Shown here: piece after piece, positions 1 to 64,000 of the stretch
Numbering within the stretch: the first letter of the stretch is position 1
Layout of the letters: every line of letters starts with the position of its first letter
Assembly (NCBI RefSeq): GCF_001528665.1
Contig: NZ_BBYJ01000010.1
Span: forward strand, 62,001 to 126,000
Reading direction: 5' to 3'
DNA: 64,000 nucleotides
Origin: Microtetraspora malaysiensis
GTDB taxonomy: Bacteria; Actinomycetota; Actinomycetes; Streptosporangiales; Streptosporangiaceae
The notes under the pieces: model-generated
What the model was told of the DNA's origin: nothing
What the model saw: the letters and a program-made list of their open reading frames with translations, nothing else
Database searches by the model: none
Position numbers and translations under genes: made by a program

Positions 1-198
1 GAACGCCGCCTCGACGCCCGATTCGAGCAGCTCCTCCACACCGGTGAAGAGCCGGTCGATCCGGTACGCCGCCCCGAGCGCGGCCAGCGTGGCCTCGTCG
101 CGCGTGCACAGGTGCGGCACGATCCCCGGCGTGGCCGCGAGCACCGGCAGATAGGCCTTCTTGGCGATGTCCCCAAGTCCGATGATCCCAATTTTCAT
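1..198 (-). CDS. Gfo/Idh/MocA-family oxidoreductase, N-terminal fragment
   Basis: The 5' end of a minus-strand gene that runs off the left edge; 66 codons are visible. The protein starts MKIGIIGLGDIAKKAYLPVL, a Rossmann nucleotide-binding motif (GxGxxA-like) followed by the helix typical of Gfo/Idh/MocA dehydrogenases, which oxidise or reduce sugars and related substrates with NAD(P). The substrate cannot be told from this part. The start is the ATG at 196-198. The gene is divergent from the PadR gene at 265, so the operator at 224-246 lies in its promoter region as well and PadR may control both. Confidence 0.8.
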   Translation of the reverse strand, partial: MKIGIIGLGDIAKKAYLPVLAATPGIVPHLCTRDEATLAALGAAYRIDRLFTGVEELLESGVEAAF

Positions 199-223
199 GG
201 ACGGGAGCCTATCGTCGTTGCTA

Positions 224-246
224 AGTTCCACTTAGTAAGTGAAACT
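224..246. promoter_or_regulatory. inverted repeat, probable PadR operator
   Basis: A perfect 13-bp palindrome, CACTTAGTAAGTG, at 229-241 extends to 11-bp arms (AGTT-n-CACTTA and its complement) with one mismatch over 224-246. It sits in the 66-bp divergent spacer, 18 bp before the padR-like start. Local autoregulation is usual for PadR proteins; the assignment to this regulator is inferred from position. Confidence 0.65.
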
Positions 247-264
247 GAATAGAGGAGGTGCCCC

Positions 265-594
265 ATGGCCCGTCGCCAACCCGATCTGGGACGTTTCACC
301 GACGTCGCCCTGCTGGTGCTCGTCAGCCTGGCCGAGGGCGACAAGCATGGCTATCGCATGATTCAGGACATCGAGGAGTTCTCCGGCACAACGCTTGAAC
401 CCGGCACCCTGTACGGCGCGCTCATGCGGCTGGAGGAGCGCGGGTGGATCGAGCCGCTGCCGGTGGTCGAGCGGCGCCGGCCGTACCGGATCACGCCGGG
501 GGGCCGCGAAGCCCTGGCCGAGCAGCTCGCCACGCTGCGCCGCATCGAGGAGGCCGGCAGCAAGCGGGTCCGGCCGTCATGGGGGGTGGCCTGA
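265..594 (+). CDS. PadR-family transcriptional regulator
   Basis: A 109-residue winged-helix protein. The N-terminal half (about residues 10-80) has the PadR pattern: LLVLVSLAEGDKHGYRMIQDIEE, then LEPGTLYGALMRLEERGWIE, the recognition helix and wing. There is a short C-terminal helix for dimerisation, so it is a compact PadR-s2-like form. A strong Shine-Dalgarno sequence GAGGAGGTG lies at 252-260, four bases before the ATG. The next gene, encoding a small membrane protein, starts two bases after the stop codon and is certainly co-transcribed. PadR proteins repress their own operon and respond to small hydrophobic ligands; the ligand here is unknown. Confidence 0.9.
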   Translation: MARRQPDLGRFTDVALLVLVSLAEGDKHGYRMIQDIEEFSGTTLEPGTLYGALMRLEERGWIEPLPVVERRRPYRITPGGREALAEQLATLRRIEEAGSKRVRPSWGVA

Positions 595-595
595 G

Positions 596-1084
596 ATGCG
601 ACCGCTGGCGTACCTGCTGCTCCGGCTCTACCCGCGCGCCTGGCGGGACCGCTACGGCGACGAGATGCGCGACCTGCTGGCCGCGCGCCCCGTGCGCCTT
701 CGCACGCTGGCCGATCTGTGCTTCGCCATGCTCGACACGTGGACCCACCGGAAGCTCATCCCGTCGGGTCGGGGCTCGTTCCTCCAACCGGTGCCCCTGC
801 TCGCGATCGGCGCGTGCACGCTGTGGGCATTCTGGAACCCTGCCACACGGGACGTCTCCAGCCTGAACAGGGGATGGGCCAACGCGCTGGCCGCCGGTGT
901 GACCGCGCTCGGCTGGATTCCCGCGATCGTGCTGACCGTGTCGGGGGCGTCCGGCATGTCGGTCTGGTTCCTGATCCCCGTCGCGGTGAGCGCCCTGGTC
1001 AGCCTGGCGATGTGCGTCGCGGTCGCGCGGTTCGCGCTGTCCATGCCCCGGCCTGCGGGGCTCCCCGAGCCCGCGACCGCCTGA
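596..1084 (+). CDS. PadR-linked small integral membrane protein
   Basis: A 162-residue protein that I can assign only by type. It begins MRPLAYLLLRLYPRAWRDRY, an LYPRAWRxRYGDEM motif that often opens actinobacterial membrane proteins encoded just behind PadR genes. After a cytoplasmic stretch come three or four hydrophobic segments (about residues 62-78, 95-118 and 122-145). The ATG at 596 follows the padR stop with one base between. The gene ends in a TGA that is half of TGATCA; the other strand reads the stop of the convergent epimerase gene from the same six bases. It is likely the membrane target of the PadR circuit, for example part of an efflux or stress function, but this is inference. 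Confidence 0.75.
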   Translation: MRPLAYLLLRLYPRAWRDRYGDEMRDLLAARPVRLRTLADLCFAMLDTWTHRKLIPSGRGSFLQPVPLLAIGACTLWAFWNPATRDVSSLNRGWANALAAGVTALGWIPAIVLTVSGASGMSVWFLIPVAVSALVSLAMCVAVARFALSMPRPAGLPEPATA

Positions 1085-2014
1085 TCAGCGGGTTCGTGAC
1101 GAGGCGATGGTCTCCTCCAGCGCCTCGTCCATCGGGGTGGCGGCGACGCCGAAGGTCGCGGCGAAGGCCGACGAGTCCACGACGAAGGGCCGGTCGAACT
1201 GGTAACGCGTCTCCCGCATCTCGTTGAGGAGCGGCGAGACGACGCCCGCGGCCGTGAGCACCCAGCCCGGCAGGCGGCCGAGCTTGGGAGCGGGCGCCCC
1301 GGCCAGCTCACACAGCCGCTCCGCCATGGCCCGGATGCTCCGTGCCGGGCTCGTGGGGATGTGCCAGGCACGGCCCCAGGCGCGCTCGTCGGTCGCCACC
1401 GTGACCAGAGCCGTCGCCACGTCGGGAAGGTAGGTCCAGCTGTGCGGGATGTCCGGGCCGCTGAGGATCATCGCGCGCCGCCCCGAGAGCAGCGGTCCGA
1501 CGAAGCGCCCCCCGAGGAACGACTGGTCCGACGCGCCCGGACCGAAGTAGTCGGAACCGCGCACCTCCGTGATCCGCGCCCGCCCGGCCTGGTGCGCGGC
1601 GAGCGCCTGCTTCCACATCGCGGCGCGCACCCGCCCCTTGATTCCCGTGGCCGCCAGCGGCGTGTCCTCGGTCATCGGCCCGTCCACGGGGCCGTAGCCG
1701 TACAGGTTGCTCAACGTGACCAGGACCGCTCCCGTCGCCTCCGCCGTGCGCAGCAGCGAGTCCGCGATCGGCGGCCAGTCCTGGGCCCACTGGTGGTACT
1801 TCGGGTTCGCGCAGTTGTAGAGCGCGTCGGCCCCCTCCGCCGCCCGGCACATCCTGGCAGTGTCCTGGGCCCGGGCGGCGACCCGTGTGATCCCGGCCCG
1901 GTCCGGACCCGAGCCCGAACGGGTGACCACCACCACCTCGTGGCCCGCCTCCGCGAGCGCCTCGGCGACCCTGCCTCCGACCTGACCGGCTCCGACGACG
2001 ACGTGCTTACCCAC
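1085..2014 (-). CDS. NAD-dependent epimerase/dehydratase (extended SDR)
   Basis: A 309-residue protein with the N-terminal dinucleotide motif VVVGAGQVGGRVAEAL (GxGxxG), typical of the NAD-dependent epimerase/dehydratase branch of short-chain dehydrogenases. Residues about 100-130 hold LSNLYGYGP, where the Tyr of the catalytic YxxxK pair would lie; a clear YxxxK is not obvious, so catalysis is uncertain. The GTG at 2012-2014 is chosen because the Rossmann strand begins there and AGGAGA precedes it. Homologous actinobacterial proteins are usually called NAD-dependent epimerases without a known substrate. It abuts the convergent gene at 1084 with no spacer and follows the YrdB-like gene at a 40-bp interval, so the two may form one unit under TetR control. 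Confidence 0.8.
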   Translation of the reverse strand: MGKHVVVGAGQVGGRVAEALAEAGHEVVVVTRSGSGPDRAGITRVAARAQDTARMCRAAEGADALYNCANPKYHQWAQDWPPIADSLLRTAEATGAVLVTLSNLYGYGPVDGPMTEDTPLAATGIKGRVRAAMWKQALAAHQAGRARITEVRGSDYFGPGASDQSFLGGRFVGPLLSGRRAMILSGPDIPHSWTYLPDVATALVTVATDERAWGRAWHIPTSPARSIRAMAERLCELAGAPAPKLGRLPGWVLTAAGVVSPLLNEMRETRYQFDRPFVVDSSAFAATFGVAATPMDEALEETIASSRTR

Positions 2015-2054
2015 GATCGCTCTCCTGTTCGTTCCTACGGGCGGGTGGTGATCC

Positions 2055-2402
2055 TCAGACCTGGTGCCAGACCAGGCGCAGGATGCCGTTGACGATGTAG
2101 AGGCCGGCGAAGACCACACCACTCGTGACCAGCCCGGACGCGACGAGGGCGGCCGCGCCGCCGCCGAACCAGGCGATCTCGAACGCCGCCCTGGCCAGGC
2201 CGTGCAGCTTGAACCTCGCGCCGTTCGCCGCCGCGAAGAGTCCCCAGAGGGTGCCGAACACCATGGGTGCGCCGAGCCCGGCGAGGATCCGGACCGCGAG
2301 AGGGGCGGAGAGGGTGAACCCCCAGGACCCCACCGAGACCAGGACACCGAGTTCGAGGAAGAACATCAGGGCGAGGTTGACCCCCTTGGCCACGGCGAGC
2401 AT
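2055..2402 (-). CDS. YrdB family (DUF2568) membrane protein
   Basis: A 115-residue protein with four hydrophobic helices and the signature opening VNLALMFFLELGVLVSVGSWGF, which is characteristic of the YrdB/DUF2568 family. The role of the family is unknown. An AAGGAG ribosome site lies five bases before the ATG at 2400-2402. The gene is divergent from the TetR gene at 2515 and the shared 112-bp spacer is filled with repeated AGAGC/GCTCT palindromes, so it is almost certainly repressed by that TetR protein. The downstream epimerase gene may be its operon partner. Confidence 0.85.
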   Translation of the reverse strand: MLAVAKGVNLALMFFLELGVLVSVGSWGFTLSAPLAVRILAGLGAPMVFGTLWGLFAAANGARFKLHGLARAAFEIAWFGGGAAALVASGLVTSGVVFAGLYIVNGILRLVWHQV

Positions 2403-2421
2403 CGGCACTCCTTCGATTGTC

Positions 2422-2480
2422 GCTCTCGTTCGAGAGCAATGCTCTCTTATGAGAGCGGCTATCGTCAAGAGCAGTGCTCT
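2422..2480. promoter_or_regulatory. clustered palindromes, TetR operators
   Basis: Four overlapping inverted repeats with AGAGC/GCTCT arms fill the divergent spacer. They are 2422-2437 (GCTCTCG-2-CGAGAGC), 2432-2446 (GAGAGCA-1-TGCTCTC), 2441-2456 (GCTCTC-4-GAGAGC) and 2468-2480 (AGAGCA-1-TGCTCT). The second and fourth share the form AGAGCAnTGCTCT with centres 35 bp apart and look like the true sites. The fourth ends just upstream of the predicted TAGCCT -10 box (2502-2507) of the TetR gene. Confidence 0.75.
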
Positions 2481-2514
2481 CGAATTCTGTCGCCGCTCTG
2501 GTAGCCTCCGGGAC

Positions 2515-3213
2515 ATGAGCGCGAGCCGTACCGCACGGGAACGAGTCAGAGCCGAGCTGATCAGGGAGATCACCGACATCGCCCGCCGCCACCTGGCCAC
2601 CGAGGGCGCGACGGGGCTGTCCCTGCGCGCGGTGGCACGGGAGATGGGCATGGTCTCCTCGGCGATCTACCGCTATTTCCCGAGCCGGGACGACCTCCTC
2701 ACCGCGCTGATCATCGACGGATACAACGCCCTCGGGGAGGCCGCCGAGAAGGCCGACGCCGCCTGCGCGCGGGACGACTACACGGGACGCTGGCTGGCGG
2801 TCTGCCACGCCATACGCGGATGGGCACTCGCCCACCCGCATGAGTACGCCCTTCTCTACGGCTCGCCGGTGCCGGGCTACCGCGCCCCCGAAGACACCAT
2901 CGCCCCGGCGGCGCGGGACACCGCGGTGTACGGCCGGATCCTCGCCGATGCCAACACCGCCGGGCGTCTCGTCCCGCCCGCCATCCTGCCCGAACCACCG
3001 GCGATCATCGCTCCCGACGCGGAGGCGATCCGCATGCTCATCCCGGGGGTGTCGGACGACGTGATCACGCGGGCGGTCACCGCCTGGACCGGCCTGTTCG
3101 GCATGGTGAGCTTCGAGCTGTTCGGCCAGTTCGTCGGCACGATCGACCACCGAGCCGAGTTCTTCGAGCACAACATGACCGGCCTCGCCCGCCTCCTCGG
3201 CCTCCCGGCCTGA
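2515..3213 (+). CDS. TetR/AcrR-family transcriptional regulator
   Basis: A 232-residue regulator. Residues about 10-60 form the TetR helix-turn-helix (ITDIARRHLATEGATGLSLR, then AIYRYFPSRDDLLTALI). The C-terminal ligand domain contains GWALAHPHEYALLYGSPVPGY, typical of the WHG-type C-terminal domain. The ATG at 2515 is preceded by TAGCCT at 2502-2507 with seven bases between, so the message is probably leaderless. The start lies 112 bp from the divergent YrdB gene, and the operators at 2422-2480 imply that it represses both itself and that gene. The inducing ligand is unknown. Confidence 0.92.
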   Translation: MSASRTARERVRAELIREITDIARRHLATEGATGLSLRAVAREMGMVSSAIYRYFPSRDDLLTALIIDGYNALGEAAEKADAACARDDYTGRWLAVCHAIRGWALAHPHEYALLYGSPVPGYRAPEDTIAPAARDTAVYGRILADANTAGRLVPPAILPEPPAIIAPDAEAIRMLIPGVSDDVITRAVTAWTGLFGMVSFELFGQFVGTIDHRAEFFEHNMTGLARLLGLPA

Positions 3214-3217
3214 CCGC

Positions 3218-3283
3218 GCCATGGCACGAACCTTTCACATATGAAAGTGATGTGCCATGGCACGAACGTCTCGCTGTTGAGAC
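3218..3283. promoter_or_regulatory. AbiE promoter with direct and inverted repeats
   Basis: The 14-bp sequence GCCATGGCACGAAC occurs at 3218-3231 and again at 3254-3267, 36 bp apart. The second copy is inside a perfect 12-bp palindrome GTGCCATGGCAC (3252-3263). Between the copies is CTTTCA-4-TGAAAG (3232-3247), and behind them GTCTC-6-GAGAC (3268-3283). GACAAT at 3281-3286, six bases before the ATG, is a likely -10 box of a leaderless message, so the second repeat covers the -35 region. AbiEi antitoxins are known to repress their own promoter through repeats. Confidence 0.65.
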
Positions 3284-3292
3284 AATCGCGCC

Positions 3293-3928
3293 ATGAGTCT
3301 GGGTAACGCCCTTGGCAGCCTGTCGGCTCTCGCCGAGGCACAGTACGGCCTGGTGACGACGCGCCAGGCGGAGCGCAGCGGAGCGCACCGGCGCGACCTC
3401 AGCCGGCTCGTCGCCACCGGAGCCCTCGACCGCCTCGCCCACGGCGTGTACCGCGTGGCTGGCGCGCCGCGCCCCTCCCTGGAGGAACTGCGTGCCGCCT
3501 GGCTCCAACTCGCCCCCGCCCTCCAGGCGGACCAGCGAGGGACCGCCGACGGAGTCGTCTCGCACAGCAGTGCAGCTCTTGTCTACGACGTGGGACTTCT
3601 TGACCCCCTGCGGTGGGAATTCATCATCCCCCCACCGCGTCGTTTCCGACCCCGCCGACATGATGTGGTCATTCACCGCGCGCCGCTCACCGATGATGAT
3701 GTCCAATGGCACGACGGACTCTATGTGACCAATCCATGTCGGACCGTATCCGATCTGGCGTCGATCCGTTTTGACGGTGGCCATCTGGGCCTTGTCGCGG
3801 CGGACATGCTGGAGCGGGAGCTGGCCCACCCCGATGATCTCGCCGCGGCGCTGGCGCCACATGCCTCGGCTTACGGACTGCCCGACGCGGCCGGTCAGGA
3901 GTTCCTCAGGCATCTCACCGACCGATGA
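3293..3928 (+). CDS. AbiEi-like antitoxin of a type IV toxin-antitoxin pair
   Basis: A 211-residue protein with an N-terminal winged helix of the AbiEi type (about residues 10-60: LAEAQYGLVTTRQAERSGAH, then LVATGALDRLAHGVYRVAGA). A mixed C-terminal domain follows, with VVSHSSAALVYDVGLLDP and NPCRTVSDLASI, which recur in actinobacterial AbiEi proteins. In the AbiE system the antitoxin counters its nucleotidyltransferase toxin without stable binding and represses the operon. The toxin gene follows after 16 bases. The -10-like GACAAT six bases upstream suggests a leaderless start at 3293. The locus is slightly lower in GC around 3560-3760 than its surroundings. Confidence 0.85.
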   Translation: MSLGNALGSLSALAEAQYGLVTTRQAERSGAHRRDLSRLVATGALDRLAHGVYRVAGAPRPSLEELRAAWLQLAPALQADQRGTADGVVSHSSAALVYDVGLLDPLRWEFIIPPPRRFRPRRHDVVIHRAPLTDDDVQWHDGLYVTNPCRTVSDLASIRFDGGHLGLVAADMLERELAHPDDLAAALAPHASAYGLPDAAGQEFLRHLTDR

Positions 3929-3944
3929 GGACAAGCGGCATTCC

Positions 3945-4847
3945 ATGCAAACCACCGGCGAGACGTTTCCCTACGCCACCTCCCAGGCTTTCGGGGCAGC
4001 CATCACGGATCGTCTCAAGAAGACCTGTGGCGATTCGCCATATTCGACCACACAACGTCGACGACAGTTCGCCTACGACCGGCTCCTCGCCCGCCTCTTC
4101 ACGACGGATGAGACCGGCTGGATTCTCAAGGGCGGCGTGGCACTGCTCGCCCGCCTCTCCACCGCCCGTCACTCCGCGGACGTCGACGTCGTGGCCCACG
4201 CCGATTCACCCGAGGCCGGATTCGTCGCGCTGCGCGCGGCGTCCGAAGCCGAATTGGGCGATTTCTTCGCTTTCCGCTTCGATCGGCCCCGCTCTCTCGT
4301 CCAGGGTGTCGAGGGCATACGAGTGGGCGTGGAAGCCTGGCTGGGGCCTCGTCGCTTCGAAAGGTTCGGAGTCGACCTGGTAACCGGAGCGGTCATCACG
4401 GGCCAACCCGAGATGTCCCCGCCGATCCTCGCGCTCGACATCCCAGGGCTGTTCCGGCCCTCGTACCGGCTCTACCCTCTGGTCGACACGGTCTCCGACA
4501 AGGTCATGGCCATGATGGAGGACCACAATGGCAGGCCGAGCACGCGGTTTCGCGACCTCGTCGATCTGGTCCTCATCGCGCGGTCGCGATCACTGCGGGC
4601 CGGGGAGCTCGGCACCGCGTTCACGTCAGAGGCGCGTCGGCGGACGCTGCTTCACGACGCCAGGCTCGAAGTTCCGGACGAAGCGATGTGGACGGCGGGG
4701 TACGCGAGCCTGGTCGCCGAACTCCCCTGGATCGCGGAACGGTCGCTCCCTGAGGCGATGGCGGTGGCCAAAGCGCTGGTCGACCCGATTCTGTCCGGAC
4801 AGGTCCTTTCGGGTACCTGGGACCCGGTGACGCTGAGCTGGAGCTGA
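3945..4847 (+). CDS. AbiEii/AbiGii-family nucleotidyltransferase toxin
   Basis: A 300-residue protein of the AbiEii toxin family (DNA polymerase beta-like fold). The catalytic region is at about residues 62-90: ILKGGVALLARLSTARHSAD followed by VDVV, giving the KGG motif and the DxD metal ligands. A later region, DKVMAMMEDHNGRPSTRFRD with LVDLVLIA, carries the R-x-[KR]-D-x2-D-type motif of the family. Family members transfer nucleotides, in studied cases to tRNA acceptor ends, and stop growth as part of phage abortive infection. The ATG at 3945 is 16 bases after the antitoxin stop; GAGGA at 3927-3931 is a rather distant ribosome site. A strong terminator follows at 4888. Confidence 0.88.
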   Translation: MQTTGETFPYATSQAFGAAITDRLKKTCGDSPYSTTQRRRQFAYDRLLARLFTTDETGWILKGGVALLARLSTARHSADVDVVAHADSPEAGFVALRAASEAELGDFFAFRFDRPRSLVQGVEGIRVGVEAWLGPRRFERFGVDLVTGAVITGQPEMSPPILALDIPGLFRPSYRLYPLVDTVSDKVMAMMEDHNGRPSTRFRDLVDLVLIARSRSLRAGELGTAFTSEARRRTLLHDARLEVPDEAMWTAGYASLVAELPWIAERSLPEAMAVAKALVDPILSGQVLSGTWDPVTLSWS

Positions 4848-4887
4848 TCCTTCGAGGAGCCACCGCACCGGGGTGACCGTACGGAAC

Positions 4888-4922
4888 GGGGCGGTGGCCG
4901 TGGGTCGCACGGCCACCGCCCC
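4888..4922. terminator. bidirectional stem-loop terminator
   Basis: A perfect 15-bp stem (GGGGCGGTGGCCGTG at 4888-4902 pairing with 4908-4922) with a five-base loop. It separates the convergent toxin gene and leuA. The remaining bases of 4848-5033 show nothing else. Confidence 0.85.
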
Positions 4923-5033
4923 TCCTCATGGCTTTGGCGCCCGGTCGTCGCGGCCTCGTGGGCCTGACCGGATGTCGTCGGTCCCGGGAGCCGGGCAGAT
5001 CGTGCCCGCGCTCCCGTCACCGGTGCGCGGGCG

Positions 5034-6951
<1,918 letters not shown>

Positions 6952-7025
6952 GCAGACGGCGTCGAATGCTCCGGACGGTGAGGGGCCGGACACATAACCG
7001 GCCTTCCGCTGGAAAGGGGGCGAAC

Positions 7026-7271
7026 ATGAGGGACGACGAGATCCTCCGCCGCATCGACGAGCTCATCGACGAGGAGCACACCCTACGCGGAAGGCTGGCG
7101 GCGGGAGAGCTCACCACCGAGGACGAGCACGAGCGGATCCGGACGCTGGAAAGCGCGCTCGACCAGTGCTGGGACCTGCTCAGACAGCGCCGGGCCAGCA
7201 GGGACGCCGGAGAGGACCCCGACATCGGCATACCGCGGCCGGTCGACGAGATCGAGGACTACGAGCGGTGA
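7026..7271 (+). CDS. DUF2630 family protein
   Basis: An 81-residue acidic, mostly helical protein: DDEILRRIDELIDEEHTLRG, then TTEDEHERIRTLESALDQCW and DLLRQRRA. This two-helix coiled-coil pattern and length are those of the actinobacterial DUF2630 family, whose function is unknown. GGAAAGGGGG lies five to six bases before the ATG at 7026. A GGCCGG-8-CCGGCC inverted repeat at about 6985-7004 lies in its promoter region. The gene is divergent from leuA and its leader. Confidence 0.88.
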   Translation: MRDDEILRRIDELIDEEHTLRGRLAAGELTTEDEHERIRTLESALDQCWDLLRQRRASRDAGEDPDIGIPRPVDEIEDYER

Positions 7272-7389
7272 CGCGCGTCCGCGGCCGCACATAGGCGAGC
7301 GCCGGGGCCGTCCCGCCGCCGCGCTGGGGCGGCCCGGATGCTCCGTCCGGATAATCGGTCGCACCCCGACCGGCCCGTGCGGTTTCCTG

Positions 7390-8379
7390 GTGCGCATGCA
7401 CTTCGAGCGCCTCCGCCTCTCCGACCCCGGCGACCGGGTGGCCGGCCTGTACGCGATCCACCAGGCCGTGGACGACCCCGGAGCCCCGATGTCGCCGCGG
7501 CACTTCTCGTCCATGCTGGAGAGTGGCTGGACGGGCGAGCCCGGGGAGAGCTGGGTCGTCAGGGTGGACGGCGAGATCGCCGGCGGCTACACCCTGTACT
7601 ACCCGCGGGAGGACAACACCCATATCGCGAACCTGGTCTTCCTCCTCGTCCACCCCGATCGACACCGCCGGGGCCTGGGCGGGGCTTTGCTGGACCACGC
7701 GATCGGCCGAGCCCGCGACGAGGGGCGCAGTCTCCTCATCGGCGAGACGCCGACGGGCGGTCCGGGCGAGGCCTTCGCGAAGGCGAAGGGTTTCGCGAAG
7801 GCCACGGCGGAGGCGCGCCGCGTCCTCGACCTGCGCACCGTGGACTGGGCGTCCTTCGAGCTCATGCGGGCCGACGCGGCCCGCCACGCGCGGGGGTACA
7901 CGCTCGAACGGTGGGCCGGCCCGGCGAGTGACGAGTTGCTCGACGACCTGGCGCTCCTGGCGGCGTCCATGAACGACGAACCGCTGGGCGACCTGGAGAT
8001 GGAGGGCCATCGCTGGACCGCCGAGCGGATGCGGGCCGGCGACGAGGAGGTGGCGCGGGCCGGGCTCACGGCCTACACGATGATCGCCCGGCATGCCGCC
8101 GGCGGCGAGCCGGCGGGCTTCACCCGGATCCTGGTGGACGCGGAGGAGCACCGCGGCTGGGCGCGGCAGGTGGACACCGGCGTGCTCCGGGCGCACCGCG
8201 GCCACCGGCTCGGGGCGGTGCTCAAGCTGGCCAACGCCGCCTGGCTGCACGCCTGCGAGCCGGCTGTCGAGCGCATCATCACCTGGAACGCCGATTACAA
8301 CGCGTACATGCTGCGGATCAACGAGCTGATGGGGTTCCGCCTGCTGGACACCTGGAACGCGTGGCAGCTCCGCGTCTGA
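7390..8379 (+). CDS. tandem GNAT acetyltransferase
   Basis: A 329-residue protein with two GNAT folds, like mycothiol synthase and other actinobacterial double-GNAT proteins. The first domain has FLLVHPDRHRRGLGGALLDH at about residues 95-115, the acetyl-CoA pyrophosphate loop. The second has TGVLRAHRGHRLGAVLKLAN near residue 265-285, an equally clear loop, so both could bind acetyl-CoA. The ending (WNADYNAYMLRINELMGFRL) is typical of the family. The substrate is unknown. The start is GTG at 7390 or ATG at 7396; no convincing ribosome site is present, while GATAAT at about 7347-7352 could be a -10 box. Confidence 0.85.
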   Translation: MRMHFERLRLSDPGDRVAGLYAIHQAVDDPGAPMSPRHFSSMLESGWTGEPGESWVVRVDGEIAGGYTLYYPREDNTHIANLVFLLVHPDRHRRGLGGALLDHAIGRARDEGRSLLIGETPTGGPGEAFAKAKGFAKATAEARRVLDLRTVDWASFELMRADAARHARGYTLERWAGPASDELLDDLALLAASMNDEPLGDLEMEGHRWTAERMRAGDEEVARAGLTAYTMIARHAAGGEPAGFTRILVDAEEHRGWARQVDTGVLRAHRGHRLGAVLKLANAAWLHACEPAVERIITWNADYNAYMLRINELMGFRLLDTWNAWQLRV

Positions 8380-8407
8380 ACGGCTGGCTGGGCCCCGGGT
8401 CGCTGGT

Positions 8408-8413
8408 TATGAT
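8408..8413 (+). promoter_or_regulatory. -10 box of leaderless kinase gene
   Basis: TATGAT at 8408-8413 is followed by six bases and then the GTG start at 8420, the geometry of a leaderless transcript. A weak -35-like TGGCTG lies at 8385-8390, 17 bases upstream. The promoter overlaps the end of the GNAT gene region, so the kinase is transcribed on its own. Confidence 0.6.
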
Positions 8414-8419
8414 CCCGCA

Positions 8420-10717
8420 GTGGCGTCAAACGGTGGAAATCCCGATGAATCCCCGACAGGTGACGCCCTGCGCGAGGGGGATCCTCGCCGGGTCGGACCG
8501 TTCACCCTGCTCCGCCGGCTCGGCCAGGGCGGCATGGGCACCGTCTACCTCGGGCGCGCCCCCGGCGGCGACCCGGTCGCGGTCAAGCTCATCCACCCGC
8601 AGTGGGCCGCCGACCCCGACTTCCGCCGCCGCTTCACCCGCGAGATCTCCGCGGCCCAGCGCGTCGCCCGCTTCTGCACCGCCCCCGTCCTGGCCGCCGA
8701 CGTCGAGGGCGACACCGCCTATCTCGTCACCGAATATGTCCCGGGGCCCACGCTCCAGCAGGCCGTACGCGACCACGGGCCGCTCAGCGGCTCGCATCTC
8801 GAGAGCGTCGCGGTGAGCGTCGCGGTCGCACTGCAGGCCATCCACGCCGCCGGGATCGTCCATCGCGACCTCAAGCCGGGGAACGTCCTGTTGTCTCCGC
8901 TCGGTCCCAAGGTGATCGACTTCGGCATCGCCCAGCTCGCCGAAGCCGGCGCCAACGTCAGCAGCGCCATCGTCGGCACCCCCGCCTACATGCCCCCCGA
9001 ACAGGCCAGAGGCGAACACGTCACCCCCGCCTCCGACATCTTCGCCTGGGGCGCCCTCGTCGCCTACGCCGCCTCAGGCCACGCCCCCTTCGGCGACGGA
9101 CCACCGCCCAGCGTCCTCTACCGCGTCGTCCACCACGAACCCGACCTCACCGCACTCGAACCCCACCTACGCGCCACCGTCGCCCACACCCTCGCCAAAG
9201 ACCCCGCCCACCGCCCCACCGCGCAACAACTCCTCGACACCCTCACCCGCCGCACCCCCGCCGGTCAGGCCCCGTACGCGCGGGACAGCGCCGAGCCCGT
9301 TGAGACCAGTGGAACGCATGAGACCGGTGGGCCCGGCTCCACGGCGAGCACAGGCGGTATGGCGCACGAGGGCACGGTCGTCGCACGACGCAGGACCGGG
9401 GTCCTCGCCGGGGCGGCGGCCGCCGCCGTCGCGCTCCTGACGGCCGGGGTGGTCGTCGCCCTGCGGATCGGCGCGGCGGGCGGCGACGACGGTTCGCCGG
9501 GACAGGCGATCACCTCGCGGAGCGCGTCCGCGCCGCCCGCGGCCACCGCCGCCACCTCCCCCGCCGCGGCGGGAGGCGGGACCGGCGGGGAGTCCGACGA
9601 TGTGAAAAACAACGCGAAAGACGACACGACAGGCGACACGACAGACGGCGCGAACGACGGCGCGAAGGACGGCAACCCGCTGACCGGCCGTGCCGTCCGG
9701 CTCTATGTGAGCCCCGACGGCGACCCGGCCCGCCAGGCGTCTGCCTGGCAGGCGGCGGGGCGGCACGGCGACGCCGCCCTCATGCGGGCGCTCGCCCGGG
9801 TCCCGCGGTCGGTCTGGCTGGAGGCGCGCATGACCGACGCCGACGCCGCCCGGATCGTGAACACGGCACTCGACGCGGCAGGGAAGCAGGGGGCGGTCCC
9901 CGTGTTCGTCACGGACCGCCTGCCGCTGCGCGACTGCTACCCCAACGGCGCGCCCGACTCGCGGGCGTACGCGTCCTGGATCGGCGCGATCGCCACCGCC
10001 ATCGGCGACCGCCCGGCCGTGGTCGTCCTGGAGCCCAACAGCCTGAGCAAGGTCCCGGGCACGCCGGGCTGCGCCCTCGGTGGCCCGAACGGCGAGCAGA
10101 CCCGCTACGACCAGCTCTCCAGCGCGGTCAAGCGGCTCGGCGCACTCCCGCGGACCGCGGTCTACCTCGACGGCGGACAGCGGTACTGGCCGTCGATCGA
10201 GGACGCCGCGAGCCGCCTGATCAAGGCGGGCCTGGACCAGGCCGACGGATTCTTCCTCAACGCCTCCGGCTTCCAGCCGACCGACACCGTCGAGGCGTAC
10301 GGCGTGCGGCTGGCGAAATGCGTGCACCTCACGAAGACGGGCGGCGGGAGCCGCTGCCTCGGGCCCGAGGTGGACGCGGTTCCCGACGACACCCCGGGGC
10401 TGCCCCATTTCGTCATCGACACCGGCAGGAACGGCAGGGGCGAGTGGCGTCCGCCGGCCAAGAAATACAAGCAGGCCCAGGAGTGGTGCAACCCGCCCGG
10501 CCGGGGTCTCGGCCCGCGCCCCGCAACGGACACCGCGAGCGGGCTGGCCGACGCCTACCTGTGGATCCGCGACCCCACCAAGTCGAACGGCACCTGTACA
10601 CGCGGCGCCTCCGGGCCGGAGGACCCCGTCTACGGGCTGGTGGCGCCGCGCGGCGGCGAGTTCTGGCCGGACCTCGCCCTCCAGCGGGCCAAGGACGCCG
10701 TCCCGCCCCTGTCCTGA
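8420..10717 (+). CDS. Ser/Thr kinase with membrane segment and inactive-looking GH6 (cellulase-fold) ectodomain
   Basis: This 765-residue protein joins three parts. Residues about 27-285 are a Hanks-type kinase: glycine loop GQGGMGTVYLG, VAVK (K56), HRDLKPGN (D150), DFG (D167) and PPEQ. Residues about 328-350 form one membrane helix, after which a Thr/Asp-rich linker leads to the C-terminal half (about 419-765). That half is a glycoside hydrolase family 6 domain with PLRDC, EPNSL, VYLDGG, GFFLNASGF, FVIDTGRNGRGEW and DAYLWI motifs. The GH6 catalytic acid (Asp in EPD) is Asn540 and the base Asp of the PGExDG motif is Asn723. Asp505 (RDC) and Asp584 (YLDGG) are kept. I infer a receptor kinase sensing beta-glucan or a similar cell-wall ligand. 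Its close paralogue lies directly downstream. Confidence 0.9.
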   Translation: MASNGGNPDESPTGDALREGDPRRVGPFTLLRRLGQGGMGTVYLGRAPGGDPVAVKLIHPQWAADPDFRRRFTREISAAQRVARFCTAPVLAADVEGDTAYLVTEYVPGPTLQQAVRDHGPLSGSHLESVAVSVAVALQAIHAAGIVHRDLKPGNVLLSPLGPKVIDFGIAQLAEAGANVSSAIVGTPAYMPPEQARGEHVTPASDIFAWGALVAYAASGHAPFGDGPPPSVLYRVVHHEPDLTALEPHLRATVAHTLAKDPAHRPTAQQLLDTLTRRTPAGQAPYARDSAEPVETSGTHETGGPGSTASTGGMAHEGTVVARRRTGVLAGAAAAAVALLTAGVVVALRIGAAGGDDGSPGQAITSRSASAPPAATAATSPAAAGGGTGGESDDVKNNAKDDTTGDTTDGANDGAKDGNPLTGRAVRLYVSPDGDPARQASAWQAAGRHGDAALMRALARVPRSVWLEARMTDADAARIVNTALDAAGKQGAVPVFVTDRLPLRDCYPNGAPDSRAYASWIGAIATAIGDRPAVVVLEPNSLSKVPGTPGCALGGPNGEQTRYDQLSSAVKRLGALPRTAVYLDGGQRYWPSIEDAASRLIKAGLDQADGFFLNASGFQPTDTVEAYGVRLAKCVHLTKTGGGSRCLGPEVDAVPDDTPGLPHFVIDTGRNGRGEWRPPAKKYKQAQEWCNPPGRGLGPRPATDTASGLADAYLWIRDPTKSNGTCTRGASGPEDPVYGLVAPRGGEFWPDLALQRAKDAVPPLS

Positions 10718-10767
10718 CGACGGCGACCTCCGCGGCCGGCCGATCACGAGCACGCAGCGACCCACGG

Positions 10768-12924
10768 ATGGGACCGATGACGAACGATGACGTGGGCGAG
10801 CCGCTCCGCGACGGCGATCCCCGGGAGGCGGGCGGCTACCCGCTCCTGCGCCGTCTGGGGCAGGGCGGCATGGGCACCGTCTACCTCGGGCGCGCCCCCG
10901 GCGGCGACCCGGTCGCGGTCAAGCTCATCCACCCGCAGTGGGCCGCCGACCCCGACTTCCGCCGCCGCTTCACCCGCGAGATCTCCGCGGCCCAGCGCGT
11001 CGCCCGCTTCTGCACCGCCCCCGTCCTGGCCGCCGACGTCGAGGGCGACACCGCCTATCTCGTCACCGAATACGTCCCTGGACCCACCCTCCAGCAGGCC
11101 GTACGCGACCACGGGCCGCTGACCGGAGCGAGCCTGGAGGCGGTCGCGGTCAACGTGGCGGTGGCTCTGCGGGCGATCCACGACGCGGGCGTGGTGCATC
11201 GCGATCTGAAGCCCGCCAATGTCATCCTGTCGCCGGTCGGTCCCAAGGTGATCGACTTCGGCATCGCCCAGCTCGCCGAAGCCGGCGCCCACGTCAGCAG
11301 CGCCATCGTCGGCACCCCCGCCTACATGCCCCCCGAACAGGCCAGAGGCGAACACGTCACCCCCGCCTCCGACATCTTCGCCTGGGGCGCCCTCGTCGCC
11401 TACGCCGCCTCAGGCCACGCCCCCTTCGGCGACGGACCACCGCCCAGCGTCCTCTACCGCGTCGCCCACCACGAACCCAACCTCACCGCGCTCGAACCCG
11501 GCCTGCGCGCCACCGTCGCCCACGCCCTCGCCAAAGACCCCGCCCACCGCCCCACCGCGCAACAACTCCTCGACACCCTCACCCGCCCCGCCGCGGATGT
11601 CCGTACGGGCGGGGAAACGGATGCCGTCGAGAGCACCGAGGGTGGAACGGCGCTGAGCCGGCAGCGCCGCAAAAGGGTCGTCGCGGGCACCGCCGTCGCC
11701 GCGCTCGTCACGGCGGGCGTGCTCATCGCCACCCAGGCGCCGCAGGCGCGCGAGGGGCAGGGTGAGACGGCGCGATCCACCGCCGCGAGAGCCACACCAT
11801 CGGGCGAGCCGTCGCCGCCGCTCCCCTCGCCGGGAGCGACCGGAGCGACCGGAGCGGGGGCACAACCAGGCGGGCATCCGCTGGCGGGAGACGGCGTCCG
11901 GTTCTACGTCGCCCCGGACGGCGACGCGGCCCGCCAGGCGTCGATCTGGAAGGCGGCCGGGCGGGGCGGGGACGCGGCCCTCATGCGGGCGCTGGCCCGG
12001 GTGCCACAGGCGGTCTGGCTGGACCGCCTGACCCCGGCAGAGGCCGCCGCCACCGTCACCTCGGTCATGGGGACGGCGACCCCGCAGGGGACGGTGCCCG
12101 TCCTGGTCACCGACCACATCCCGCTGCGCATCTGCGAAGGCGGCGAGGACGGCGGCGCGGCCGACTCGGCCGGTTATCTCGCCTGGATCGACGCGATCGC
12201 CACCGCCATCGGGGACCACCCGGCCGTGGTCATCCTGGAACCCAACAGCCTCGTCATGCCGCCCGGGTCCCGAGAATGCGATCGCGACGGCCCGGAGGAG
12301 GCGGAGGCCAGGTTCCGCGACGTGGCGGCGGCGGTCGACCGGCTCGGCGAACTGCCGCGCACCGCCGTCTATCTCGACGGCGGCGTGGACGGCTGGCCCG
12401 ACCTCCGCACCTCCGCCCTCCGGCTGATCAGGGCGGGTGTCGACCGGACCGCCGGCTTCTACCTCAACGTGTACGACCACCAACCCACGCGACGTCTCAC
12501 CACTTATGGGACGAAGCTCTCCAAATGCCTCCAGGTCATGACGTCGAACGCGAGCGGGACCTGCACCGACGCCGAACTCGACGCCGTCTCCGTGGACCCC
12601 CCCGGGCTCGCCCACTTCGTGATCGACACGGCCCGGAACGGCAGGGGCGCGTGGCGCCCGCCCGCCGGAAAGTACGCGGACCCTCAGGAATGGTGCAACC
12701 CACCGGAGCGCGGCGCGGGTGTCCGCCCCACCACCGACACGGCGAACGAGCTGGCCGACGCCTACCTGTGGATCCGCCCGCCCGGCGCGTCCAGCGGCGC
12801 GTGCACCCGCGGCGGCCCCGGCCCCGAGGACCCGGCGTACGGAACCGTCGCCCCGCATTTCGGCGCGTGGTGGGACCGGCTGGCCCTCGAACGCGCGCGG
12901 AACGCCGTGCCGCCGCTGCGCTGA
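10768..12924 (+). CDS. paralogous Ser/Thr kinase with inactive-looking GH6 ectodomain
   Basis: This 718-residue protein has the same order as the preceding one. The kinase occupies residues about 22-285 (K52, D146 in HRD, D163 in DFG), a membrane helix lies near 304-323, a short Pro/Thr/Gly linker follows, and the GH6-like domain covers 371-718. The ectodomain is more degenerate: RDC has become RIC (Ile455), EPD is EPNSL (Asn493), and the base Asp position is Ser676. VYLDGG (Asp537) and FVIDTARNGRGAW remain. All kinase catalytic residues are intact, so only the sensor part has lost enzyme activity. The start may be ATG 10768 or ATG 10777. The gene begins 50 bases after its paralogue and is probably co-transcribed. 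Confidence 0.9.
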   Translation: MGPMTNDDVGEPLRDGDPREAGGYPLLRRLGQGGMGTVYLGRAPGGDPVAVKLIHPQWAADPDFRRRFTREISAAQRVARFCTAPVLAADVEGDTAYLVTEYVPGPTLQQAVRDHGPLTGASLEAVAVNVAVALRAIHDAGVVHRDLKPANVILSPVGPKVIDFGIAQLAEAGAHVSSAIVGTPAYMPPEQARGEHVTPASDIFAWGALVAYAASGHAPFGDGPPPSVLYRVAHHEPNLTALEPGLRATVAHALAKDPAHRPTAQQLLDTLTRPAADVRTGGETDAVESTEGGTALSRQRRKRVVAGTAVAALVTAGVLIATQAPQAREGQGETARSTAARATPSGEPSPPLPSPGATGATGAGAQPGGHPLAGDGVRFYVAPDGDAARQASIWKAAGRGGDAALMRALARVPQAVWLDRLTPAEAAATVTSVMGTATPQGTVPVLVTDHIPLRICEGGEDGGAADSAGYLAWIDAIATAIGDHPAVVILEPNSLVMPPGSRECDRDGPEEAEARFRDVAAAVDRLGELPRTAVYLDGGVDGWPDLRTSALRLIRAGVDRTAGFYLNVYDHQPTRRLTTYGTKLSKCLQVMTSNASGTCTDAELDAVSVDPPGLAHFVIDTARNGRGAWRPPAGKYADPQEWCNPPERGAGVRPTTDTANELADAYLWIRPPGASSGACTRGGPGPEDPAYGTVAPHFGAWWDRLALERARNAVPPLR

Positions 12925-13008
12925 GGGCGTAGGCGGCGGGGGACGGGGTTCTGTCGGCCCAGGATGCTAAGAATCTCGCATCGCCCCCGACGAGCGAAGG
13001 GACGTCCG

Positions 13009-13401
13009 ATGGCGTTGGTCACCTTCCGCGATGAGACCGCGACCGGCAGGTCGCTGGACGAGTTCGTCCTGCCCGGCCTGCCCGAACGGATCACCGCCCG
13101 AGAGCTGGTACGGCTGCGCGTGCGCGAGGAGGTCGCCCGATACAACGCGGCTCCGTCGGCTCACTTCCGCGGCCTGGTCCGGCCGACCGAGGCCGAGGCC
13201 GAGCTGAACGGCTACCGGATGCGCGCCGCCCGCAGGCTCGACTGGGAGCGGCAGGCCGACGCCGCCGAGGCGGCGTTCGCCCGCAACGGCTTCATCCTCC
13301 TGGTCGGCGACCGGCAGATCGAGGACCTGGCCGACGAGATCGACCTGACGGCCGACCCCGTGGTGTCCTTCGTCAAGCTCGTTCCCCTGGTCGGGGGCTG
13401 A
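13009..13401 (+). CDS. hypothetical protein paired with DUF4132 gene
   Basis: A 130-residue protein I do not recognise. It starts MALVTFRDETATGRSLDEFV, is rich in Arg and Glu, and ends DLTADPVVSFVKLVPLVGG. There is no signal peptide or membrane helix, so it should be cytoplasmic. The middle (about 50-95) is predicted helical and includes an Arg/Glu-alternating stretch. GAAGGGA at about 12995-13001 supports the ATG at 13009. It precedes the DUF4132 gene by 70 bases on the same strand and is likely functionally tied to it. Confidence 0.7.
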   Translation: MALVTFRDETATGRSLDEFVLPGLPERITARELVRLRVREEVARYNAAPSAHFRGLVRPTEAEAELNGYRMRAARRLDWERQADAAEAAFARNGFILLVGDRQIEDLADEIDLTADPVVSFVKLVPLVGG

Positions 13402-13471
13402 CCGTGGGCGTCGTCGACGAGCTTGCCCACCGGTCCGGCCCGCCGTTCGAGAAGGGCGACCGCATGCTGTC

Positions 13472-15892
13472 GTGATCCTCCCCACGGAGTTCCTCCTCGA
13501 CGACATCCTCAACGACATCGCCGTCGCCGATCCGGCCGTCGCCCCGCCACATCAAGGGATGATCCTGATGCCCCTCTCTCCCGCCGCGCTGACCCTGCGC
13601 GCGCTCATGACCGACCCGGCCGCCACCGGCGACCCGTGGTTCGAGCAGTCCTACCTGACCGCCTCCGACCTGGGCACGCTCCTGCCGTACGCGTACCGGA
13701 CGACGGGGAGCGGACGCACGTCGATCTCGGCGAGGTTCGTGGTGGAGGACGCCGTCAAGGAGCGCCAGCCGTCGTTCACGCCGGAGGCGTGCGCCGACCT
13801 GTTCCTGGCCCTCGTGGACGGGCTGCCGGAACGCGAGTGGTCCGACCTTCCCCTGGCGGCGGCGGCGCTGGTGCGCTGCCCCGGCGGCCCGCCGCATGCC
13901 GACCTCGCCGAGCCCGCGCGGGAACTGGTGCGCTTCCACCTCGCCGCGGACCGCGTCGAGCACCCGCACGCGCTGCTGGTGGTCGCCGGGCTCGCCGGGC
14001 TGGACGAGGAGGTGGCCGCGGTGCTCAGGGACGCGCCGGGTTCGATCGCCGTGGGCGAGATCGACCTGCTGCTCGGGTGGGAGGCGGAGCGCCGGGCCCT
14101 GCTGGCCGAGGTCACCGAGAGGAGCTACGGCTGCCCTCCCCCGCTGCCCGACGCCTGGGAGCGGCTGGCCGCGATCCCGGAGTACGCGGCCTTCGCCCGC
14201 TCCGCGCTGGAAGCCGCCGACGCCAGGGTCGCCGCCATCCACGCGGGCGAGATCCCCTATCGCGCCGACCGCGCCTTCGACGACAAGGAGAAGGACGTGC
14301 TCGGCCGGGCCGTACGGCTGGCGCTGCGACAGGACGAACCGTGGCTGCCCGACCTTTTCGACCGGCTGGCGCGCGGCGTGGCCGTGGCGCCCACCGCGGC
14401 GCGGACGCTGCCCTCCCAGGGCCTGCTGTACGAGATGGCCCGCGCCGCCGTGGAGTTCCCGACCCCGGAGGCGATCGACGCGCTGCGGGCCGCGCGGGAG
14501 GTGACGCGGCACGCGAGCGTGCCCAAGCGACTCGACCGCACGACCAAGGGGATCGAACGCGCGCTGGCCGATCGGGTCGAGGTGGCCTTCCGGATGCCGG
14601 ACCTCGGGTTCGAGCCGGGCGGCCGGCTCCGCGTGCCCCTCGGCGGGCACGCGGCCGTGATCTCCGTCGGCGACGACGTCGAGCTGACCTGGTGGCAGGG
14701 TGACAAACGGCTCAAAGGGGTGCCCGCGGCGGTACGGCGAGACCACGCCGACGAGGTCAAGCGCCTGCGCGACCTGACCGGGCGAGCCCGCCGGCAGCTC
14801 ACCACGCTGATCCGCGCGCTGGAGGCGGGATTCCCCGGCGAGACCGCCCATCCGTACGCGACCTGGCGGCGGCTGGCCGGCCATCCGATCGCCGGGACCG
14901 TCGCGCGGCGGCTGATCTGGGAGATCGAGGTCTCCCCCGGGCGGCGGGTGAGCGTACTGGGCGGCGCCTCGGACACCGACATCGCCGGAATCGCCGGGGT
15001 CGCGCCGCCACCCGACGCCCCGGTCCGGCTGTGGCATCCGGCCCGCGCCTCTCTCGACGACGTTCGCGCCTGGCGCGAACGGGTCAGCGAGGAGCGGATC
15101 AGGCAGCCGTTCAAGCAGGCGTTCCGCGAGATCTACCCACTCACCCCCGCGGAGGAGCGCACCGGCGGCTACTCCAACCGGTTCGCCGCCCACGTGGTGG
15201 ACTACCGGAAGCTGTACGCGCTGTTCAAGCAACGCGGCTGGGCGGCCGACATGCTGGGCCCGTGGGACGGTGGCCGCCACGGCGAGGCCCAGTGCGTGCT
15301 GGCCGGAGGACGCTGGCGGGCGTCGTTCCTCCACGAGGCCGACGATTCGGGCGAGCACGCCACCACCGACCAGATCCGCTTCAATCGCAACGAAAACGGC
15401 GAGTGGCGGCAGGTGGCGCTCACCGAGGTGCCGCCGCTGGTGTTCAGCGAGGCGATGCGGGACGTGGACCTGTTCATCGCGGTCACGTCGATCGCCACCG
15501 ATCCCGGGTGGGCCGACCGCGGCGACGGCCACCGCGACTACTGGCATACTGCCGCCTTCGGCCCGCTGCCGCCGTCGGCCGAGGTCCGTCGGGACGCGCT
15601 GGCCCGCCTGCTGCCGCGCACCGCGATCGCGGAGCGCTGCGTCCTGACGGACCGCTATTTGATGGTCCGGGGCGATCTGCGGAGCTACCGGATCCATCTG
15701 GGCAGCGCCAACATCCTCATGGATCCCAGCGACGTCTACCTGTGCGTCGTCAGCGCCCCGCACGCGGCCGACGACGTCTTCCTGCCGTTCGAGGAGGACG
15801 GGCGACTCGGGCTGATCCTCAGTAAGGCGTTCCTGCTGGCTCGCGACAGCGAGATCGAGGACGAGTCCATCCTGCGGCAGATCAAGGGGTGA
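13472..15892 (+). CDS. DUF4132 domain protein (MolR-like)
   Basis: An 806-residue protein whose C-terminal half resembles the DUF4132 family, to which E. coli MolR belongs. The marker region is at about residues 405-445: VELTWWQGDKRLKGVPAAVR, with the helical stretch RLRDLTGRARRQLTTLIRAL after it. Residues 545-650 (FKQAFREIYPLTPAEERTGG, then YSNRFAAHVVDYRKL) are also typical of the family. The N-terminal half is helical and repeat-like. The biochemical role is not established. The GTG at 13472 overlaps the stop of a 23-codon frame (13404-13475) as GTGA; an ATG at 13559 is an alternative start. A 16-bp stem follows the gene at 15931. Confidence 0.8.
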   Translation: MILPTEFLLDDILNDIAVADPAVAPPHQGMILMPLSPAALTLRALMTDPAATGDPWFEQSYLTASDLGTLLPYAYRTTGSGRTSISARFVVEDAVKERQPSFTPEACADLFLALVDGLPEREWSDLPLAAAALVRCPGGPPHADLAEPARELVRFHLAADRVEHPHALLVVAGLAGLDEEVAAVLRDAPGSIAVGEIDLLLGWEAERRALLAEVTERSYGCPPPLPDAWERLAAIPEYAAFARSALEAADARVAAIHAGEIPYRADRAFDDKEKDVLGRAVRLALRQDEPWLPDLFDRLARGVAVAPTAARTLPSQGLLYEMARAAVEFPTPEAIDALRAAREVTRHASVPKRLDRTTKGIERALADRVEVAFRMPDLGFEPGGRLRVPLGGHAAVISVGDDVELTWWQGDKRLKGVPAAVRRDHADEVKRLRDLTGRARRQLTTLIRALEAGFPGETAHPYATWRRLAGHPIAGTVARRLIWEIEVSPGRRVSVLGGASDTDIAGIAGVAPPPDAPVRLWHPARASLDDVRAWRERVSEERIRQPFKQAFREIYPLTPAEERTGGYSNRFAAHVVDYRKLYALFKQRGWAADMLGPWDGGRHGEAQCVLAGGRWRASFLHEADDSGEHATTDQIRFNRNENGEWRQVALTEVPPLVFSEAMRDVDLFIAVTSIATDPGWADRGDGHRDYWHTAAFGPLPPSAEVRRDALARLLPRTAIAERCVLTDRYLMVRGDLRSYRIHLGSANILMDPSDVYLCVVSAPHAADDVFLPFEEDGRLGLILSKAFLLARDSEIEDESILRQIKG

Positions 15893-15930
15893 CCCGGCAC
15901 GCCTCTCCCGTGCCATGCCGTACGGCCGCG

Positions 15931-15980
15931 GGACGCGCTCCGTGCCGCTCCCCACACAACCACCGGCACGGGGCGCGTCC
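15931..15980 (+). terminator. stem-loop terminator after DUF4132 gene
   Basis: GGACGCGCTCCGTGCC (15931-15946) pairs with 15965-15980, 16 bp with one G-U pair, around an 18-base loop. It begins 39 bases after the stop codon. Confidence 0.6.
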
Positions 15981-16023
15981 TCGGACGATGGCAGGGCGGC
16001 GCCCCGGGCCGTAGCCTGTGATC

Positions 16024-16503
16024 GTGGCCGACCTCACTTCGCCCCCGCACAGGGTTCCCACCGGGAGCGGCGGGGGGACGCTGATCTCCATGGCCGTGAT
16101 CGTCACCGGCCTGGCGCTCGCCGTCACCGCGGTCCTTCCCTGGGCCGGGGTGACGGCGGAGTTCGGCCTGGTGGGCACCGAGCTCACCCAGGCGATCCGC
16201 GGCATCGACCGGGCCCCGGGCTGGTTCGTCCTGGGCGCGGGCGTCACGGCCACGCTGCTGGGCGTTCTCGGGATGACGCGGAGCCGGCTGTTCACCGGGT
16301 TCGCGATCCTGCCCGGCGCCGTCGCCGCGTTCGCGCTGGCCATGTTCCTGACCGATCCGCAGGAGTGGGTCGAGCGGCTGAGCTTCCGCATCCCCGGCCT
16401 GGTGGACGTGCATCCCACCGTTCAGTACGGCTGGTTCGCCGCTCTGATCGCCTCCGTCGTGGTCGCCGCCCTGGCCGCCGCCGCCCTCCTGCGCCGCCGC
16501 TGA
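16024..16503 (+). CDS. small integral membrane protein
   Basis: A 159-residue protein with four hydrophobic helices (roughly residues 18-42, 58-78, 82-104 and 136-156) and a short Arg-rich tail. It is not identified further; the layout resembles tryptophan-associated membrane proteins of actinobacteria only in topology. GTG at 16024 is preceded by TAGCCT (16012-16017) with six bases between, which fits a leaderless start; GTG at 16018 is less likely because it falls inside that spacer. It converges with era at 16668; the 164 bases between show no clear element. Confidence 0.65.
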   Translation: MADLTSPPHRVPTGSGGGTLISMAVIVTGLALAVTAVLPWAGVTAEFGLVGTELTQAIRGIDRAPGWFVLGAGVTATLLGVLGMTRSRLFTGFAILPGAVAAFALAMFLTDPQEWVERLSFRIPGLVDVHPTVQYGWFAALIASVVVAALAAAALLRRR

Positions 16504-16667
16504 CGGCACGGCCCCGGCCCGGCGAACCGCCGCCCGCGACCTCCACCCGCGCGATCGGCCCGCGGCGCCGGTTACCGCGATCCCACGCCCTGAAGGCGGA
16601 CACCCGCCGCCGCGAGGTCGTGGCGGCGGAGGCCGGACGGCCGCCCACGTTCGAGAGGCCCCCGGAC

Positions 16668-17573
16668 TCAGTCGTAGAAGCCGAGGCGGCGGAGCTGCTT
16701 GGGGTCGCGCTGCCACTCCTTGGCGACCTTGACCCGCAGGTCGAGGTAGACGCGAGTGCCGAGCAGGGCCTCGATCTGCCTACGTGCCCGGGTGCCGACA
16801 TCCTTGAGCCGGGCGCCCCCCGGACCGATCACGATCGCCTTCTGCGACGGCCGCTCCACGAACATGTGGGCGTAGATGTCGAGGAGGTCGTCCCGGCCCT
16901 CGCGCGGGCCCATCTCCTCCACGACGACCGCGATCGAGTGCGGCAGCTCGTCCCGGACCCCTTCGAGGGCCGCCTCGCGGATCAACTCGGCGACGAGGAC
17001 CTGCTCGGGCTCGTCGGTCAGCTCGCCCCCGGCGTACAGGGGCGGGGACTCGGGCAGCCGCGCGGTGAGCAGATCGACGAGCACGTCGAGCTGTTCACCA
17101 CTCTCGGCGGAGACCGGCACGATCTCCTCGAAGTTCGCCAGGGACGAGACCGCGAGGAGTTGCTCGGCGATCTGCTGGCGGCTGGCGAGGTCACACTTGG
17201 TCACCACGGCGACGAGCGGCGTCTTCTTAACCGCGGCGATCTTCTCGGCGATGAACCTGTCGCCCTTGCCGATCGGCTCGTTGGCCGGCACGCAGAAGCC
17301 GATCAGGTCCACCTCGGTCAGCGTGGACAGCACGAGGCTGTCGAGCCGCTCGCCGAGCAGGGTGCGCGGCCGGTGCAGGCCGGGGGTGTCCACGATGACG
17401 AGCTGTGCGTCGGGCCGGTGCACGATCCCGCGGATGACCCGCCGCGTGGTCTGCGGCTTGGACGAGGTGATGGCCACCTTCGTGCCGACCAGCGCGTTCA
17501 TCAGCGTGGACTTGCCCACGTTCGGCCGCCCGACGAAGCAGGCGAAACCGGCGCGGAATTCGGGAGTGCTCAC
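16668..17573 (-). CDS. era: GTPase Era
   Basis: This 301-residue GTPase binds the 3' end of 16S rRNA and assists 30S assembly. The G domain has GRPNVGKS (G1, about residues 15-22), DTPG (G3) and TKCD (G4). The C-terminal KH domain includes AIVIGPGGARLKDVGTRARR, the RNA-binding GxxG loop. Length and order match bacterial Era. GTG at 17571-17573 comes directly after the stop of the cytidine-deaminase-like gene with one base between, so the two are co-transcribed. The neighbours ybeY and rsmE also act on ribosomal RNA, as is usual for this block. Confidence 0.97.
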   Translation of the reverse strand: MSTPEFRAGFACFVGRPNVGKSTLMNALVGTKVAITSSKPQTTRRVIRGIVHRPDAQLVIVDTPGLHRPRTLLGERLDSLVLSTLTEVDLIGFCVPANEPIGKGDRFIAEKIAAVKKTPLVAVVTKCDLASRQQIAEQLLAVSSLANFEEIVPVSAESGEQLDVLVDLLTARLPESPPLYAGGELTDEPEQVLVAELIREAALEGVRDELPHSIAVVVEEMGPREGRDDLLDIYAHMFVERPSQKAIVIGPGGARLKDVGTRARRQIEALLGTRVYLDLRVKVAKEWQRDPKQLRRLGFYD

Positions 17574-17574
17574 G

Positions 17575-17910
17575 TCAGACGTACCGGCCCTTCATCACAC
17601 CGTCGGGACCGGCCAGGAAGATGGGGGCCTTGCCGAGGTCCCGGACCACGGCGACGTCCCGCTCGCCCGGCTCGTCCACCGCGCCGACCAGCGCCACGGC
17701 CTCCAGAGACGCCGCCCCACTGGAGACCGCCATCGCCACCGCCACCTGCGTCGCGGACAGCTCCAGCGAGGGCAGGGCGACGTTCGTCGCCACATAGGTC
17801 CGCCCGGTCTCGTCCCGTACGGCGGCGCCCTCGGCGGAACCGTTGCGCGCCCGGGCCGACCTGGCCAGCGTGATGATCTTTTGGTCTTCGGGGTCGAGTG
17901 TCTCAGTCAC
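17575..17910 (-). CDS. cytidine-deaminase-like protein lacking zinc ligands
   Basis: A 111-residue protein that follows the small tetrameric cytidine deaminase fold: ARSARARNGSAEGAAVRDET, then GRTYVATNVALPS. Where active enzymes have the CAE/HAE zinc motif it reads LELSATQVAVAMAV. The later PCxxC ligands are absent, with only EAVALVGAVDE and GKAPIFLAGPDG. Both zinc-binding elements are therefore missing and deaminase activity is unlikely. Comparable degenerate proteins sit beside era in other actinomycetes, so it is probably a conserved non-enzymatic protein. Its GTG start overlaps the stop of the upstream lipoprotein gene as GTGA. Confidence 0.75.
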   Translation of the reverse strand: MTETLDPEDQKIITLARSARARNGSAEGAAVRDETGRTYVATNVALPSLELSATQVAVAMAVSSGAASLEAVALVGAVDEPGERDVAVVRDLGKAPIFLAGPDGVMKGRYV

Positions 17911-18563
17911 AGGTCAAGGGTACTGACCCTTCCGGCCAGGACTCTGGCGAGTGCCGCAGTGCCCTTGACATCCGGCGACGCGACGCCCCCGTGGACGAGG
18001 GTGATCAGCGCGTCCCCCTGCCGCGCCACCACCAGGTGCATCTCGTACGGATATCCGCCGACCCGTCCCTTGAACCGCCGCGCCTCGACGCCGTCGCCCA
18101 CGCCTTTGATCCGCAGCCGTGACACGCGCAGGCGGTCGCCCTTGCCCGCGCCCCCTGCGGCGGCGACGCGGCAGCTCCGCATGGCCCGCTCCAGCCGGTC
18201 GAGCACCCCGCCCGCCGCGTGGTCCCCGTAGACCGCGAGGCCGACGGCCGCGGTCTCGCCCACGTGCTGCCCCTCGTACGTGGTGGCGGTCCCGGCGACG
18301 AGGTCGCGCGTGGGCGGCCGGCCCGCCGCCGCGTCGAACAGGGCCCGGCAGGCATCGCTCTTGGCCCGGAACGGCGGTCGCCATCGCTCGCGCTGGTGGT
18401 CGGAGAAGCCCTGGGGCAGGTCGTCGATCCCGCCGAGCAGGACCTTCAACCGTCCGGCGTCCAGAGCCGCGTGCTGTGCCGGCTCTCCGCCGCCGCCGCA
18501 TCCCGCCAACGCGGCCACGAGACAGGCCGCGGCCGCGCAGACACCACCGCCGATGATCCGCAT
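17907..18563 (-). CDS. putative lipoprotein
   Basis: A 218-residue protein with a lipoprotein signal: MRIIGGGVCAAAACLVAALA ending in a GC lipobox (Cys at about residue 22), then a Gly-rich spacer. The mature part has no named domain that I recognise; it contains CRALFDAAAG and RLERAMRSC, suggesting a possible disulphide pair, and a C-terminal beta region (YPYEMHLVVARQGDALITLV). The fold pattern resembles PknH-sensor-like or similar actinobacterial extracytoplasmic domains, but this is weak. It begins at ATG 18561-18563, and its stop overlaps the next gene by four bases, so it leads the small operon with the deaminase-like gene and era. Confidence 0.7.
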   Translation of the reverse strand: MRIIGGGVCAAAACLVAALAGCGGGGEPAQHAALDAGRLKVLLGGIDDLPQGFSDHQRERWRPPFRAKSDACRALFDAAAGRPPTRDLVAGTATTYEGQHVGETAAVGLAVYGDHAAGGVLDRLERAMRSCRVAAAGGAGKGDRLRVSRLRIKGVGDGVEARRFKGRVGGYPYEMHLVVARQGDALITLVHGGVASPDVKGTAALARVLAGRVSTLDL

Positions 18564-19018
18564 TCCGGTGTCCCCCGTTCTCCGGCGGGTCCGGAAGATC
18601 CCCGCCGACGGCTTTCTTCCCCAACGGCAAAAGCGGCAATCACCCTGAGTAACCAACATGGGCCTCTCACCCGATCAATTCGGGCGAGAGGCCTCATGGA
18701 ACTCCCCCGTGTTTCCCCCGGAGGAAGGGAGCCGGTGCGCCGCGAACCCCTCCCGGCGCGCCGGTTGTTCCCCTCAGAACGCCCCGGACGCCCGGGCGTC
18801 TGAGGAGATCCTCGCCGACCCCACTTGTAGCCCACTTGAACCCCACTTGCCCGGTCTCCGGCCGGTAGTGCACCGGCCGCACACGTACACCGGGATCGAG
18901 GGAGCGGAGCGAAAGGGAGCGAGGACCGCAGGTTCCTCCCCGCGAGGGGACCGATCCCGTCAAAGTTCGCGGGTACCCCGAACTGGAGCGGCGGATCCCC
19001 GGCGCACCAGCTGGGACA
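18564..19018. other. 455-bp non-coding gap inside the era block
   Basis: No gene is supported here. It holds a hairpin at 18661-18693 (GGCCTCTC pairing with GAGAGGCC, plus an inner CCCG/CGGG), which may terminate the upstream CBS-protein operon. It also holds three 11-bp-spaced repeats at 18820-18849, a CGGCCGGT-5-ACCGGCCG stem at 18859-18879, and CGGGATCG/CGATCCCG arms around 18891 and 18950. In related genomes these neighbours are usually close together, so the gap also splits the operon. Confidence 0.6.
18820..18849. repeat. three CCCACTTG direct repeats, 11-bp period
   Basis: CCCACTTG occurs at 18820-18827, 18831-18838 and 18842-18849, with variable three-base spacers (TAG, AAC). The 11-bp period places the copies on one face of the helix, as in activator binding sites. 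On the minus strand, the direction of the flanking genes, the unit reads CAAGTGGG. It lies 257 bp before the lipoprotein start. Confidence 0.75.
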
Positions 19019-20308
19019 TCAGTCCTGTTCGACGCGGGCGCTCATGGTGTCATCCCCGGCCGGCTCGATCCGGCGCACCACCACGGTGCTGATCCGGTTG
19101 CGGCGGCCCGCGAGGTTCTCCGCGGTCAGCCGCAGCCCGTCGACGGTGGCCTCGGAACCCGCGATCGGCACCCGGCCGAGGGCGTGCGCGAGCAGCCCGC
19201 CGACCGTGTCCACGTCGTCCACGTCGATCTCGACGTCGAAGAGTTCGCCCAGCTCGTCGACCGGCAGCCGCGCCGTCACCCGCACCGACCCGTCGTCCAG
19301 CCATTCGACCGGCGGGATCTCCTGGTCGTACTCGTCGGTGATCTCGCCGACGATCTCCTCGATCACGTCCTCGATCGTCACCAGGCCGGCGGTGCCCCCG
19401 TACTCGTCGATCACGATCGCGAGGTGGATCTGGCGCGCCTGCATCTCACGCAGCAGGTCGTCGATCGGCTTGCTGTCCGGCACGAACGTCGCGGGACGCA
19501 TCAGCTCCTGGACCCGGGCGGCACCGTCGCCGGTCTCCTGCATCCGGCGCACGATGTCCTTCATATAGGCGATGCCGACGACGTCGTCCTCGTTCTCGCC
19601 GGTCACCGGGATGCGCGAGAAGCCGCTGCGCAGGGCCAGCGAGAGCGCCTGGCTCAGCGTCTTGTGCCGCTCGATGATGACCATGTCCGTACGGGGGACC
19701 ATGACCTCGCGGACCAGCGTGTCACCCAGCTCGAAGACCGAGTGGATCATCTCGCGCTCGTCCGGCTCGATCACCCGGCGTTCCTCGGCGAGGTCGACCA
19801 GGTCACGCAGCTCGGCCTCGGAGGTGAACGGCCCTTCGCGGAACCCCTTGCCCGGCGTCAGCGCGTTGCCCAGCAGGATCAGCAGCTTGGGCAGCGGGCC
19901 GAAGATCCGGGTCAGCCCGTACACGATGGGCGCGCCGGCGAGCGCCACCCGGTCGGCGTGCTGCCGGCCGAGCGTACGCGGCGACACCCCGACGATGACA
20001 TAGCTGACCAGGACCATCACGACCGCCGCGGCGACGTACGCCTGGCCCTCGTCGCCGAGCCAGTCGATGAAGAGCAGGGTCGCGATCACCGTCGCGCCCA
20101 GCTCGCAGATCAGCCGCAGCAGGAGCAGCAGGTTGAGGTAGCGCGGCGGGTCCTTGACGATCGCCTGCAGACGCAGAGCGCCGCGCCGGCCCTCCTTGAC
20201 GAACTCTTCGGCGCGTACGCGCGAGATGCGCGACAGCGCCGTCTCCGCGCTCGCGATCAGGCCGCCGACCACGATCAGGACGACGGCCGAGAACAACCAG
20301 ACGTTCAT
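19019..20308 (-). CDS. CNNM/CBS-domain protein (hemolysin C family)
   Basis: A 429-residue membrane protein of the CorC/HlyC type. The N-terminal transmembrane domain (about 1-150, four helices; starts VWLFSAVVLIVVGGLIASAE with TALSRISR) is the CNNM fold. Next come two CBS domains (about 190-310; MVPRTDMVIIERHKTLSQAL and FVPDSKPIDDLLREMQ, then DEYGGTAGLVTIEDVIEEIV). The C-terminal CorC_HlyC domain follows (about 325-410). Such proteins take part in divalent cation efflux. The start codon is only seven bases past the ybeY stop, so the genes are co-transcribed with phoH and ybeY. Confidence 0.92.
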   Translation of the reverse strand: MNVWLFSAVVLIVVGGLIASAETALSRISRVRAEEFVKEGRRGALRLQAIVKDPPRYLNLLLLLRLICELGATVIATLLFIDWLGDEGQAYVAAAVVMVLVSYVIVGVSPRTLGRQHADRVALAGAPIVYGLTRIFGPLPKLLILLGNALTPGKGFREGPFTSEAELRDLVDLAEERRVIEPDEREMIHSVFELGDTLVREVMVPRTDMVIIERHKTLSQALSLALRSGFSRIPVTGENEDDVVGIAYMKDIVRRMQETGDGAARVQELMRPATFVPDSKPIDDLLREMQARQIHLAIVIDEYGGTAGLVTIEDVIEEIVGEITDEYDQEIPPVEWLDDGSVRVTARLPVDELGELFDVEIDVDDVDTVGGLLAHALGRVPIAGSEATVDGLRLTAENLAGRRNRISTVVVRRIEPAGDDTMSARVEQD

Positions 20309-20315
20309 CGGTCGC

Positions 20316-20792
20316 TCACCGCTTCCCGCGCGACTCCCGCCACGACGCGAGCAGCTCGCCCTGGAGCCCGAACATCTCGGCGTGTTCCTCGGGCTCGGCG
20401 TGGTCGTAGCCGAGCAGGTGCAGGATGCCGTGCGTGCAGAGCAGCTCCAGCTCGTCCTGCGTTCCGTGCCCGGCCTCGGCCGCCTGCCGGGCGGCCACCT
20501 GGGGGCAGAGCACCACGTCGCCGAGGAGCGCCGGGTCCGGGGAGGCGTCCTCGTCCCGGCCGCCGCCCTGCCCCGGGCGCAGTTCGTCCATCGGGAAGGC
20601 GAGCACGTCCGTGGGGCCGGGCTCGCCCATCCACTGCTCGTGCAGCTCGGACATGGCCGGCTCGTCGACGATCAGGATGGACAGCTCGGCCAGGGGGTTG
20701 ATCCCCATCTTGCCCAGGACGTGACCGGCCAGTTCCGCGAACACCGCCTCGTCGACCTCGACGCCCGACTCGTTGGCGACTTCGACACTCAC
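20316..20792 (-). CDS. ybeY: endoribonuclease YbeY (16S rRNA maturation)
   Basis: This 158-residue metal-dependent RNase trims 16S rRNA and takes part in ribosome quality control. The zinc-binding motif H-x3-H-x5-H appears as [12 protein letters not shown] at about residues 120-131. [20 protein letters not shown] and [10 protein letters not shown] are also family hallmarks. An insertion around residues 75-85 ([14 protein letters not shown]) is common in actinobacteria. It stands between phoH and the CBS-protein gene, the normal order. Confidence 0.96.
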
Positions 20793-20853
20793 CGGTTCTC
20801 CTCGCTCCGCGGCCCGGACAGGGGGCGCGGGCCGCGCCGTTCCGTTCTCTCGT

Positions 20854-21873
<1,020 letters not shown>

Positions 21874-21926
21874 GGGCGGCCGTTACGGCCTGCTCGCCTC
21901 CCTAGTTCCTACGGTCATGCTATCCG

Positions 21927-22271
21927 TTAGCCGGGAGGCCACGTCAGGCCGCGGCCGCCCAGTACGTGCGCGTGAACGTGGAACACGGTCTGCCCGGCGC
22001 CCTCGCCGGTATTGAAAACGACGCGATATCCGCTCTCGGAGACACCCTCCTGAAGGGCCACGTCATGGCATGCTTTGAGGACGTCGTCGGCGAGGCCGTC
22101 GTCCGCCTGGGCGAGCGCCGCGGCATTCTTGTGATGCGACTTGGGGACGACCAGGACGTGTGTGGGCGCTTGGGGGTTGATATCGCGGAACGCCAGCGCC
22201 CGCTCGGTTTCCAGGACGATGTCGGCGGGAATCTCCCTGGCCACGATTTTGCAGAACAGGCAGTCGGTCAC
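21927..22271 (-). CDS. HIT-family nucleotide hydrolase
   Basis: A 114-residue histidine-triad protein. The opening DCLFCKIVAREIPADIVLET and the C-terminal HVHAHVLGGRGLTWPPG carry the usual zinc-like Cys pair (CxxC) and the HxHxH catalytic triad. Such HINT-like proteins hydrolyse purine phosphoramidates. GTG at 22269-22271 is chosen because the family starts at this point; TACGCT eight bases upstream on the minus strand suggests a leaderless message. In many actinomycetes this gene follows rsmE directly; here an ECF sigma pair on the other strand separates them. Confidence 0.93.
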   Translation of the reverse strand: MTDCLFCKIVAREIPADIVLETERALAFRDINPQAPTHVLVVPKSHHKNAAALAQADDGLADDVLKACHDVALQEGVSESGYRVVFNTGEGAGQTVFHVHAHVLGGRGLTWPPG

Positions 22272-22392
22272 GATCGAGAAGCGTAGCCGTTGCCAATCAG
22301 TGATGCCGTTGAAAGATCCCCCAGATAGTGTGAATGTGCGACACTGCACCGACAAAAACACCCCTAGTGTCGGGCGAGGACACAACTGGGTC

Positions 22393-22998
22393 ATGCCCTC
22401 TAATGATGCGGAAGAGCGTAAACCCCCCGGAGAGGACGAGCGTCCTACTGACGTGACCACCGAGACCCTCGTGGCCGACAGGTCGCTGGGGGCGGTGCCC
22501 GTCGGATGGGACGCCGACATGGCCGTGACCGCGCTCTACAGCGCGCACTATCGGTCCCTTGTGCGTCTCGCCGTGCTGCTGGTCCGCGATGTGGCCAGCG
22601 CCGAGGAAGTCGTGCAGGACGCGTTCGTCGCCATTCACGGGGCATGGCGGCGGCTGCGCGACACCGACAAGGCACTCGCCTACCTGCGCCAATCGGTCGT
22701 CAACCGATCTCGCTCAGTGTTGCGCCACCGCGCCGTCGTCGAGAAGTACGCTCCAAAGGGGCTCCCCGACGCGCCGAGCGCCGAGAACGGCGCGATCGGC
22801 GAGCTCGAACGATCCGCGGTCATCGAGGCTCTGCGCCTCCTGCCCACCCGGCAGCGCGAGGCACTCGTCCTGCGCTACTACGGTGACCTGTCCGAGGCCG
22901 AGATCGCACACGCGATGGGCATCAGCAAGGGCGCGGTGAAGAGTCACACGGCCCGCGGCATGGCCGCCCTACGGATGGCACTGGAGCAGTTCTCATGA
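22393..22998 (+). CDS. ECF-type RNA polymerase sigma factor
   Basis: This 201-residue sigma-70 family protein has region 2 at about residues 45-110 (YSAHYRSLVRLAVLLVRDVA, then EEVVQDAFVAIHGAWRRL). Region 4 lies at about 145-195 (LPTRQREALVLRYYGDLSEA, then IAHAMGISKGAVKSHTARGM), which binds the -35 element. The N-terminal 35 residues are charged and likely disordered. The stop overlaps the start of the next gene as ATGA, the usual coupling of a sigma factor to its regulator. The upstream region (22327-22390) has AGTGT-9-ACACT and further GTGTC/GACAC elements that may be regulatory. Confidence 0.93.
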   Translation: MPSNDAEERKPPGEDERPTDVTTETLVADRSLGAVPVGWDADMAVTALYSAHYRSLVRLAVLLVRDVASAEEVVQDAFVAIHGAWRRLRDTDKALAYLRQSVVNRSRSVLRHRAVVEKYAPKGLPDAPSAENGAIGELERSAVIEALRLLPTRQREALVLRYYGDLSEAEIAHAMGISKGAVKSHTARGMAALRMALEQFS

Positions 22999-23702
22999 CC
23001 TTCCCCACCGACGACGAGCACGGCGAGATCCTGCGCCGCGCCATGCGGGCGGAGGCGGACTCGGTCGTTCCTTCGCCCGAAGGGCTCGACATCATCCGGC
23101 ACCGCATCGAGGAGCGGGGCGCCCGCGGCCTGCGCGGCCTGTTCTGGTGGCGCGTCGGCGCCTCGGTCGCCGGGGCGGCACTGGTGGCGGGCACCGTCGT
23201 GATGCTCGTCCCCGATCTGCGCACCCAGGTGATCCACAGCACGGTCTCCAACACCGGGGACGACTCGCGGCTCCCCGACACCTCGTCCGTGAATCGCCCT
23301 CCGAAGCCCAACAACGACCCGCCTCCCGTCACCGGCCCGCCGACTCGGGGCGACGAGCCCTCGCCCCCGCCCGTGGCGACGCCGCGTACCAGCCCTTCGG
23401 CGGTGGCGCCGTCACCGTCGCCGTCGCCGTCCCGGAGCAACCCGTGCGCGCCCCCGGAGACGACGGGCCAGGGCGCCGAGCCGAACCCCTCCGGATCGGC
23501 GGCGTGCCCCACGATGACGGCGACGCCGACGCCGCCGGTCGGGCCGTCCCCCCGTCCCACGCCGAGCCGTACGCCGACCGGGTGCTCCGGCAGGCACTGC
23601 GAGACGTCACCCACGCCGAAGCCGTTGCCCTCGCCGACCGCGAGCCCGTCGGACAGCGTCGTGGTCAGCCCGGAGCCGATGGCCGAGTCGCCCACGCCGT
23701 AG
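22995..23702 (+). CDS. single-pass, Pro/Ser-rich putative anti-sigma factor
   Basis: A 235-residue protein translated from an ATGA overlap with the sigma gene. Residues 1-50 form a cytoplasmic helical part (GEILRRAMRAEADSVVPSPE), followed by a membrane helix at about 52-72 (VGASVAGAALVAGTVVMLVP). The outer part of some 160 residues is Pro, Ser and Thr rich with four Cys late in the chain, and probably spans the cell wall. There is no HxxxCxxC zinc anti-sigma motif. By position and topology it is the membrane regulator of the sigma factor; direct evidence of that role is lacking. Confidence 0.75.
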   Translation: MTFPTDDEHGEILRRAMRAEADSVVPSPEGLDIIRHRIEERGARGLRGLFWWRVGASVAGAALVAGTVVMLVPDLRTQVIHSTVSNTGDDSRLPDTSSVNRPPKPNNDPPPVTGPPTRGDEPSPPPVATPRTSPSAVAPSPSPSPSRSNPCAPPETTGQGAEPNPSGSAACPTMTATPTPPVGPSPRPTPSRTPTGCSGRHCETSPTPKPLPSPTASPSDSVVVSPEPMAESPTP

Positions 23703-23720
23703 CCGCCGGAGCGCGTCGGG

Positions 23721-24464
23721 TCACCAGCGGCCGCAGCGGGTCAGCAGCACGGCCGCGGCGGCCACCCCGGCCGTCGAGGTGCGCAGCACCGTCGGACCCA
23801 GCAGCGCGGGTACGGCTCCCGCCGCCCGGAAGGCGGCGATCTCCTCGTCGGTGATGCCGCCCTCGGGGCCCACGACCACGACGACGTCGCCGTCGGCGGG
23901 CAGGGGAAGGCCGCTCAGCGGCCGGGCGGCCTCCTCGTGCAGCACGACGCCGAGCGCGGCTCCGGCGAGCAGCTCGGCGACCTGTGTGGTCGTCGCCTGC
24001 TCGGTCACCTCGGGCAGATGGAAGCGGCGGGCCTGCTTGCCCGCCTCACGCGCGGTGCTGCGCCAGCGGGCCAGCGCCTTGCCGGCCCGCTCGCCCTTCC
24101 ACTGCGTGACGCAGCGGGACGCGGCCCACGGGACGATCACGTCCACGCCCGCCTCGGTCATCATCTCGACCGCGAGCTCTCCCCTGTCGCCCTTGGGCAG
24201 CCCCTGGACCACGACCAGGCGCGGGCGGGCCGCCTCCACCTCGTATCGACGGAGCACCTCGGCGGTGAGCGAGTCCTTGGCCACGTCGCGGACCACGCAC
24301 TCGGCGACCAGGCCGGCGCCGTCCGTCAGGTCGATCCGCTCTCCCGGGCGGAGCCTGCGTACGGCGGCGGCGTGCCGCCCCTCGGGGCCGTCCAGCAGGA
24401 CACGGTCGCCCTGACCGCCGGACGCGGCCGCCGAAAGGTCGGCGAGGAACACGGGAACGCTCAT
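23721..24464 (-). CDS. rsmE: 16S rRNA m3U1498 methyltransferase
   Basis: A 247-residue SPOUT-class methyltransferase that methylates U1498 of 16S rRNA. The N-terminal PUA-like part (about 15-75) includes LDGPEGRHAAAVRRLRPGER. The C-terminal knot has VVVVGPEGGITDEEIAAFRA and LLGPTVLRTSTAGVAAAAVL, the S-adenosylmethionine-binding loops. The length is normal. It follows dnaJ at a 27-bp interval and so belongs to the HrcA-controlled operon. Confidence 0.96.
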   Translation of the reverse strand: MSVPVFLADLSAAASGGQGDRVLLDGPEGRHAAAVRRLRPGERIDLTDGAGLVAECVVRDVAKDSLTAEVLRRYEVEAARPRLVVVQGLPKGDRGELAVEMMTEAGVDVIVPWAASRCVTQWKGERAGKALARWRSTAREAGKQARRFHLPEVTEQATTTQVAELLAGAALGVVLHEEAARPLSGLPLPADGDVVVVVGPEGGITDEEIAAFRAAGAVPALLGPTVLRTSTAGVAAAAVLLTRCGRW

Positions 24465-24491
24465 GACATCACCAGTCGCGCGGGCACGGCG

Positions 24492-25625
24492 TCAGCGGCC
24501 GTTGAACGCGTCTCTCAGCCGGGAGAAGAACCCCTGCTGGCCCGGGGAGAACTTCCCTGGCGGCCGCTCCTCGCCGCGCAGCTTGGAGAGCTCGCGCAGC
24601 AGCTCCTCCTGCTGCGGGTCGAGCTTGGTGGGCGTCTCGACGTTCACGTGGATCAGCAGGTCGCCCCTGCCGGTCTCGTTGAGCCGCTGGATGCCCCTGC
24701 CGTACAGAGGGATCACCTGGCCGGCCTGGGTGCCGGGGCGCACGTCGATCTCCTCGGCGCCGTCCAGGGTCTCGACCGTGAGGGAGGTGCCCAGGGCGGC
24801 CGCGGTCATCGGGATCTGGACCGTGCAGTGCAGGTCGTCGCCACGCCGCTCGAAGATCGAGTGCGCACGCTCGGCGATCTCCAGGAAGAGGTCGCCGGGC
24901 GGGCCGCCGCCGGGACCGACCTCGCCCTCGCCGGCGAGCTGGATGTGCGTGCCGTCCTCGACACCCGCCGGGATGCGGACCTTGATCGTACGGCGGGTGC
25001 GGACCCGGCCCTCGCCCGAGCACTCCAGGCAGGGGTTGCGGATGACGCTGCCGTAGCCGCCGCACTGCGGGCACGGCCGCGAGGTCATCACCTGGCCGAG
25101 GAACGAGCGGGTCACCTGCGAGACCTCACCCCGGCCGTGGCACATGTCGCACGTGTCGGGGTGGGTGCCTTCGGCGGCGCCGGAGCCCTGGCACACGTCA
25201 CACAGCACCGCGGTGTCGACCACGATCTCGCGGGTGGTGCCGAAAGCGGTCTCCGCCAGGTCGAGCTCGACCCGGATCGTCGCGTTGCGGCCGCGCCTGG
25301 CCCGGGAACGCGGCCCACGGGCGCCTCCGGCGCTGCCGAAGAAGGCGTCCATGATGTCGCTGAACGGGAACCCGGCGCCGAACCCGCCGGCCCCGGCACC
25401 CGCTCCGGAGCTGAACGGATCGGCTCCGAGGTCGTACATCTGGCGCTTGTTGGTGTCGGACAGGACCTCGTAGGCCTGCGTGATGTCCTTGAACCGCTCC
25501 TGCGTCTCCGGGTCAGGATTGACGTCCGGGTGCAGCTCGCGGGCAAGGCGGCGATAAGCCTTCTTGATCTCTTCCTGGCTGGCGTCCCGCCGGACCCCGA
25601 GGGTCGCGTAATAGTCCTTGGCCAC
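24492..25625 (-). CDS. dnaJ: chaperone DnaJ
   Basis: A 377-residue J-protein. The J domain is residues 1-70 (HPD motif in [11 protein letters not shown]). A Gly/Phe-rich linker follows (about 70-100), then the zinc domain with four CxxCxGxG repeats ([32 protein letters not shown]), then the substrate-binding domains. It stimulates DnaK ATPase and delivers unfolded proteins. GTG at 25623-25625 follows the hrcA stop TAA with no gap. The pairing with hrcA marks it as the DnaJ2 type, separate from the dnaK operon. Confidence 0.97.
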
Positions 25626-26639
25626 TTACGACCCCGCCAGGATCTGGCCGACGTAGCGCGCCACCGCGCGCACCGCACCCATCGTCACCGGATAGTCCAT
25701 TCGCGTCGGGCCCAGCACTCCAAGCCGGGCCAGTTCCTTGTCGCCCGCACCGTACCCCGCGGCCACGATCGAGGTGCCGCGAAGTCCGGTGTACGGGTTC
25801 TCGGAGCCGATCCTCACGGTCAGCCCCGGCAGGTCATCAGTCTCGCCGAGCAACCGCATCAGCACGACCTGCTCCTCCAGCGCCTCAAGCACCGCGCGCA
25901 GGCCCACGCTGAAGTCGGGGGCCGCGAGGTTGGCGGCGCCGGCGAAAACGATCTTCTCTTCGTGCCGCTCGACCAGGGTCTCCAGCAGCACTGACAGGAT
26001 GGTCGCGGCCACCGGCCGATCCTCGATCGGCAGCCTGTCAGGGAGCTCCGCCACCGTATCCGGCACATCGGACAGGCCGCAGCCGTCCAGGCAGGAGTTC
26101 AGCACCGCGCGCAGGTGGGCGACGCGGTCGTCCGCCACCGGCTCGGGCAGCTCGATCACCCGCTGCTCGACCCGGCCGGTGTTCGTGATCAACACCAGCA
26201 TGACCCGCCGCTCCGCCACCGGCACGATCTCCACGTGCCGGACCGTCGAGCGGGTCAGCGAGGGGTACTGCACGACGGCGACCTGCCGCGTGAGCTGGGC
26301 GAGCAACCGAACCGTCCGCATGACGATCTCGTCGAGGTCCACGGCGCCGGCGAGGAAGGTCTCGATCGCCCGGCGTTCCGCCGCGGACAGCGGCTTGATC
26401 TGCGAGAGGCGGTCGACGAACAGGCGGTATCCCTTGTCCGTCGGCACCCGTCCCGCGCTGGTGTGCGGCTGGTGGATGTATCCCTGCTCCTCCAGCGCCG
26501 CCATGTCGTTGCGGATCGTGGCCGGCGAGACGCCGAGGTGGTGTCTGTCGGCGAGGGCCTTGGACCCGACCGGCTCATTGGTGGACACGTAGTCCTCGAC
26601 GATGGCGCGGAGCACGGCCAGCTTGCGTTCGTCGAGCAA
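25626..26639 (-). CDS. hrcA: heat-inducible repressor HrcA
   Basis: This 337-residue repressor binds CIRCE and shuts off chaperone genes in unstressed cells; GroEL keeps it active. The N-terminal winged helix (residues about 1-75) has [20 protein letters not shown] and [20 protein letters not shown], the hallmark sequences. The rest is the GAF-like dimerisation region. The start is TTG at 26637-26639, supported by GGAGGTG five bases upstream. A CIRCE operator lies at 26674-26700, so it represses itself and the dnaJ and rsmE genes. Confidence 0.97.
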
Positions 26640-26673
26640 AGTGTCACCTCCCTGTGCATCGGGAACACGCTGT

Positions 26674-26700
26674 CTGGCACTCCGTGTTCCCGAGTGCCAA
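26674..26700 (-). promoter_or_regulatory. CIRCE operator (HrcA binding site)
   Basis: On the minus strand the site reads TTGGCACTC, nine bases, GAGTGCCAG. The consensus is TTAGCACTC-N9-GAGTGCTAA, so it differs only at the third base of the left arm and at the last two positions of the right arm. It stands 35 bp before the hrcA start. Confidence 0.92.
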
Positions 26701-26800
26701 GTGTACGGCTACCGCCCACGGGGTGCGATAACACCAATCGGGCCGACTACACAAGCTGCCCGCAATCGCCTCACAAGTTGCCCTCGCTAGGGTCCCGGTC

Positions 26801-27496
26801 ATGACCGACAACCACAACCCCTTCCCCGGTGACGGCCACGCGCCGTCGCCGCCGTACGCGCAGGCCATGCCGCCGCTGGGCGCCGCCGGCACGCCCTACG
26901 ACCCTTCGCAGGCCGGGCCGTACGCGCCGGGCGGGTACGGCCCGCCGCCGTCGCCGGGCCCGGTGCGGCCGCGGATCCTGTGGATCGTCCTCGCCTGGGT
27001 GCTCTTCGTCGTGCTGCTGGTCGTGGGCGTGGCCGGATTCGCCCGCGGGCTGGGCTCCGCCGTCAAGGACGCCGCCTCGCTCGCGACGTTCGCCACCGGT
27101 GAGTCGGTGAGCGTGCGGCTCGACCCGAAGGACAGGCCCGCGATCTACGCCTCGGCGGAGCAGGCGGCGGACGTGAGCTGCAAGGTCGAGGGCGCGCCGG
27201 GCCTGGACATCCGCCTCACCCGGCCGAGCGGCACCCAGAGCATCACGTACGGCGGGACCACCTGGGAGATGGTCTTCCAGATCGGCGCCCCGGCCGCGGG
27301 CGACTACCAGGTCTCCTGCACGGGCGAGGGCGTCAAGTTCGGCGTCGGCAAAGAGCTCATCGGCAGCGTGGGCAAGGTGGTCGGCGGCGCGGTCGCGATG
27401 ATCGCGCTCCCCACGGCCGGCTTCCTGATCGCGGTCGTCGTCACCATCGTCGTGCTGGTCCGGCGCGCGGGCGCCCGTAAAAAGGCGATGCGTTGA
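26801..27496 (+). CDS. two-helix membrane protein with Pro/Gly-rich N-terminus
   Basis: A 231-residue protein of unknown function. Residues 1-55 are rich in Pro, Gly and Tyr and probably disordered. A first membrane helix spans about 60-82 (ILWIVLAWVLFVVLLVVGVA). An extracellular part of about 100 residues contains two Cys (SCKVEG, SCTGEG) that could pair. A second helix runs at about 200-222, followed by a basic tail. TAGGGT at 26788-26793 lies seven bases before the ATG, so the gene is probably leaderless. It is divergent from hrcA and shares a 161-bp spacer with it. Confidence 0.7.
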   Translation: MTDNHNPFPGDGHAPSPPYAQAMPPLGAAGTPYDPSQAGPYAPGGYGPPPSPGPVRPRILWIVLAWVLFVVLLVVGVAGFARGLGSAVKDAASLATFATGESVSVRLDPKDRPAIYASAEQAADVSCKVEGAPGLDIRLTRPSGTQSITYGGTTWEMVFQIGAPAAGDYQVSCTGEGVKFGVGKELIGSVGKVVGGAVAMIALPTAGFLIAVVVTIVVLVRRAGARKKAMR

Positions 27497-27586
27497 CCGG
27501 CCCGCGGTCGTGCTCAGGTGCCCATGGAAGGCGAGCGCGCGCCGGACTCCGGCCGGAGGATGCCCGATTTTGCTAGCGTTCCCGCC

Positions 27587-28396
27587 ATGTATGGGCAGGA
27601 CGTGCTTTCCGGAGACTGGCGGCGGCCCGGCAGAGGGAAGATCCCCGAGGTGCCCGCGGAGCGGGATCTCGTGGTGGAGGACGCCGAAGGCCGCTTCTGC
27701 GGCGCCGTGGTGGCCTGCGACAAGGAGGCCGTCACCCTGGAGGACCGGTTCGGCCGGCGCCGGATCTTCCCGCTCGCGCCCGCCGCGTTCCTCCTGGAGG
27801 GGCGGCCGGTGACGCTGGTACGGCCGTCCGAGGCGCCGGGCGGGGCGCGGCGCAGCGCCTCCGGGTCGATCGCCGTCGAGGGCCTGCGGGCGCGGGTGGC
27901 CCAGGAGAGCCGGATCTACGTGGAGGGCGTCCACGACGCGTCCCTGGTGGAGAAGATCTGGGGCCACGACCTGCGGGTGGAGGGGGTGGTCGTCGAGTTC
28001 CTCGAAGGCGTCGACGACCTGCCCGCGATCGTGGCGGAGTTCGCGCCCGGCTCCGGCCGCAGGCTCGGTGTGCTGGTCGACCACCTCGTCCCCGGGTCGA
28101 AGGAGAGCCGCATCGCCGCGCGGGTGTCCGGCTCGGACGTGCTGGTCGTGGGCCACCCGTACGTGGACATCTGGCAGGCGGTCAAGCCGTCCGTCCTCGG
28201 CATCCCGGCCTGGCCCGAGGTGCCGCGCGGCCTCCCGTGGAAGGAGGGCGTGATCGCCGCGCTCGGCTGGCGGATGGAGCCCGCGGACGCGTGGCGGCAC
28301 ATCCTCGGCCGCGTGACGGCGTACACGGACCTGGAACCGGAGCTGCTCGGCCGGGTCGAGGAGCTGATCGACTTCGTCACGGAGCCCGGAGACTGA
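27587..28396 (+). CDS. DUF3097 family protein
   Basis: A 269-residue protein that matches the actinobacterial DUF3097 family. It begins MYGQDVLSGDWRRPGRGKIP, and the core contains IYVEGVHDASLVEKIWGHDL, RLGVLVDHLVPGSKESRIA and GHPYVDIWQAVKP. The EGVHD and LVDH motifs recall TOPRIM-type acid residues, so a nucleic-acid function is plausible but unproven. ATG 27587 is chosen because TAGCGT (27574-27579) lies seven bases upstream, giving a leaderless start. The family commonly sits near hemW, lepA and hrcA, as here. Confidence 0.85.
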   Translation: MYGQDVLSGDWRRPGRGKIPEVPAERDLVVEDAEGRFCGAVVACDKEAVTLEDRFGRRRIFPLAPAAFLLEGRPVTLVRPSEAPGGARRSASGSIAVEGLRARVAQESRIYVEGVHDASLVEKIWGHDLRVEGVVVEFLEGVDDLPAIVAEFAPGSGRRLGVLVDHLVPGSKESRIAARVSGSDVLVVGHPYVDIWQAVKPSVLGIPAWPEVPRGLPWKEGVIAALGWRMEPADAWRHILGRVTAYTDLEPELLGRVEELIDFVTEPGD

Positions 28397-28469
28397 CCTG
28401 CGGAAGGCCGCCCGGCCCGGCCCGCGGCCGCTTAGGGTCGAGTAAGGACAACGCAAAGGGAGGTCGGGC

Positions 28470-29219
28470 ATGACCGGCGATCCGCGGGAGCCGCACGAGG
28501 GCGAGAGCGGGCACGAACGCCCCGGTCAGGGCGGGTCCGGACGTGAGACGCCCGGTCAGGGTGCCGGCGAGGCACAACCCGAGACCCCGCCTCAGGGCGT
28601 CCCCGGGCCCGCCGATCACGGAAACCAGGGCTACGGCGCTCCCGGCTACGACTCCCCCGGTTATGGTGCTCCCGGCTACGGCGCCCCCGGTTACGGTGCT
28701 CCGGGATACGAGCCGGGCCAGGGCATGCCCTACGGCGCCCCCGGCGGCCCGGGGTACGCGTCCGGGTACGACGCGGCGCCCGGCTATCACGGATACGGCG
28801 CCCCGGGGTACGGCTATGGCGCCGCCGGGCCGTATGTGCCGGGGCAGTACGGCCCCCGGCCGGGCACCGACGACACCAACATGGCGATGCTCGCCCACCT
28901 CGCCGGGCTGGGCAACCTCTTCGCCTGGCCGCTCGGCGCGGTCGGCTCGCTGGTGATCTACCTGACGCGGAAGGACCAGTCGCCGTACGTCCGGGACCAG
29001 GCGGCCGAGGCGCTGAACTTCTGGATCACCGCCACGATCGCCTTCATCGCCGTGGTCGTGGTCTCGACCGTGCTGTCCGCGGTCCTGGTCGGGGTCCTCG
29101 GGTTCCTGCTGCTCCCGGTCATCTGGGTGTACACGCTCGTTGTGGGGATCATGGGCGCGATGGCGGCCAACCGCGGGGAGAACTACCGCTATCCGATGAC
29201 GATCCGCCTCGTCACCTGA
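28470..29219 (+). CDS. DUF4870 membrane protein with GYGAPGY repeats
   Basis: A 249-residue protein. Residues about 50-130 are a low-complexity region with repeated GYGAPGY units rich in Tyr, Gly and Pro. The C-terminal 110 residues are a DUF4870 (Tic20-like) domain: MAMLAHLAGLGNLFAWPLGA, then QAAEALNFWITATIAFIAVV and a third helix. The role of the family is unknown. GGGAGGT lies eight bases before the ATG. It converges with hemW at a 22-bp interval. Confidence 0.85.
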   Translation: MTGDPREPHEGESGHERPGQGGSGRETPGQGAGEAQPETPPQGVPGPADHGNQGYGAPGYDSPGYGAPGYGAPGYGAPGYEPGQGMPYGAPGGPGYASGYDAAPGYHGYGAPGYGYGAAGPYVPGQYGPRPGTDDTNMAMLAHLAGLGNLFAWPLGAVGSLVIYLTRKDQSPYVRDQAAEALNFWITATIAFIAVVVVSTVLSAVLVGVLGFLLLPVIWVYTLVVGIMGAMAANRGENYRYPMTIRLVT

Positions 29220-29241
29220 TCGCGCGAGGACGACTCCCCGC

Positions 29242-30459
29242 TCAGGCCAGGTCGCGGATCAGGGCGTCCGCGAGGAGCCGGCCGCGCAGCGTCAGCACGG
29301 CGCGGCCGCGCTTGAACGGCTCGACCTCGAGCAGGCCGTCGGCCAACGCCTTGGCGCAGGCCGTACGCGCGGACGGCCGCACGTCGGCGAGCGGGAACCC
29401 GGTCACGAGCCGGAGCTCCAGCATCAGCCGTTCGACCACCCGGTCGTCCTCCGTCAGCACCTCACGGGCGTAACCCGGCGACTCCCCCGCCGCCAGCCGC
29501 GTCGCGTATGGCGCGGGGTGCTTGACGTTCCACCACCGGGTGCCTCCCACGTGGCTGTGTGCGCCCGGTCCGACGCCCCACCAGTCGCCGCCGGTCCAGT
29601 ACAGGAGGTTGTGGCGGCAGCGCGCCTCGTCCGAGACCGCCCAGTTGGAGACCTCGTACCAGCGGAACCCGGCCGAGGTGAGCATCTCCTCGGCGATGAG
29701 GTAGCGGTCCGCGGCCACGTCGTCGTCCGGCATCGGCAGCTCGCCGCGCCGGATCCGCGCCGCCAGCCGGGTGCCCTCCTCGATGATCAGCGAGTACGCC
29801 GAGACGTGGTCGGGGCCGGCGGTCAGCGCGGCCTCGAGCGAGGCCCGCCAGTCGTCGTCGGTCTCGCCGGGCGTCGAGTAGATCAGGTCCAGGTTGACGT
29901 GGTCGAACCCGGCCTTCCGGGCCTCCTGTACGGCCGCACCGGCCCGGCCCGGCGTGTGGCGGCGGTCGAGCACGGTGAGCACGTGCTCGCGGGCGCTCTG
30001 CATGCCGAAGCTCATCCGGGTGAACCCGCCCTCGCGCAGGACCTCCAGGGACCGCTGGGTGACGGACTCCGGGTTGGCCTCCGTGGTGACCTCGGCCCCG
30101 GGGGCCAGCCCGAACTCCTCGTCCACCACGCGGAGGATGCGGACGAGGTCCTCGGGAGGGAGCAGCGTCGGCGTGCCTCCGCCGACGAACACGGTCTCCA
30201 CGGGCAGCTCGGCGTCGCCGAGGACGCGCCGGGCGAGCCGCACCTCCTCGATCGCCGTCGAGGCGTAGTCCCGCTGGGAGGCGCCGGGCCCGAGCTCGGC
30301 GGCCGTGTACGTGTTGAAGTCGCAGTAGCCGCACCGGGTGAGGCAGAACGGCACATGGATGTAGAAGCCGAACGGGCGGGAGCCGAGGCTGTCGAGAGCG
30401 CTGGAAGGCAACTCGCCGGAGGCCGGGATCGGGTCGCCGTCGGGAAGAACAGAAGGCAC
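29242..30459 (-). CDS. hemW: radical SAM heme chaperone HemW
   Basis: A 405-residue radical SAM protein. The cluster motif is FGFYIHVPFCLTRCGYCDFN (CxxxCxxC; about residues 31-50). The family pieces VFVGGGTPTLLPPEDL and EANPESVTQRSLEVL are present, as is the C-terminal HemN domain (LLYWTGGDWWGVGPGAHSHV). HemW binds heme and delivers it to haemoproteins; the extra Cys of oxygen-dependent HemN is missing, as expected. It usually neighbours lepA, which is 600 bp away with one small gene between. Confidence 0.95.
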   Translation of the reverse strand: MPSVLPDGDPIPASGELPSSALDSLGSRPFGFYIHVPFCLTRCGYCDFNTYTAAELGPGASQRDYASTAIEEVRLARRVLGDAELPVETVFVGGGTPTLLPPEDLVRILRVVDEEFGLAPGAEVTTEANPESVTQRSLEVLREGGFTRMSFGMQSAREHVLTVLDRRHTPGRAGAAVQEARKAGFDHVNLDLIYSTPGETDDDWRASLEAALTAGPDHVSAYSLIIEEGTRLAARIRRGELPMPDDDVAADRYLIAEEMLTSAGFRWYEVSNWAVSDEARCRHNLLYWTGGDWWGVGPGAHSHVGGTRWWNVKHPAPYATRLAAGESPGYAREVLTEDDRVVERLMLELRLVTGFPLADVRPSARTACAKALADGLLEVEPFKRGRAVLTLRGRLLADALIRDLA

Positions 30460-30544
30460 GCCTCCAGTCTGCCGCCATCCGGCCGGTGCCCTCGCCTCTC
30501 CTCCCCCGGACCACCCCTCTCACTCGGTTTCCCGGACCTCGCTC

Positions 30545-30865
30545 TCACCGCCGCTCGGGCACGAGGGGCTGGGGTGGGACGAGGGGCTTCGCGAGGGCCG
30601 CCAGTTCGAGCAGCGGGGCGAGAACGGCCTGCCGGGGATCTTCTCCCGGATCGTCTGGCGGCCGGAAGCAGGTGGCGGCCGCGTCGAGCACCGCCGTGAT
30701 CACGGTGGAGTCCGGGAACGGGATCTCGACCCCGACGGCGCCGTCCTGGCCGGGTGGGGAGTCCCCGGCGTGGAGCCGAAGGAGCCGCTGCGTCTCCACG
30801 GCCATGGCCACGCCGAGCATCGCGGCGCGCATGAACCGCTCGGCGGCGTGAGCATCTGCGATCAT
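30545..30865 (-). CDS. hypothetical small protein between hemW and lepA
   Basis: A 106-residue protein I do not recognise. It starts MIADAHAAERFMRAAMLGVA and is amphipathic-helical in its first half, then Pro-rich, ending PQPLVPERR. GGAGGTCGG lies before the ATG at 30863-30865, a strong ribosome site, and its codons match the neighbouring genes, so I believe it is real. It contains no membrane helix or signal peptide. It stands 85 bases upstream of hemW on the same strand. Confidence 0.6.
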   Translation of the reverse strand: MIADAHAAERFMRAAMLGVAMAVETQRLLRLHAGDSPPGQDGAVGVEIPFPDSTVITAVLDAAATCFRPPDDPGEDPRQAVLAPLLELAALAKPLVPPQPLVPERR

Positions 30866-31010
30866 TTCCGACCTCCGAATCGCACAGGCGTTCGATCCGA
30901 AGGTATGCCAGGGGACTGACATTTTTCCGCTAAATCGCGGTGACCGGCATCGCCGGATCCGGCCTACCTCCCGACAGCGAATGATCGCCACGATCGGCTC
31001 CCGGCGGGCG

Positions 31011-31039
31011 GGCGCGCGGGCCACCGGCCCGTGCGCGCC
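31011..31039 (-). terminator. lepA terminator
   Basis: GGCGCGCGGGCC at 31011-31022 pairs with 31026-31039 (12 bp with a two-base bulge and a three-base loop). It starts four bases past the lepA stop codon. The rest of 30866-31042 shows nothing. Confidence 0.5.
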
Positions 31040-31042
31040 GTG

Positions 31043-32884
31043 TCACTTCTTCGGCTTGTCCGCCGACGACGTCTCGGTCGAAAGGGCGGCCACGAACGCC
31101 TCCTGCGGCACCTCGACGCGGCCGACCATCTTCATCCGCTTCTTGCCTTCCTTCTGCTTCTCCAGCAGCTTGCGCTTACGGCTGATGTCGCCGCCGTAGC
31201 ACTTGGCGAGGACGTCCTTGCGGATGGCGCGGATGTTCTCGCGGGCGATGACGCGGGCGCCGATGGCGGCCTGGATGGGCACCTCGAACTGCTGCCGCGG
31301 GATGAGGTCCTTGAGCTTCTTGGCCATCTCGACGCCGTACGCGTAGGCCTTCTCGCGGTGGACGATCGCGCTGAAGGCGTCGACGGCCTCGCCCTGCAGG
31401 AGGATGTCGACCTTGACGAGGTCGGCGGCCTGCTCGCCGAGGGGCTCGTAGTCGAGCGAGGCGTAGCCGCGCGTCTTCGACTTGAGCTGGTCGAAGAAGT
31501 CGAAGATGATCTCACCGAGCGGCAGCGTGTAGCGGATCTCGACCCGGTCCTCGGACAGGTAGTCCATGCCCTGGAGGTTGCCGCGCCGCCCCTGGCAGAG
31601 CTCCATGATGGCGCCGATGAACTCGGAGGGCGCGAGCAGCGTGGCCTTGACCACCGGCTCGTGGATCTCGGCGATCTTGCCTTCGGGGAACTCGGACGGG
31701 TTGGTGACGATCAGCTCACGACCGTCCTCCATGACCACGCGGTAGATCACGTTGGGCGCGGTGGAGATGAGCGACAGGTTGAACTCGCGCTCCAGCCGCT
31801 CGCGCACGATCTCCATGTGGAGCAGCCCGAGGAAGCCGCAGCGGAAGCCGAACCCGAGCGCGGCCGACGTCTCGGGCTCGTAGACGAGCGCGGCGTCGTT
31901 GAGGCGCAGCTTGTCGAGCGCCTCGCGCAGCTCGGGGTAGTCGTCGCCGTCGATCGGATAGAGCCCGGAGTAGACCATGGGCTTGGGGTGCTCGTATCCG
32001 CCGAGCGGGTCGACGGCCGACCTGGTCGCGCTGGTGACGGTGTCGCCGACGCGCGACTGGCGGACGTCCTTCACGCCGGTGATGAGGTAGCCCACCTCGC
32101 CGACGCCCAGTCCGGCGGACGGCATGGGCTCGGGCGAGATGACGCCGATCTCCAGGAGCTCGTGCTGGGCGCCGGTGGACATCATGAGCAGCCGCTCGCG
32201 CTTGGAGAGCTGGCCGTCCACGACCCGTACGTACGTGACGACGCCGCGGTAGGTGTCGTAGACCGAGTCGAAGATCAGCGCGCGGGCGGGCGCGTCGGCG
32301 ACGCCGACGGGCGCGGGGATGGTCGCCACGACGTGGTCGAGCAGCTCCGCGACGCCGACGCCGGTCTTGCCGGACACGCGCAGCACGTCGGACGGGTCGC
32401 AGCCGATGAGGCCGGCCAGCTCCTCGGCGTACTTGTCCGGCTGGGCGGCGGGCAGGTCGATCTTGTTGAGGACCGGAATGATGTGCAGGTCGGCGTTCAT
32501 GGCCATGTAGAGGTTGGCCAGCGTCTGCGCCTCGATGCCCTGGGCCGCGTCGACGAGCAGGACCGCGCCCTCGCACGCCTCCAGCGACCGGGACACCTCG
32601 TACGAGAAGTCCACGTGGCCGGGCGTGTCGATCATGTTGAGCACGTGGCCGTTCCACGGAAGCCGCACGGCCTGCGACTTGATCGTGATGCCGCGCTCTC
32701 GCTCGATGTCCATGCGGTCGAGGTACTGCGCGCGCATGGAGCGGTCGTCGACCACACCGGTGAGCTGCAGCATCCGGTCGGCGAGAGTGGACTTGCCATG
32801 GTCGATGTGCGCGATGATGCAGAAGTTGCGGATCAACGCGGGGTCGGTCTGGCCAGGCTGAGTGCGCACCGGGGTCCGTTTCAA
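31043..32884 (-). CDS. lepA: elongation factor 4 (LepA)
   Basis: A 613-residue translational GTPase. The G domain has [20 protein letters not shown] (G1), DTPGHVDF (G3) and NKID (G4). The domain order resembles EF-G but without domain IV, and the unique C-terminal domain ([20 protein letters not shown]) contacts the P-site tRNA. It acts on stalled or back-translocated ribosomes. Length and motifs are normal. The frame opens with TTG at 32882-32884, but GTG at 32869 is an alternative; neither has a good ribosome site. Confidence 0.96.
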
Positions 32885-32991
32885 CAGGGTTTGTGACTGC
32901 GAGCGACGGATCGGGCCGTGCCGTCTCCGGATCGGCCTCGTCTCCCGTCATCGGCTGGCGAACCAGCCAACCTCCATGGTGGCATGTCCGG

Positions 32992-33984
32992 ATGCTTGCC
33001 TTGACCATCACCAAGCGGGTGATCAGGTGGACTGCGATCGTCCTGGCCGTCCTGCTCGCCGCCGTCCTGCTCGCCGCGGCGGCGTTACGCCTGCAGTTCA
33101 CCGGCTCTCCGGCCGCCTGGGCCCGGAGCACGGGCAACGACGCCCTCTGGATGGGGCACGCGTGGGTGGACGGCCGCCGCGGCGCCGCCGACGTCGACGC
33201 CATGGCCGTACGACTGGGCTCCGTCAAGGACGTGTACGTCCACAGCGGTCCGTTCTCCTACGACGGCACGCTATCTCCCGACAAATATCCCAATGCTGGA
33301 AATTTCTTGAAATGGTGGAAGAAGCGGCATCCGGGGGTGCGGGTGTCCGCCTGGCTGGGGCAGCGCCTCGACCCCGGGTTCCTCGATCTGAGCGACCCGG
33401 CGACGAGGGAGCGGGTCGTGGCCGGCGCCAAGGCCCTGGTCGATCTCGGCTACGACGGCATCCACTACGACTTCGAGCCGGTGCCCGACGGCGACCCGGA
33501 CTTCCTCGACGTTCTCCGCGCCACCCGCGAGGTCATCGGCTCGCGCCCGCTGTCGGTCGCCACCCAGCAGATCGAGCCGATGCCCGGCGCCGCGCTCCCC
33601 GCCCGCCTGGTGATCGGTCACGAGAAGTACTGGAGCCGCGACTACTTCCGCCGGGTGACCGATCTCACCGACCAGGTCGCGATCATGACATACGACTCCT
33701 GGACCTTCCTCCCCTCGCTCTACGGCGGCCACGTCGTACGGCAGGCCGACATCGCGCTGGACCTCGTGCCCGAGGACAAGACCCTGCTCATCGGCGCCCC
33801 GGCCTACCACGAATACGCGGGCGACTACGCGGAGAGCGTGGCGACGGCGGCGGAGGGCGCCCGGCTGGCCCTGACCGGCCACGGTCCCCGCGACAAGGTG
33901 GGCCTGGCGATGTACGTCGACTTCGCGGCCACGGAGGAGGACTGGCGAGAATACGACGCGTCCTGGGTCAGGCCGCACGCCTGA
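32992..33984 (+). CDS. membrane-anchored GH18-like glycoside hydrolase
   Basis: A 330-residue protein: a short cytoplasmic tail, one N-terminal membrane anchor (about 12-33: WTAIVLAVLLAAVLLAAAAL), then a GH18-type barrel outside the cell. The active-site motif DGxxxDxE appears as YDGIHYDFEPV near residue 160, with the catalytic Glu present. MTYDSW (about residue 230) is the typical later barrel motif. The family cleaves chitin or other N-acetylglucosamine polymers; peptidoglycan or cortex-like material is possible. ATG 32992 is chosen because the anchor begins shortly after; an upstream start at 32893 would add a Ser-rich tail. The gene is divergent from lepA. Confidence 0.82.
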   Translation: MLALTITKRVIRWTAIVLAVLLAAVLLAAAALRLQFTGSPAAWARSTGNDALWMGHAWVDGRRGAADVDAMAVRLGSVKDVYVHSGPFSYDGTLSPDKYPNAGNFLKWWKKRHPGVRVSAWLGQRLDPGFLDLSDPATRERVVAGAKALVDLGYDGIHYDFEPVPDGDPDFLDVLRATREVIGSRPLSVATQQIEPMPGAALPARLVIGHEKYWSRDYFRRVTDLTDQVAIMTYDSWTFLPSLYGGHVVRQADIALDLVPEDKTLLIGAPAYHEYAGDYAESVATAAEGARLALTGHGPRDKVGLAMYVDFAATEEDWREYDASWVRPHA

Positions 33985-34037
33985 CGGCGCCGGTCCGGGT
34001 TAGGATTAGGGCGCAGGTGACTACGCGGGCGCTCGAT

Positions 34038-34067
34038 TTGAGCGACATCGCGAGCTGTTGGTACCCT
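34038..34067 (+). promoter_or_regulatory. sigma-70-type promoter of rpsT
   Basis: TTGAGC (34038-34043) and TACCCT (34062-34067) with an 18-base spacer form a good housekeeping promoter. The expected leader to the rpsT start at 34144 is about 70 bases. Confidence 0.6.
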
Positions 34068-34143
34068 GTTCAACTGCGTGTGGCGCGCCCTCTCTCGAGC
34101 CCGCGCGCCCCATCCGACCAAGACTCACACCGAGGCTTTCTTC

Positions 34144-34416
34144 GTGGCGAACATCAAGTCCCAGATCAAGCGCAACCGGCAGAACGAGAAGGCCCGGCTG
34201 CGTAACAAGGCTGTCAAGTCGTCCCTGAAGACGGCGGTCCGCAAGTTCCGCGAGGCCGCTGACCAGGGCGACGTCGAGACGACCCTGGCCGCCCTGCACA
34301 CCGCGAGCCGTCAGCTCGACAAGGCCGTCAGCAAGGGCGTCATCCACAAGAACCAGGCCGCGAACCGCAAGTCGGCGATCGCCAAGCGCGCCGCCGCCCT
34401 GCAGGCCGCCAAGTAG
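34144..34416 (+). CDS. rpsT: 30S ribosomal protein S20
   Basis: A 90-residue highly basic helical protein: [20 protein letters not shown], then a long helical hairpin ([20 protein letters not shown]) and [20 protein letters not shown]. It binds the 5' domain of 16S rRNA. GTG at 34144 with GAGG upstream is the start; an in-frame extension to 34078 would add a tail not seen in S20. The promoter and terminators around it show a single-gene unit. Confidence 0.97.
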
Positions 34417-34426
34417 CCACTCCGTC

Positions 34427-34488
34427 GCCCGCGTCGTCGCGGGCACGCGGATGTGTCACGCCGCATCCCCTCCCCGGGGGTGCGGCGT
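34427..34488 (+). terminator. double hairpin terminator of rpsT
   Basis: Two hairpins follow the rpsT stop. The first, GCCCGCG (34427-34433) pairing with 34438-34444 around a four-base loop, is perfect. The second pairs ACGCCGCA (34458-34465) with 34481-34488 and can extend inward with CCCC/GGGG. The rest of 34417-34791 has no gene; it contains TCGGGA-4-TCCCGA at 34655-34670 and the operator at 34734, in an AT-richer stretch. Confidence 0.75.
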
Positions 34489-34733
34489 TTCGGCGCTCTC
34501 GCCCTTTTTCGCACTCCCGGGCTCGCCCACGCGTGTCCGCGTAACGGCGCATCTCCCGCCTGATATGACGGTAAATCCGGACCGCCCCCCACTTTCGGGC
34601 ATTACCGCGGTTTCGGGAAGCAAGGCCCATAGCAGATAATTGCGCACGATCTATTCGGGAAATGTCCCGATTTCGATATCACACCGGGATCGCCGCCGCG
34701 CATCGACTCCATCACCGATCTTTCTGGCGCTTC

Positions 34734-34762
34734 CCCGATCGCCCTATGGTGAGGCGATCGGG
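34734..34762. promoter_or_regulatory. 10-bp inverted repeat, operator of the ABC transporter operon
   Basis: CCCGATCGCC (34734-34743) is mirrored perfectly by GGCGATCGGG (34753-34762) with a nine-base spacer. It lies 29 bp before the first permease start codon. No transcription factor gene is adjacent, so the protein that would bind is unknown. Confidence 0.7.
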
Positions 34763-34791
34763 AGAATATCCGACGAGCCAGAGGACGATAC

Positions 34792-37428
34792 ATGCGGGGG
34801 CGGACACCGCTGGTATTCCGGCGCGCACTGAGCGAACCGCTCCTGCTGGCGGCGGCGTTCGGCTCGATCCTGCTCGCCACGACCACGCTGGTCGCCCTCA
34901 TGACGTACGCCGCCTCGGTGACCAACCTGGGCGTGCGGCAGGCGGTCGAGACGGCGCCGCCCACTCTCACCTCCACCACCGTCACGTCCTCGGTGAAGGC
35001 CGACGACTACGCCGGCATCGACCGGACGGTCCGCGACGGCATCACGCGCGGGTACGCCGGGCTCCCGCACCGCGTGGTGAGCGGCGCCCGGTCCGACTCG
35101 TACGCGATGCCCGGCCAGGAGGGGCGCGAGCGGCCCGACCTGACCCGGTTCGCCACCTACGACGACCTGCGGGAGCGCGCCGATCTGGTCGCTGGCGCGT
35201 GGCCGGCCGAGAGCCCCGCCGGGACGGTGGAGGCCGCGCTCTCCCAGCCCGCCGCCGAGGCGATGCGGGTGACCTCGGGCGGCGAGTTCGCGATCGTCGG
35301 CCGATTGGACGGCAGCACGGTCAAGGTCAAGATCTCCGGGATCTTCCGGCTGCGCGCCTCCGACGGTGGCCGGTGGGCGGGCGACGAACTACTCCGCAAC
35401 GGCACCCAGGTCGGCGACTACACCACGTACGGGCCGCTCGTGATCCCTGCGACGACGTTCGTCAGCCGGTTCGCCACAAGCGTCACGGCGAGCTGGACGG
35501 CCGTGCCCGACCTGAGCGGTCTGACCCGCGAGGACCTGCGTCCCCTGGCCGCGTCGGTCACCGGCATCACGGCCACGCTCCGGGGCGGATGCGCGGGATG
35601 CACGGTCACCACCGGCCTCCCCGCGATGCTCACCCAGCTCGACCGGGCCGCGCTCGTCGCCCGCTCGACGATGTTGATCCCGGTGTTGCAGCTTCTGGTG
35701 CTCGCCGCGTACGCGCTGACGCTGACGGCGCGGCTGCTGTCCGACCACCGCCGGATGGAGGTGGCTCTGCTGCGGTCGCGCGGCGCGGGCTCGGTCCGGC
35801 TGGCCGCTCTGGCGGGCGGCGAGGCGCTGCTGGTCGCGCTGCCCTGCGCGGTGGCCGCGCCGTACCTGGCGCCATTCCTGCTCGCGCTGGTCGGCGGCAC
35901 CGGGACGCCGCTGTGGCAGAACCCGGGCGCGACGGCCTTCGCCATCTCGGCCGCCGTGGCGCTGGCCTGCGCGGTGTTGCTCGCGCTCCCCGCGGTGCTC
36001 GGGGCGCGCCGGACGTACGTCGAGGAGCAGGGGGCGCGCGGGCGTGGCGACCGGCAGGGCATCCTCCAGCGGGCCGGGGCCGACCTGGCGCTGCTGGTGG
36101 TGGCGGCGCTGGCGATCTGGCAGCTCCAGCGCTACGGCGCGCCGGTGACCGAGACGACCAGCGGCGATCTGGGCATCGACCCGCTCATCGTGATCGGCCC
36201 GGCGCTCGCGCTGCTCTGCGGCGGCCTGCTGGGCCTGCGGCTGGTGCCCCTCGTCTCCCGGCTCCTTGAGCGGGCGACGACGCGGCGGCCCGGCTTCGCG
36301 GCCGCCGTCGGGGTGCGCCAGGTGAGCAGGCGGCCCGCCCGCTACTCGGGGCCCGCGCTGCTGCTGACGATGGCCGTCGCGATCGGGGCGCTGTCCCTGG
36401 CCACCTCGGCCACCTGGCGGCAGTCGCAGGACGACCAGGCCCGGCATCTGGCCGGCGCCGACCTGCGGGTGACCGCCCAGCAGGGGGACACCGGGGACGG
36501 CTTCTCCGCGCTGCCCGGCGTCACCGCGCTCACGCCCGTCCACCGCGTACGGGCCTCCATGGGAGACGGTGACGTCGATCTTCTCGCGGCGGACGCGGCC
36601 CGGCTGCCGGAGGTCATGCTGCTACGTCCGGACCTGTCCGACGCGCCGCTCGCCACGCTGGCCTCCCGTCTCTCCGGGAACGGCACGGCGCTGCCGGTCG
36701 TGGTCACCGACGACCTGGCCAAGGAGCGCACCCTCACCATCGACTCGTCGCCCGTCCCGATCGACGTGGTGGGGACCGTACGGGCCATGCCGGGCACGCC
36801 CGCGGGCGCCTCGGCCGTCCTCGCCGACCTGGCCGCGCTGCGTACTGCCACCGGGGCCTCGGTCAAGGCGACGGAGTGGTGGCTGGCCGCCTCCGGCCAC
36901 GACACCTCGGCCGCCGCGGCGGCGCTGGCGAAGCAGGGGGCGAGCGTGACCGAGGTGACCGCCCTCGGCCGGCAGCTCAGGGACGATCCGCTGGCGGGCG
37001 GGCTGCGGGGCGCGCTGGTGCTCGGCTTCGTCGCCGCGCTCGCGTTCGCCGTGCTGGGCTTCCTGGTGAACGCGGCCGTGTCCGCGCGCGAGCGCCGGTC
37101 GGAGTTCGCCCTGCTCGGGGCGCTCGGCGTCGGCTTCCGGCAGATGCTCGGCCTGCTCGCCGTCGAGCAGTCGTTCGTCATCGGGCTGTCGCTGGTCGGA
37201 GGCGTGCTGCTGGCGGCCGGGGTCGCGCTGGCGGTGGTGCCGTCCATCGTCCTGACGGGGCAGGCGACGGCGGTGACGCCGCCGGTGGTGCTGGATATCC
37301 CGTGGCCGGGCATCGCCGCGCTCGCCCTCGGGGTGGGGGCGGTGCTGCTGGCGGTCATATTCGGGCTGGCCCGCTCGCTGCACCGGCGCGGGCCGGGCGG
37401 CGTGCTGCGTTCGGGGGAGGACCGATGA
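34792..37428 (+). CDS. ABC transporter permease, FtsX-like (first)
   Basis: An 878-residue permease of the MacB/FtsX type. An N-terminal membrane helix (about 18-45) is followed by a large extracytoplasmic domain (50-285), then a bundle of helices (about 290-430), a second periplasmic-like domain, and the closing FtsX helices (about 740-860; FVAALAFAVLGFLVNAAVSA). The doubled arrangement is typical of actinobacterial mechanotransmission or lipid/peptide exporters. Its stop overlaps the next permease gene as ATGA. Both permeases and two ATPases form one operon, so they presumably make one heteromeric complex. The substrate is not known. Confidence 0.88.
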   Translation: MRGRTPLVFRRALSEPLLLAAAFGSILLATTTLVALMTYAASVTNLGVRQAVETAPPTLTSTTVTSSVKADDYAGIDRTVRDGITRGYAGLPHRVVSGARSDSYAMPGQEGRERPDLTRFATYDDLRERADLVAGAWPAESPAGTVEAALSQPAAEAMRVTSGGEFAIVGRLDGSTVKVKISGIFRLRASDGGRWAGDELLRNGTQVGDYTTYGPLVIPATTFVSRFATSVTASWTAVPDLSGLTREDLRPLAASVTGITATLRGGCAGCTVTTGLPAMLTQLDRAALVARSTMLIPVLQLLVLAAYALTLTARLLSDHRRMEVALLRSRGAGSVRLAALAGGEALLVALPCAVAAPYLAPFLLALVGGTGTPLWQNPGATAFAISAAVALACAVLLALPAVLGARRTYVEEQGARGRGDRQGILQRAGADLALLVVAALAIWQLQRYGAPVTETTSGDLGIDPLIVIGPALALLCGGLLGLRLVPLVSRLLERATTRRPGFAAAVGVRQVSRRPARYSGPALLLTMAVAIGALSLATSATWRQSQDDQARHLAGADLRVTAQQGDTGDGFSALPGVTALTPVHRVRASMGDGDVDLLAADAARLPEVMLLRPDLSDAPLATLASRLSGNGTALPVVVTDDLAKERTLTIDSSPVPIDVVGTVRAMPGTPAGASAVLADLAALRTATGASVKATEWWLAASGHDTSAAAAALAKQGASVTEVTALGRQLRDDPLAGGLRGALVLGFVAALAFAVLGFLVNAAVSARERRSEFALLGALGVGFRQMLGLLAVEQSFVIGLSLVGGVLLAAGVALAVVPSIVLTGQATAVTPPVVLDIPWPGIAALALGVGAVLLAVIFGLARSLHRRGPGGVLRSGEDR

Positions 37429-39935
37429 TCCGGCTGTTCGCGGCCCACCGGGGTACGGCGGCCCTGCTCGCGCTGCTCACGCTGGCCGGGTCACTGCTAC
37501 TGGCCGGGCTGCCCCGGGCTCTGGAGGCGTCCCTGGACAAGAGCGCGGAGACCATGCTGCGGACCTCGCCTCCGCTGACGACCGCGCTGACCGTCGTATT
37601 GGACGGCGCCTACAGCTTCAGCCAGCCGACGAGCGTCGACGCGATGACGCGGGCGAACTCCTCGTGGCGGTCCGCGATGCCGCCGACCGGACGCGGCATC
37701 CTGGACGGCATCCCCAGGTTCGGCCACGGGATGCGGAACAAGATGCAGATCGGGCGGCACCGCTACCTGACCCTCGGCTGGGACAACGACATCGCCAACC
37801 GGATCAGGTATGTCGCGGGCGGGCCTCCCGGTCCGAGTGACGAGCAGAGGCAGTACGAGGTCTCCTTCCCGGCCGCGCCCGCCGCCGAGCTCGGCATCAA
37901 GCTCGGCGACACGATCGGGTTCGAGGGGTACCAGGCCGTGGTCAGCGGTCTCTGGGAGCCGCTGGCCCCCGACGACGTGTACTGGACCGCATACCACAGC
38001 GGAGCAGCGAAGATCGTCAAATCCCGCCCACCGGGCGGCGACGAGGACGATCTGCTGATCTCCGGTCTGGCCAACGGAGACGCGCTGGCGAGCGGAGATC
38101 TCCAGCTGATCTACAGCTGGACCTTTCAGGTGAACCCGGCGGCCGTCACCGCCCGCAACGGGCGGGACGTGCTCGACGCCCTGGCCGAGGCGGACCGCGT
38201 GGTGAGATCCGCCCCGCGCGGTTTCTCGGTCAGCACGGGGATCCCCTTCCAGGGGGAGGACACCACTCTCGTCACCGGGCTCGACCAGCTCATCAAGGAA
38301 TTCCTCGATCGGCTCGCCACCACGCGCGCGCTGATGGCCGTGCTGCTCGGCGGGTTCGCCGTGGCCTGCCTCGGCACGATCGCGCTCGCCGTACGGCTCA
38401 TCGGCGCGCGGATGCACGGCGCCCTCTCCCTGATGCGGGCGCGCGGCGCGTCACTGCCAAGGGTCACGATCGTGGGCGGCGGGGTCGTCGCGCTCGCCAT
38501 CGCGCCCGCCGCACTGGTGGGCGCCGGGCTCTCGCTGCTGGTGCCCGGGCCGTTCCTGCCGATCCTGCTGCTCGGCCCCGTGGCCTTGGCCGTCGCGGCC
38601 ATCGCGTACGCGGGTGGGGCGACGGCGCACACCCACCGGCAGCCCCTCAACGAGCGCAGGGACGACGTGGTGACGCGCCGGCCGTCCCCCCGGCGGATCG
38701 CGCTGGAGGTCCTGGTCGTCCTGCTCGGAGCCGGAGGCGTCCAGCTCCTGCGCACCCGCGGCCTCGGCGACGACCCGTTCATGATGGTGGTGCCCGCGCT
38801 GCTCACGGTGGCCGCCGCGCTGGTCGCGCTGCGCGTCTACCCGTTCCCGCTCCGGCTGCTGCTGCGCCTGGCCGCCCGCCGCCGGGACGCCGCGCCGTAC
38901 CTGGGGCTGGCCATGGCGGCGCGGGCCGCGACCGGCGCGACCCTGCCGGTGCTGACGCTGCTGCCCGCGCTCGCAATCTGCGCGTACAGCGCGGTGACCG
39001 CCGACGGCCTCTCCACGGCGCAACGCCTGGCCGCCTGGCAGCAGGTCGGCGCCGAGATCCGGGTGCAGCGGTCGGAAGGCATCCCCGCCGACCTGATCGA
39101 GCGGATCCGGAAGACGCCCGGGGTGAACCAGGTCGTGCCCGCCGCGGTCGGCAAGACCCACGCCGAGGTGGGGTTCACCGGCCGGGACACCGCCGTCGTG
39201 GCGGTCGACCTGAACGCCTACCGGAAGCTGGTGGCAGGCAGCCCGCTGGAGGTCCCCACGGCGCCCGCGAGCGGGGCCCTCGTGTCCTCCGACATGGCCA
39301 CGATGGCGAGCTTCGACATCGCCTGGCCCGAGCGGCTGACCGTACAACCCAAGGGGAAGATCGCGTCGCTGCCGGGGGTGGACACCACCGACCTGGGGCT
39401 CATCGTCCTCCCCGCTCTGCCGCAGCACACGAACACCCTGCTGATCAGCGGCGACGCCGAGGCCGTCAAAGCTGCCATGCCAGCCGGCACGGTGATCCAC
39501 ACCGTGGACGGCACGCTCACGGAGATCACCTCGGTGCCGCTCACGTCCACCCTGATGACCGGGCTGCGCGTCGTCACGCTGGCCCTCGCCGCGTACGCGC
39601 TGGCGGCCGTGGCGATCATGCTGGTGTCCGGGGCGGCGGAGCGGTCCCGCGCCCTGATCCTGCTGCACGCGATCGGCCTGACCCGCCGCCAGGCGAAGGG
39701 CATGACGGTGCTCGAAATCGGCCCGGTGCTCGTCCTCTCCGTTCTCGCCGGGCTCGCGCTCGGGCTCGGCCTGCCCACGCTGTTCGGGGACGGCATCGAC
39801 CTGTCCGCGTACGCCGGGCTGCGGTTCGGCGACTATCCGATCGACCCGGTCATGCCCGCCCTGCTGGCCGGCGGGATGGCCGTCGCCGCCCTCGCGGGCG
39901 TCTACCTTGGAGGCAGCCGTGCAAAGTCTCGCTGA
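37425..39935 (+). CDS. ABC transporter permease, FtsX-like (second)
   Basis: An 836-residue partner of the preceding permease, translated from an ATGA overlap. It opens MIRLFAAHRGTAALLALLTL with a membrane helix, has an extracytoplasmic domain at about 45-280, a helix bundle near 300-400 (LMAVLLGGFAVACLGTIALA), a second outer domain and a final FtsX bundle (about 690-825; VTLALAAYALAAVAIMLVSG). The sequence is clearly distinct from the first permease, so this is a heterodimer rather than a recent copy. The ATPase gene starts 16 bases before its stop. Confidence 0.88.
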   Translation: MIRLFAAHRGTAALLALLTLAGSLLLAGLPRALEASLDKSAETMLRTSPPLTTALTVVLDGAYSFSQPTSVDAMTRANSSWRSAMPPTGRGILDGIPRFGHGMRNKMQIGRHRYLTLGWDNDIANRIRYVAGGPPGPSDEQRQYEVSFPAAPAAELGIKLGDTIGFEGYQAVVSGLWEPLAPDDVYWTAYHSGAAKIVKSRPPGGDEDDLLISGLANGDALASGDLQLIYSWTFQVNPAAVTARNGRDVLDALAEADRVVRSAPRGFSVSTGIPFQGEDTTLVTGLDQLIKEFLDRLATTRALMAVLLGGFAVACLGTIALAVRLIGARMHGALSLMRARGASLPRVTIVGGGVVALAIAPAALVGAGLSLLVPGPFLPILLLGPVALAVAAIAYAGGATAHTHRQPLNERRDDVVTRRPSPRRIALEVLVVLLGAGGVQLLRTRGLGDDPFMMVVPALLTVAAALVALRVYPFPLRLLLRLAARRRDAAPYLGLAMAARAATGATLPVLTLLPALAICAYSAVTADGLSTAQRLAAWQQVGAEIRVQRSEGIPADLIERIRKTPGVNQVVPAAVGKTHAEVGFTGRDTAVVAVDLNAYRKLVAGSPLEVPTAPASGALVSSDMATMASFDIAWPERLTVQPKGKIASLPGVDTTDLGLIVLPALPQHTNTLLISGDAEAVKAAMPAGTVIHTVDGTLTEITSVPLTSTLMTGLRVVTLALAAYALAAVAIMLVSGAAERSRALILLHAIGLTRRQAKGMTVLEIGPVLVLSVLAGLALGLGLPTLFGDGIDLSAYAGLRFGDYPIDPVMPALLAGGMAVAALAGVYLGGSRAKSR

Positions 39936-40839
39936 CCTGGAGGCACAGGCCGGAGCGGCGAACGCCGCGTTCGGCGCGACCGCCCACATTCTGTGCGACA
40001 ACCTGGTGCGCATCTACAAGACCGAGGGCGTCGAGGTGGTCGCCCTGCAGGGGCTCGACCTGCTGATCGACAAGGGCGAGCTGATCGCGATCGTCGGTGC
40101 GTCCGGGTCGGGTAAGTCGACACTGCTCAACGTGCTCTCCGGGCTGGATGTCCCGACCGCCGGGCTGGCCCGGGTCGCCGGCATGGACCTGCTGTCGATG
40201 ACCGCCAAGGACCGGCTGCGGTTCCGCCGCTCCGTGGTCGGGTTCATCTGGCAGCAGACGGCACGCAACCTGCTCCCCTACCTCAGCGCGCAGGAGAACG
40301 TGCTGCTGCCCATGCGGCTGGCGACCGGAAAGGTGGACCGGGCGCGGGCGGGCGAGCTGCTCGACCTGCTCGGCGTGGCCGACTGCGCCGGGCGGCGTCC
40401 CGGCGAGATGTCGGGCGGCCAGCAGCAGCGCGTCGCGATCGCTGTGGCGCTGGCCAACTCGCCCGAGGTGATCCTGGCCGACGAGCCGACCGGCGAGCTC
40501 GACAGCGACACCTCCGAGCAGGTCTTCGGCGCGCTGCGCCGGGCCAACCGTGAGCTCGGCGTCACCGCCGTCATCGTCACGCACGACCCCCTGGTCGCCG
40601 ACGAGGTGGACCGTACGATCGGCATCCGGGACGGGCGGACCTCCAGCGAGACGCTCCGCCGTACCTCCGAGGACGGAGGCGTGGTCGCCGAGGAGTACGC
40701 CGTGCTCGACCGGGCCGGCCGGATGCAGCTCCCGCGTGACTTCATGACCGCGCTGGACATGGAGCGCCGGGTACGGCTGGAGCTCGAACACGACCACATC
40801 GGGGTGTGGCCCGCCAACCAGGGAGACGAGCAGTCATGA
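39919..40839 (+). CDS. ABC transporter ATP-binding protein (first)
   Basis: A 306-residue ATPase of the MacB/LolD class. Walker A is GASGSGKST, the signature MSGGQQQR, Walker B VILADEPTGELD and the H-loop VTHD. An N-terminal extension of about 25 residues and a C-terminal extension of about 60 residues beyond the nucleotide-binding core set it apart from the next ATPase. GTG at 39919 has GGAGG five bases upstream (39909-39913); it overlaps the permease gene by 17 bases. The following ATPase gene begins within its stop codon. Confidence 0.93.
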   Translation: MQSLADLEAQAGAANAAFGATAHILCDNLVRIYKTEGVEVVALQGLDLLIDKGELIAIVGASGSGKSTLLNVLSGLDVPTAGLARVAGMDLLSMTAKDRLRFRRSVVGFIWQQTARNLLPYLSAQENVLLPMRLATGKVDRARAGELLDLLGVADCAGRRPGEMSGGQQQRVAIAVALANSPEVILADEPTGELDSDTSEQVFGALRRANRELGVTAVIVTHDPLVADEVDRTIGIRDGRTSSETLRRTSEDGGVVAEEYAVLDRAGRMQLPRDFMTALDMERRVRLELEHDHIGVWPANQGDEQS

Positions 40840-41519
40840 CCGATCAACCGCTGGTCGTCGTCGACGGCGTGCGCAAGGTCTACCCCAAGGGGGTCGAGGC
40901 GCTGCGCGGAGTGTCGTTCGAGGCGTACCCAGGGGAGCTGGTCGCCCTCCGCGGCCGGTCCGGCTCGGGGAAGACGACACTGCTCAACATGGTCGGCGGC
41001 CTGGACCGGCCGGACGAGGGCCGGATCGAGGTCGCCGGGCAGACCGTGACCGAGTTGCCCGAGGCCGCCCTGCTGGAACTGCGCCGGGACGTGATGGGGT
41101 TCGTGTTCCAGTCGTTCGGGCTGATCCCGGTGCTGTCCGCGGCCGAGAACGTCGGGGTGCCGCTCCGCCTGGCCCGCGCGGCGGTCGCCGAGCGCGAGGA
41201 GCGGGTCCGGATCCTGCTCAGCCTGGTCGGTCTGCGCGATCACATGAACCAGCGGCCGTACGAGCTGTCCGGCGGGCAGCAGCAGCGGGTGGCCATCGCC
41301 CGCTCGCTGGCGAACCGGCCCCGGCTGCTCATCGCCGACGAGCCGACCGGTCAGCTCGACTCACACACCGCGCTCCAGATCATGCAGTTGCTCCAGGCGC
41401 TGGTCCGCAGTGAAGGGGTGACGGCGCTGGTCGCCACCCACGATCCCAAGCTGATCACCCTCGCCGACCGCGTACTGGAGCTGCGCGACGGCGCCATCCT
41501 GGAGGAAACCGCCGTCTGA
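40836..41519 (+). CDS. ABC transporter ATP-binding protein (second)
   Basis: A 227-residue compact ATPase: Walker [10 protein letters not shown], signature LSGGQQQR, Walker [14 protein letters not shown]-loop ATHD. The size is that of a bare LolD/MacB-type domain. The ATG overlaps the previous stop codon (ATGA). With the first ATPase it would supply the two nucleotide sites of the permease pair. It converges with holA; only ten bases separate the two stop codons. Confidence 0.94.
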
Positions 41520-41529
41520 GCCGCCCGGA

Positions 41530-42492
41530 TCAGCGGCCGGTGCGGCTCGCGACGATGATCTGCACCGCCCGTTCCAGGGCGTACGCCGGGTCGGTGCCCG
41601 CTCCCTTCACCTGCTCGTCGGCGACGGCGACGGCCTGCATGGCTCGGGAGATGCCGTCCTGACCCCAGCCGCCGAGCTGGCGCTTCACCCGGTCGATCTT
41701 CCACGGAGGCATCCCGACGTGGCTGGCGAGCTGGCCGCCCCGGAGGTTGCGGGGGGCGCCGCCGACCTTGGCGAGCGACCGCAGGCCGCCCGCGAGGGCG
41801 CTGACGATCAGCACGGGCGCCACCCCCGTCGCCAGCGCCCACCGGAGCTGTTCGAGCGCCTCGCCGAGCCGCCCTTCGATGGCCAGGTCGGCGATGGTGA
41901 ATCCGCTGACCTCGGCCCTGCCCCGGTGGTACCGGGCGACCGCGGCCTCGTCGATCTTGCCCTCGGTGTCGAAGGCGAGCTGGCCGCAGGCGGCGGCGAG
42001 CTCACGCAGGTCGCTCCCGACCGCGTCGAGAAGCGCCTGCGCGGCGCCCGGAGAGATCGACCGGCCGGCGCGCTTGATCTCCCCCTTGATGAAGTCCAGC
42101 CGCTCGGCGGGCTTGGTCAGTTTGGAGACGGTGACGACGTCCGCTCCGGCCTTCTTCACGCCCTCGACGAGCGCCTTGCCCTTCACGCCGCCCGGATGCG
42201 CCAGCACGAGCACCGCGTCCTCCGCCGGATGGGCCGCGTACTTGACGACCTCGGCGATGACATCCTTGGCGAGGTCCTGGGCGGACCGGATCACGATCAC
42301 GGACCTCTCGCCGAAGAGAGAGGGAGAGGACAGTCCGGTGAGCTCTCCGGGCTCGACCTTCCCGCCGACCAGGTCGTGGACCTCGGCCCCGGGATCGTCC
42401 GCGCGCACAGCCGCCACGACGGATGAGACCGCCCGGTCGGCCAGGAGTTCCTCGTCGCCGACGACCAGGGTCACGGGTGCTGCAGTGGCCAT
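41530..42492 (-). CDS. holA: DNA polymerase III delta subunit
   Basis: This 320-residue clamp-loader subunit opens the beta clamp. The N-terminal AAA-like part has VTLVVGDEELLADRAVSSVV and LFGERSVIVIRSAQDLAKDV. The C-terminal region (LRWALATGVAPVLIVSALAG) matches the collar domain. The family in actinobacteria has this length. ATG at 42490-42492 is favoured; an ATG four codons upstream (42504) is possible. A strong hairpin separates it from comEC, so it may have its own promoter in the 228-bp spacer. Confidence 0.92.
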   Translation of the reverse strand: MATAAPVTLVVGDEELLADRAVSSVVAAVRADDPGAEVHDLVGGKVEPGELTGLSSPSLFGERSVIVIRSAQDLAKDVIAEVVKYAAHPAEDAVLVLAHPGGVKGKALVEGVKKAGADVVTVSKLTKPAERLDFIKGEIKRAGRSISPGAAQALLDAVGSDLRELAAACGQLAFDTEGKIDEAAVARYHRGRAEVSGFTIADLAIEGRLGEALEQLRWALATGVAPVLIVSALAGGLRSLAKVGGAPRNLRGGQLASHVGMPPWKIDRVKRQLGGWGQDGISRAMQAVAVADEQVKGAGTDPAYALERAVQIIVASRTGR

Positions 42493-42577
42493 GCCTGGCA
42501 GCATGCCACGCCCAGCCCCGCCGCCGGGAATCGGACGTGGCCTCGGAGCCCGTCGGATGTCCGCAACCCTTGGCCGC

Positions 42578-42610
42578 GCCGCCGGTCTGGACGTGCTCCA
42601 GACCGGCGGC
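42578..42610 (-). terminator. terminator between comEC and holA
   Basis: A perfect 13-bp stem, GCCGCCGGTCTGG (42578-42590) with its complement at 42598-42610, and a seven-base loop. Confidence 0.7.
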
Positions 42611-42720
42611 ACCGCCGTGGGCCCCGCAGCCGTGAACAGCGAGGGCGGGGCGAGCCACGCCCGGCCCGGGTCCTTCGTCTGCCACGCGACCACGGCCGAC
42701 GGACGCCGGGTCCAGGTCCC

Positions 42721-45195
42721 TCATCGGCCGCGGGGAACGACCGCGAGGCGGCCGGCACGTTCGACGACGGCGACGTCGCCGGACAGATCGGTCCGATAGG
42801 TACGCATCCCCAGCAGGTGTAGGCGGGCCATGGTCAACGGGGCGGGATGCCCGTAGTCGTTGCCGGCGCCGACGCTGACCAGCGCCGCACCCGCCCTCGT
42901 CGCGGCCAGGAAATCGGGGTCCTGGCGAAGCGAACCGTGGTGCGGCACCTTCAGCACATCGACCGGCGGGACGCCGTGGCGCAGCAGCCTGGCCTGCGCC
43001 TCGGTCTCCACGTCGCCCGCGAGCAGCGCCGACCCGATCGGCGAGCCTCTCGCGTCGTACCACCGTACGAGCAGGACGACGCTGGCGTTGTTCGCGATGG
43101 CCCCCTCTCCGGACCCTTCCTGGGGCGCCTCGGGCTCGGGGGCGAGCACGGTGAGCTCGGCGGCGCCGAACCTCCACCGGCCACCCGGCGGCACCACCCA
43201 CTCCGGAATGCGCCGCGCGCGCAGTTCCGCGGAAACGCGCGCGCTCTCGCCCTCGGGTAGCCGTCCCGGACTGACGACGACGGCGCCCACACTTCGTCCA
43301 CGGAGCACTCCGGTCAGCCCGCCGACATGATCGAGGTGAGCATGGCTGAGGAACAGAAGCGGCACCCGCGTGACTCCCAGATCACGTAGGCATCGGTTCG
43401 CCGACCCCGGCTTCGGACCGGAGTCGATCACCACAGCGCTGCCGGGTCCGGTGGACAGGGCGAGGCCGTCGCCCTGCCCTACGTCGCACGCGACGAGCAG
43501 CCATCCCGGAGGCGGCCACGGCGACGTCGCCGGGCCGACGACCAGAACGGCGACGAGCGCGGCGGCCAGCACCCCCGCGACGAGGTACCGGCGGAACCTG
43601 CGACGCAGGATCAGCCAGCCCAGGGTGGCCGCGACGCCCAGGAGCGCGAGCCCCGGGACACCCCCCGGCCAGCCGACCGTCGCCGCCGGGAGCGCCGCCG
43701 CCCGTTCCGCGACGGCGATGATCCACGCGGCGGCCAACCCCGCAGGCCGGACCAGCAGTTGGGCGGCGGCCATGCTGACGGGGGCGACGATCGCCGCGCC
43801 GAAGCCGAGCAGGGTCGCCGGCGCCACGGCCGGGCCCGCCAACAGGTTCGCGGGGATCGCCACCACGTCGAGTTGCCCGGACATGAGCACCAACAGCGGC
43901 GTGACGGCCACCTGCGCCGCCGCCGGTACGGCTATCGCCTCGGCCAGCCAACCGGGCATCCGCGCCGCCATCCGATTTCGCCATCGGGGAGCCAGCACGA
44001 GGATGCCGCCGGTGGCGAAGACCGACAGCGCGAAGCCGTACTGCCGGGCGAGCCCGGGATTGAAGAGGATCAGGCCGAGCACCGTGGCGGAGAGCGCGGC
44101 CAGGCCATCCCGGGACCGTCCCGTGCCCAGGGCGAGCGCCGCCACGATCCCCATGGCGAGCGCCCGGACCACGCTGGGCGAAGGCCGGGCGACGATCGCG
44201 AACCCCACCATGGCGAGGGCCGCCAGGATCGCCCGCGCGGGGAGCGGAAGCCCCATGAGTCTTGCGATCGCCAGGGCGGCACCGGCGATGAATGCCAGGT
44301 TGGCCCCGGACACCGCCGTCAGGTGGGTGAGACCGGCGGCCGCGAAGTTCTCCTTGATCTCCTCGTCCAGGCGTGAGACGTCCCCGACGACCAGGCCGGG
44401 CAACAGTCCCCGCGGGCCCTGCGGAAGCACGTCACTCGCCTCACGCAAGCCCGCACGCAGTGCCCCGGCCGCCCGCTGCACCGCGGAGGGAGCGGACAGC
44501 ACCTCCGGCGGGCCCCGCACCACCAGCACGGCAGCCGTCAGATCTCCCCGGTCGGCCGTGCCCAACCGGCCGCGCACGCGGACGCGCTGGCTCGGCAGCA
44601 GAGTCCCCCATCCGTCGCCCGACGCGAGGACGACCACCGGCACATCGCCCCGAACCCGGTCGCCTTCCGCGACCTGGACGAAGAGCATCCGCGCTTCCAC
44701 CACGAAACTGTCTCGGCGTGTCAGGCCGCCACGCTGCGGTCTCGTCCGCGGGTCGTCGCCGATCTCGACCTCGGCGACGACGGTGGCGTGCCGAGCCGCG
44801 AGCTCCGCCACGGGTCCGGTGCTGACCGTGTGCACCTTGACGGCCACGACCGCCGCGGTCGCCGCACTACAGGCCAACGCCGCGAGAGCCGTACCGGCCA
44901 CGGGGCCGCGTGATCGCCCGGCACCGGAAACCGTCGATCCGCCCCTGGGACGACGACCGCTCCTGGTCAGCGCCCAGACCAGCAGCGCGGCGGACGCGAA
45001 GCCGACGGCCACGACGGCACCCGCCGTAGCGGAGCATCCGAGAAGCACGAGCGCGACCAGCCACGACACGATCGCCGGGCACACCAGGCGCAGGGAGTGG
45101 CCTGACGCCCACGGGGTGCCGCCCTTCGCGGAAGAGATCTCGCCGGGCGGCTCGGTGGCCGTGCCCGAACCGAGCCGGCGATCCGGACCGCTCAC
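42721..45195 (-). CDS. comEC: ComEC/Rec2 DNA-uptake channel
   Basis: An 824-residue membrane protein of the ComEC family, which moves single-stranded DNA across the membrane. The N-terminal DUF4131 part and an OB-like loop come first. The central Competence domain (about 265-500) has LTHLTAVSGANLAFIAGAAL. The C-terminal metallo-beta-lactamase domain carries the HxHxDH ligands in FLSHAHLDHVGGLTG. All parts are present, so the protein looks intact. The start GTG overlaps the comEA stop as GTGA. Many actinomycetes keep this pair although natural competence has not been shown for most. Confidence 0.94.
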   Translation of the reverse strand: MSGPDRRLGSGTATEPPGEISSAKGGTPWASGHSLRLVCPAIVSWLVALVLLGCSATAGAVVAVGFASAALLVWALTRSGRRPRGGSTVSGAGRSRGPVAGTALAALACSAATAAVVAVKVHTVSTGPVAELAARHATVVAEVEIGDDPRTRPQRGGLTRRDSFVVEARMLFVQVAEGDRVRGDVPVVVLASGDGWGTLLPSQRVRVRGRLGTADRGDLTAAVLVVRGPPEVLSAPSAVQRAAGALRAGLREASDVLPQGPRGLLPGLVVGDVSRLDEEIKENFAAAGLTHLTAVSGANLAFIAGAALAIARLMGLPLPARAILAALAMVGFAIVARPSPSVVRALAMGIVAALALGTGRSRDGLAALSATVLGLILFNPGLARQYGFALSVFATGGILVLAPRWRNRMAARMPGWLAEAIAVPAAAQVAVTPLLVLMSGQLDVVAIPANLLAGPAVAPATLLGFGAAIVAPVSMAAAQLLVRPAGLAAAWIIAVAERAAALPAATVGWPGGVPGLALLGVAATLGWLILRRRFRRYLVAGVLAAALVAVLVVGPATSPWPPPGWLLVACDVGQGDGLALSTGPGSAVVIDSGPKPGSANRCLRDLGVTRVPLLFLSHAHLDHVGGLTGVLRGRSVGAVVVSPGRLPEGESARVSAELRARRIPEWVVPPGGRWRFGAAELTVLAPEPEAPQEGSGEGAIANNASVVLLVRWYDARGSPIGSALLAGDVETEAQARLLRHGVPPVDVLKVPHHGSLRQDPDFLAATRAGAALVSVGAGNDYGHPAPLTMARLHLLGMRTYRTDLSGDVAVVERAGRLAVVPRGR

Positions 45196-46268
45196 GGCGT
45201 GACCCTGCCTTTCAGGTCGGCGAACTTCTGCGGTCCTATGCCTGAGACGTCCTGCAGCTGATCGACGCTCTGAAATCCTCCGTGGGCTTCGCGATATTCG
45301 ACGATCCGCTGTGCCAGCACCTCGCCCACGCCGGGTAGGTCCTGCAACTGCTCGTACGTGGCCGAACTGAGGCTGATCATCGTCGTGCCGTCGCCGCCGA
45401 CCGCGGCTGCCGCGCCCTGCCCGGCGGCGGGGGCTCCCACCACGATCTGCTCGCCGTCCACGAGGCGGCGGGCGAGATTCAACCCGTCAGGTGACGCACC
45501 CGGGCGGGCTCCCCCGGCCGCCTGGATGGCGTCGACGACCCTGGACCCCGGCGGGAGCGTGAGCACTCCAGCCTTTCGCACCTTGCCCGTGACATGGACC
45601 GTCACCCCCGGCGTCGGCGGGGGTGAGGCGAGCCCGACGGCGCCCGGAACGGCACCGGACGGCGCGGCAGCCGGCACTCCTTCGGCGGAGCCGACGCCGA
45701 TGGCGGCCGCCCCCGCGGGAGCGGGCGGGACCAGCGGGTCGGCGACCGGCTGTGATCGCCACGCGTAGATCCCCGCCACGGCCGCCGCGAGCACCCCGAG
45801 CACCACCAGGACCCGCAGACCGGGACGCCCGGGGTCGAGCAGCGGGGCGGTCTCCCTGATCACCCGGCTTCCCCCGGCGAACGCTCGTCCCTTCGACAGC
45901 ATGCTCGCCATCAGGCCGGCGCCCGGCCCTTCGCTGTCCGACCGTCGAGGCGCACCGCCACTGCCGGGCGGCGACGCCCCCGCCGCGTCGGCCGCCCGCG
46001 ACGACCGGTCACTCAACGCGAGCCGGGGCCCCTCGGCCTCGGCTTCCCGGTCCTCGTCCGCGTGCGCCGTTGCGACGGACCGTCTCTCAGCGGCCGAATC
46101 GGCCGATCGCCCGAGCCCACCCGCTGTTCCGGAAGCCGACGATCCCTGAGGAGAAGGAACAGGGCGGCTCGGCCGGGGCTCGAGCAGGAGGCGGAGGCGT
46201 GCTTCGGCGGCGAGGTGGTGGTCCGGCTGCTCCCTGGTTCGCACGCAGGCGACGTTAGGCGCGGTCAC
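45192..46268 (-). CDS. comEA: ComEA-like helix-hairpin-helix DNA-binding protein
   Basis: A 358-residue protein with the actinobacterial ComEA layout. A long charged cytoplasmic N-terminus (about 1-145; RTREQPDHHLAAEARLRLLL) comes first, then one membrane helix (about 150-168), a Pro/Ala linker and a SLBB domain (about 220-275; VTVHVTGKVRKAGVLTLPPG). It ends in two helix-hairpin-helix motifs (LQDLPGVGEVLAQRIVEYRE and LQDVSGIGPQKFADLKGRV). It is expected to bind double-stranded DNA outside the membrane and feed ComEC. The start is GTG at 46266-46268. Confidence 0.93.
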   Translation of the reverse strand: MTAPNVACVRTREQPDHHLAAEARLRLLLEPRPSRPVPSPQGSSASGTAGGLGRSADSAAERRSVATAHADEDREAEAEGPRLALSDRSSRAADAAGASPPGSGGAPRRSDSEGPGAGLMASMLSKGRAFAGGSRVIRETAPLLDPGRPGLRVLVVLGVLAAAVAGIYAWRSQPVADPLVPPAPAGAAAIGVGSAEGVPAAAPSGAVPGAVGLASPPPTPGVTVHVTGKVRKAGVLTLPPGSRVVDAIQAAGGARPGASPDGLNLARRLVDGEQIVVGAPAAGQGAAAAVGGDGTTMISLSSATYEQLQDLPGVGEVLAQRIVEYREAHGGFQSVDQLQDVSGIGPQKFADLKGRVTP

Positions 46269-46304
46269 GCCCCCGCCGGGGCCCCGTGCCGCGGCCTGTG
46301 GAAA

Positions 46305-47159
46305 TCAGCCCGCCTGTGGATGGGCCGGGGCGATCGTCACCGCGAGCAGGCCGGGGCCGACGTGGGCTCCGATCACCGCTCCCACTTCCACCAGGAGCGG
46401 CCGGGACGCCCTGGGGAGCCGGGACGCGAGGGCGTCCACAAGCGCCCCGGCCCGCTCCGCCGCTCCCAGATGCTGTACGGCGACGCGTACCTCGCCGGCA
46501 CCGGCCGCCTCGACGGCGAGGTCCACCAGCCGGGCGATGGCGCGGTTCGCCGTCCTGACCTTCTCCAGCACGGTGATCGTGCCGTCGGCGAGGTCGAGCA
46601 ACGGCTTGATCGCGAGCGCGGAGCCCAGCAGGCCGGCGGCCGCGCCGATCCGCCCGCCCCGCCGGAGGTACTCCAGGGTGTCGACGTAGAAGATGCTGCG
46701 GGTCGCGGCGGCGGACGCCTTCGCCGTGGCCGCCACGTCCGTGAGCGGGCTGCCCAGACGGGCGGCCTCGGCGGCGGAGAGGACCGGGAATCCGAGGCCC
46801 ATGCCGACGGATCCGCTGTCGACGACCTCGACCGGGACCGGAGACTCCTTGGCGGCCAGCCGGGCGGCCTCCACCGTGCCGGACAGGGAGCCGGAGAGAT
46901 GGACCGAGACCACACCCTCGGCTCCCCCGGCCGCCGCCTCGGCGTAGGCGGCGGCGAAGTGCTGCGGCGCGGGCTGCGAGGTGGTGACGGACGCGTGCTC
47001 GCGAAGCGCCTCCGCCACTCCCACAACCGCGGGGTCCGCCGTGTCGGCGTGCTCTCGGCCGTCGATGACCACCTGGAGCGGGACGACCGTGACGCCGAGT
47101 GCCGCGACCACCGACGCGTCCAGGTAGGCAGTGGAGTCCGTGACGACGGCGACCGGCAT
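46305..47159 (-). CDS. DegV-family fatty-acid-binding protein
   Basis: This 284-residue protein opens with MPVAVVTDSTAYLDASVVAA, the DegV signature (TDSTAxL). It also has VVSVHLSGSLSGTVEAARLA and VEVVDSGSVGMGLGFPVLSA. DegV/FakB proteins bind a fatty acid and present it for phosphorylation by FakA. A FakA homologue is not in this window. The gene lies 36 bases upstream of comEA and is the first gene of this operon, as in other actinomycetes. Confidence 0.93.
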   Translation of the reverse strand: MPVAVVTDSTAYLDASVVAALGVTVVPLQVVIDGREHADTADPAVVGVAEALREHASVTTSQPAPQHFAAAYAEAAAGGAEGVVSVHLSGSLSGTVEAARLAAKESPVPVEVVDSGSVGMGLGFPVLSAAEAARLGSPLTDVAATAKASAAATRSIFYVDTLEYLRRGGRIGAAAGLLGSALAIKPLLDLADGTITVLEKVRTANRAIARLVDLAVEAAGAGEVRVAVQHLGAAERAGALVDALASRLPRASRPLLVEVGAVIGAHVGPGLLAVTIAPAHPQAG

Positions 47160-47242
47160 GGCACGAGGCTACCGGGAGGTCATCTCTCCCCCTGTGAAAA
47201 ATGCGGTCCGGTTCACCCCTCGGTCGCGTCGGAGCGGCGGCG

Positions 47243-48451
47243 TCACTGAACGGGGGTGCCACCGCGCCACACCCGGCGCGGCTTGAGGCCGAACGACCAG
47301 GCGAAGGCGCCCTCGTGGTCCGCGTCCCACTGCACGATGTCGGCGAGCCGCCCGGGCGCGAGCACACCGCGGTCGGGGGCGCCGAGCACCTGCGCGCCGC
47401 CGAGCGTCGCGGCGCGCAGCGCGTCGCCCACGCTCATCCCGAACCCGGCCACCGCCAGGCTGATCACCAGGGACATCGACGTGATGCCGCAGTGGCCGGG
47501 GTTGTGGTCGCTGCCGAGCGCGACCGTGACGCCCTGGGCGAGCATCCGGCGCACCGCCGGGAGCCTGCCGTGCTGGAGGGCGGTGCCGGGGCACACGACG
47601 GCGGGCACGCCGTACCGCGCCATCAGCGCGATGTCCTCGTCCGAGGTGTGGTGCAGGATGTCGGCCGACGCGCAGCCCATCTCGGCCGCGAGCTGGACGG
47701 CGCCCCGCCTGCTGTGCGCGCCGGCGTGGATGCGGGGCAGCAGACCGACGTTGCGGCCGGAGGCGAGGACCCAGCGGGCCTCGTCGATGCCGAAGTGTCC
47801 CTCGTCGCAGTAGACGTCGACGCTGTCGGCCCCGGCGGCGGACGCGTCCGCGCACCATGCGGCGGCCGCCTCGACGTAGTCGCGCTGGCGGCCGAAGTAT
47901 TCCGGCGGGACGACGTGGGCGGCCAGGAACGTGACGTGCACCCGCGGCATCATCGGCTCTTTCTCGAGCTCGCGGAGCAGTCGGACGTCGGCCAGCTCGC
48001 CGTCGCGGGTGAGGTGGTAGCCCGTCTTGGCCTCGACCGTGGTGGTGCCGCTGAGCAGCCACTCCCGCAGCCGCTCGCGGACGCCGTTGCAGAGCGTCCA
48101 GGGGTCGGTGCCACGGGTGACGGTGATGGTGGAGAGGATGCCGCCGCCGGCCGCCGAGATCGCGGACGCGGTGGAGCCGCCGGAGCGCATCGCCATCTCG
48201 GCGTACCGGTTCCCGGCGTACACGGGGTGGGTGTGGGCGTCGATCAGCCCGGGGGTGACGAGCGCGCCGCCGAGGTTCTCGACGTGGTCGACGTCGACGA
48301 TGTCGTCGACGACGCCGGGCACGCTCTGCGGCAGGTCCGCGGCGCGGCCGACCCAGGCGATGCGGTCACCGTGCACCAGGATGGCCGCGTTGCTGCACAC
48401 GTCGTGGCCGGTCCAGAGACGGCCGATGTTGGTCAGGAGGCGAACGGTCAT
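47243..48451 (-). CDS. hutI: imidazolonepropionase-like amidohydrolase
   Basis: This 402-residue amidohydrolase resembles HutI, which opens imidazolone propionate in histidine breakdown. Metal and substrate motifs are visible: LIDAHTHPVYAGNRYAEMAM, GGGILSTITVTRGTDPW, KTGYHLTRDGELADVRLLRE, FLAAHVVPPEYF and GSDHNPGHCGITSMSL. Compared with standard HutI, GYGL is GYHL and the TDFNPG motif is SDHNPG, so it may be a related subgroup with another cyclic substrate. No other hut gene is nearby. GGTGGTCGG precedes the ATG at 48449-48451. Confidence 0.75.
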   Translation of the reverse strand: MTVRLLTNIGRLWTGHDVCSNAAILVHGDRIAWVGRAADLPQSVPGVVDDIVDVDHVENLGGALVTPGLIDAHTHPVYAGNRYAEMAMRSGGSTASAISAAGGGILSTITVTRGTDPWTLCNGVRERLREWLLSGTTTVEAKTGYHLTRDGELADVRLLRELEKEPMMPRVHVTFLAAHVVPPEYFGRQRDYVEAAAAWCADASAAGADSVDVYCDEGHFGIDEARWVLASGRNVGLLPRIHAGAHSRRGAVQLAAEMGCASADILHHTSDEDIALMARYGVPAVVCPGTALQHGRLPAVRRMLAQGVTVALGSDHNPGHCGITSMSLVISLAVAGFGMSVGDALRAATLGGAQVLGAPDRGVLAPGRLADIVQWDADHEGAFAWSFGLKPRRVWRGGTPVQ

Positions 48452-49051
48452 CCGACCACCTGCTTCGCGGCCAGGGACAGCGAGCAGGCATCGATCGCGG
48501 GCGAAGCGCCCGCCGGGCCCGATCGGTGTCCGGAGGTCATCGGGGGTCTCCTGCCTCATCGCGCACTTCGTGCGATGACCCTGTCGCCGAGGTCGTGAAC
48601 CCAGGCGATTTCAGTCCAGTTACGTTATTTCACAGGTCGGCTTGCTGTACAGGGTTATCGGGAAGAACGCCGCTTCGCCGCGGCAAGGTCGGGACGGCCG
48701 GAGTGTTTCCCTGTCACCGACGATGTCGTCTCCGCAGGTCAGAGACCGTGATCATGTCGGCCTTCACGCGTAACAGCATTTGATGGCGCCGCCATACTAC
48801 CCGCACAGAATGTCTCATAAGGGCTTGCGAAAGCCTAGCAAGGTCAACGGGAATGAGCCAGCATTTCCGTCGCTAATCCCTTAAGTACTGCTTTCGAGCC
48901 AAATATCCAATAAGTCAGGAAATGTCACGCTTGTGACTCAGGTGCAGCACGTGACGTACGGCCCCGCAGAATGTCCCGGACCCGTGCGCCGAAACGGACG
49001 AACGCCGCCCCCGCGAACGGGAGCGGCGTCGAAAGCGGAATCCGCGCCGGG
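48452..49051. other. 600-bp non-coding, AT-richer gap
   Basis: No gene is supported. GC is about 48-53% per 60 bases across 48781-48960 by direct count, far below the neighbouring genes. Elements seen: ATGGCG-1-CGCCAT (48783-48795), a GGCTT-gcga-AAGCC hairpin with a GNRA-type loop (48822-48835), GTCAC-4-GTGAC (48924-48937) close to CACGTG, and the hflX terminator at its right end. It could hold a regulatory RNA or the remains of a lost gene. Confidence 0.5.
49002..49029 (-). terminator. hflX terminator
   Basis: ACGCCGC (49002-49008) pairs with GCGGCGT (49023-49029), with further inner CCG/CGG pairing. It begins 23 bases after the hflX stop codon. Confidence 0.65.
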
Positions 49052-50464
49052 TCAGACGGTCTCGACCGGCTTGGCCACCCGATCCAGCTCGGCGTAGAGG
49101 TCGCCGGGGACGCGGGCGTGCAGCACGGTGCCGTCACCGGTGTGCTCCACGGAGAGCACCTCGCCCTCCTCGTGCGCCCGTGCGATCAGGTCGCCCCGCT
49201 CGTACGGCACCAGCATGTGGACCTCGTGGTCGAGCCGCGGCAGCTCGCGCTCGATCAGCTCCATGAGCTCGGTGATGCCGGAGCCGGTCCGGGCGGAGAC
49301 GACGATGCTGTGCCGTTCCCTCATGGTCAGCCGGGCGAGCACGACGGGGTCGGCGGCGTCGGCCTTGTTGATGACCACGACCTCGGGCACGTCGAGGGCG
49401 CCGTCGATCTCGGCCAGGACCTCGCGCACCGCGCTGAGCTGGGACTCGGGGTCGGGATGCGATCCGTCCACGACGTGCAGGATCAGATCGGCGTCGGCGA
49501 CCTCCTCCAGCGTCGAGCGGAACGCCTCGACGAGCTGGTGCGGCAGGTGCCGGACGAAACCGACCGTGTCCGCGAGCGTGAACAGCCGGCCGTCGGGCGT
49601 GCGCGCCTTGCGGACGGTCGGGTCGAGGGTCGCGAACAGCGCGTCCTCGACCAGGACGCCCGCGCCGGTCAGCCGGTTGAGCAGCGACGACTTGCCGGCG
49701 TTGGTGTAGCCGGCGATCGCCACGGCGGGCACCTGACGGCTGCTGCGCCGGGACCGCTTGGTCTCCCGGGCGGTGTACATCTCCTTGATCTGCCGGCGCA
49801 GCTTGGACATCCGCTCGCGGATGCGCCGCCGGTCCAGCTCGATCTTGGTCTCACCGGGGCCGCGGCCGCCGATGCCGACGCCGCCCGCGGCGCGTCCGCC
49901 GACCTGGCGGGACAGGTTGCCACCCCAGCCTCGCAGGCGGGGCAGGAGGTACTGGAGCTGCGCCAGCTCGACCTGGGCCTTGCCCTCACGACTCTTGGCG
50001 TGCTGGGCGAAGATGTCGAGGATGAGCGCGGTCCGGTCGATGACCTTGACCTTGACCACGTCTTCGAGTTGCCGGAGCTGGCCGGGGGTCAGCTCGCCGT
50101 CGCAGATCACGGTGTCGGCGCCGGACGCGGCCACGATGTCACGCAGCTCGGCGGCCTTGCCGGAGCCGATGTACGTCGCGGGGTCGGGCCGGTCGCGCCG
50201 CTGGATCAGGCCCTCCAGGACCTCGGATCCGGCGGTCTCGGCGAGGAGCTTGAGCTCCTGGAGCGAGTTCTCCGCGTCGATCACCGTGCCACTGGTCCAC
50301 ACGCCCACCAGGACGACCCGCTCCAGCCTGAGCTGGCGGTATTCGACTTCGGTAATGTCTTCGAGCTCTGTCGACAGACCCGCCACGCGCCGGAGCGCCT
50401 GGCGCTCTTCGAGGTCGTAATCGCCGTTGGCGAGATCTTCGGGCTCGTTGCGCATATACGTCAT
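49052..50464 (-). CDS. hflX: ribosome-associated GTPase HflX
   Basis: This 470-residue GTPase splits stalled 70S ribosomes. The N-terminal HflX domain (about 60-220) contains ATYIGSGKAAELRDIVAASG and QLQYLLPRLRGWGGNLSRQV, then GRGPGETKIELDRRRIRERM. The G domain has AIAGYTNAGKSSLLNRLTGA (G1), LADTVGFVRHLP (G3) and NKAD (G4). The start is taken as ATG at 50462-50464; ATG 50453-50455 is an alternative three codons later. The gene is transcribed alone and ends in a hairpin. Confidence 0.95.
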   Translation of the reverse strand: MTYMRNEPEDLANGDYDLEERQALRRVAGLSTELEDITEVEYRQLRLERVVLVGVWTSGTVIDAENSLQELKLLAETAGSEVLEGLIQRRDRPDPATYIGSGKAAELRDIVAASGADTVICDGELTPGQLRQLEDVVKVKVIDRTALILDIFAQHAKSREGKAQVELAQLQYLLPRLRGWGGNLSRQVGGRAAGGVGIGGRGPGETKIELDRRRIRERMSKLRRQIKEMYTARETKRSRRSSRQVPAVAIAGYTNAGKSSLLNRLTGAGVLVEDALFATLDPTVRKARTPDGRLFTLADTVGFVRHLPHQLVEAFRSTLEEVADADLILHVVDGSHPDPESQLSAVREVLAEIDGALDVPEVVVINKADAADPVVLARLTMRERHSIVVSARTGSGITELMELIERELPRLDHEVHMLVPYERGDLIARAHEEGEVLSVEHTGDGTVLHARVPGDLYAELDRVAKPVETV

Positions 50465-50639
50465 CTCTACTAGACCAACACGTCGACACCCCTGGTGTCT
50501 TCCCCACGATGGTGACACGCGGCCCGGCGTCGACGCATCCCCTTATCCGCCCAGGTCAGCGAGGAGCCTCCAGCTTCCCTCTGACCAGTGCCGCAGCCGC
50601 TCGTGCTCCGGCCGCGTCCCCCTCCGCGCGGCCGGACGG

Positions 50640-51320
50640 TCAAAGCTTGAGCACCTTGACGTCGCCCACGCCGCTGGTGACGACGACCTTCCGGGGCGAG
50701 GAGGAGTCGTGGTCGACCTCGATCTCCCGATTACCGAGCCCGGCCTCGGCCGTCACGTTGTACGTCTCCGCCGGAAGCCAGAGCGTGATCTCGCCGGTGC
50801 CGGCCTCCGCTCTGACGTCCTCGGGCGCTGCCACGTACTTCAGCTTCACCTCTCCCGTGCCGGTCTCGACCGAGACCTTCCGGCTCGCGAGCCCGGTCGC
50901 GTCGACCTCGCCGGTGCCGGAGTGCAGCTCGACCGGGCCGCTCAGCTCCCGGAGCGTGACGTCGCCCGCGCCAGTGTCGATCTTCACGTTCATCGCGCGC
51001 GGCACCTCGATGCGGTAATCGACCCCGCACCTGTTGCAGTCGTATTCGAGGGTCAGCGTGTCGCCGCTCACCCGGTGCCCGTCGCGAGGCTTGTTGCCCC
51101 TCCACCACAGCGTTTCGGTGACCTTGATGTCGGATCTGTCGGACGCGTTCACCGTCACGTCACCGCCTCCGGTCCGCACGGTCATCGCGGCGACCTTCTC
51201 GCCGACGTCGTACGTCAGCGTGTCGCGTTCGGCGTTGCCGTCGAACCGCAGGTCACAGGCGGCAATGGTGAGGCCGAGGCCGAGCGCGAGCCCCAGGACG
51301 GCAATGTTCTTCCTTCTCAT
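50640..51320 (-). CDS. DUF4097-type beta-repeat lipoprotein
   Basis: A 226-residue protein with a lipobox (GLALGLGLTIAACDLRFDGN, Cys at about residue 22). The mature part is a right-handed beta repeat of the DUF4097 kind, with recurring TGxGxV segments: TGGGDVTVNA, TGAGDVTLREL, GTGEVDATGL, GTGEVKLKY and SGVGDVKVL. Such proteins often act as extracytoplasmic partners of stress regulators, but no partner is adjacent. It is expected on the outer face of the membrane. The 188 bases upstream of its start are shared with the divergent aceB gene. Confidence 0.85.
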   Translation of the reverse strand: MRRKNIAVLGLALGLGLTIAACDLRFDGNAERDTLTYDVGEKVAAMTVRTGGGDVTVNASDRSDIKVTETLWWRGNKPRDGHRVSGDTLTLEYDCNRCGVDYRIEVPRAMNVKIDTGAGDVTLRELSGPVELHSGTGEVDATGLASRKVSVETGTGEVKLKYVAAPEDVRAEAGTGEITLWLPAETYNVTAEAGLGNREIEVDHDSSSPRKVVVTSGVGDVKVLKL

Positions 51321-51450
51321 GCCCCTGATTTTGCTGGCGGCCGGGGATGGCGCTCATCGGGGAAGCCCCCTGCCCTCCCCTGAGACGACCCCCGACATTG
51401 ACCTTGCTCTCACCCGGAGAGTACCGTTCAATTCCATAATCCAGAATTCA

Positions 51451-51505
51451 TTTTCCGCATTGTGGAAACAGAACGCGTGGAAATGCAACGCGTGGGAAAG
51501 GAAGC
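51451..51505 (+). promoter_or_regulatory. aceB control region with three 15-bp direct repeats
   Basis: Three units in tandem end three bases before the aceB ATG: TGTGGAAACAGAACG (51461-51475), CGTGGAAATGCAACG (51476-51490) and CGTGGGAAAGGAAGC (51491-51505). The first overlaps the inverted repeat TTTCC-7-GGAAA (51452-51468). TGGAAA half-sites resemble those of E. coli IclR-family operators. An IclR gene closes the cluster at 57244. Confidence 0.7.
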
Positions 51506-51508
51506 GCG

Positions 51509-53095
51509 ATGGAAGGCGTTGAGATCAGAGGTCCGCTCCTGGACCGGTTCGACGAGATCCTCACCACCGAGGCCCTCGACTTCGTCGCCACCCTCCAGCG
51601 GGAGTTCAACGCGCGCCGGCTCGAGCTGCTCGACGCGCGGCAGGCCCGCCAGGCGGAGCTGTCGGCCGGCGCGACGCTCGGCTTCCTCCCCGAGACCGGG
51701 AACGTCCGCGAGTCGTGGTGGCGGGTCGCGCCCCCTGCTCCCGGCCTGGAGGACCGCCGGGTCGAGATCACCGGCCCGGTCGACCGCAAGATGACGATCA
51801 ACGCGCTGAACTCGGGGGCCAAGGTGTGGCTCGCCGACTTCGAGGACGCCAACGCCCCCACCTGGGAGAACACGGTCAACGGGCAGCTCAACCTGCGGGC
51901 CGCCCTCGACCGCGAGATCGACTTCGAGACCGGCGGCAAGACGTACGCGCTGCGGCCGGACGAGGAGCTGGCCACGATCGTGGTCCGCCCGCGCGGCTGG
52001 CACCTGACCGAGAAGCACATCCTGGTGGACGGGGAGGAGCTGTCGGCGTCGCTCCTCGACTTCGGCCTCTACCTCTTCCACTGCGCGGAGCGGCAGATCG
52101 CCAAGGGCCGCGGGCCGTACTTCTACCTGCCGAAGATGGAGTCGCACCTGGAGGCGCGGCTCTGGAACGACGTGTTCGTCCGGGCGCAGGAGCTGCGCGG
52201 GATCCCGCGCGGCACGATCCGGGCCACCGTGCTGATCGAGACCTACCCGGCGGCGTTCGAGATGGAGGAGATCCTCTACGAGCTGCGCGAGCACTCGGCG
52301 GGCCTGAACGCGGGCCGGTGGGACTACCTGTTCAGCGTCATCAAGAAGTTCCGCACCCGGGGCCGGGAGTTCCTGCTCCCCGAGCGCAACGCGGTCACGA
52401 TGACCGCGCCGTTCATGCGCGCGTACACCGAGCTGCTGGTCCGCACCTGCCACAAGCGGGGCGCGCACGCGATCGGCGGCATGGCGGCGTTCATCCCGTC
52501 GCGCCGCGACCCCGAAGTCAACAAGGTGGCGCTGGAGAAGGTGCGCGCCGACAAGACCCGCGAGTCCGGCGACGGCTTCGACGGCTCCTGGGTCGCCCAC
52601 CCCGACCTGGTGCCGATCTGCCGGGAGGTCTTCGACGGCGTGCTCGGCGACCGCCCCAACCAGCTCGACCGGCTGCGCGAGGACGTGCGGGTCACCGCCG
52701 AGGACCTGCTCTCGGTCTCCAAGACGCCGGGCGAGATCACCGAGGCGGGCCTGCGCAACAACGTGGACGTCGCCCTGCGCTACCTCGCGGCCTGGATGGG
52801 CGGGCTCGGCGCGGTCGCGATCCACAACCTGATGGAGGACGCGGCGACCGCCGAGATCTCCCGCTCGCAGATCTGGCAGTGGATCCACAACGACATCGAG
52901 CTCGCCGACACCGGCGCGGTCGTGACGCGTGAGCACGTCGAGCAGATCATCGGCGAGGAGCTGGACAAGCTCGCCGCCGAGCCCGGCTACGACGAGAAGC
53001 TGTTCGCCGAGGCGACCGCCCTGTTCAAGGAGGTCGCGCTCGACGACGACTTCGCCGAGTTCCTCACCCTGCCCGCGTACGCGCGGCTCCCATGA
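51509..53095 (+). CDS. aceB: malate synthase A
   Basis: This 528-residue enzyme condenses glyoxylate with acetyl-CoA to malate. The family signature [20 protein letters not shown] is complete (residues about 258-277). The catalytic-site segments [20 protein letters not shown] (Asp/Glu/Asn metal and substrate region) and [16 protein letters not shown] are present. The length is that of the A isoform. Only a GGAAAG within the third repeat serves as ribosome site, so a bound regulator could also block translation initiation. A terminator follows, separating it from glcD. Confidence 0.97.
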
Positions 53096-53109
53096 CGAGG
53101 AGCTCCGCG

Positions 53110-53139
53110 GCCCGCCCGGCCGCTCCCGGCCGGGCGGGC
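53110..53139 (+). terminator. terminator after aceB
   Basis: A perfect 13-bp GC stem (53110-53122 with 53127-53139) around a four-base CTCC loop, 15 bases after the aceB stop codon. Confidence 0.75.
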
Positions 53140-53242
53140 TCTCCCCTGGCGATATCCGCGGCGCGGTGATGGACTGAAGCGTTGGACGTTTCATCCCAGA
53201 TCGTGGTGAAAGGGCGGGCGTCTCGACGCCGAAGGAGATCCG

Positions 53243-54700
53243 ATGTCCGATGCGGTCCTGGACCGGCTGGCCGTCCGGTTCGCGGAGCTGCTGCCGGCAG
53301 GCGCGGTGATCACCGATCCCGTACGCCTGCGGACGTACGAATGCGACGGGCTCACCCTCCACCGGGCGATGCCGGGGATCGTCGTCCTCCCGGAGACCGC
53401 CGAGCAGGTCGCCGCCGTGGTCCGGCTGTGCGGCGAGTACGACGTGCCGTTCGTGGCGCGCGGCTCGGGGACCGGGCTGTCCGGCGGCGCGCTCCCCCGG
53501 ACCGACGGCGTGCTGATCGTCACGTCGCGGATGCGGCGCATCCTGGAGATCGACATGCCGAACCGGCGGGCGGTGGTCGAGCCGGGGGTGACCAACCTGG
53601 CGATCACCGAAGCGGTGCGCGAGCAGGGCTACTACTACGCGCCCGACCCGTCCAGCCAGCAGGTCTGCTCGATCGGCGGCAACGTCGCGGAGAACGCCGG
53701 TGGGGCGCACTGCCTGAAATACGGGTTCACCGTCAACCACATCCTCGGCCTGGAGATCGTCACCCCCGACGGCGAGATCGTCGAGCTGTCGGCGCTGGAC
53801 CCGGGCTATGACCTGCTCGGCGCCTTCGTCGGTTCCGAGGGCACGCTCGGCATCGCCACCAAGATCACCGTACGGCTCTCGCGGGCGCCGGAGGCGGTCA
53901 CCACCCTGCTCGCGGCGTTCGGGAGCATCGAGGGGGGCGGTGCGGCGGTGTCGGCGATCATCGCGGCGGGCATCGTCCCGGCGGCCATCGAGATGATGGA
54001 CGCGCTGGCCGTCGAGGCGGCCGAGGCCGCGGTCGGGTGCGCGTACCCCGAGGGAGCGGGGGCGGTTCTCATCGTGGAGCTGGACGGCCCCCGGGCCGAG
54101 GTGGAGCACCAGTTCACCGCGGTGGAGCGGATCTGCCGGGAGACCGGCGCGTTCGAGATCAGGGTCGCGGCCTCAACCGAGGAGCGGGCCGCCATCTGGA
54201 AGGGACGCAAGTCGGCGTTCGCGGCCGTCGGCCGGATCAGCCCGGCGTACATCGTGCAGGACGGCGTGGTCCCGCGCACGGCGCTCCCCGAGGTGCTGGC
54301 CGGGATCGACCGGCTCCAGGAGGAGTACGGCATCCGCGTGGCCAACGTCTTCCACGCGGGCGACGGGAACCTGCACCCGCTGGTCCTGTTCGACGACGCG
54401 GCCCCGGGTGAGGGTGAGCGCGCCGCCACGGTCAGCGGGCGGATCCTCGACCTGTGCATCGAGCACGGCGGATCGATCACCGGCGAGCACGGCGTCGGCG
54501 TCGACAAGTCCCGATATATGCCGAAAATGTTCACGGAGGAGGACCTGGACACGATGCAGCTCGTCCGCTGCGCCTTCGATCCCCGCAGTCTGTCCAACCC
54601 CGGGAAGGTCTTCCCCACCCCTCGGTTGTGCGGCGAGGTGCCGGGCGTCCGCAAGGGAGTCCATCCCCTCGTCGAGTCCGGCCGGGCGGAGCAGTTCTGA
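53243..54700 (+). CDS. glcD: glycolate oxidase subunit GlcD (FAD-binding)
   Basis: A 485-residue flavoprotein of the VAO/PCMH family. The FAD-binding segment has FVARGSGTGLSGGALPRTDG at about residues 70-90 and SIGGNVAENAGGAHCLKYG at about 143-161. The C-terminal half (FHAGDGNLHPLVLFD, then ITGEHGVGVDKSRYM) matches glycolate and D-lactate dehydrogenase subunits. With GlcE and GlcF it oxidises glycolate to glyoxylate and passes electrons to the respiratory chain. AAGGAG lies five bases before the ATG. The stop overlaps the glcE start (TGATG). Confidence 0.93.
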   Translation: MSDAVLDRLAVRFAELLPAGAVITDPVRLRTYECDGLTLHRAMPGIVVLPETAEQVAAVVRLCGEYDVPFVARGSGTGLSGGALPRTDGVLIVTSRMRRILEIDMPNRRAVVEPGVTNLAITEAVREQGYYYAPDPSSQQVCSIGGNVAENAGGAHCLKYGFTVNHILGLEIVTPDGEIVELSALDPGYDLLGAFVGSEGTLGIATKITVRLSRAPEAVTTLLAAFGSIEGGGAAVSAIIAAGIVPAAIEMMDALAVEAAEAAVGCAYPEGAGAVLIVELDGPRAEVEHQFTAVERICRETGAFEIRVAASTEERAAIWKGRKSAFAAVGRISPAYIVQDGVVPRTALPEVLAGIDRLQEEYGIRVANVFHAGDGNLHPLVLFDDAAPGEGERAATVSGRILDLCIEHGGSITGEHGVGVDKSRYMPKMFTEEDLDTMQLVRCAFDPRSLSNPGKVFPTPRLCGEVPGVRKGVHPLVESGRAEQF

Positions 54701-55977
54701 TGAACGGCGCGACCGGCCCCGGAGCCGCGCTCGCCGCGGCGGGCGTGACGATCCGGCCCGCGGGCCCGGACGACGCGGTCGCCGGGGTGACGCCGCGCTG
54801 GGTGGCCTTTCCGGAGACCACCCGGGAGATCGCCGCCGTGATGCGGGTGAGCGCCGCGCACGACCTCGCCGTCGTGGTGGCCGGCGCCGGGACCACGCTG
54901 CACTGGGGCCGCCCGCCCGAGCGGTGCGACATGCTGATCGACACCTGCCGCCTCAACGAGATCCTGGAGCACGAGGCGGGCGACCTGGTGGTCCGCGTCC
55001 AGGCCGGGGTGCCGGTGGAGACGCTGGCCGAGGCGCTCGCCGCGAAGAGGCAGGAGCTGGCCCTCGACCCTCCGCTGGAGGGCGGCACCGTCGGCGGCCT
55101 GCTCGCCGCCGGACTCGCGGGCCCGCGCGCCCTCCGGTACGGCACCGCGCGCGACCTGCTCATCGGGATCACCGTCGTCCTCGCGGACGGCACGATCGCC
55201 AAGGCGGGCGGCAAGGTCGTCAAGAACGTCGCGGGCTACGACCTGGGCAAGCTGTTCACCGGCTCGTACGGCACGCTCGGGGTGATCGCGGACGCGACGT
55301 TCCGGCTGCATCCGCTGCCGACGGCCCGCGCGTGGGTCGTATGGCCGGGCGCGGCGCCGGATGAGGTCCTCGCCGTCGTCCCGGCCGTCACCGCGTCCCA
55401 GGCCGAGCCGAGCGCGGTCGAGCTGGACCGGCCCGCCCCGGACGGTCCCTGCGCCGTCGCGGTGCTCGTCGAGGGCGCGGCCGCCGCCGAACGCGCCCAG
55501 GCCGTACGGGACCTGCTGGGCGAGAAGGCACGGGTCGCGGACGAACCGCCGCGATGGTGGGGACGGCTCCCGGAACCGGGACATCCCGGCCCCGGACCGT
55601 CTTCGGAGCCCGGCGGGCGCCCCGGCGAGGGGGGTGTCCTGGTGGAGATCAGGACCGTGCCGTCACGGCTGCCCGGCCTCTTCGCGGGCGCCCTGGCCAG
55701 GACAGACGCGGCCGTACGGGGCTCCCTGGCGTCGGCGGTGCTCCGCGTGGCGCTCCCCGCGGAGACCGATCCGGCCGCCGCGGCGGCCCTCGTCTCCGCG
55801 CTCCGCGCCGAGCTGGCGGACGCGGGCCGGGTCGTCGTGCTCTCCGCGCCCGAACCCGTCGCGCGGCGCGTGGACACGTGGGGGCACGTGGGCGGCCTCG
55901 CGCTCATGCGCCGGATCAAGGACCGTTTCGACCCCGATCGCCGGATGTCCCCCGGCCGGTTCGTGGGAGGGATCTGA
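54700..55977 (+). CDS. glcE: glycolate oxidase subunit GlcE
   Basis: A 425-residue second flavin-type subunit. An FAD-binding PCMH domain covers about residues 35-215, with VVVAGAGTTLHWGRPPERCD and LEGGTVGGLLAAGLAGPRAL, then KNVAGYDLGKLFTGSYGTLG. The C-terminal part is shorter and less conserved than in GlcD and carries a Gly/Pro-rich insertion near 290-310. The start ATG overlaps the glcD stop codon. Loss of any of the three subunits abolishes activity in E. coli, so the coupling is meaningful. Confidence 0.9.
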   Translation: MNGATGPGAALAAAGVTIRPAGPDDAVAGVTPRWVAFPETTREIAAVMRVSAAHDLAVVVAGAGTTLHWGRPPERCDMLIDTCRLNEILEHEAGDLVVRVQAGVPVETLAEALAAKRQELALDPPLEGGTVGGLLAAGLAGPRALRYGTARDLLIGITVVLADGTIAKAGGKVVKNVAGYDLGKLFTGSYGTLGVIADATFRLHPLPTARAWVVWPGAAPDEVLAVVPAVTASQAEPSAVELDRPAPDGPCAVAVLVEGAAAAERAQAVRDLLGEKARVADEPPRWWGRLPEPGHPGPGPSSEPGGRPGEGGVLVEIRTVPSRLPGLFAGALARTDAAVRGSLASAVLRVALPAETDPAAAAALVSALRAELADAGRVVVLSAPEPVARRVDTWGHVGGLALMRRIKDRFDPDRRMSPGRFVGGI

Positions 55978-55979
55978 CC

Positions 55980-57221
55980 ATGGACCCCGAGCTGATCAAA
56001 GACTGCGTGCACTGCGGGTTCTGCCTGCCCACCTGCCCGACGTACGTGCTGTGGGGCGAGGAGATGGACTCGCCGCGCGGCCGGATCCACCTCATGGCGC
56101 AGCACGTCGAGGGCACTCCGGTCACCCCGGAGATGGCGGGCCACTTCGACGCCTGCCTCGGCTGCATGGCCTGCGTGACCGCCTGCCCGTCCGGCGTGCG
56201 GTACGACCGGCTCATCGAGCAGACCCGGGCCGTGGTGGAGCGGGAGCACGTGCGCGCCCCCGGGGAGCGGGCGATCAGGGAGTTGGTCTTCACGCTGTTC
56301 CCGTACCGGCGGCGGCTGCGCGCGCTGCGCCTGCCGATGCGGCTGGCCACGCGGCTGCGGCCGTTCCTGGAACGGGTGCATCCCTCCCTGGGCGCCATGG
56401 CCGAGCTCGTCCCGCCGCCCGCCCGGCCGGTACGGCTGCCGCCGCGCGTCCACGCCGTCGGGCGGCGCCGGGCGACCGTGGGCATGCTCGTCGGATGCGT
56501 GCAGAGCCAGTTCTTCCCCCAGGTCAACGCGGCGACGGCGCGTGTGCTCGCACTGGAGGGCTGCGACGTGGTGATCCCTCCGCGACAGGGATGCTGCGGC
56601 GCGCTGTCGCTGCACTCGGGCCGGGACGCCCGCCGGTTCGCCACGCGCACGATCGAGACGTTCGAGCGGGCCGGCGTGGAGGCCGTCGTCGTGAACGTGG
56701 CCGGCTGCGGGTCGAGCATGAAGGAGTACGCCGAGGTGCTCAAGGACGAGCCCGGAGGCTGGGCGGAGCGGGCCGCGGCGCTGCGGGTGCGCGACCTCGC
56801 CGAATACCTGGTCGAGCTGGGACCGGTGGCGCCCCGCCATCCCCTGCCGGTCATCGTGGCCTACCACGACGCGTGCCATCTGGCGCACGCCCAAGGGGTG
56901 CGTTCCCAGCCCCGTGAACTGCTGCGCGCGATCCCCGGCCTGGAACTGCGGGAGATCGCGGAGTCGGCCGTCTGCTGCGGGTCGGCGGGGACATATAACC
57001 TTTTCCAGCCGGGGCCCGCCCGAGATCTGGGCGACCGCAAGGCCCGGCACGTTCTGGCGACCCGCGCCGACGTGCTGGTCTCCGCGAACCCCGGCTGTTC
57101 CATGCAGATCGCGGCCGCGATGCGCAGGTCGGGAGAGGGCGGGATGAGGGTGGCGCACACCGCAGAGGTGCTCGATGCCAGCCTGCGCGGGCTCGGCGCC
57201 CGGGCGCTGGGCGGCCGATGA
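55980..57221 (+). CDS. glcF: glycolate oxidase iron-sulfur subunit GlcF
   Basis: A 413-residue iron-sulfur protein. Two 4Fe-4S motifs lie at the N-terminus: CVHCGFCLPTCP (residues about 9-20) and CLGCMACVTACP (about 60-71). Two CCG domains follow: GCVQSQFFPQVNAATARVLA with QGCCGALSLHSG, and AYHDACHLAHAQGVRSQPRE with SAVCCGSAGTYNLFQP. It carries electrons from the flavin subunits to the membrane. The ATG at 55980 is two bases past the glcE stop. All ligands expected for the family are visible. Confidence 0.93.
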   Translation: MDPELIKDCVHCGFCLPTCPTYVLWGEEMDSPRGRIHLMAQHVEGTPVTPEMAGHFDACLGCMACVTACPSGVRYDRLIEQTRAVVEREHVRAPGERAIRELVFTLFPYRRRLRALRLPMRLATRLRPFLERVHPSLGAMAELVPPPARPVRLPPRVHAVGRRRATVGMLVGCVQSQFFPQVNAATARVLALEGCDVVIPPRQGCCGALSLHSGRDARRFATRTIETFERAGVEAVVVNVAGCGSSMKEYAEVLKDEPGGWAERAAALRVRDLAEYLVELGPVAPRHPLPVIVAYHDACHLAHAQGVRSQPRELLRAIPGLELREIAESAVCCGSAGTYNLFQPGPARDLGDRKARHVLATRADVLVSANPGCSMQIAAAMRRSGEGGMRVAHTAEVLDASLRGLGARALGGR

Positions 57222-57243
57222 ACGGGATGAGGACGGTGCGTCC

Positions 57244-57978
57244 GTGAGCGTGCAGAGCGTCGAGCGGGCGCTCGACGTGCTGGAGGCCCTGGCCGGCCAG
57301 GGCGGCGCGGCCGGGCTGTCGGAGATCGCCGCCCGGACCGGCCTGCCGTACGGCACGATCCACCGGCTGCTGCAGACGCTGCTCGCGCGCGGCTACGTCC
57401 GGCAGGAGACCGACCGCAGGTACGCCCTCGGCGGCGCGCTGCTGCGGATCGGCGGCGCGGCGGAGCGGATGGTCGCCGCGTGGGCCGAGCCGTACCTCGC
57501 GAAGATGGTCGAGCTGTCCGGCGAGACCGCCAACATGGCGGTGCTGGAGGGCGACTTCGTGGTCTACGTGGCGCAGGTGCCGTCACCGCGCCGGTTGCGG
57601 ATGTTCGCCGAGGTCGGGCGGCGGGTGCTTCCGCACAGCACGGCGGTGGGCAAGGTGCTGCTGGCCGACCGGCCGGACGCCGCGGCCGTCCTCGTGCGTA
57701 CCGGGCTGCCGCGCCGCACCGACCGGACGATCGTCGAGACGGACGAGCTGCTCGCCGAGATCGGCCGGGTCCGCGAGCGCGGGTACGCGCTGGACTTGGG
57801 CGAGGAGGAGAGCGGCGTCCACTGCCTGGCGGTGCCGGTGTACAGCGGCGGCCGGGTGCTGGCGGCGATGTCGGTGTCCGGGCCGGCCGAGCGGATCGAC
57901 GCGCACGACCGCGAGGAGCTGGCCGCCTCCCTGCGCGCGGTGGCGGACGACTTCGGTGCCTCCGTCTTCGGCGGCTGA
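57244..57978 (+). CDS. IclR-family transcriptional regulator
   Basis: A 244-residue regulator. Residues 1-60 are the winged helix (VQSVERALDVLEALAGQGGA, then LSEIAARTGLPYGTIHRLLQ). The effector domain (about 75-240) contains RRVLPHSTAVGKVLLADRPD and GEEESGVHCLAVPVYSGGRV, where glyoxylate-like ligands bind in AllR and IclR. It closes the glycolate cluster, 22 bases after glcF, and GAGGAC precedes the GTG at 57244. By position it should control aceB and glcDEF; the repeats at 51461-51505 are the likely sites. Confidence 0.9.
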   Translation: MSVQSVERALDVLEALAGQGGAAGLSEIAARTGLPYGTIHRLLQTLLARGYVRQETDRRYALGGALLRIGGAAERMVAAWAEPYLAKMVELSGETANMAVLEGDFVVYVAQVPSPRRLRMFAEVGRRVLPHSTAVGKVLLADRPDAAAVLVRTGLPRRTDRTIVETDELLAEIGRVRERGYALDLGEEESGVHCLAVPVYSGGRVLAAMSVSGPAERIDAHDREELAASLRAVADDFGASVFGG

Positions 57979-58035
57979 GGGCTCACGGGAAGCTCCAGGG
58001 TGCCGGGCGGCACGAGAACGAGGAGGATGGGGCGC

Positions 58036-58251
58036 ATGTGCCGAAGCATCAAGACCCTGCGCCCGCCCTTCACGGACGACGTGACCGACGACGACATCCG
58101 GGCCGCCGCGCTGCAGTACGTCAGGAAGATCTCGGGGTTCCGGGCCCCGGCCGCGCACAACACCGCCGCGTTCGAGCGGGCCGTCGAGGAGATCATGCGG
58201 GCCAGCGCCGACCTGCTCGCCTCGATCGAGGTCCGCGGGGCGCGGGCGTAG
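58036..58251 (+). CDS. DUF2277 family protein
   Basis: A 71-residue protein that begins MCRSIKTLRPPFTDDVTDDD and contains AALQYVRKISGFRAPAAHNT, both hallmarks of DUF2277. It is small, cytoplasmic and of unknown function; the conserved Cys at position 2 and the SxKxLRP stretch may bind a cofactor or metal. AGGAGG at 58021-58026 supports the ATG at 58036. Confidence 0.9.
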   Translation: MCRSIKTLRPPFTDDVTDDDIRAAALQYVRKISGFRAPAAHNTAAFERAVEEIMRASADLLASIEVRGARA

Positions 58252-58347
58252 GCCCGGCGATCGCACGGTCACGACCCGGCGGGCGGCCGGGAGGGTCAGC
58301 AGGTGGCGTACAAGCGAGGCCCAAGTCACGCTCCCGACACTGGCGTC

Positions 58348-59019
58348 ATGGGACTCTTCTCTGACTTCTTCCTGGCCCGGCGGCTGCGCAAGGGGCCGAC
58401 GCTGCTCCTGCCGTACGTGCCCGACCCGGCGGCCGTGCTGGAGGCCGTACGATTGCACGCTCCGGACGCCCGGCCGTACGGCGACGGCCTGCGGGTGGGC
58501 GGCAACGTGCGGCTGCGCGGCCCGATCGCGTTGCCTCCGGGGCTGGCGGCGAGGGCGGGGATCCCGGCCGGATGGCAGACCGCCTACGTCGCGGGCAACA
58601 TCGACGACGAGGAGGGCGGCGAGTACGACCGGCCCATGGCCCTGGCGGCCGGCCTGGCCGAGCGGCTGAACGGCACGGTGCATCCGCGCGGGCCGGAACC
58701 CCCGGCGGACCTGGCCGAGGTCACCGGCGGACGGCCGGTCCCCGTCGCCGAGCTGGTCGCGGCGCTCGCCGGAGAGCTGCCCGGCCTGACCGCCCGCGCC
58801 GTGGCCGGGGGGATCACCGTGCTGAGCTGCGGCGCGAGCCCGGTCGAGATCGTCGTAGAGGAGGACGAGGACGAGACCGGCTACTCCGTCTGCGTGGACG
58901 ACGGCGTGCGCGGTCCGGGCCTCGCCGAGACGGCCCGCCGGGTCGCCCTGACCATCGCCGCCCGGGGCGGAGGCACCGCCAGGGACCACAACGGGTTCCT
59001 GATTCACGAGACCGGCTGA
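58348..59019 (+). CDS. hypothetical protein
   Basis: A 223-residue protein I cannot name. It starts MGLFSDFFLARRLRKGPTLL and contains AYVAGNIDDEEGGEYDRPMA and VEIVVEEDEDETGYSVCVDD; the alternation of beta-like and acidic stretches suggests a soluble alpha/beta fold with a C-terminal acidic region. There is no signal peptide. ATG 58348 is the natural-looking start; an upstream GTG at 58303 has a better ribosome site (GGAGGG, seven bases before) and would add 15 residues. It precedes the second ECF sigma gene. Confidence 0.65.
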   Translation: MGLFSDFFLARRLRKGPTLLLPYVPDPAAVLEAVRLHAPDARPYGDGLRVGGNVRLRGPIALPPGLAARAGIPAGWQTAYVAGNIDDEEGGEYDRPMALAAGLAERLNGTVHPRGPEPPADLAEVTGGRPVPVAELVAALAGELPGLTARAVAGGITVLSCGASPVEIVVEEDEDETGYSVCVDDGVRGPGLAETARRVALTIAARGGGTARDHNGFLIHETG

Positions 59020-59036
59020 TCCACGAGGAGGACGGG

Positions 59037-59131
59037 ATGGAACTCGATCCGCGCGAGCGGCGGAGGAGGAGGTGAAGGGCGCGTCGGCGCCCGCCTATCC
59101 CTGGAAGGACCCATCCTCCTCATGTTGCTAG
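59037..59131 (+). other. two coupled micro-frames before the ECF sigma gene
   Basis: ATG at 59037 follows GAGGAGG with five bases between and opens a 12-codon frame, MELDPRERRRRR, which ends in three AGG codons and TGA (59073-59075). A GTG at 59072 overlaps that stop as GTGA and opens a 19-codon frame, VKGASAPAYPWKDPSSSCC, ending in TAG at 59131. Whether either is translated is unknown. They could be a leader controlling the sigma gene 50 bases further on. Confidence 0.3.
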
Positions 59132-59180
59132 AAACCGGAGGTCCACCCTTCGCGCCCTCCTTGGCGGAGAGGCGGAGCGG

Positions 59181-59813
59181 GTGGTGAGTTCGACGGCTCC
59201 GCGCCTGGGCCTGCCGGCCGGCGACCCGGCCGAGCCGGACGGTTCGACGGACGCCGGGCTGATCCGTGCCTCCCTGGAGACGCCGGAGGAGTTCTCCGGC
59301 GTCTTCGACCGGTACGCGGACGAGATCCACGCCTACGTCTCCCGCCGTCTCGGCCCCGAACTCGGCCAGGCCGACGACGTGACCGCGGAGACCTTCCTCG
59401 TCGCCTTCCGCAAGCGGCACAAGTACGACCTGACCCGGCCGGACGCCCGGCCCTGGTTGTACGGCATCGCGGGCAAGCTGATCTCCGGGCATCGCCGCTC
59501 GGAGACGCGCCGGCTCAGGTCGCTGGCCAAGGCCGCGGGCGGCGCGGACGGGCCCGGGGCGGCGCTCCACGAGGAGGAGCGCAGCGCCGAACGCGCGAGC
59601 GCCGCCGCAATGCGGCCCGCGCTCGCCGCCGCCCTGGCGCGGCTGTCCGCGGCCGAGCGGGACCTGCTCCTGCTCATCGCCTGGGCCGATCTCACCTACG
59701 AGGAGACCGCCGAGGCCCTCACGATCCCTGTCGGCACGGTCCGCTCCCGGTTGCACCGGATCAGGGCGAAGCTCCGCCGCCACCTTCACCTTCCCGAGGA
59801 GCCAATCGCATGA
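59181..59813 (+). CDS. ECF-type RNA polymerase sigma factor
   Basis: A 210-residue sigma factor, unrelated in detail to the one at 22393. Region 2 is at about residues 38-95 (FDRYADEIHAYVSRRLGPEL with DDVTAETFLVAFRKR) and region 4 at about 145-200 (LSAAERDLLLLIAWADLTYE, then ALTIPVGTVRSRLHRIRAKL). The stop overlaps the next gene as ATGA. The partner is a CU044_5270-type protein, a combination that recurs in actinomycetes. GTG at 59181 or 59184 is the start. Confidence 0.92.
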   Translation: MVSSTAPRLGLPAGDPAEPDGSTDAGLIRASLETPEEFSGVFDRYADEIHAYVSRRLGPELGQADDVTAETFLVAFRKRHKYDLTRPDARPWLYGIAGKLISGHRRSETRRLRSLAKAAGGADGPGAALHEEERSAERASAAAMRPALAAALARLSAAERDLLLLIAWADLTYEETAEALTIPVGTVRSRLHRIRAKLRRHLHLPEEPIA

Positions 59814-60859
59814 ACGACGAAATCGAGATGGTCAGGCAGGACCGCCCGGAGGCCGCGCCGTACTCGCGGGAGGCCAAGCTCGCCGCCCGGCGCGCCCTGA
59901 TCGGCCCGGCCGCACGCCGGCGGCGGCCGTACGGCATCGTGCTCGCCGGGGCGCTCGCGGTCGCGGCGGCGAGCGTCGTCGCGGTCGGCACGCTCGTCCC
60001 CGGCACGAAGGACGCCGGGACGGGCTCGGTGAGCGCCGGCGGGCCGGCCGCGGTCACCCTGCCGAGGATCGCGAAGATGTCGGCGGAGGAGGTGCTCGGC
60101 CGCGCCGCCCGCGCGGTGACCGACCTGCACCCGCGCGACGACCAGTTCATCAAGGTCACATCTCAGACGATGTACGGTGCCTTCCACGTCGATCTGGATC
60201 CTCGAAGCGGCGCTCAGGAGGATGAGAACCGCTACCTCTACCGGACCAAGCGGGCGATCTGGCTCTCCGCGGACGGCACGAGGGACGGCGCGCTCAAGAT
60301 CGAGAATCTGGCGCCGCGCGCCTACCCCGGCTGGCCGCTTCCCAAGGAGGCGAACCAGGAGAAGCCGGGCACCGACTGGAACAAGTTGCCCACCTGCGGC
60401 CGCGTCTCCGACACCGCGTACACCAGCCTGAAGAAGCTGCCGGAGGACGCCGAGGGCATGCGCGCCTACCTGTACTCCAGGGAGCACGGTGACCGGCCGG
60501 CGGACGCCGCGGCCTGGACGGCCGTCGGCGACCTGCTCAGGGAGACGTACATGCCCGCCGCGCAGCGGGCCGCGCTGTTCAAGGCGGCGGCGACGATCCC
60601 CGGCGTCACCGTCACCGAGGACGCCGAGGACGCGGCCGGGCGCAAGGGCATCGGCGTCGGGCGCGAGTCGGCCGGCGTCCGCGAGGACATCGTCTTCCAC
60701 CCCGGGACGTACGAGCTGCTGGGCGAGCGCGGCATCGTGGTGGACGAGAAGGAGGCCAAGGCGCCGCTCGGCAGCCTGGTCGCCTCCACGGCCCAGCTGA
60801 CGGTCTCGGTCGAGGACACGGCGCCCGAGGTCGACGACCCGCACGTGGGCTGCGGCTGA
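59810..60859 (+). CDS. CU044_5270-family membrane protein, sigma partner
   Basis: A 349-residue protein with a short cytoplasmic part, one membrane helix at about 42-62 (YGIVLAGALAVAAASVVAVG), and a large extracytoplasmic domain. The start ERxEVxLAARRALxxPAxRRR is typical of CU044_5270 proteins, which follow ECF sigma genes and probably regulate them. KVTSQTMYGAFHVDL and LPKEANQEKPGTDWNKLPTC fit the family. Only two Cys are present in the outer domain. A 21-bp terminator follows. Confidence 0.88.
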   Translation: MNDEIEMVRQDRPEAAPYSREAKLAARRALIGPAARRRRPYGIVLAGALAVAAASVVAVGTLVPGTKDAGTGSVSAGGPAAVTLPRIAKMSAEEVLGRAARAVTDLHPRDDQFIKVTSQTMYGAFHVDLDPRSGAQEDENRYLYRTKRAIWLSADGTRDGALKIENLAPRAYPGWPLPKEANQEKPGTDWNKLPTCGRVSDTAYTSLKKLPEDAEGMRAYLYSREHGDRPADAAAWTAVGDLLRETYMPAAQRAALFKAAATIPGVTVTEDAEDAAGRKGIGVGRESAGVREDIVFHPGTYELLGERGIVVDEKEAKAPLGSLVASTAQLTVSVEDTAPEVDDPHVGCG

Positions 60860-60878
60860 TCTCCGGCTTTCCGCCGCG

Positions 60879-60931
60879 CGCCTGATCGGGGCCCGCTCCC
60901 CACGGCCATAGGAGCGGGCCCCGATCAGGCG
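60879..60931. terminator. bidirectional terminator with 21-bp perfect stem
   Basis: Arms at 60879-60899 and 60911-60931 pair perfectly over 21 bp with an 11-base loop. It lies between the convergent CU044_5270-type and HNH genes and would serve both. Confidence 0.88.
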
Positions 60932-60940
60932 ATCACGTCG

Positions 60941-61711
60941 TCAGGCGCACTGCTCCAGCATGATCGTCTTGTCCTCGGGGGTCACCGGCAGCTCGTACTT
61001 CAGCGCGACCTGCGCGAACCGCACGACGTACGAGCAGCGGATCTCGATGACCGGTGGGAGCCAGTTGGCCGGGCCGGAGTCGCTCTTCGACGCGTTCATC
61101 GACCCGTTCACGGGCAGCAGGTTGAGCGGGTCGTTGGCGATCTGCTTGCGCTTGACGTCGCTCCACCGCGACGCGCCCATCTGCCAGTCATAGGAGAGCG
61201 GCATGACGTGGTCGATCTGGACCTCGGCTGCCTTCTCCTTGCGCCAGTCGATCGTCTTGCCGGTGTAGGGGTCGTCCAGCGTCATGGAGATGAGGATGCA
61301 GGTCGACCCTTCGCGATATTGCAGCTTCTGGCCGTCCCGCCGGAGGAGGTCGTTGCGGGTGTCGCAGCCGTTGCGGCCGAAGGGAATGTCGTCCACGCTG
61401 TCGCTCCACGCGGAGCCGAACTTGTCCCGGCTGTATCCGTCCTTGGTGCCGCGCTTCTTGGTGGCGACCTTCTCGATGAGATCGCGGGCCTTCGCCTTCT
61501 CCTTCGCCCCCGTGATGGGCGCGAGCCCCGGCCGCGTCCCATCGGTGTTCTCCAGCGGACTGGCCCCCCGCCCGCTCCCGCCCGCCTTCGGCGAGGCGCT
61601 CTTGGCGAGGTGTTCGACTCCGGTGTCCGGTACGTCCAGCGGCCCACAGCCCGCCAGTACGGCCGCCACCACCGAGAAACCGAGGATCGCCCTGGATCCG
61701 CGTGCCCGCAT
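60941..61711 (-). CDS. secreted HNH/DUF1524-type endonuclease lipoprotein
   Basis: A 256-residue protein with a lipoprotein signal (AILGFSVVAAVLAGCGPLD) and a GmrSD-C/DUF1524-like HNH nuclease domain. The catalytic core is EVQIDHVMPLSYDWQMGASR (DH..P) with ANDPLNLLPVNGSMNASKSD and the following WLPP. RNGCDTRNDLLRRD and EGSTCILISMTLDDPYTGK complete the family pattern. It is expected outside the membrane, where it could degrade nucleic acid for nutrition or competition. AGGGG precedes the ATG at 61709-61711. The promoter region is much AT-richer than the gene. Confidence 0.88.
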   Translation of the reverse strand: MRARGSRAILGFSVVAAVLAGCGPLDVPDTGVEHLAKSASPKAGGSGRGASPLENTDGTRPGLAPITGAKEKAKARDLIEKVATKKRGTKDGYSRDKFGSAWSDSVDDIPFGRNGCDTRNDLLRRDGQKLQYREGSTCILISMTLDDPYTGKTIDWRKEKAAEVQIDHVMPLSYDWQMGASRWSDVKRKQIANDPLNLLPVNGSMNASKSDSGPANWLPPVIEIRCSYVVRFAQVALKYELPVTPEDKTIMLEQCA

Positions 61712-61718
61712 TGCCACC

Positions 61719-61747
61719 CCTAGGTCAAGGAATTTCCTACCTAGGTA
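61719..61747. promoter_or_regulatory. paired CCTAGGT elements before the HNH gene
   Basis: CCTAGGT occurs at 61719-61725 and 61740-61746, 21 bp apart (two helical turns). The second is part of a perfect 10-bp palindrome TACCTAGGTA (61738-61747). They lie directly upstream of the HNH start; GC across 61721-61780 is about 42% by direct count. Confidence 0.4.
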
Positions 61748-61771
61748 TAGCAAAGGGTCAAGAAGTAGTAA

Positions 61772-63067
61772 TTATCGGGAAATGTCAGGTTTTCCAGTCA
61801 ACCCGGACACGGGCTCGCGAACGGGGGCGGAGTCAGGCACCGGCTCGGGAGCGGAGCCGGACGCGGACGGCGTGGCGGAGGACGCTTCCGCCGCCGTGGC
61901 GGGGTTGCGCCGCCTGCCCAGCAGGGCGCGGAAGGCCAGGCCGGCGGCGAGCCCCCAGAACGCGGCTCCGATGCCGAAGGGAGCGATCCCCGACGCGGTG
62001 ACCACGAACGTGACCACCGCCGCGTCGCGCTCCCCCTCGTTCGCGACGGCGGCCTGGACCGCCGACCCGAGTGTGGCCAGCAGCGCCAGCCCCGCCACCG
62101 TCTCGATGAGCAGCGGCGGCGATCCGGCGATCAGCGAGACGGTCAGGCCGATGGACAGGCCGAGCACGATGTAGACGACCCCACCGGTGACCGAGGCGAT
62201 CCAGCGCCGCTCCCGGTCGGGATGCGCGTCCGGGCCCGCCGCCAGCGCCGTCGTGATCGCCGCGAGGTTGACGGCGTGCCCGCCGAAGGGGGCCACGGCG
62301 ATCGTGGCGAGCCCCGTCGAGGTCAGGATCGGCCGGAGCCTCGGGTGGTAGCCGTACGTCGCGAGCATGCTCATCCCGGCCACGTTCTGGGACGCCATCG
62401 TGACGATGAACAGCGGGATCGCGATGCCGACCACGGCGCCGACCGAGAACGCGGGCGCCTCGACGGTCACCGCGGGCCACAGGCCGCCGCCGTGCTCCGC
62501 CCGGGGCTGGGTGAGCAGGATGACGGCGACGGCGACGACCAGCGCACCCGGCACCGCCCACCTCCTGGCGAAGCGGAACAGCACCGCCCAGGCGACGACG
62601 ATCGGTATCGCCGGCCCGGGGAACTGTACGACCGCCTGGACGGGGGCCAGGCACAGCGGCAGCAGCACTCCGGCGAGCATGGCCCCGGCCAGCGGGGCGG
62701 GGATGGCGTGCAGCAGGCGGCTGAACCGGTCGGACAGCCCGGCCAGCACGAACAGCAGACCGGTGACGGCGAAGGCGCCCAGCGCGGCCCGGTAGTCGGC
62801 TCGATGATCGGCGCCGTCCGACCCGATCGACGCCAGCAGCGCGGCGCCCGGCGTGGACCAGGCGACGCTCATCGGCATGCGGTAGCGCAGCCCGAGCACG
62901 ATCCCGAGGATCCCCATCGCGAGGCAGAGCGCCAGCAGCCCGGACGTCGCCTGTGCCTGGTCGGCCCCGACGGCCCGTAGCCCGGCGAGCACGACGGCGA
63001 ACGAACTGGCGAAGCCCACGACGGCCAGGACGACCCCGGCGAGGATCGGCTGCAGCACGCGCCCCAT
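61772..63067 (-). CDS. benE: BenE-family (benzoate/H+ symporter) transporter
   Basis: A 431-residue membrane protein with about 12 helices, of the BenE type related to nucleobase and sulfate transporters. Characteristic segments are MPMSVAWSTPGAALLASIGS, IPAPLAGAMLAGVLLPLCLA and MASQNVAGMSMLATYGYHPR, then APFGGHAVNLAAITTALAAG. A benzoate-like substrate is suggested by the family only; no aromatic degradation gene is near. GGAG stands seven bases before the ATG at 63065-63067. It is divergent from the XRE-cupin regulator whose operators fill the spacer. Confidence 0.9.
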   Translation of the reverse strand: MGRVLQPILAGVVLAVVGFASSFAVVLAGLRAVGADQAQATSGLLALCLAMGILGIVLGLRYRMPMSVAWSTPGAALLASIGSDGADHRADYRAALGAFAVTGLLFVLAGLSDRFSRLLHAIPAPLAGAMLAGVLLPLCLAPVQAVVQFPGPAIPIVVAWAVLFRFARRWAVPGALVVAVAVILLTQPRAEHGGGLWPAVTVEAPAFSVGAVVGIAIPLFIVTMASQNVAGMSMLATYGYHPRLRPILTSTGLATIAVAPFGGHAVNLAAITTALAAGPDAHPDRERRWIASVTGGVVYIVLGLSIGLTVSLIAGSPPLLIETVAGLALLATLGSAVQAAVANEGERDAAVVTFVVTASGIAPFGIGAAFWGLAAGLAFRALLGRRRNPATAAEASSATPSASGSAPEPVPDSAPVREPVSGLTGKPDISR

Positions 63068-63082
63068 GGCAGAACTCCGTTC

Positions 63083-63133
63083 GTTCCGTATACGGAACAC
63101 AGAGTTTATGCCGTCGCGTTCCGCAAACGGAAC
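63083..63133. promoter_or_regulatory. twin 16-bp palindromes, XRE-cupin operators
   Basis: GTTCCGTATACGGAAC (63083-63098) is a perfect palindrome. GTTCCGCAAACGGAAC (63118-63133) is a near-perfect copy, 35 bp further on. They lie between benE and the divergent regulator gene. The second is just before the GATACT -10 box (63144-63149) of the regulator. Confidence 0.8.
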
Positions 63134-63155
63134 GGATGAGCCTGATACTGGGCAC

Positions 63156-63737
63156 ATGAGGGAAAACTCCGCCGCCTTCGCCGCCGAGGTCGGCCGCCGC
63201 GTCCGGCGGTTGCGCGCCGAACGCGGCCTTTCCCTGTCTGAGCTGGCCCTGCGGGCGGGCGTCGGCAAGGCCACGCTGTCCGGACTGGAGGCCGGCACCC
63301 GCAACCCGACCGTCGAGACCCTCTACGCGATCACCGCCCAGCTCGACGTGCCCCTCGCGGCCCTGCTCACCGACGCGCCGACCGACCCCGCGCGGGGAAC
63401 CGTCCCGCCGGAGGCGGTCCACGGGGACGCGGTCTCCGCGGCGCTCCTGGAGACCTTCGTGGACGGCCGCGTCACGACCGAGCTCTACCGGCTGCGGATC
63501 AGGCCGGGCCGGGTGCAGATCTCCCCCGCCCACCCGCTGGGCGCCGTGGAGTTCCTCACCGTCTTCACCGGGACCGCCAAGGTGGGCCCGCTCGACCGCC
63601 CGATCGTCATCCCGGCCGGCGGCCACGCGAGCTGGGTGTCCGACATGCCGCACATGTACGCCGCGGAGACCGGCGAGGACGTGCACGCCTCCCTCGTCAT
63701 CCGCCACACCTCCCCGACGCCGCCGGAGAGGCCCTGA
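63156..63737 (+). CDS. XRE-family regulator with cupin domain
   Basis: A 193-residue regulator. Residues about 8-65 form an XRE helix-turn-helix (VGRRVRRLRAERGLSLSELA, then AGVGKATLSGLEAGTRNPTV). Residues about 115-185 form a cupin-like barrel that presumably binds a small ligand (AVEFLTVFTGTAKVGPLDRP). The ATG at 63156 is six bases after GATACT, so the message is probably leaderless. It likely represses itself and the BenE transporter through the two palindromes. Two strong hairpins follow the stop codon. Confidence 0.9.
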   Translation: MRENSAAFAAEVGRRVRRLRAERGLSLSELALRAGVGKATLSGLEAGTRNPTVETLYAITAQLDVPLAALLTDAPTDPARGTVPPEAVHGDAVSAALLETFVDGRVTTELYRLRIRPGRVQISPAHPLGAVEFLTVFTGTAKVGPLDRPIVIPAGGHASWVSDMPHMYAAETGEDVHASLVIRHTSPTPPERP

Positions 63738-63754
63738 AGCCCCGCGACGAGAAA

Positions 63755-63796
63755 GGGGCGTCCGCCCCGGTCGGGTGAGACCGGGGCGGACGCCCC
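63755..63796. terminator. 18-bp stem terminator
   Basis: Arms 63755-63772 and 63779-63796 pair perfectly with a six-base loop, 18 bases after the regulator's stop. It could stop transcription from both sides. Confidence 0.85.
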
Positions 63797-63810
63797 TCAC
63801 GCTCTCGCGA

Positions 63811-63830
63811 GCTCTCCGTGGCCGGAGAGC
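63811..63830. terminator. second hairpin between convergent genes
   Basis: GCTCTCCG (63811-63818) pairs with CGGAGAGC (63823-63830) around TGGC. It is placed to terminate the minus-strand gene that ends at 63837. Confidence 0.65.
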
Positions 63831-63836
63831 CGGGAA

Positions 63837-64000
63837 TCAGAGGCCGTACTCCTTGGAGATGCGCTCGTGCCGCTCGATCTCGATCCCGACCTCACGGGCG
63901 AGGTCGAGCCAGGCGAGCGGGTGCACCCACTGCTCGGTCGCGTCGTCGAGCACCGCGTCCAGCTCGGCCGGGGCCACCGTCGGCGGCACCGCGATCCAGC
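63837..64000 (-). CDS. C-terminal end of an unidentified protein
   Basis: The last 53 codons of a minus-strand gene that enters from the right edge. The visible part contains AELDAVLDDATEQWVHPLAW, then LDLAREVGIEIERHERISKE and ends YGL. The codon pattern and terminators indicate a real gene. The fragment is helical and soluble; I cannot name it. Confidence 0.6.
   Translation of the reverse strand, partial: WIAVPPTVAPAELDAVLDDATEQWVHPLAWLDLAREVGIEIERHERISKEYGL

Follow-up and report, generated by a model that had tools for sequence, protein, structure and literature searches.

The locus examined here raises the question of why two adjacent genes of Microtetraspora malaysiensis should each join a Ser/Thr protein kinase, through a single predicted membrane helix, to a domain with the fold of a glycoside hydrolase family 6 (GH6) cellulase, and what that domain does for the kinase. 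The window, as the term is used here, is the whole stretch of DNA that was analyzed, 64,000 nucleotides long. The answer we consider probable is that both genes, arranged in tandem, belong to a family of transmembrane Ser/Thr receptor kinases found in Streptosporangiaceae, and that the outer half of these proteins would be a retired GH6 endoglucanase, putatively a non-hydrolytic binding module that switches the kinase. The features of the two genes are as follows, with catalytic positions numbered as in Thermobifida fusca Cel6A.

8420..10717, + strand: receptor kinase copy 1, 765 aa, GTG start, kinase, membrane helix (TM), linker and pseudo-GH6 domain (ORF, Pfam)
8504..9238, + strand: copy 1 Hanks Ser/Thr kinase domain, Pfam residues 29-273
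9401..9457, + strand: copy 1 membrane helix, residues 328-346 (hydropathy core window)
9674..10714, + strand: copy 1 pseudo-GH6 ectodomain, residues 419-765 (PF01341 170.9 bits, AF2, Foldseek)
9932..9934, + strand: copy 1 D505 codon, equivalent to D79 (putative base), kept (alignment)
10037..10039, + strand: copy 1 N540 codon, position of the catalytic acid D117, lost (alignment)
10586..10588, + strand: copy 1 N723 codon, position of D265, lost (alignment)
10768..12924, + strand: receptor kinase copy 2, 718 aa from the ATG at 10768, kinase, membrane helix, linker and pseudo-GH6 domain (ORF, Pfam)
10843..11574, + strand: copy 2 kinase domain, Pfam residues 26-269, Hanks motifs intact
11677..11733, + strand: copy 2 membrane helix, residues 304-322 (hydropathy core window)
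11878..12921, + strand: copy 2 pseudo-GH6 ectodomain, residues 371-718, 59% identity to copy 1 (PF01341 167.8 bits)
12130..12132, + strand: copy 2 I455 codon, position of D79, lost (alignment)
12244..12246, + strand: copy 2 N493 codon, position of the catalytic acid D117, lost (alignment)
12793..12795, + strand: copy 2 S676 codon, position of D265, lost (alignment)

The two open reading frames lie on the + strand, 50 bases apart, and in both a low-complexity linker separates the membrane helix from a C-terminal domain of ~347 residues. The first-pass annotation had described each product as an intact Hanks kinase with one membrane helix and a GH6-fold ectodomain, and the ORF, Pfam and hydropathy analyses confirmed this architecture. 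The kinase halves matched PF00069 at 137.5 bits (copy 1) and 135.5 bits (copy 2), and copy 1 retains GQGGMG (residues 35-40), VAVK (53-56), HRDLKP (148-153) and DFG (167-169). The Hanks motifs tested (glycine loop, VAVK Lys, HRDLKPxN, DFG and the activation-loop GTPxYMPPE) were all present in 75 of the 76 fused proteins of the family, and exactly one membrane helix, between kinase and ectodomain, was predicted in 74 of them. Two features, basic residues ahead of the helix and cysteines in the outer domain, suggest that the ectodomain lies outside the cell and the kinase in the cytoplasm, and the intact Hanks motifs suggest that the protein signals by phosphorylation.

The identity of the outer domain was consistent across methods. 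PF01341 was matched at 171 and 168 bits in copies 1 and 2 against a cut-off of 27, and the nearest solved proteins in HMMER searches were Mycobacterium tuberculosis Cel6 (1UP0/1UOZ; 131 and 145 bits), followed by 6FAO and T. fusca Cel6A. Structure prediction, which the first-pass annotation had proposed as a check, gave a copy 1 model (AlphaFold2; pLDDT 88.9, pTM 0.90) that matches solved GH6 folds: its best Foldseek matches were solved GH6 cellulases, including 1UP0, 1UOZ, 2BOE and 1TML, with a TM-score on the target of 0.84-0.89 for the top five, and all 50 matches listed were GH6 structures or scaffolds engineered from GH6.

HMMER alignment to 1TML, M. tuberculosis Cel6 and 6FAO, together with a multiple alignment, confirmed the equivalents of D79 (RDC motif), D117 (EPD) and D265 (GExDG), which are D505, N540 and N723 in copy 1 and I455, N493 and S676 in copy 2; every residue number given in the earlier annotation was correct. 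From the alignment and general knowledge of the family, we take D117 and D265 of T. fusca to correspond to D221 and D401 of TrCel6A. In TrCel6A, D221 is the GH6 acid and D175, equivalent to T. fusca D79, is the putative base, which would act by way of a water wire (PMC6091422); because the base is probably this RDC Asp, the GExDG Asp is regarded here as an accessory residue. Further losses, which the earlier annotation had not listed, were found in both copies by alignment: Y73 to Asp, H159 to Gln or Val, K259 to Arg, and E263 to Lys or Ala. In contrast to these lost positions, D156, N190, W162 and W231 are kept in both. Conservation in the cleft was judged at such known GH6 positions. The claim that residues were lost at the same places in both copies while the fold was retained is supported by the alignment and by AlphaFold2 and Foldseek.

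The survey placed these losses in a family. Among 347 genomes of the order, 87 gave a strong match to the pseudo-GH6 alignment; in 17 of these, in two genera, the match was to unfused ORFs, and ~70 genomes in 12 Streptosporangiaceae genera carry the fused form, the split being made by genus and open-frame length and checked by kinase search on the fetched loci. A few contigs were cut in the survey, and the kinase half of those members was not seen. The carriers of the fusion include Microtetraspora, Sphaerimonospora, Planotetraspora, Microbispora, Planobispora, Planomonospora, Sphaerisporangium and Nonomuraea; the unfused relatives occur in Actinomadura, Thermomonospora, Streptomyces and Saccharothrix. 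Samples of the class (395 genomes) and the phylum (396 genomes) gave no strong match of fusion length beyond Streptosporangiaceae.

The catalytic set was complete in none of the 74 non-redundant fused domains, compared with 46 of 47 unfused domains, so that the substitutions are fixed throughout the fused clade, a point the first-pass annotation had raised together with the wider survey of kinase-TM-GH6 architectures. Its description of the ectodomain as catalytically dead is supported by the same count and by the Asn at the acid position of both window copies, as far as residues can predict activity. Across the 74 fused domains, the acid position was occupied by Asn in 30, Ser in 19, Gly in 16, Ala in 3, Gln in 2, Asp in 2, Glu in 1 and Lys in 1. 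At the putative base position D79, 50 of the 74 have Asp (as does copy 1; copy 2 has Ile). Conservation was lost in the fused group at 8 of 13 active-site columns, compared with 5 of 61 other columns conserved in the unfused group (Fisher p = 8e-5). The alignment and this contrast between fused and unfused domains ruled out an alternative acid elsewhere and chance loss. In a maximum-likelihood tree built with the active-site columns removed, the fused domains formed one clade (support 100/99) nested among intact enzymes. Since the fused clade persists without those columns, an artifact of convergent loss at catalytic sites was ruled out. Because the clade is single and nested in this way, we infer one fusion event from a working enzyme, as far as the sample shows.

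Several individual members deserve mention. Two fused domains (L015 and L097) retain the EPD Asp with the other catalytic residues gone, and they are possible intermediates or reversions. In Microbispora sp. H13382 (L131:3062-5035), the kinase half is reduced to a matching fragment of ~70 residues without Hanks motifs, and the pseudo-GH6 frame reads through. Among plasmid records, no kinase-fusion annotation was recovered, the Nonomuraea gerenzanensis and Shinella stretches having no gene table. The N. gerenzanensis record (NZ_LT559118.1), 11.85 Mb, is a "plasmid" in PLSDB, yet chromosome-sized; the Shinella megaplasmid (NZ_CP131131.1; Alphaproteobacteria) carries a GH6 domain with 38% identity to the query across 89% of its length, and this subgroup was not expected in that taxon.

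The unfused relatives also indicate what the ancestral enzyme did. They carry signal peptides, and the translated leaders of their genes contain the recurring words WERSH and GSAP, an in-frame reading of the palindrome TGGGAGCGCTCCCA. Actinobacterial cellulose genes carry this palindrome as their CebR operator (PMC5332605; PMC4898821). A perfect copy lies upstream of 29 of the 49 unfused genes, and a copy with ≤2 mismatches in 38 of the 49; the two other GH6 genes of the M. malaysiensis genome are among the genes with the box. These two encode ordinary secreted GH6 enzymes with intact motifs, which provide internal controls, and the genome also encodes a GH48. Based on the operators of the sister enzymes, the ancestor of the fused domain very probably acted on cellulose. 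None of the 76 fused genes has a CebR operator within two mismatches, and CebR control of the fused genes was rejected on this count. In the window, no CebR site with fewer than 3 mismatches was found; the genome has 8 perfect sites, all away from the window kinases. At one locus of this genome (contig C4, site at 314312), a perfect CebR operator is followed by a LacI-type regulator and then by another Ser/Thr kinase. A CelR-boxed, CelR-regulated Ser/Thr kinase beside a LacI regulator has been reported in Streptosporangium and Thermobispora (Sros_0943/Tbis_0860; PMC3377646), and the kinase on contig C4 is likely its counterpart, distinct from the window kinases.

We also analyzed the gene neighborhoods. 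Of the kinase loci, 22 adjoin leuA and 20 adjoin a GNAT acetyltransferase gene; because other family members sit elsewhere, this looks like vertical synteny, and leuA and GNAT were rejected as functional operon partners. In the window, leuA, DUF2630 and GNAT genes (5034-8379) lie upstream of the kinase, as in ~20 loci across several genera, and the GNAT ORF ends 40 bases before copy 1. Downstream of copy 2 (12964-15892) are genes for a 145-aa protein without a Pfam match and an 806-aa DUF4132/DUF7737 protein, whose place next to the kinase is shared only by the closest Microtetraspora relatives. In Nonomuraea (L079-L097), the kinase is recurrently followed by a transporter-like gene and genes for a response regulator, a histidine kinase and a TAXI-like binding protein, named by eye. 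A scan for promoter and terminator consensus between the genes found none, and at the examined loci no neighboring gene tied the receptor to a glycan pathway.

Whether the dead domain still does something was assessed from its substitution pattern. Against Microtetraspora orthologues, dN/dS was 0.30-0.39 for the ectodomain, 0.47-0.69 for the linker and 0.19-0.40 for the kinase, by the Nei-Gojobori method, which is rough at this G+C content; by this measure, the ectodomain is shown to be under purifying selection, and its dN/dS ruled out a relic under decay. Within the old active site, all 74 fused domains have the same residue at E116, D156, N190 and W231, and 73 of them have Trp or Tyr at W162. 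The reading of a dead enzyme with a binding role, already put forward in the first-pass annotation, is well supported by these patterns.

One real possibility is that the ligand has been replaced, the domain now recognizing either another glycan, such as wall polymers of the cell itself, or a protein partner, by means of a new surface, with specificity that would differ by genus. Active-site residues are fixed differently by lineage: the K259, W41 and H159 columns show so few changes that only 2%, 3% and 7% of entropy-matched columns, respectively, show as few. P173, R338, F78 and L49 are conserved in the fused clade only, and family members occur in at least two syntenic settings. However, no partner gene conserved across all settings was found.

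It is somewhat doubtful that the receptors are strict cellulose sensors, binding cello-oligosaccharides or cellulose chains in the old cleft, with the kinase tuning cellulase output or hyphal attachment. The cellulose-regulon ancestor is consistent with this, as are the invariant W231 and nearly invariant W162, the two normal CebR-boxed GH6 enzymes and the GH48 of the same genome, and the ability of GH6 Asp mutants to bind ligand, as in PDB complexes such as HmCel6A D140A with a hexasaccharide and HiCel6A D405N. However, Y73, K259, E263 and H159 are lost and lineage-variable, W41 has become Arg or Asn in half of the family, and no fused gene carries the CebR operator. The nine lost columns have a mean of 14.1 changes compared with 11.9 for the average column; since the lost sugar-holding residues (Y73, K259, E263, H159 and partly W41) now change at an average rate, the case for a conserved glucan site is weaker. 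Furthermore, five near-complete genomes (G083, G207, G210, G213 and G330) have the receptor and neither another GH6 nor a GH48, these being the cellulase families searched. The suggestion in the first-pass annotation of a sensor of cellulose-like or cell-wall glucans therefore stands in part: a cellulose-acting ancestor is very probable, but cellulose or a cell-wall glucan is only a candidate for the present ligand, because the fused genes lack the operator, several subsite residues are unconstrained, and some genomes have no other GH6 or GH48. Ancestry argues for a beta-1,4-glucan ligand, whereas the loss of Y73, K259, E263 and H159 and the five genomes argue for a changed or broader one.

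That the ectodomain is a passive spacer or dimerization block kept for stability is improbable. The loss of its pocket residues would favor this, as would the core scaffold and six cysteines, which are among its best-conserved features; however, purifying selection over a 347-residue domain and the invariance of W231, N190, D156 and E116 exceed the needs of a spacer, and the linker evolves more freely than the ectodomain. That weak hydrolytic activity is kept, making each protein a cell-anchored enzyme with an attached kinase, is very improbable: the EPD Asp of L015 and L097 and the 2-3% activity kept by TrCel6A D175A (PMC6091422) would favor it, but the essential acid is absent in 72 of the 74 fused domains, including both window copies, and the two exceptions both lack K259 and Y73, L015 lacking the base Asp as well.

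With a non-hydrolytic binding module as the preferred reading, the relationship between the two copies suggests how such receptors may diversify. They share 92% of kinase residues and 59% of ectodomain residues, and two tracts of copy 1 kinase DNA recur unchanged in copy 2:

8525..8736, + strand: putative gene-conversion tract, 212 bp in the copy 1 kinase region with the same sequence as copy 2 at 10861-11072
8955..9128, + strand: putative gene-conversion tract, 174 bp in the copy 1 kinase region with the same sequence as copy 2 at 11291-11464

For the kinase, dS between the window paralogues was 0.20, lower than the 0.33 between copy 1 and its M. niveoalba orthologue, whereas for the ectodomain it was 0.65, higher than the 0.26 between copy 1 and M. 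niveoalba copy 1. In comparisons with M. fusca, and in those of copy 2, the kinase dS between orthologues was 0.16-0.18; the kinase contrast therefore depends on the pair, whereas the ectodomain contrast is constant. The M. niveoalba paralogues showed the same pattern (kinase dS 0.24 vs. ectodomain 0.63). Because the paralogue kinases are homogenized, in both dS and identical tracts, while the ectodomains diverge, gene conversion acting on the kinase half alone is the best reading of the pattern, and the tandem copies would then provide two inputs to one output.

From these observations, the following mechanism can be proposed. As the phylogeny shows, a secreted, CebR-controlled GH6 cellulase was joined a single time to the C-terminal side of a kinase and membrane helix. 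The fused clade has lost the catalytic residues and the CebR operator and has kept the fold. The ectodomain would most likely act as a non-hydrolytic binding module outside the cell. By analogy with other Hanks kinases, a ligand in or near the old cleft may alter the oligomeric state or spacing of the receptor and turn the cytoplasmic kinases on or off. The ligand class would most likely be a glycan, the candidates being cello-oligosaccharide or cellulose, or a glucan or other glycan of the cell's own wall or of its neighbors. In the window pair, as gene conversion suggests, diverged ectodomains and homogenized kinases may feed the same phosphorylation output from two inputs. The full account is a tentative one that may quite possibly hold: an undescribed receptor-kinase family, arising from a single fusion, in which a cellulase became a non-hydrolytic glycan receptor, the dead site was retuned by lineage, tandem copies diversify the sensor and gene conversion keeps the kinases alike, so that several glycan cues would enter one phosphorylation pathway. 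The candidate ligands are directly testable, because the fold is known, solved homologues contain bound cello-oligosaccharides, and the intact unfused sister is available as a control.

Receptor kinases of the Hanks type with PASTA or repeat ectodomains are known in bacteria. The window proteins resemble PknB/PASTA and AfsK-like kinases in having a cytoplasmic kinase, a single membrane helix and an extracellular domain, and differ in that their ectodomain is a GH6 relic. The best NCBIfam match to the kinase half was the AfsK model NF053615 (226 and 212 bits), far below its cut-off of 1300; the match covers the kinase region, plus part of the juxtamembrane region in copy 2, and membership of the AfsK family was rejected on these scores. 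To the first-pass annotation, no characterized kinase with a GH6 ectodomain was known; in agreement, no description of a GH6-kinase was found in the open-access literature searched, most subscription journals being outside its reach.

The use of a glycoside hydrolase domain as a sensing module has a precedent in RsgI6 of Clostridium thermocellum, a membrane anti-sigma factor whose low-activity GH10 outer domain still binds polysaccharide (PMC4711584). It differs in having an anti-sigma output rather than a kinase, in using GH10 rather than GH6 and in belonging to a Firmicute; since the cytoplasmic part of the window proteins is a kinase without an anti-sigma domain, an RsgI-type biomass sensor was rejected. 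In plants, tobacco CHRK1 and the GH18-kinases are receptor-like kinases with a GH-family ectodomain (PMC5485988; PMC4707873), which one of these papers considers possibly enzymatic (PMC5485988); their ectodomain is GH18 chitinase-like, and their origin is unrelated.

Compared with M. tuberculosis Cel6 and T. fusca Cel6A, the window proteins share the fold, the EP, DTxRNGxG and WCNP motifs, and cysteines; unlike active GH6 endoglucanases, they lack the acid and accessory residues, the signal peptide and the CebR operator, and are fused to a membrane helix and a kinase. The activator of bacterial Ser/Thr kinases is an outstanding question (PMC6069109). In one family of soil actinobacteria, a cellulase and a kinase appear to have been joined once to give an apparent receptor, which offers a handle on what bacterial kinases sense. 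The nearest in the tree is the unfused sister clade of Actinomadura, Thermomonospora, Streptomyces and Saccharothrix, with ~40-50% identity over the whole domain, whose members are not membrane receptors: they are secreted, have complete catalytic residues and are mostly CebR-boxed. Whether one looks at fusion, at lost catalysis or at the lost substrate-responsive operator, the division falls between the same two groups, which makes the pair of clades a natural experiment in the passage from enzyme to receptor.
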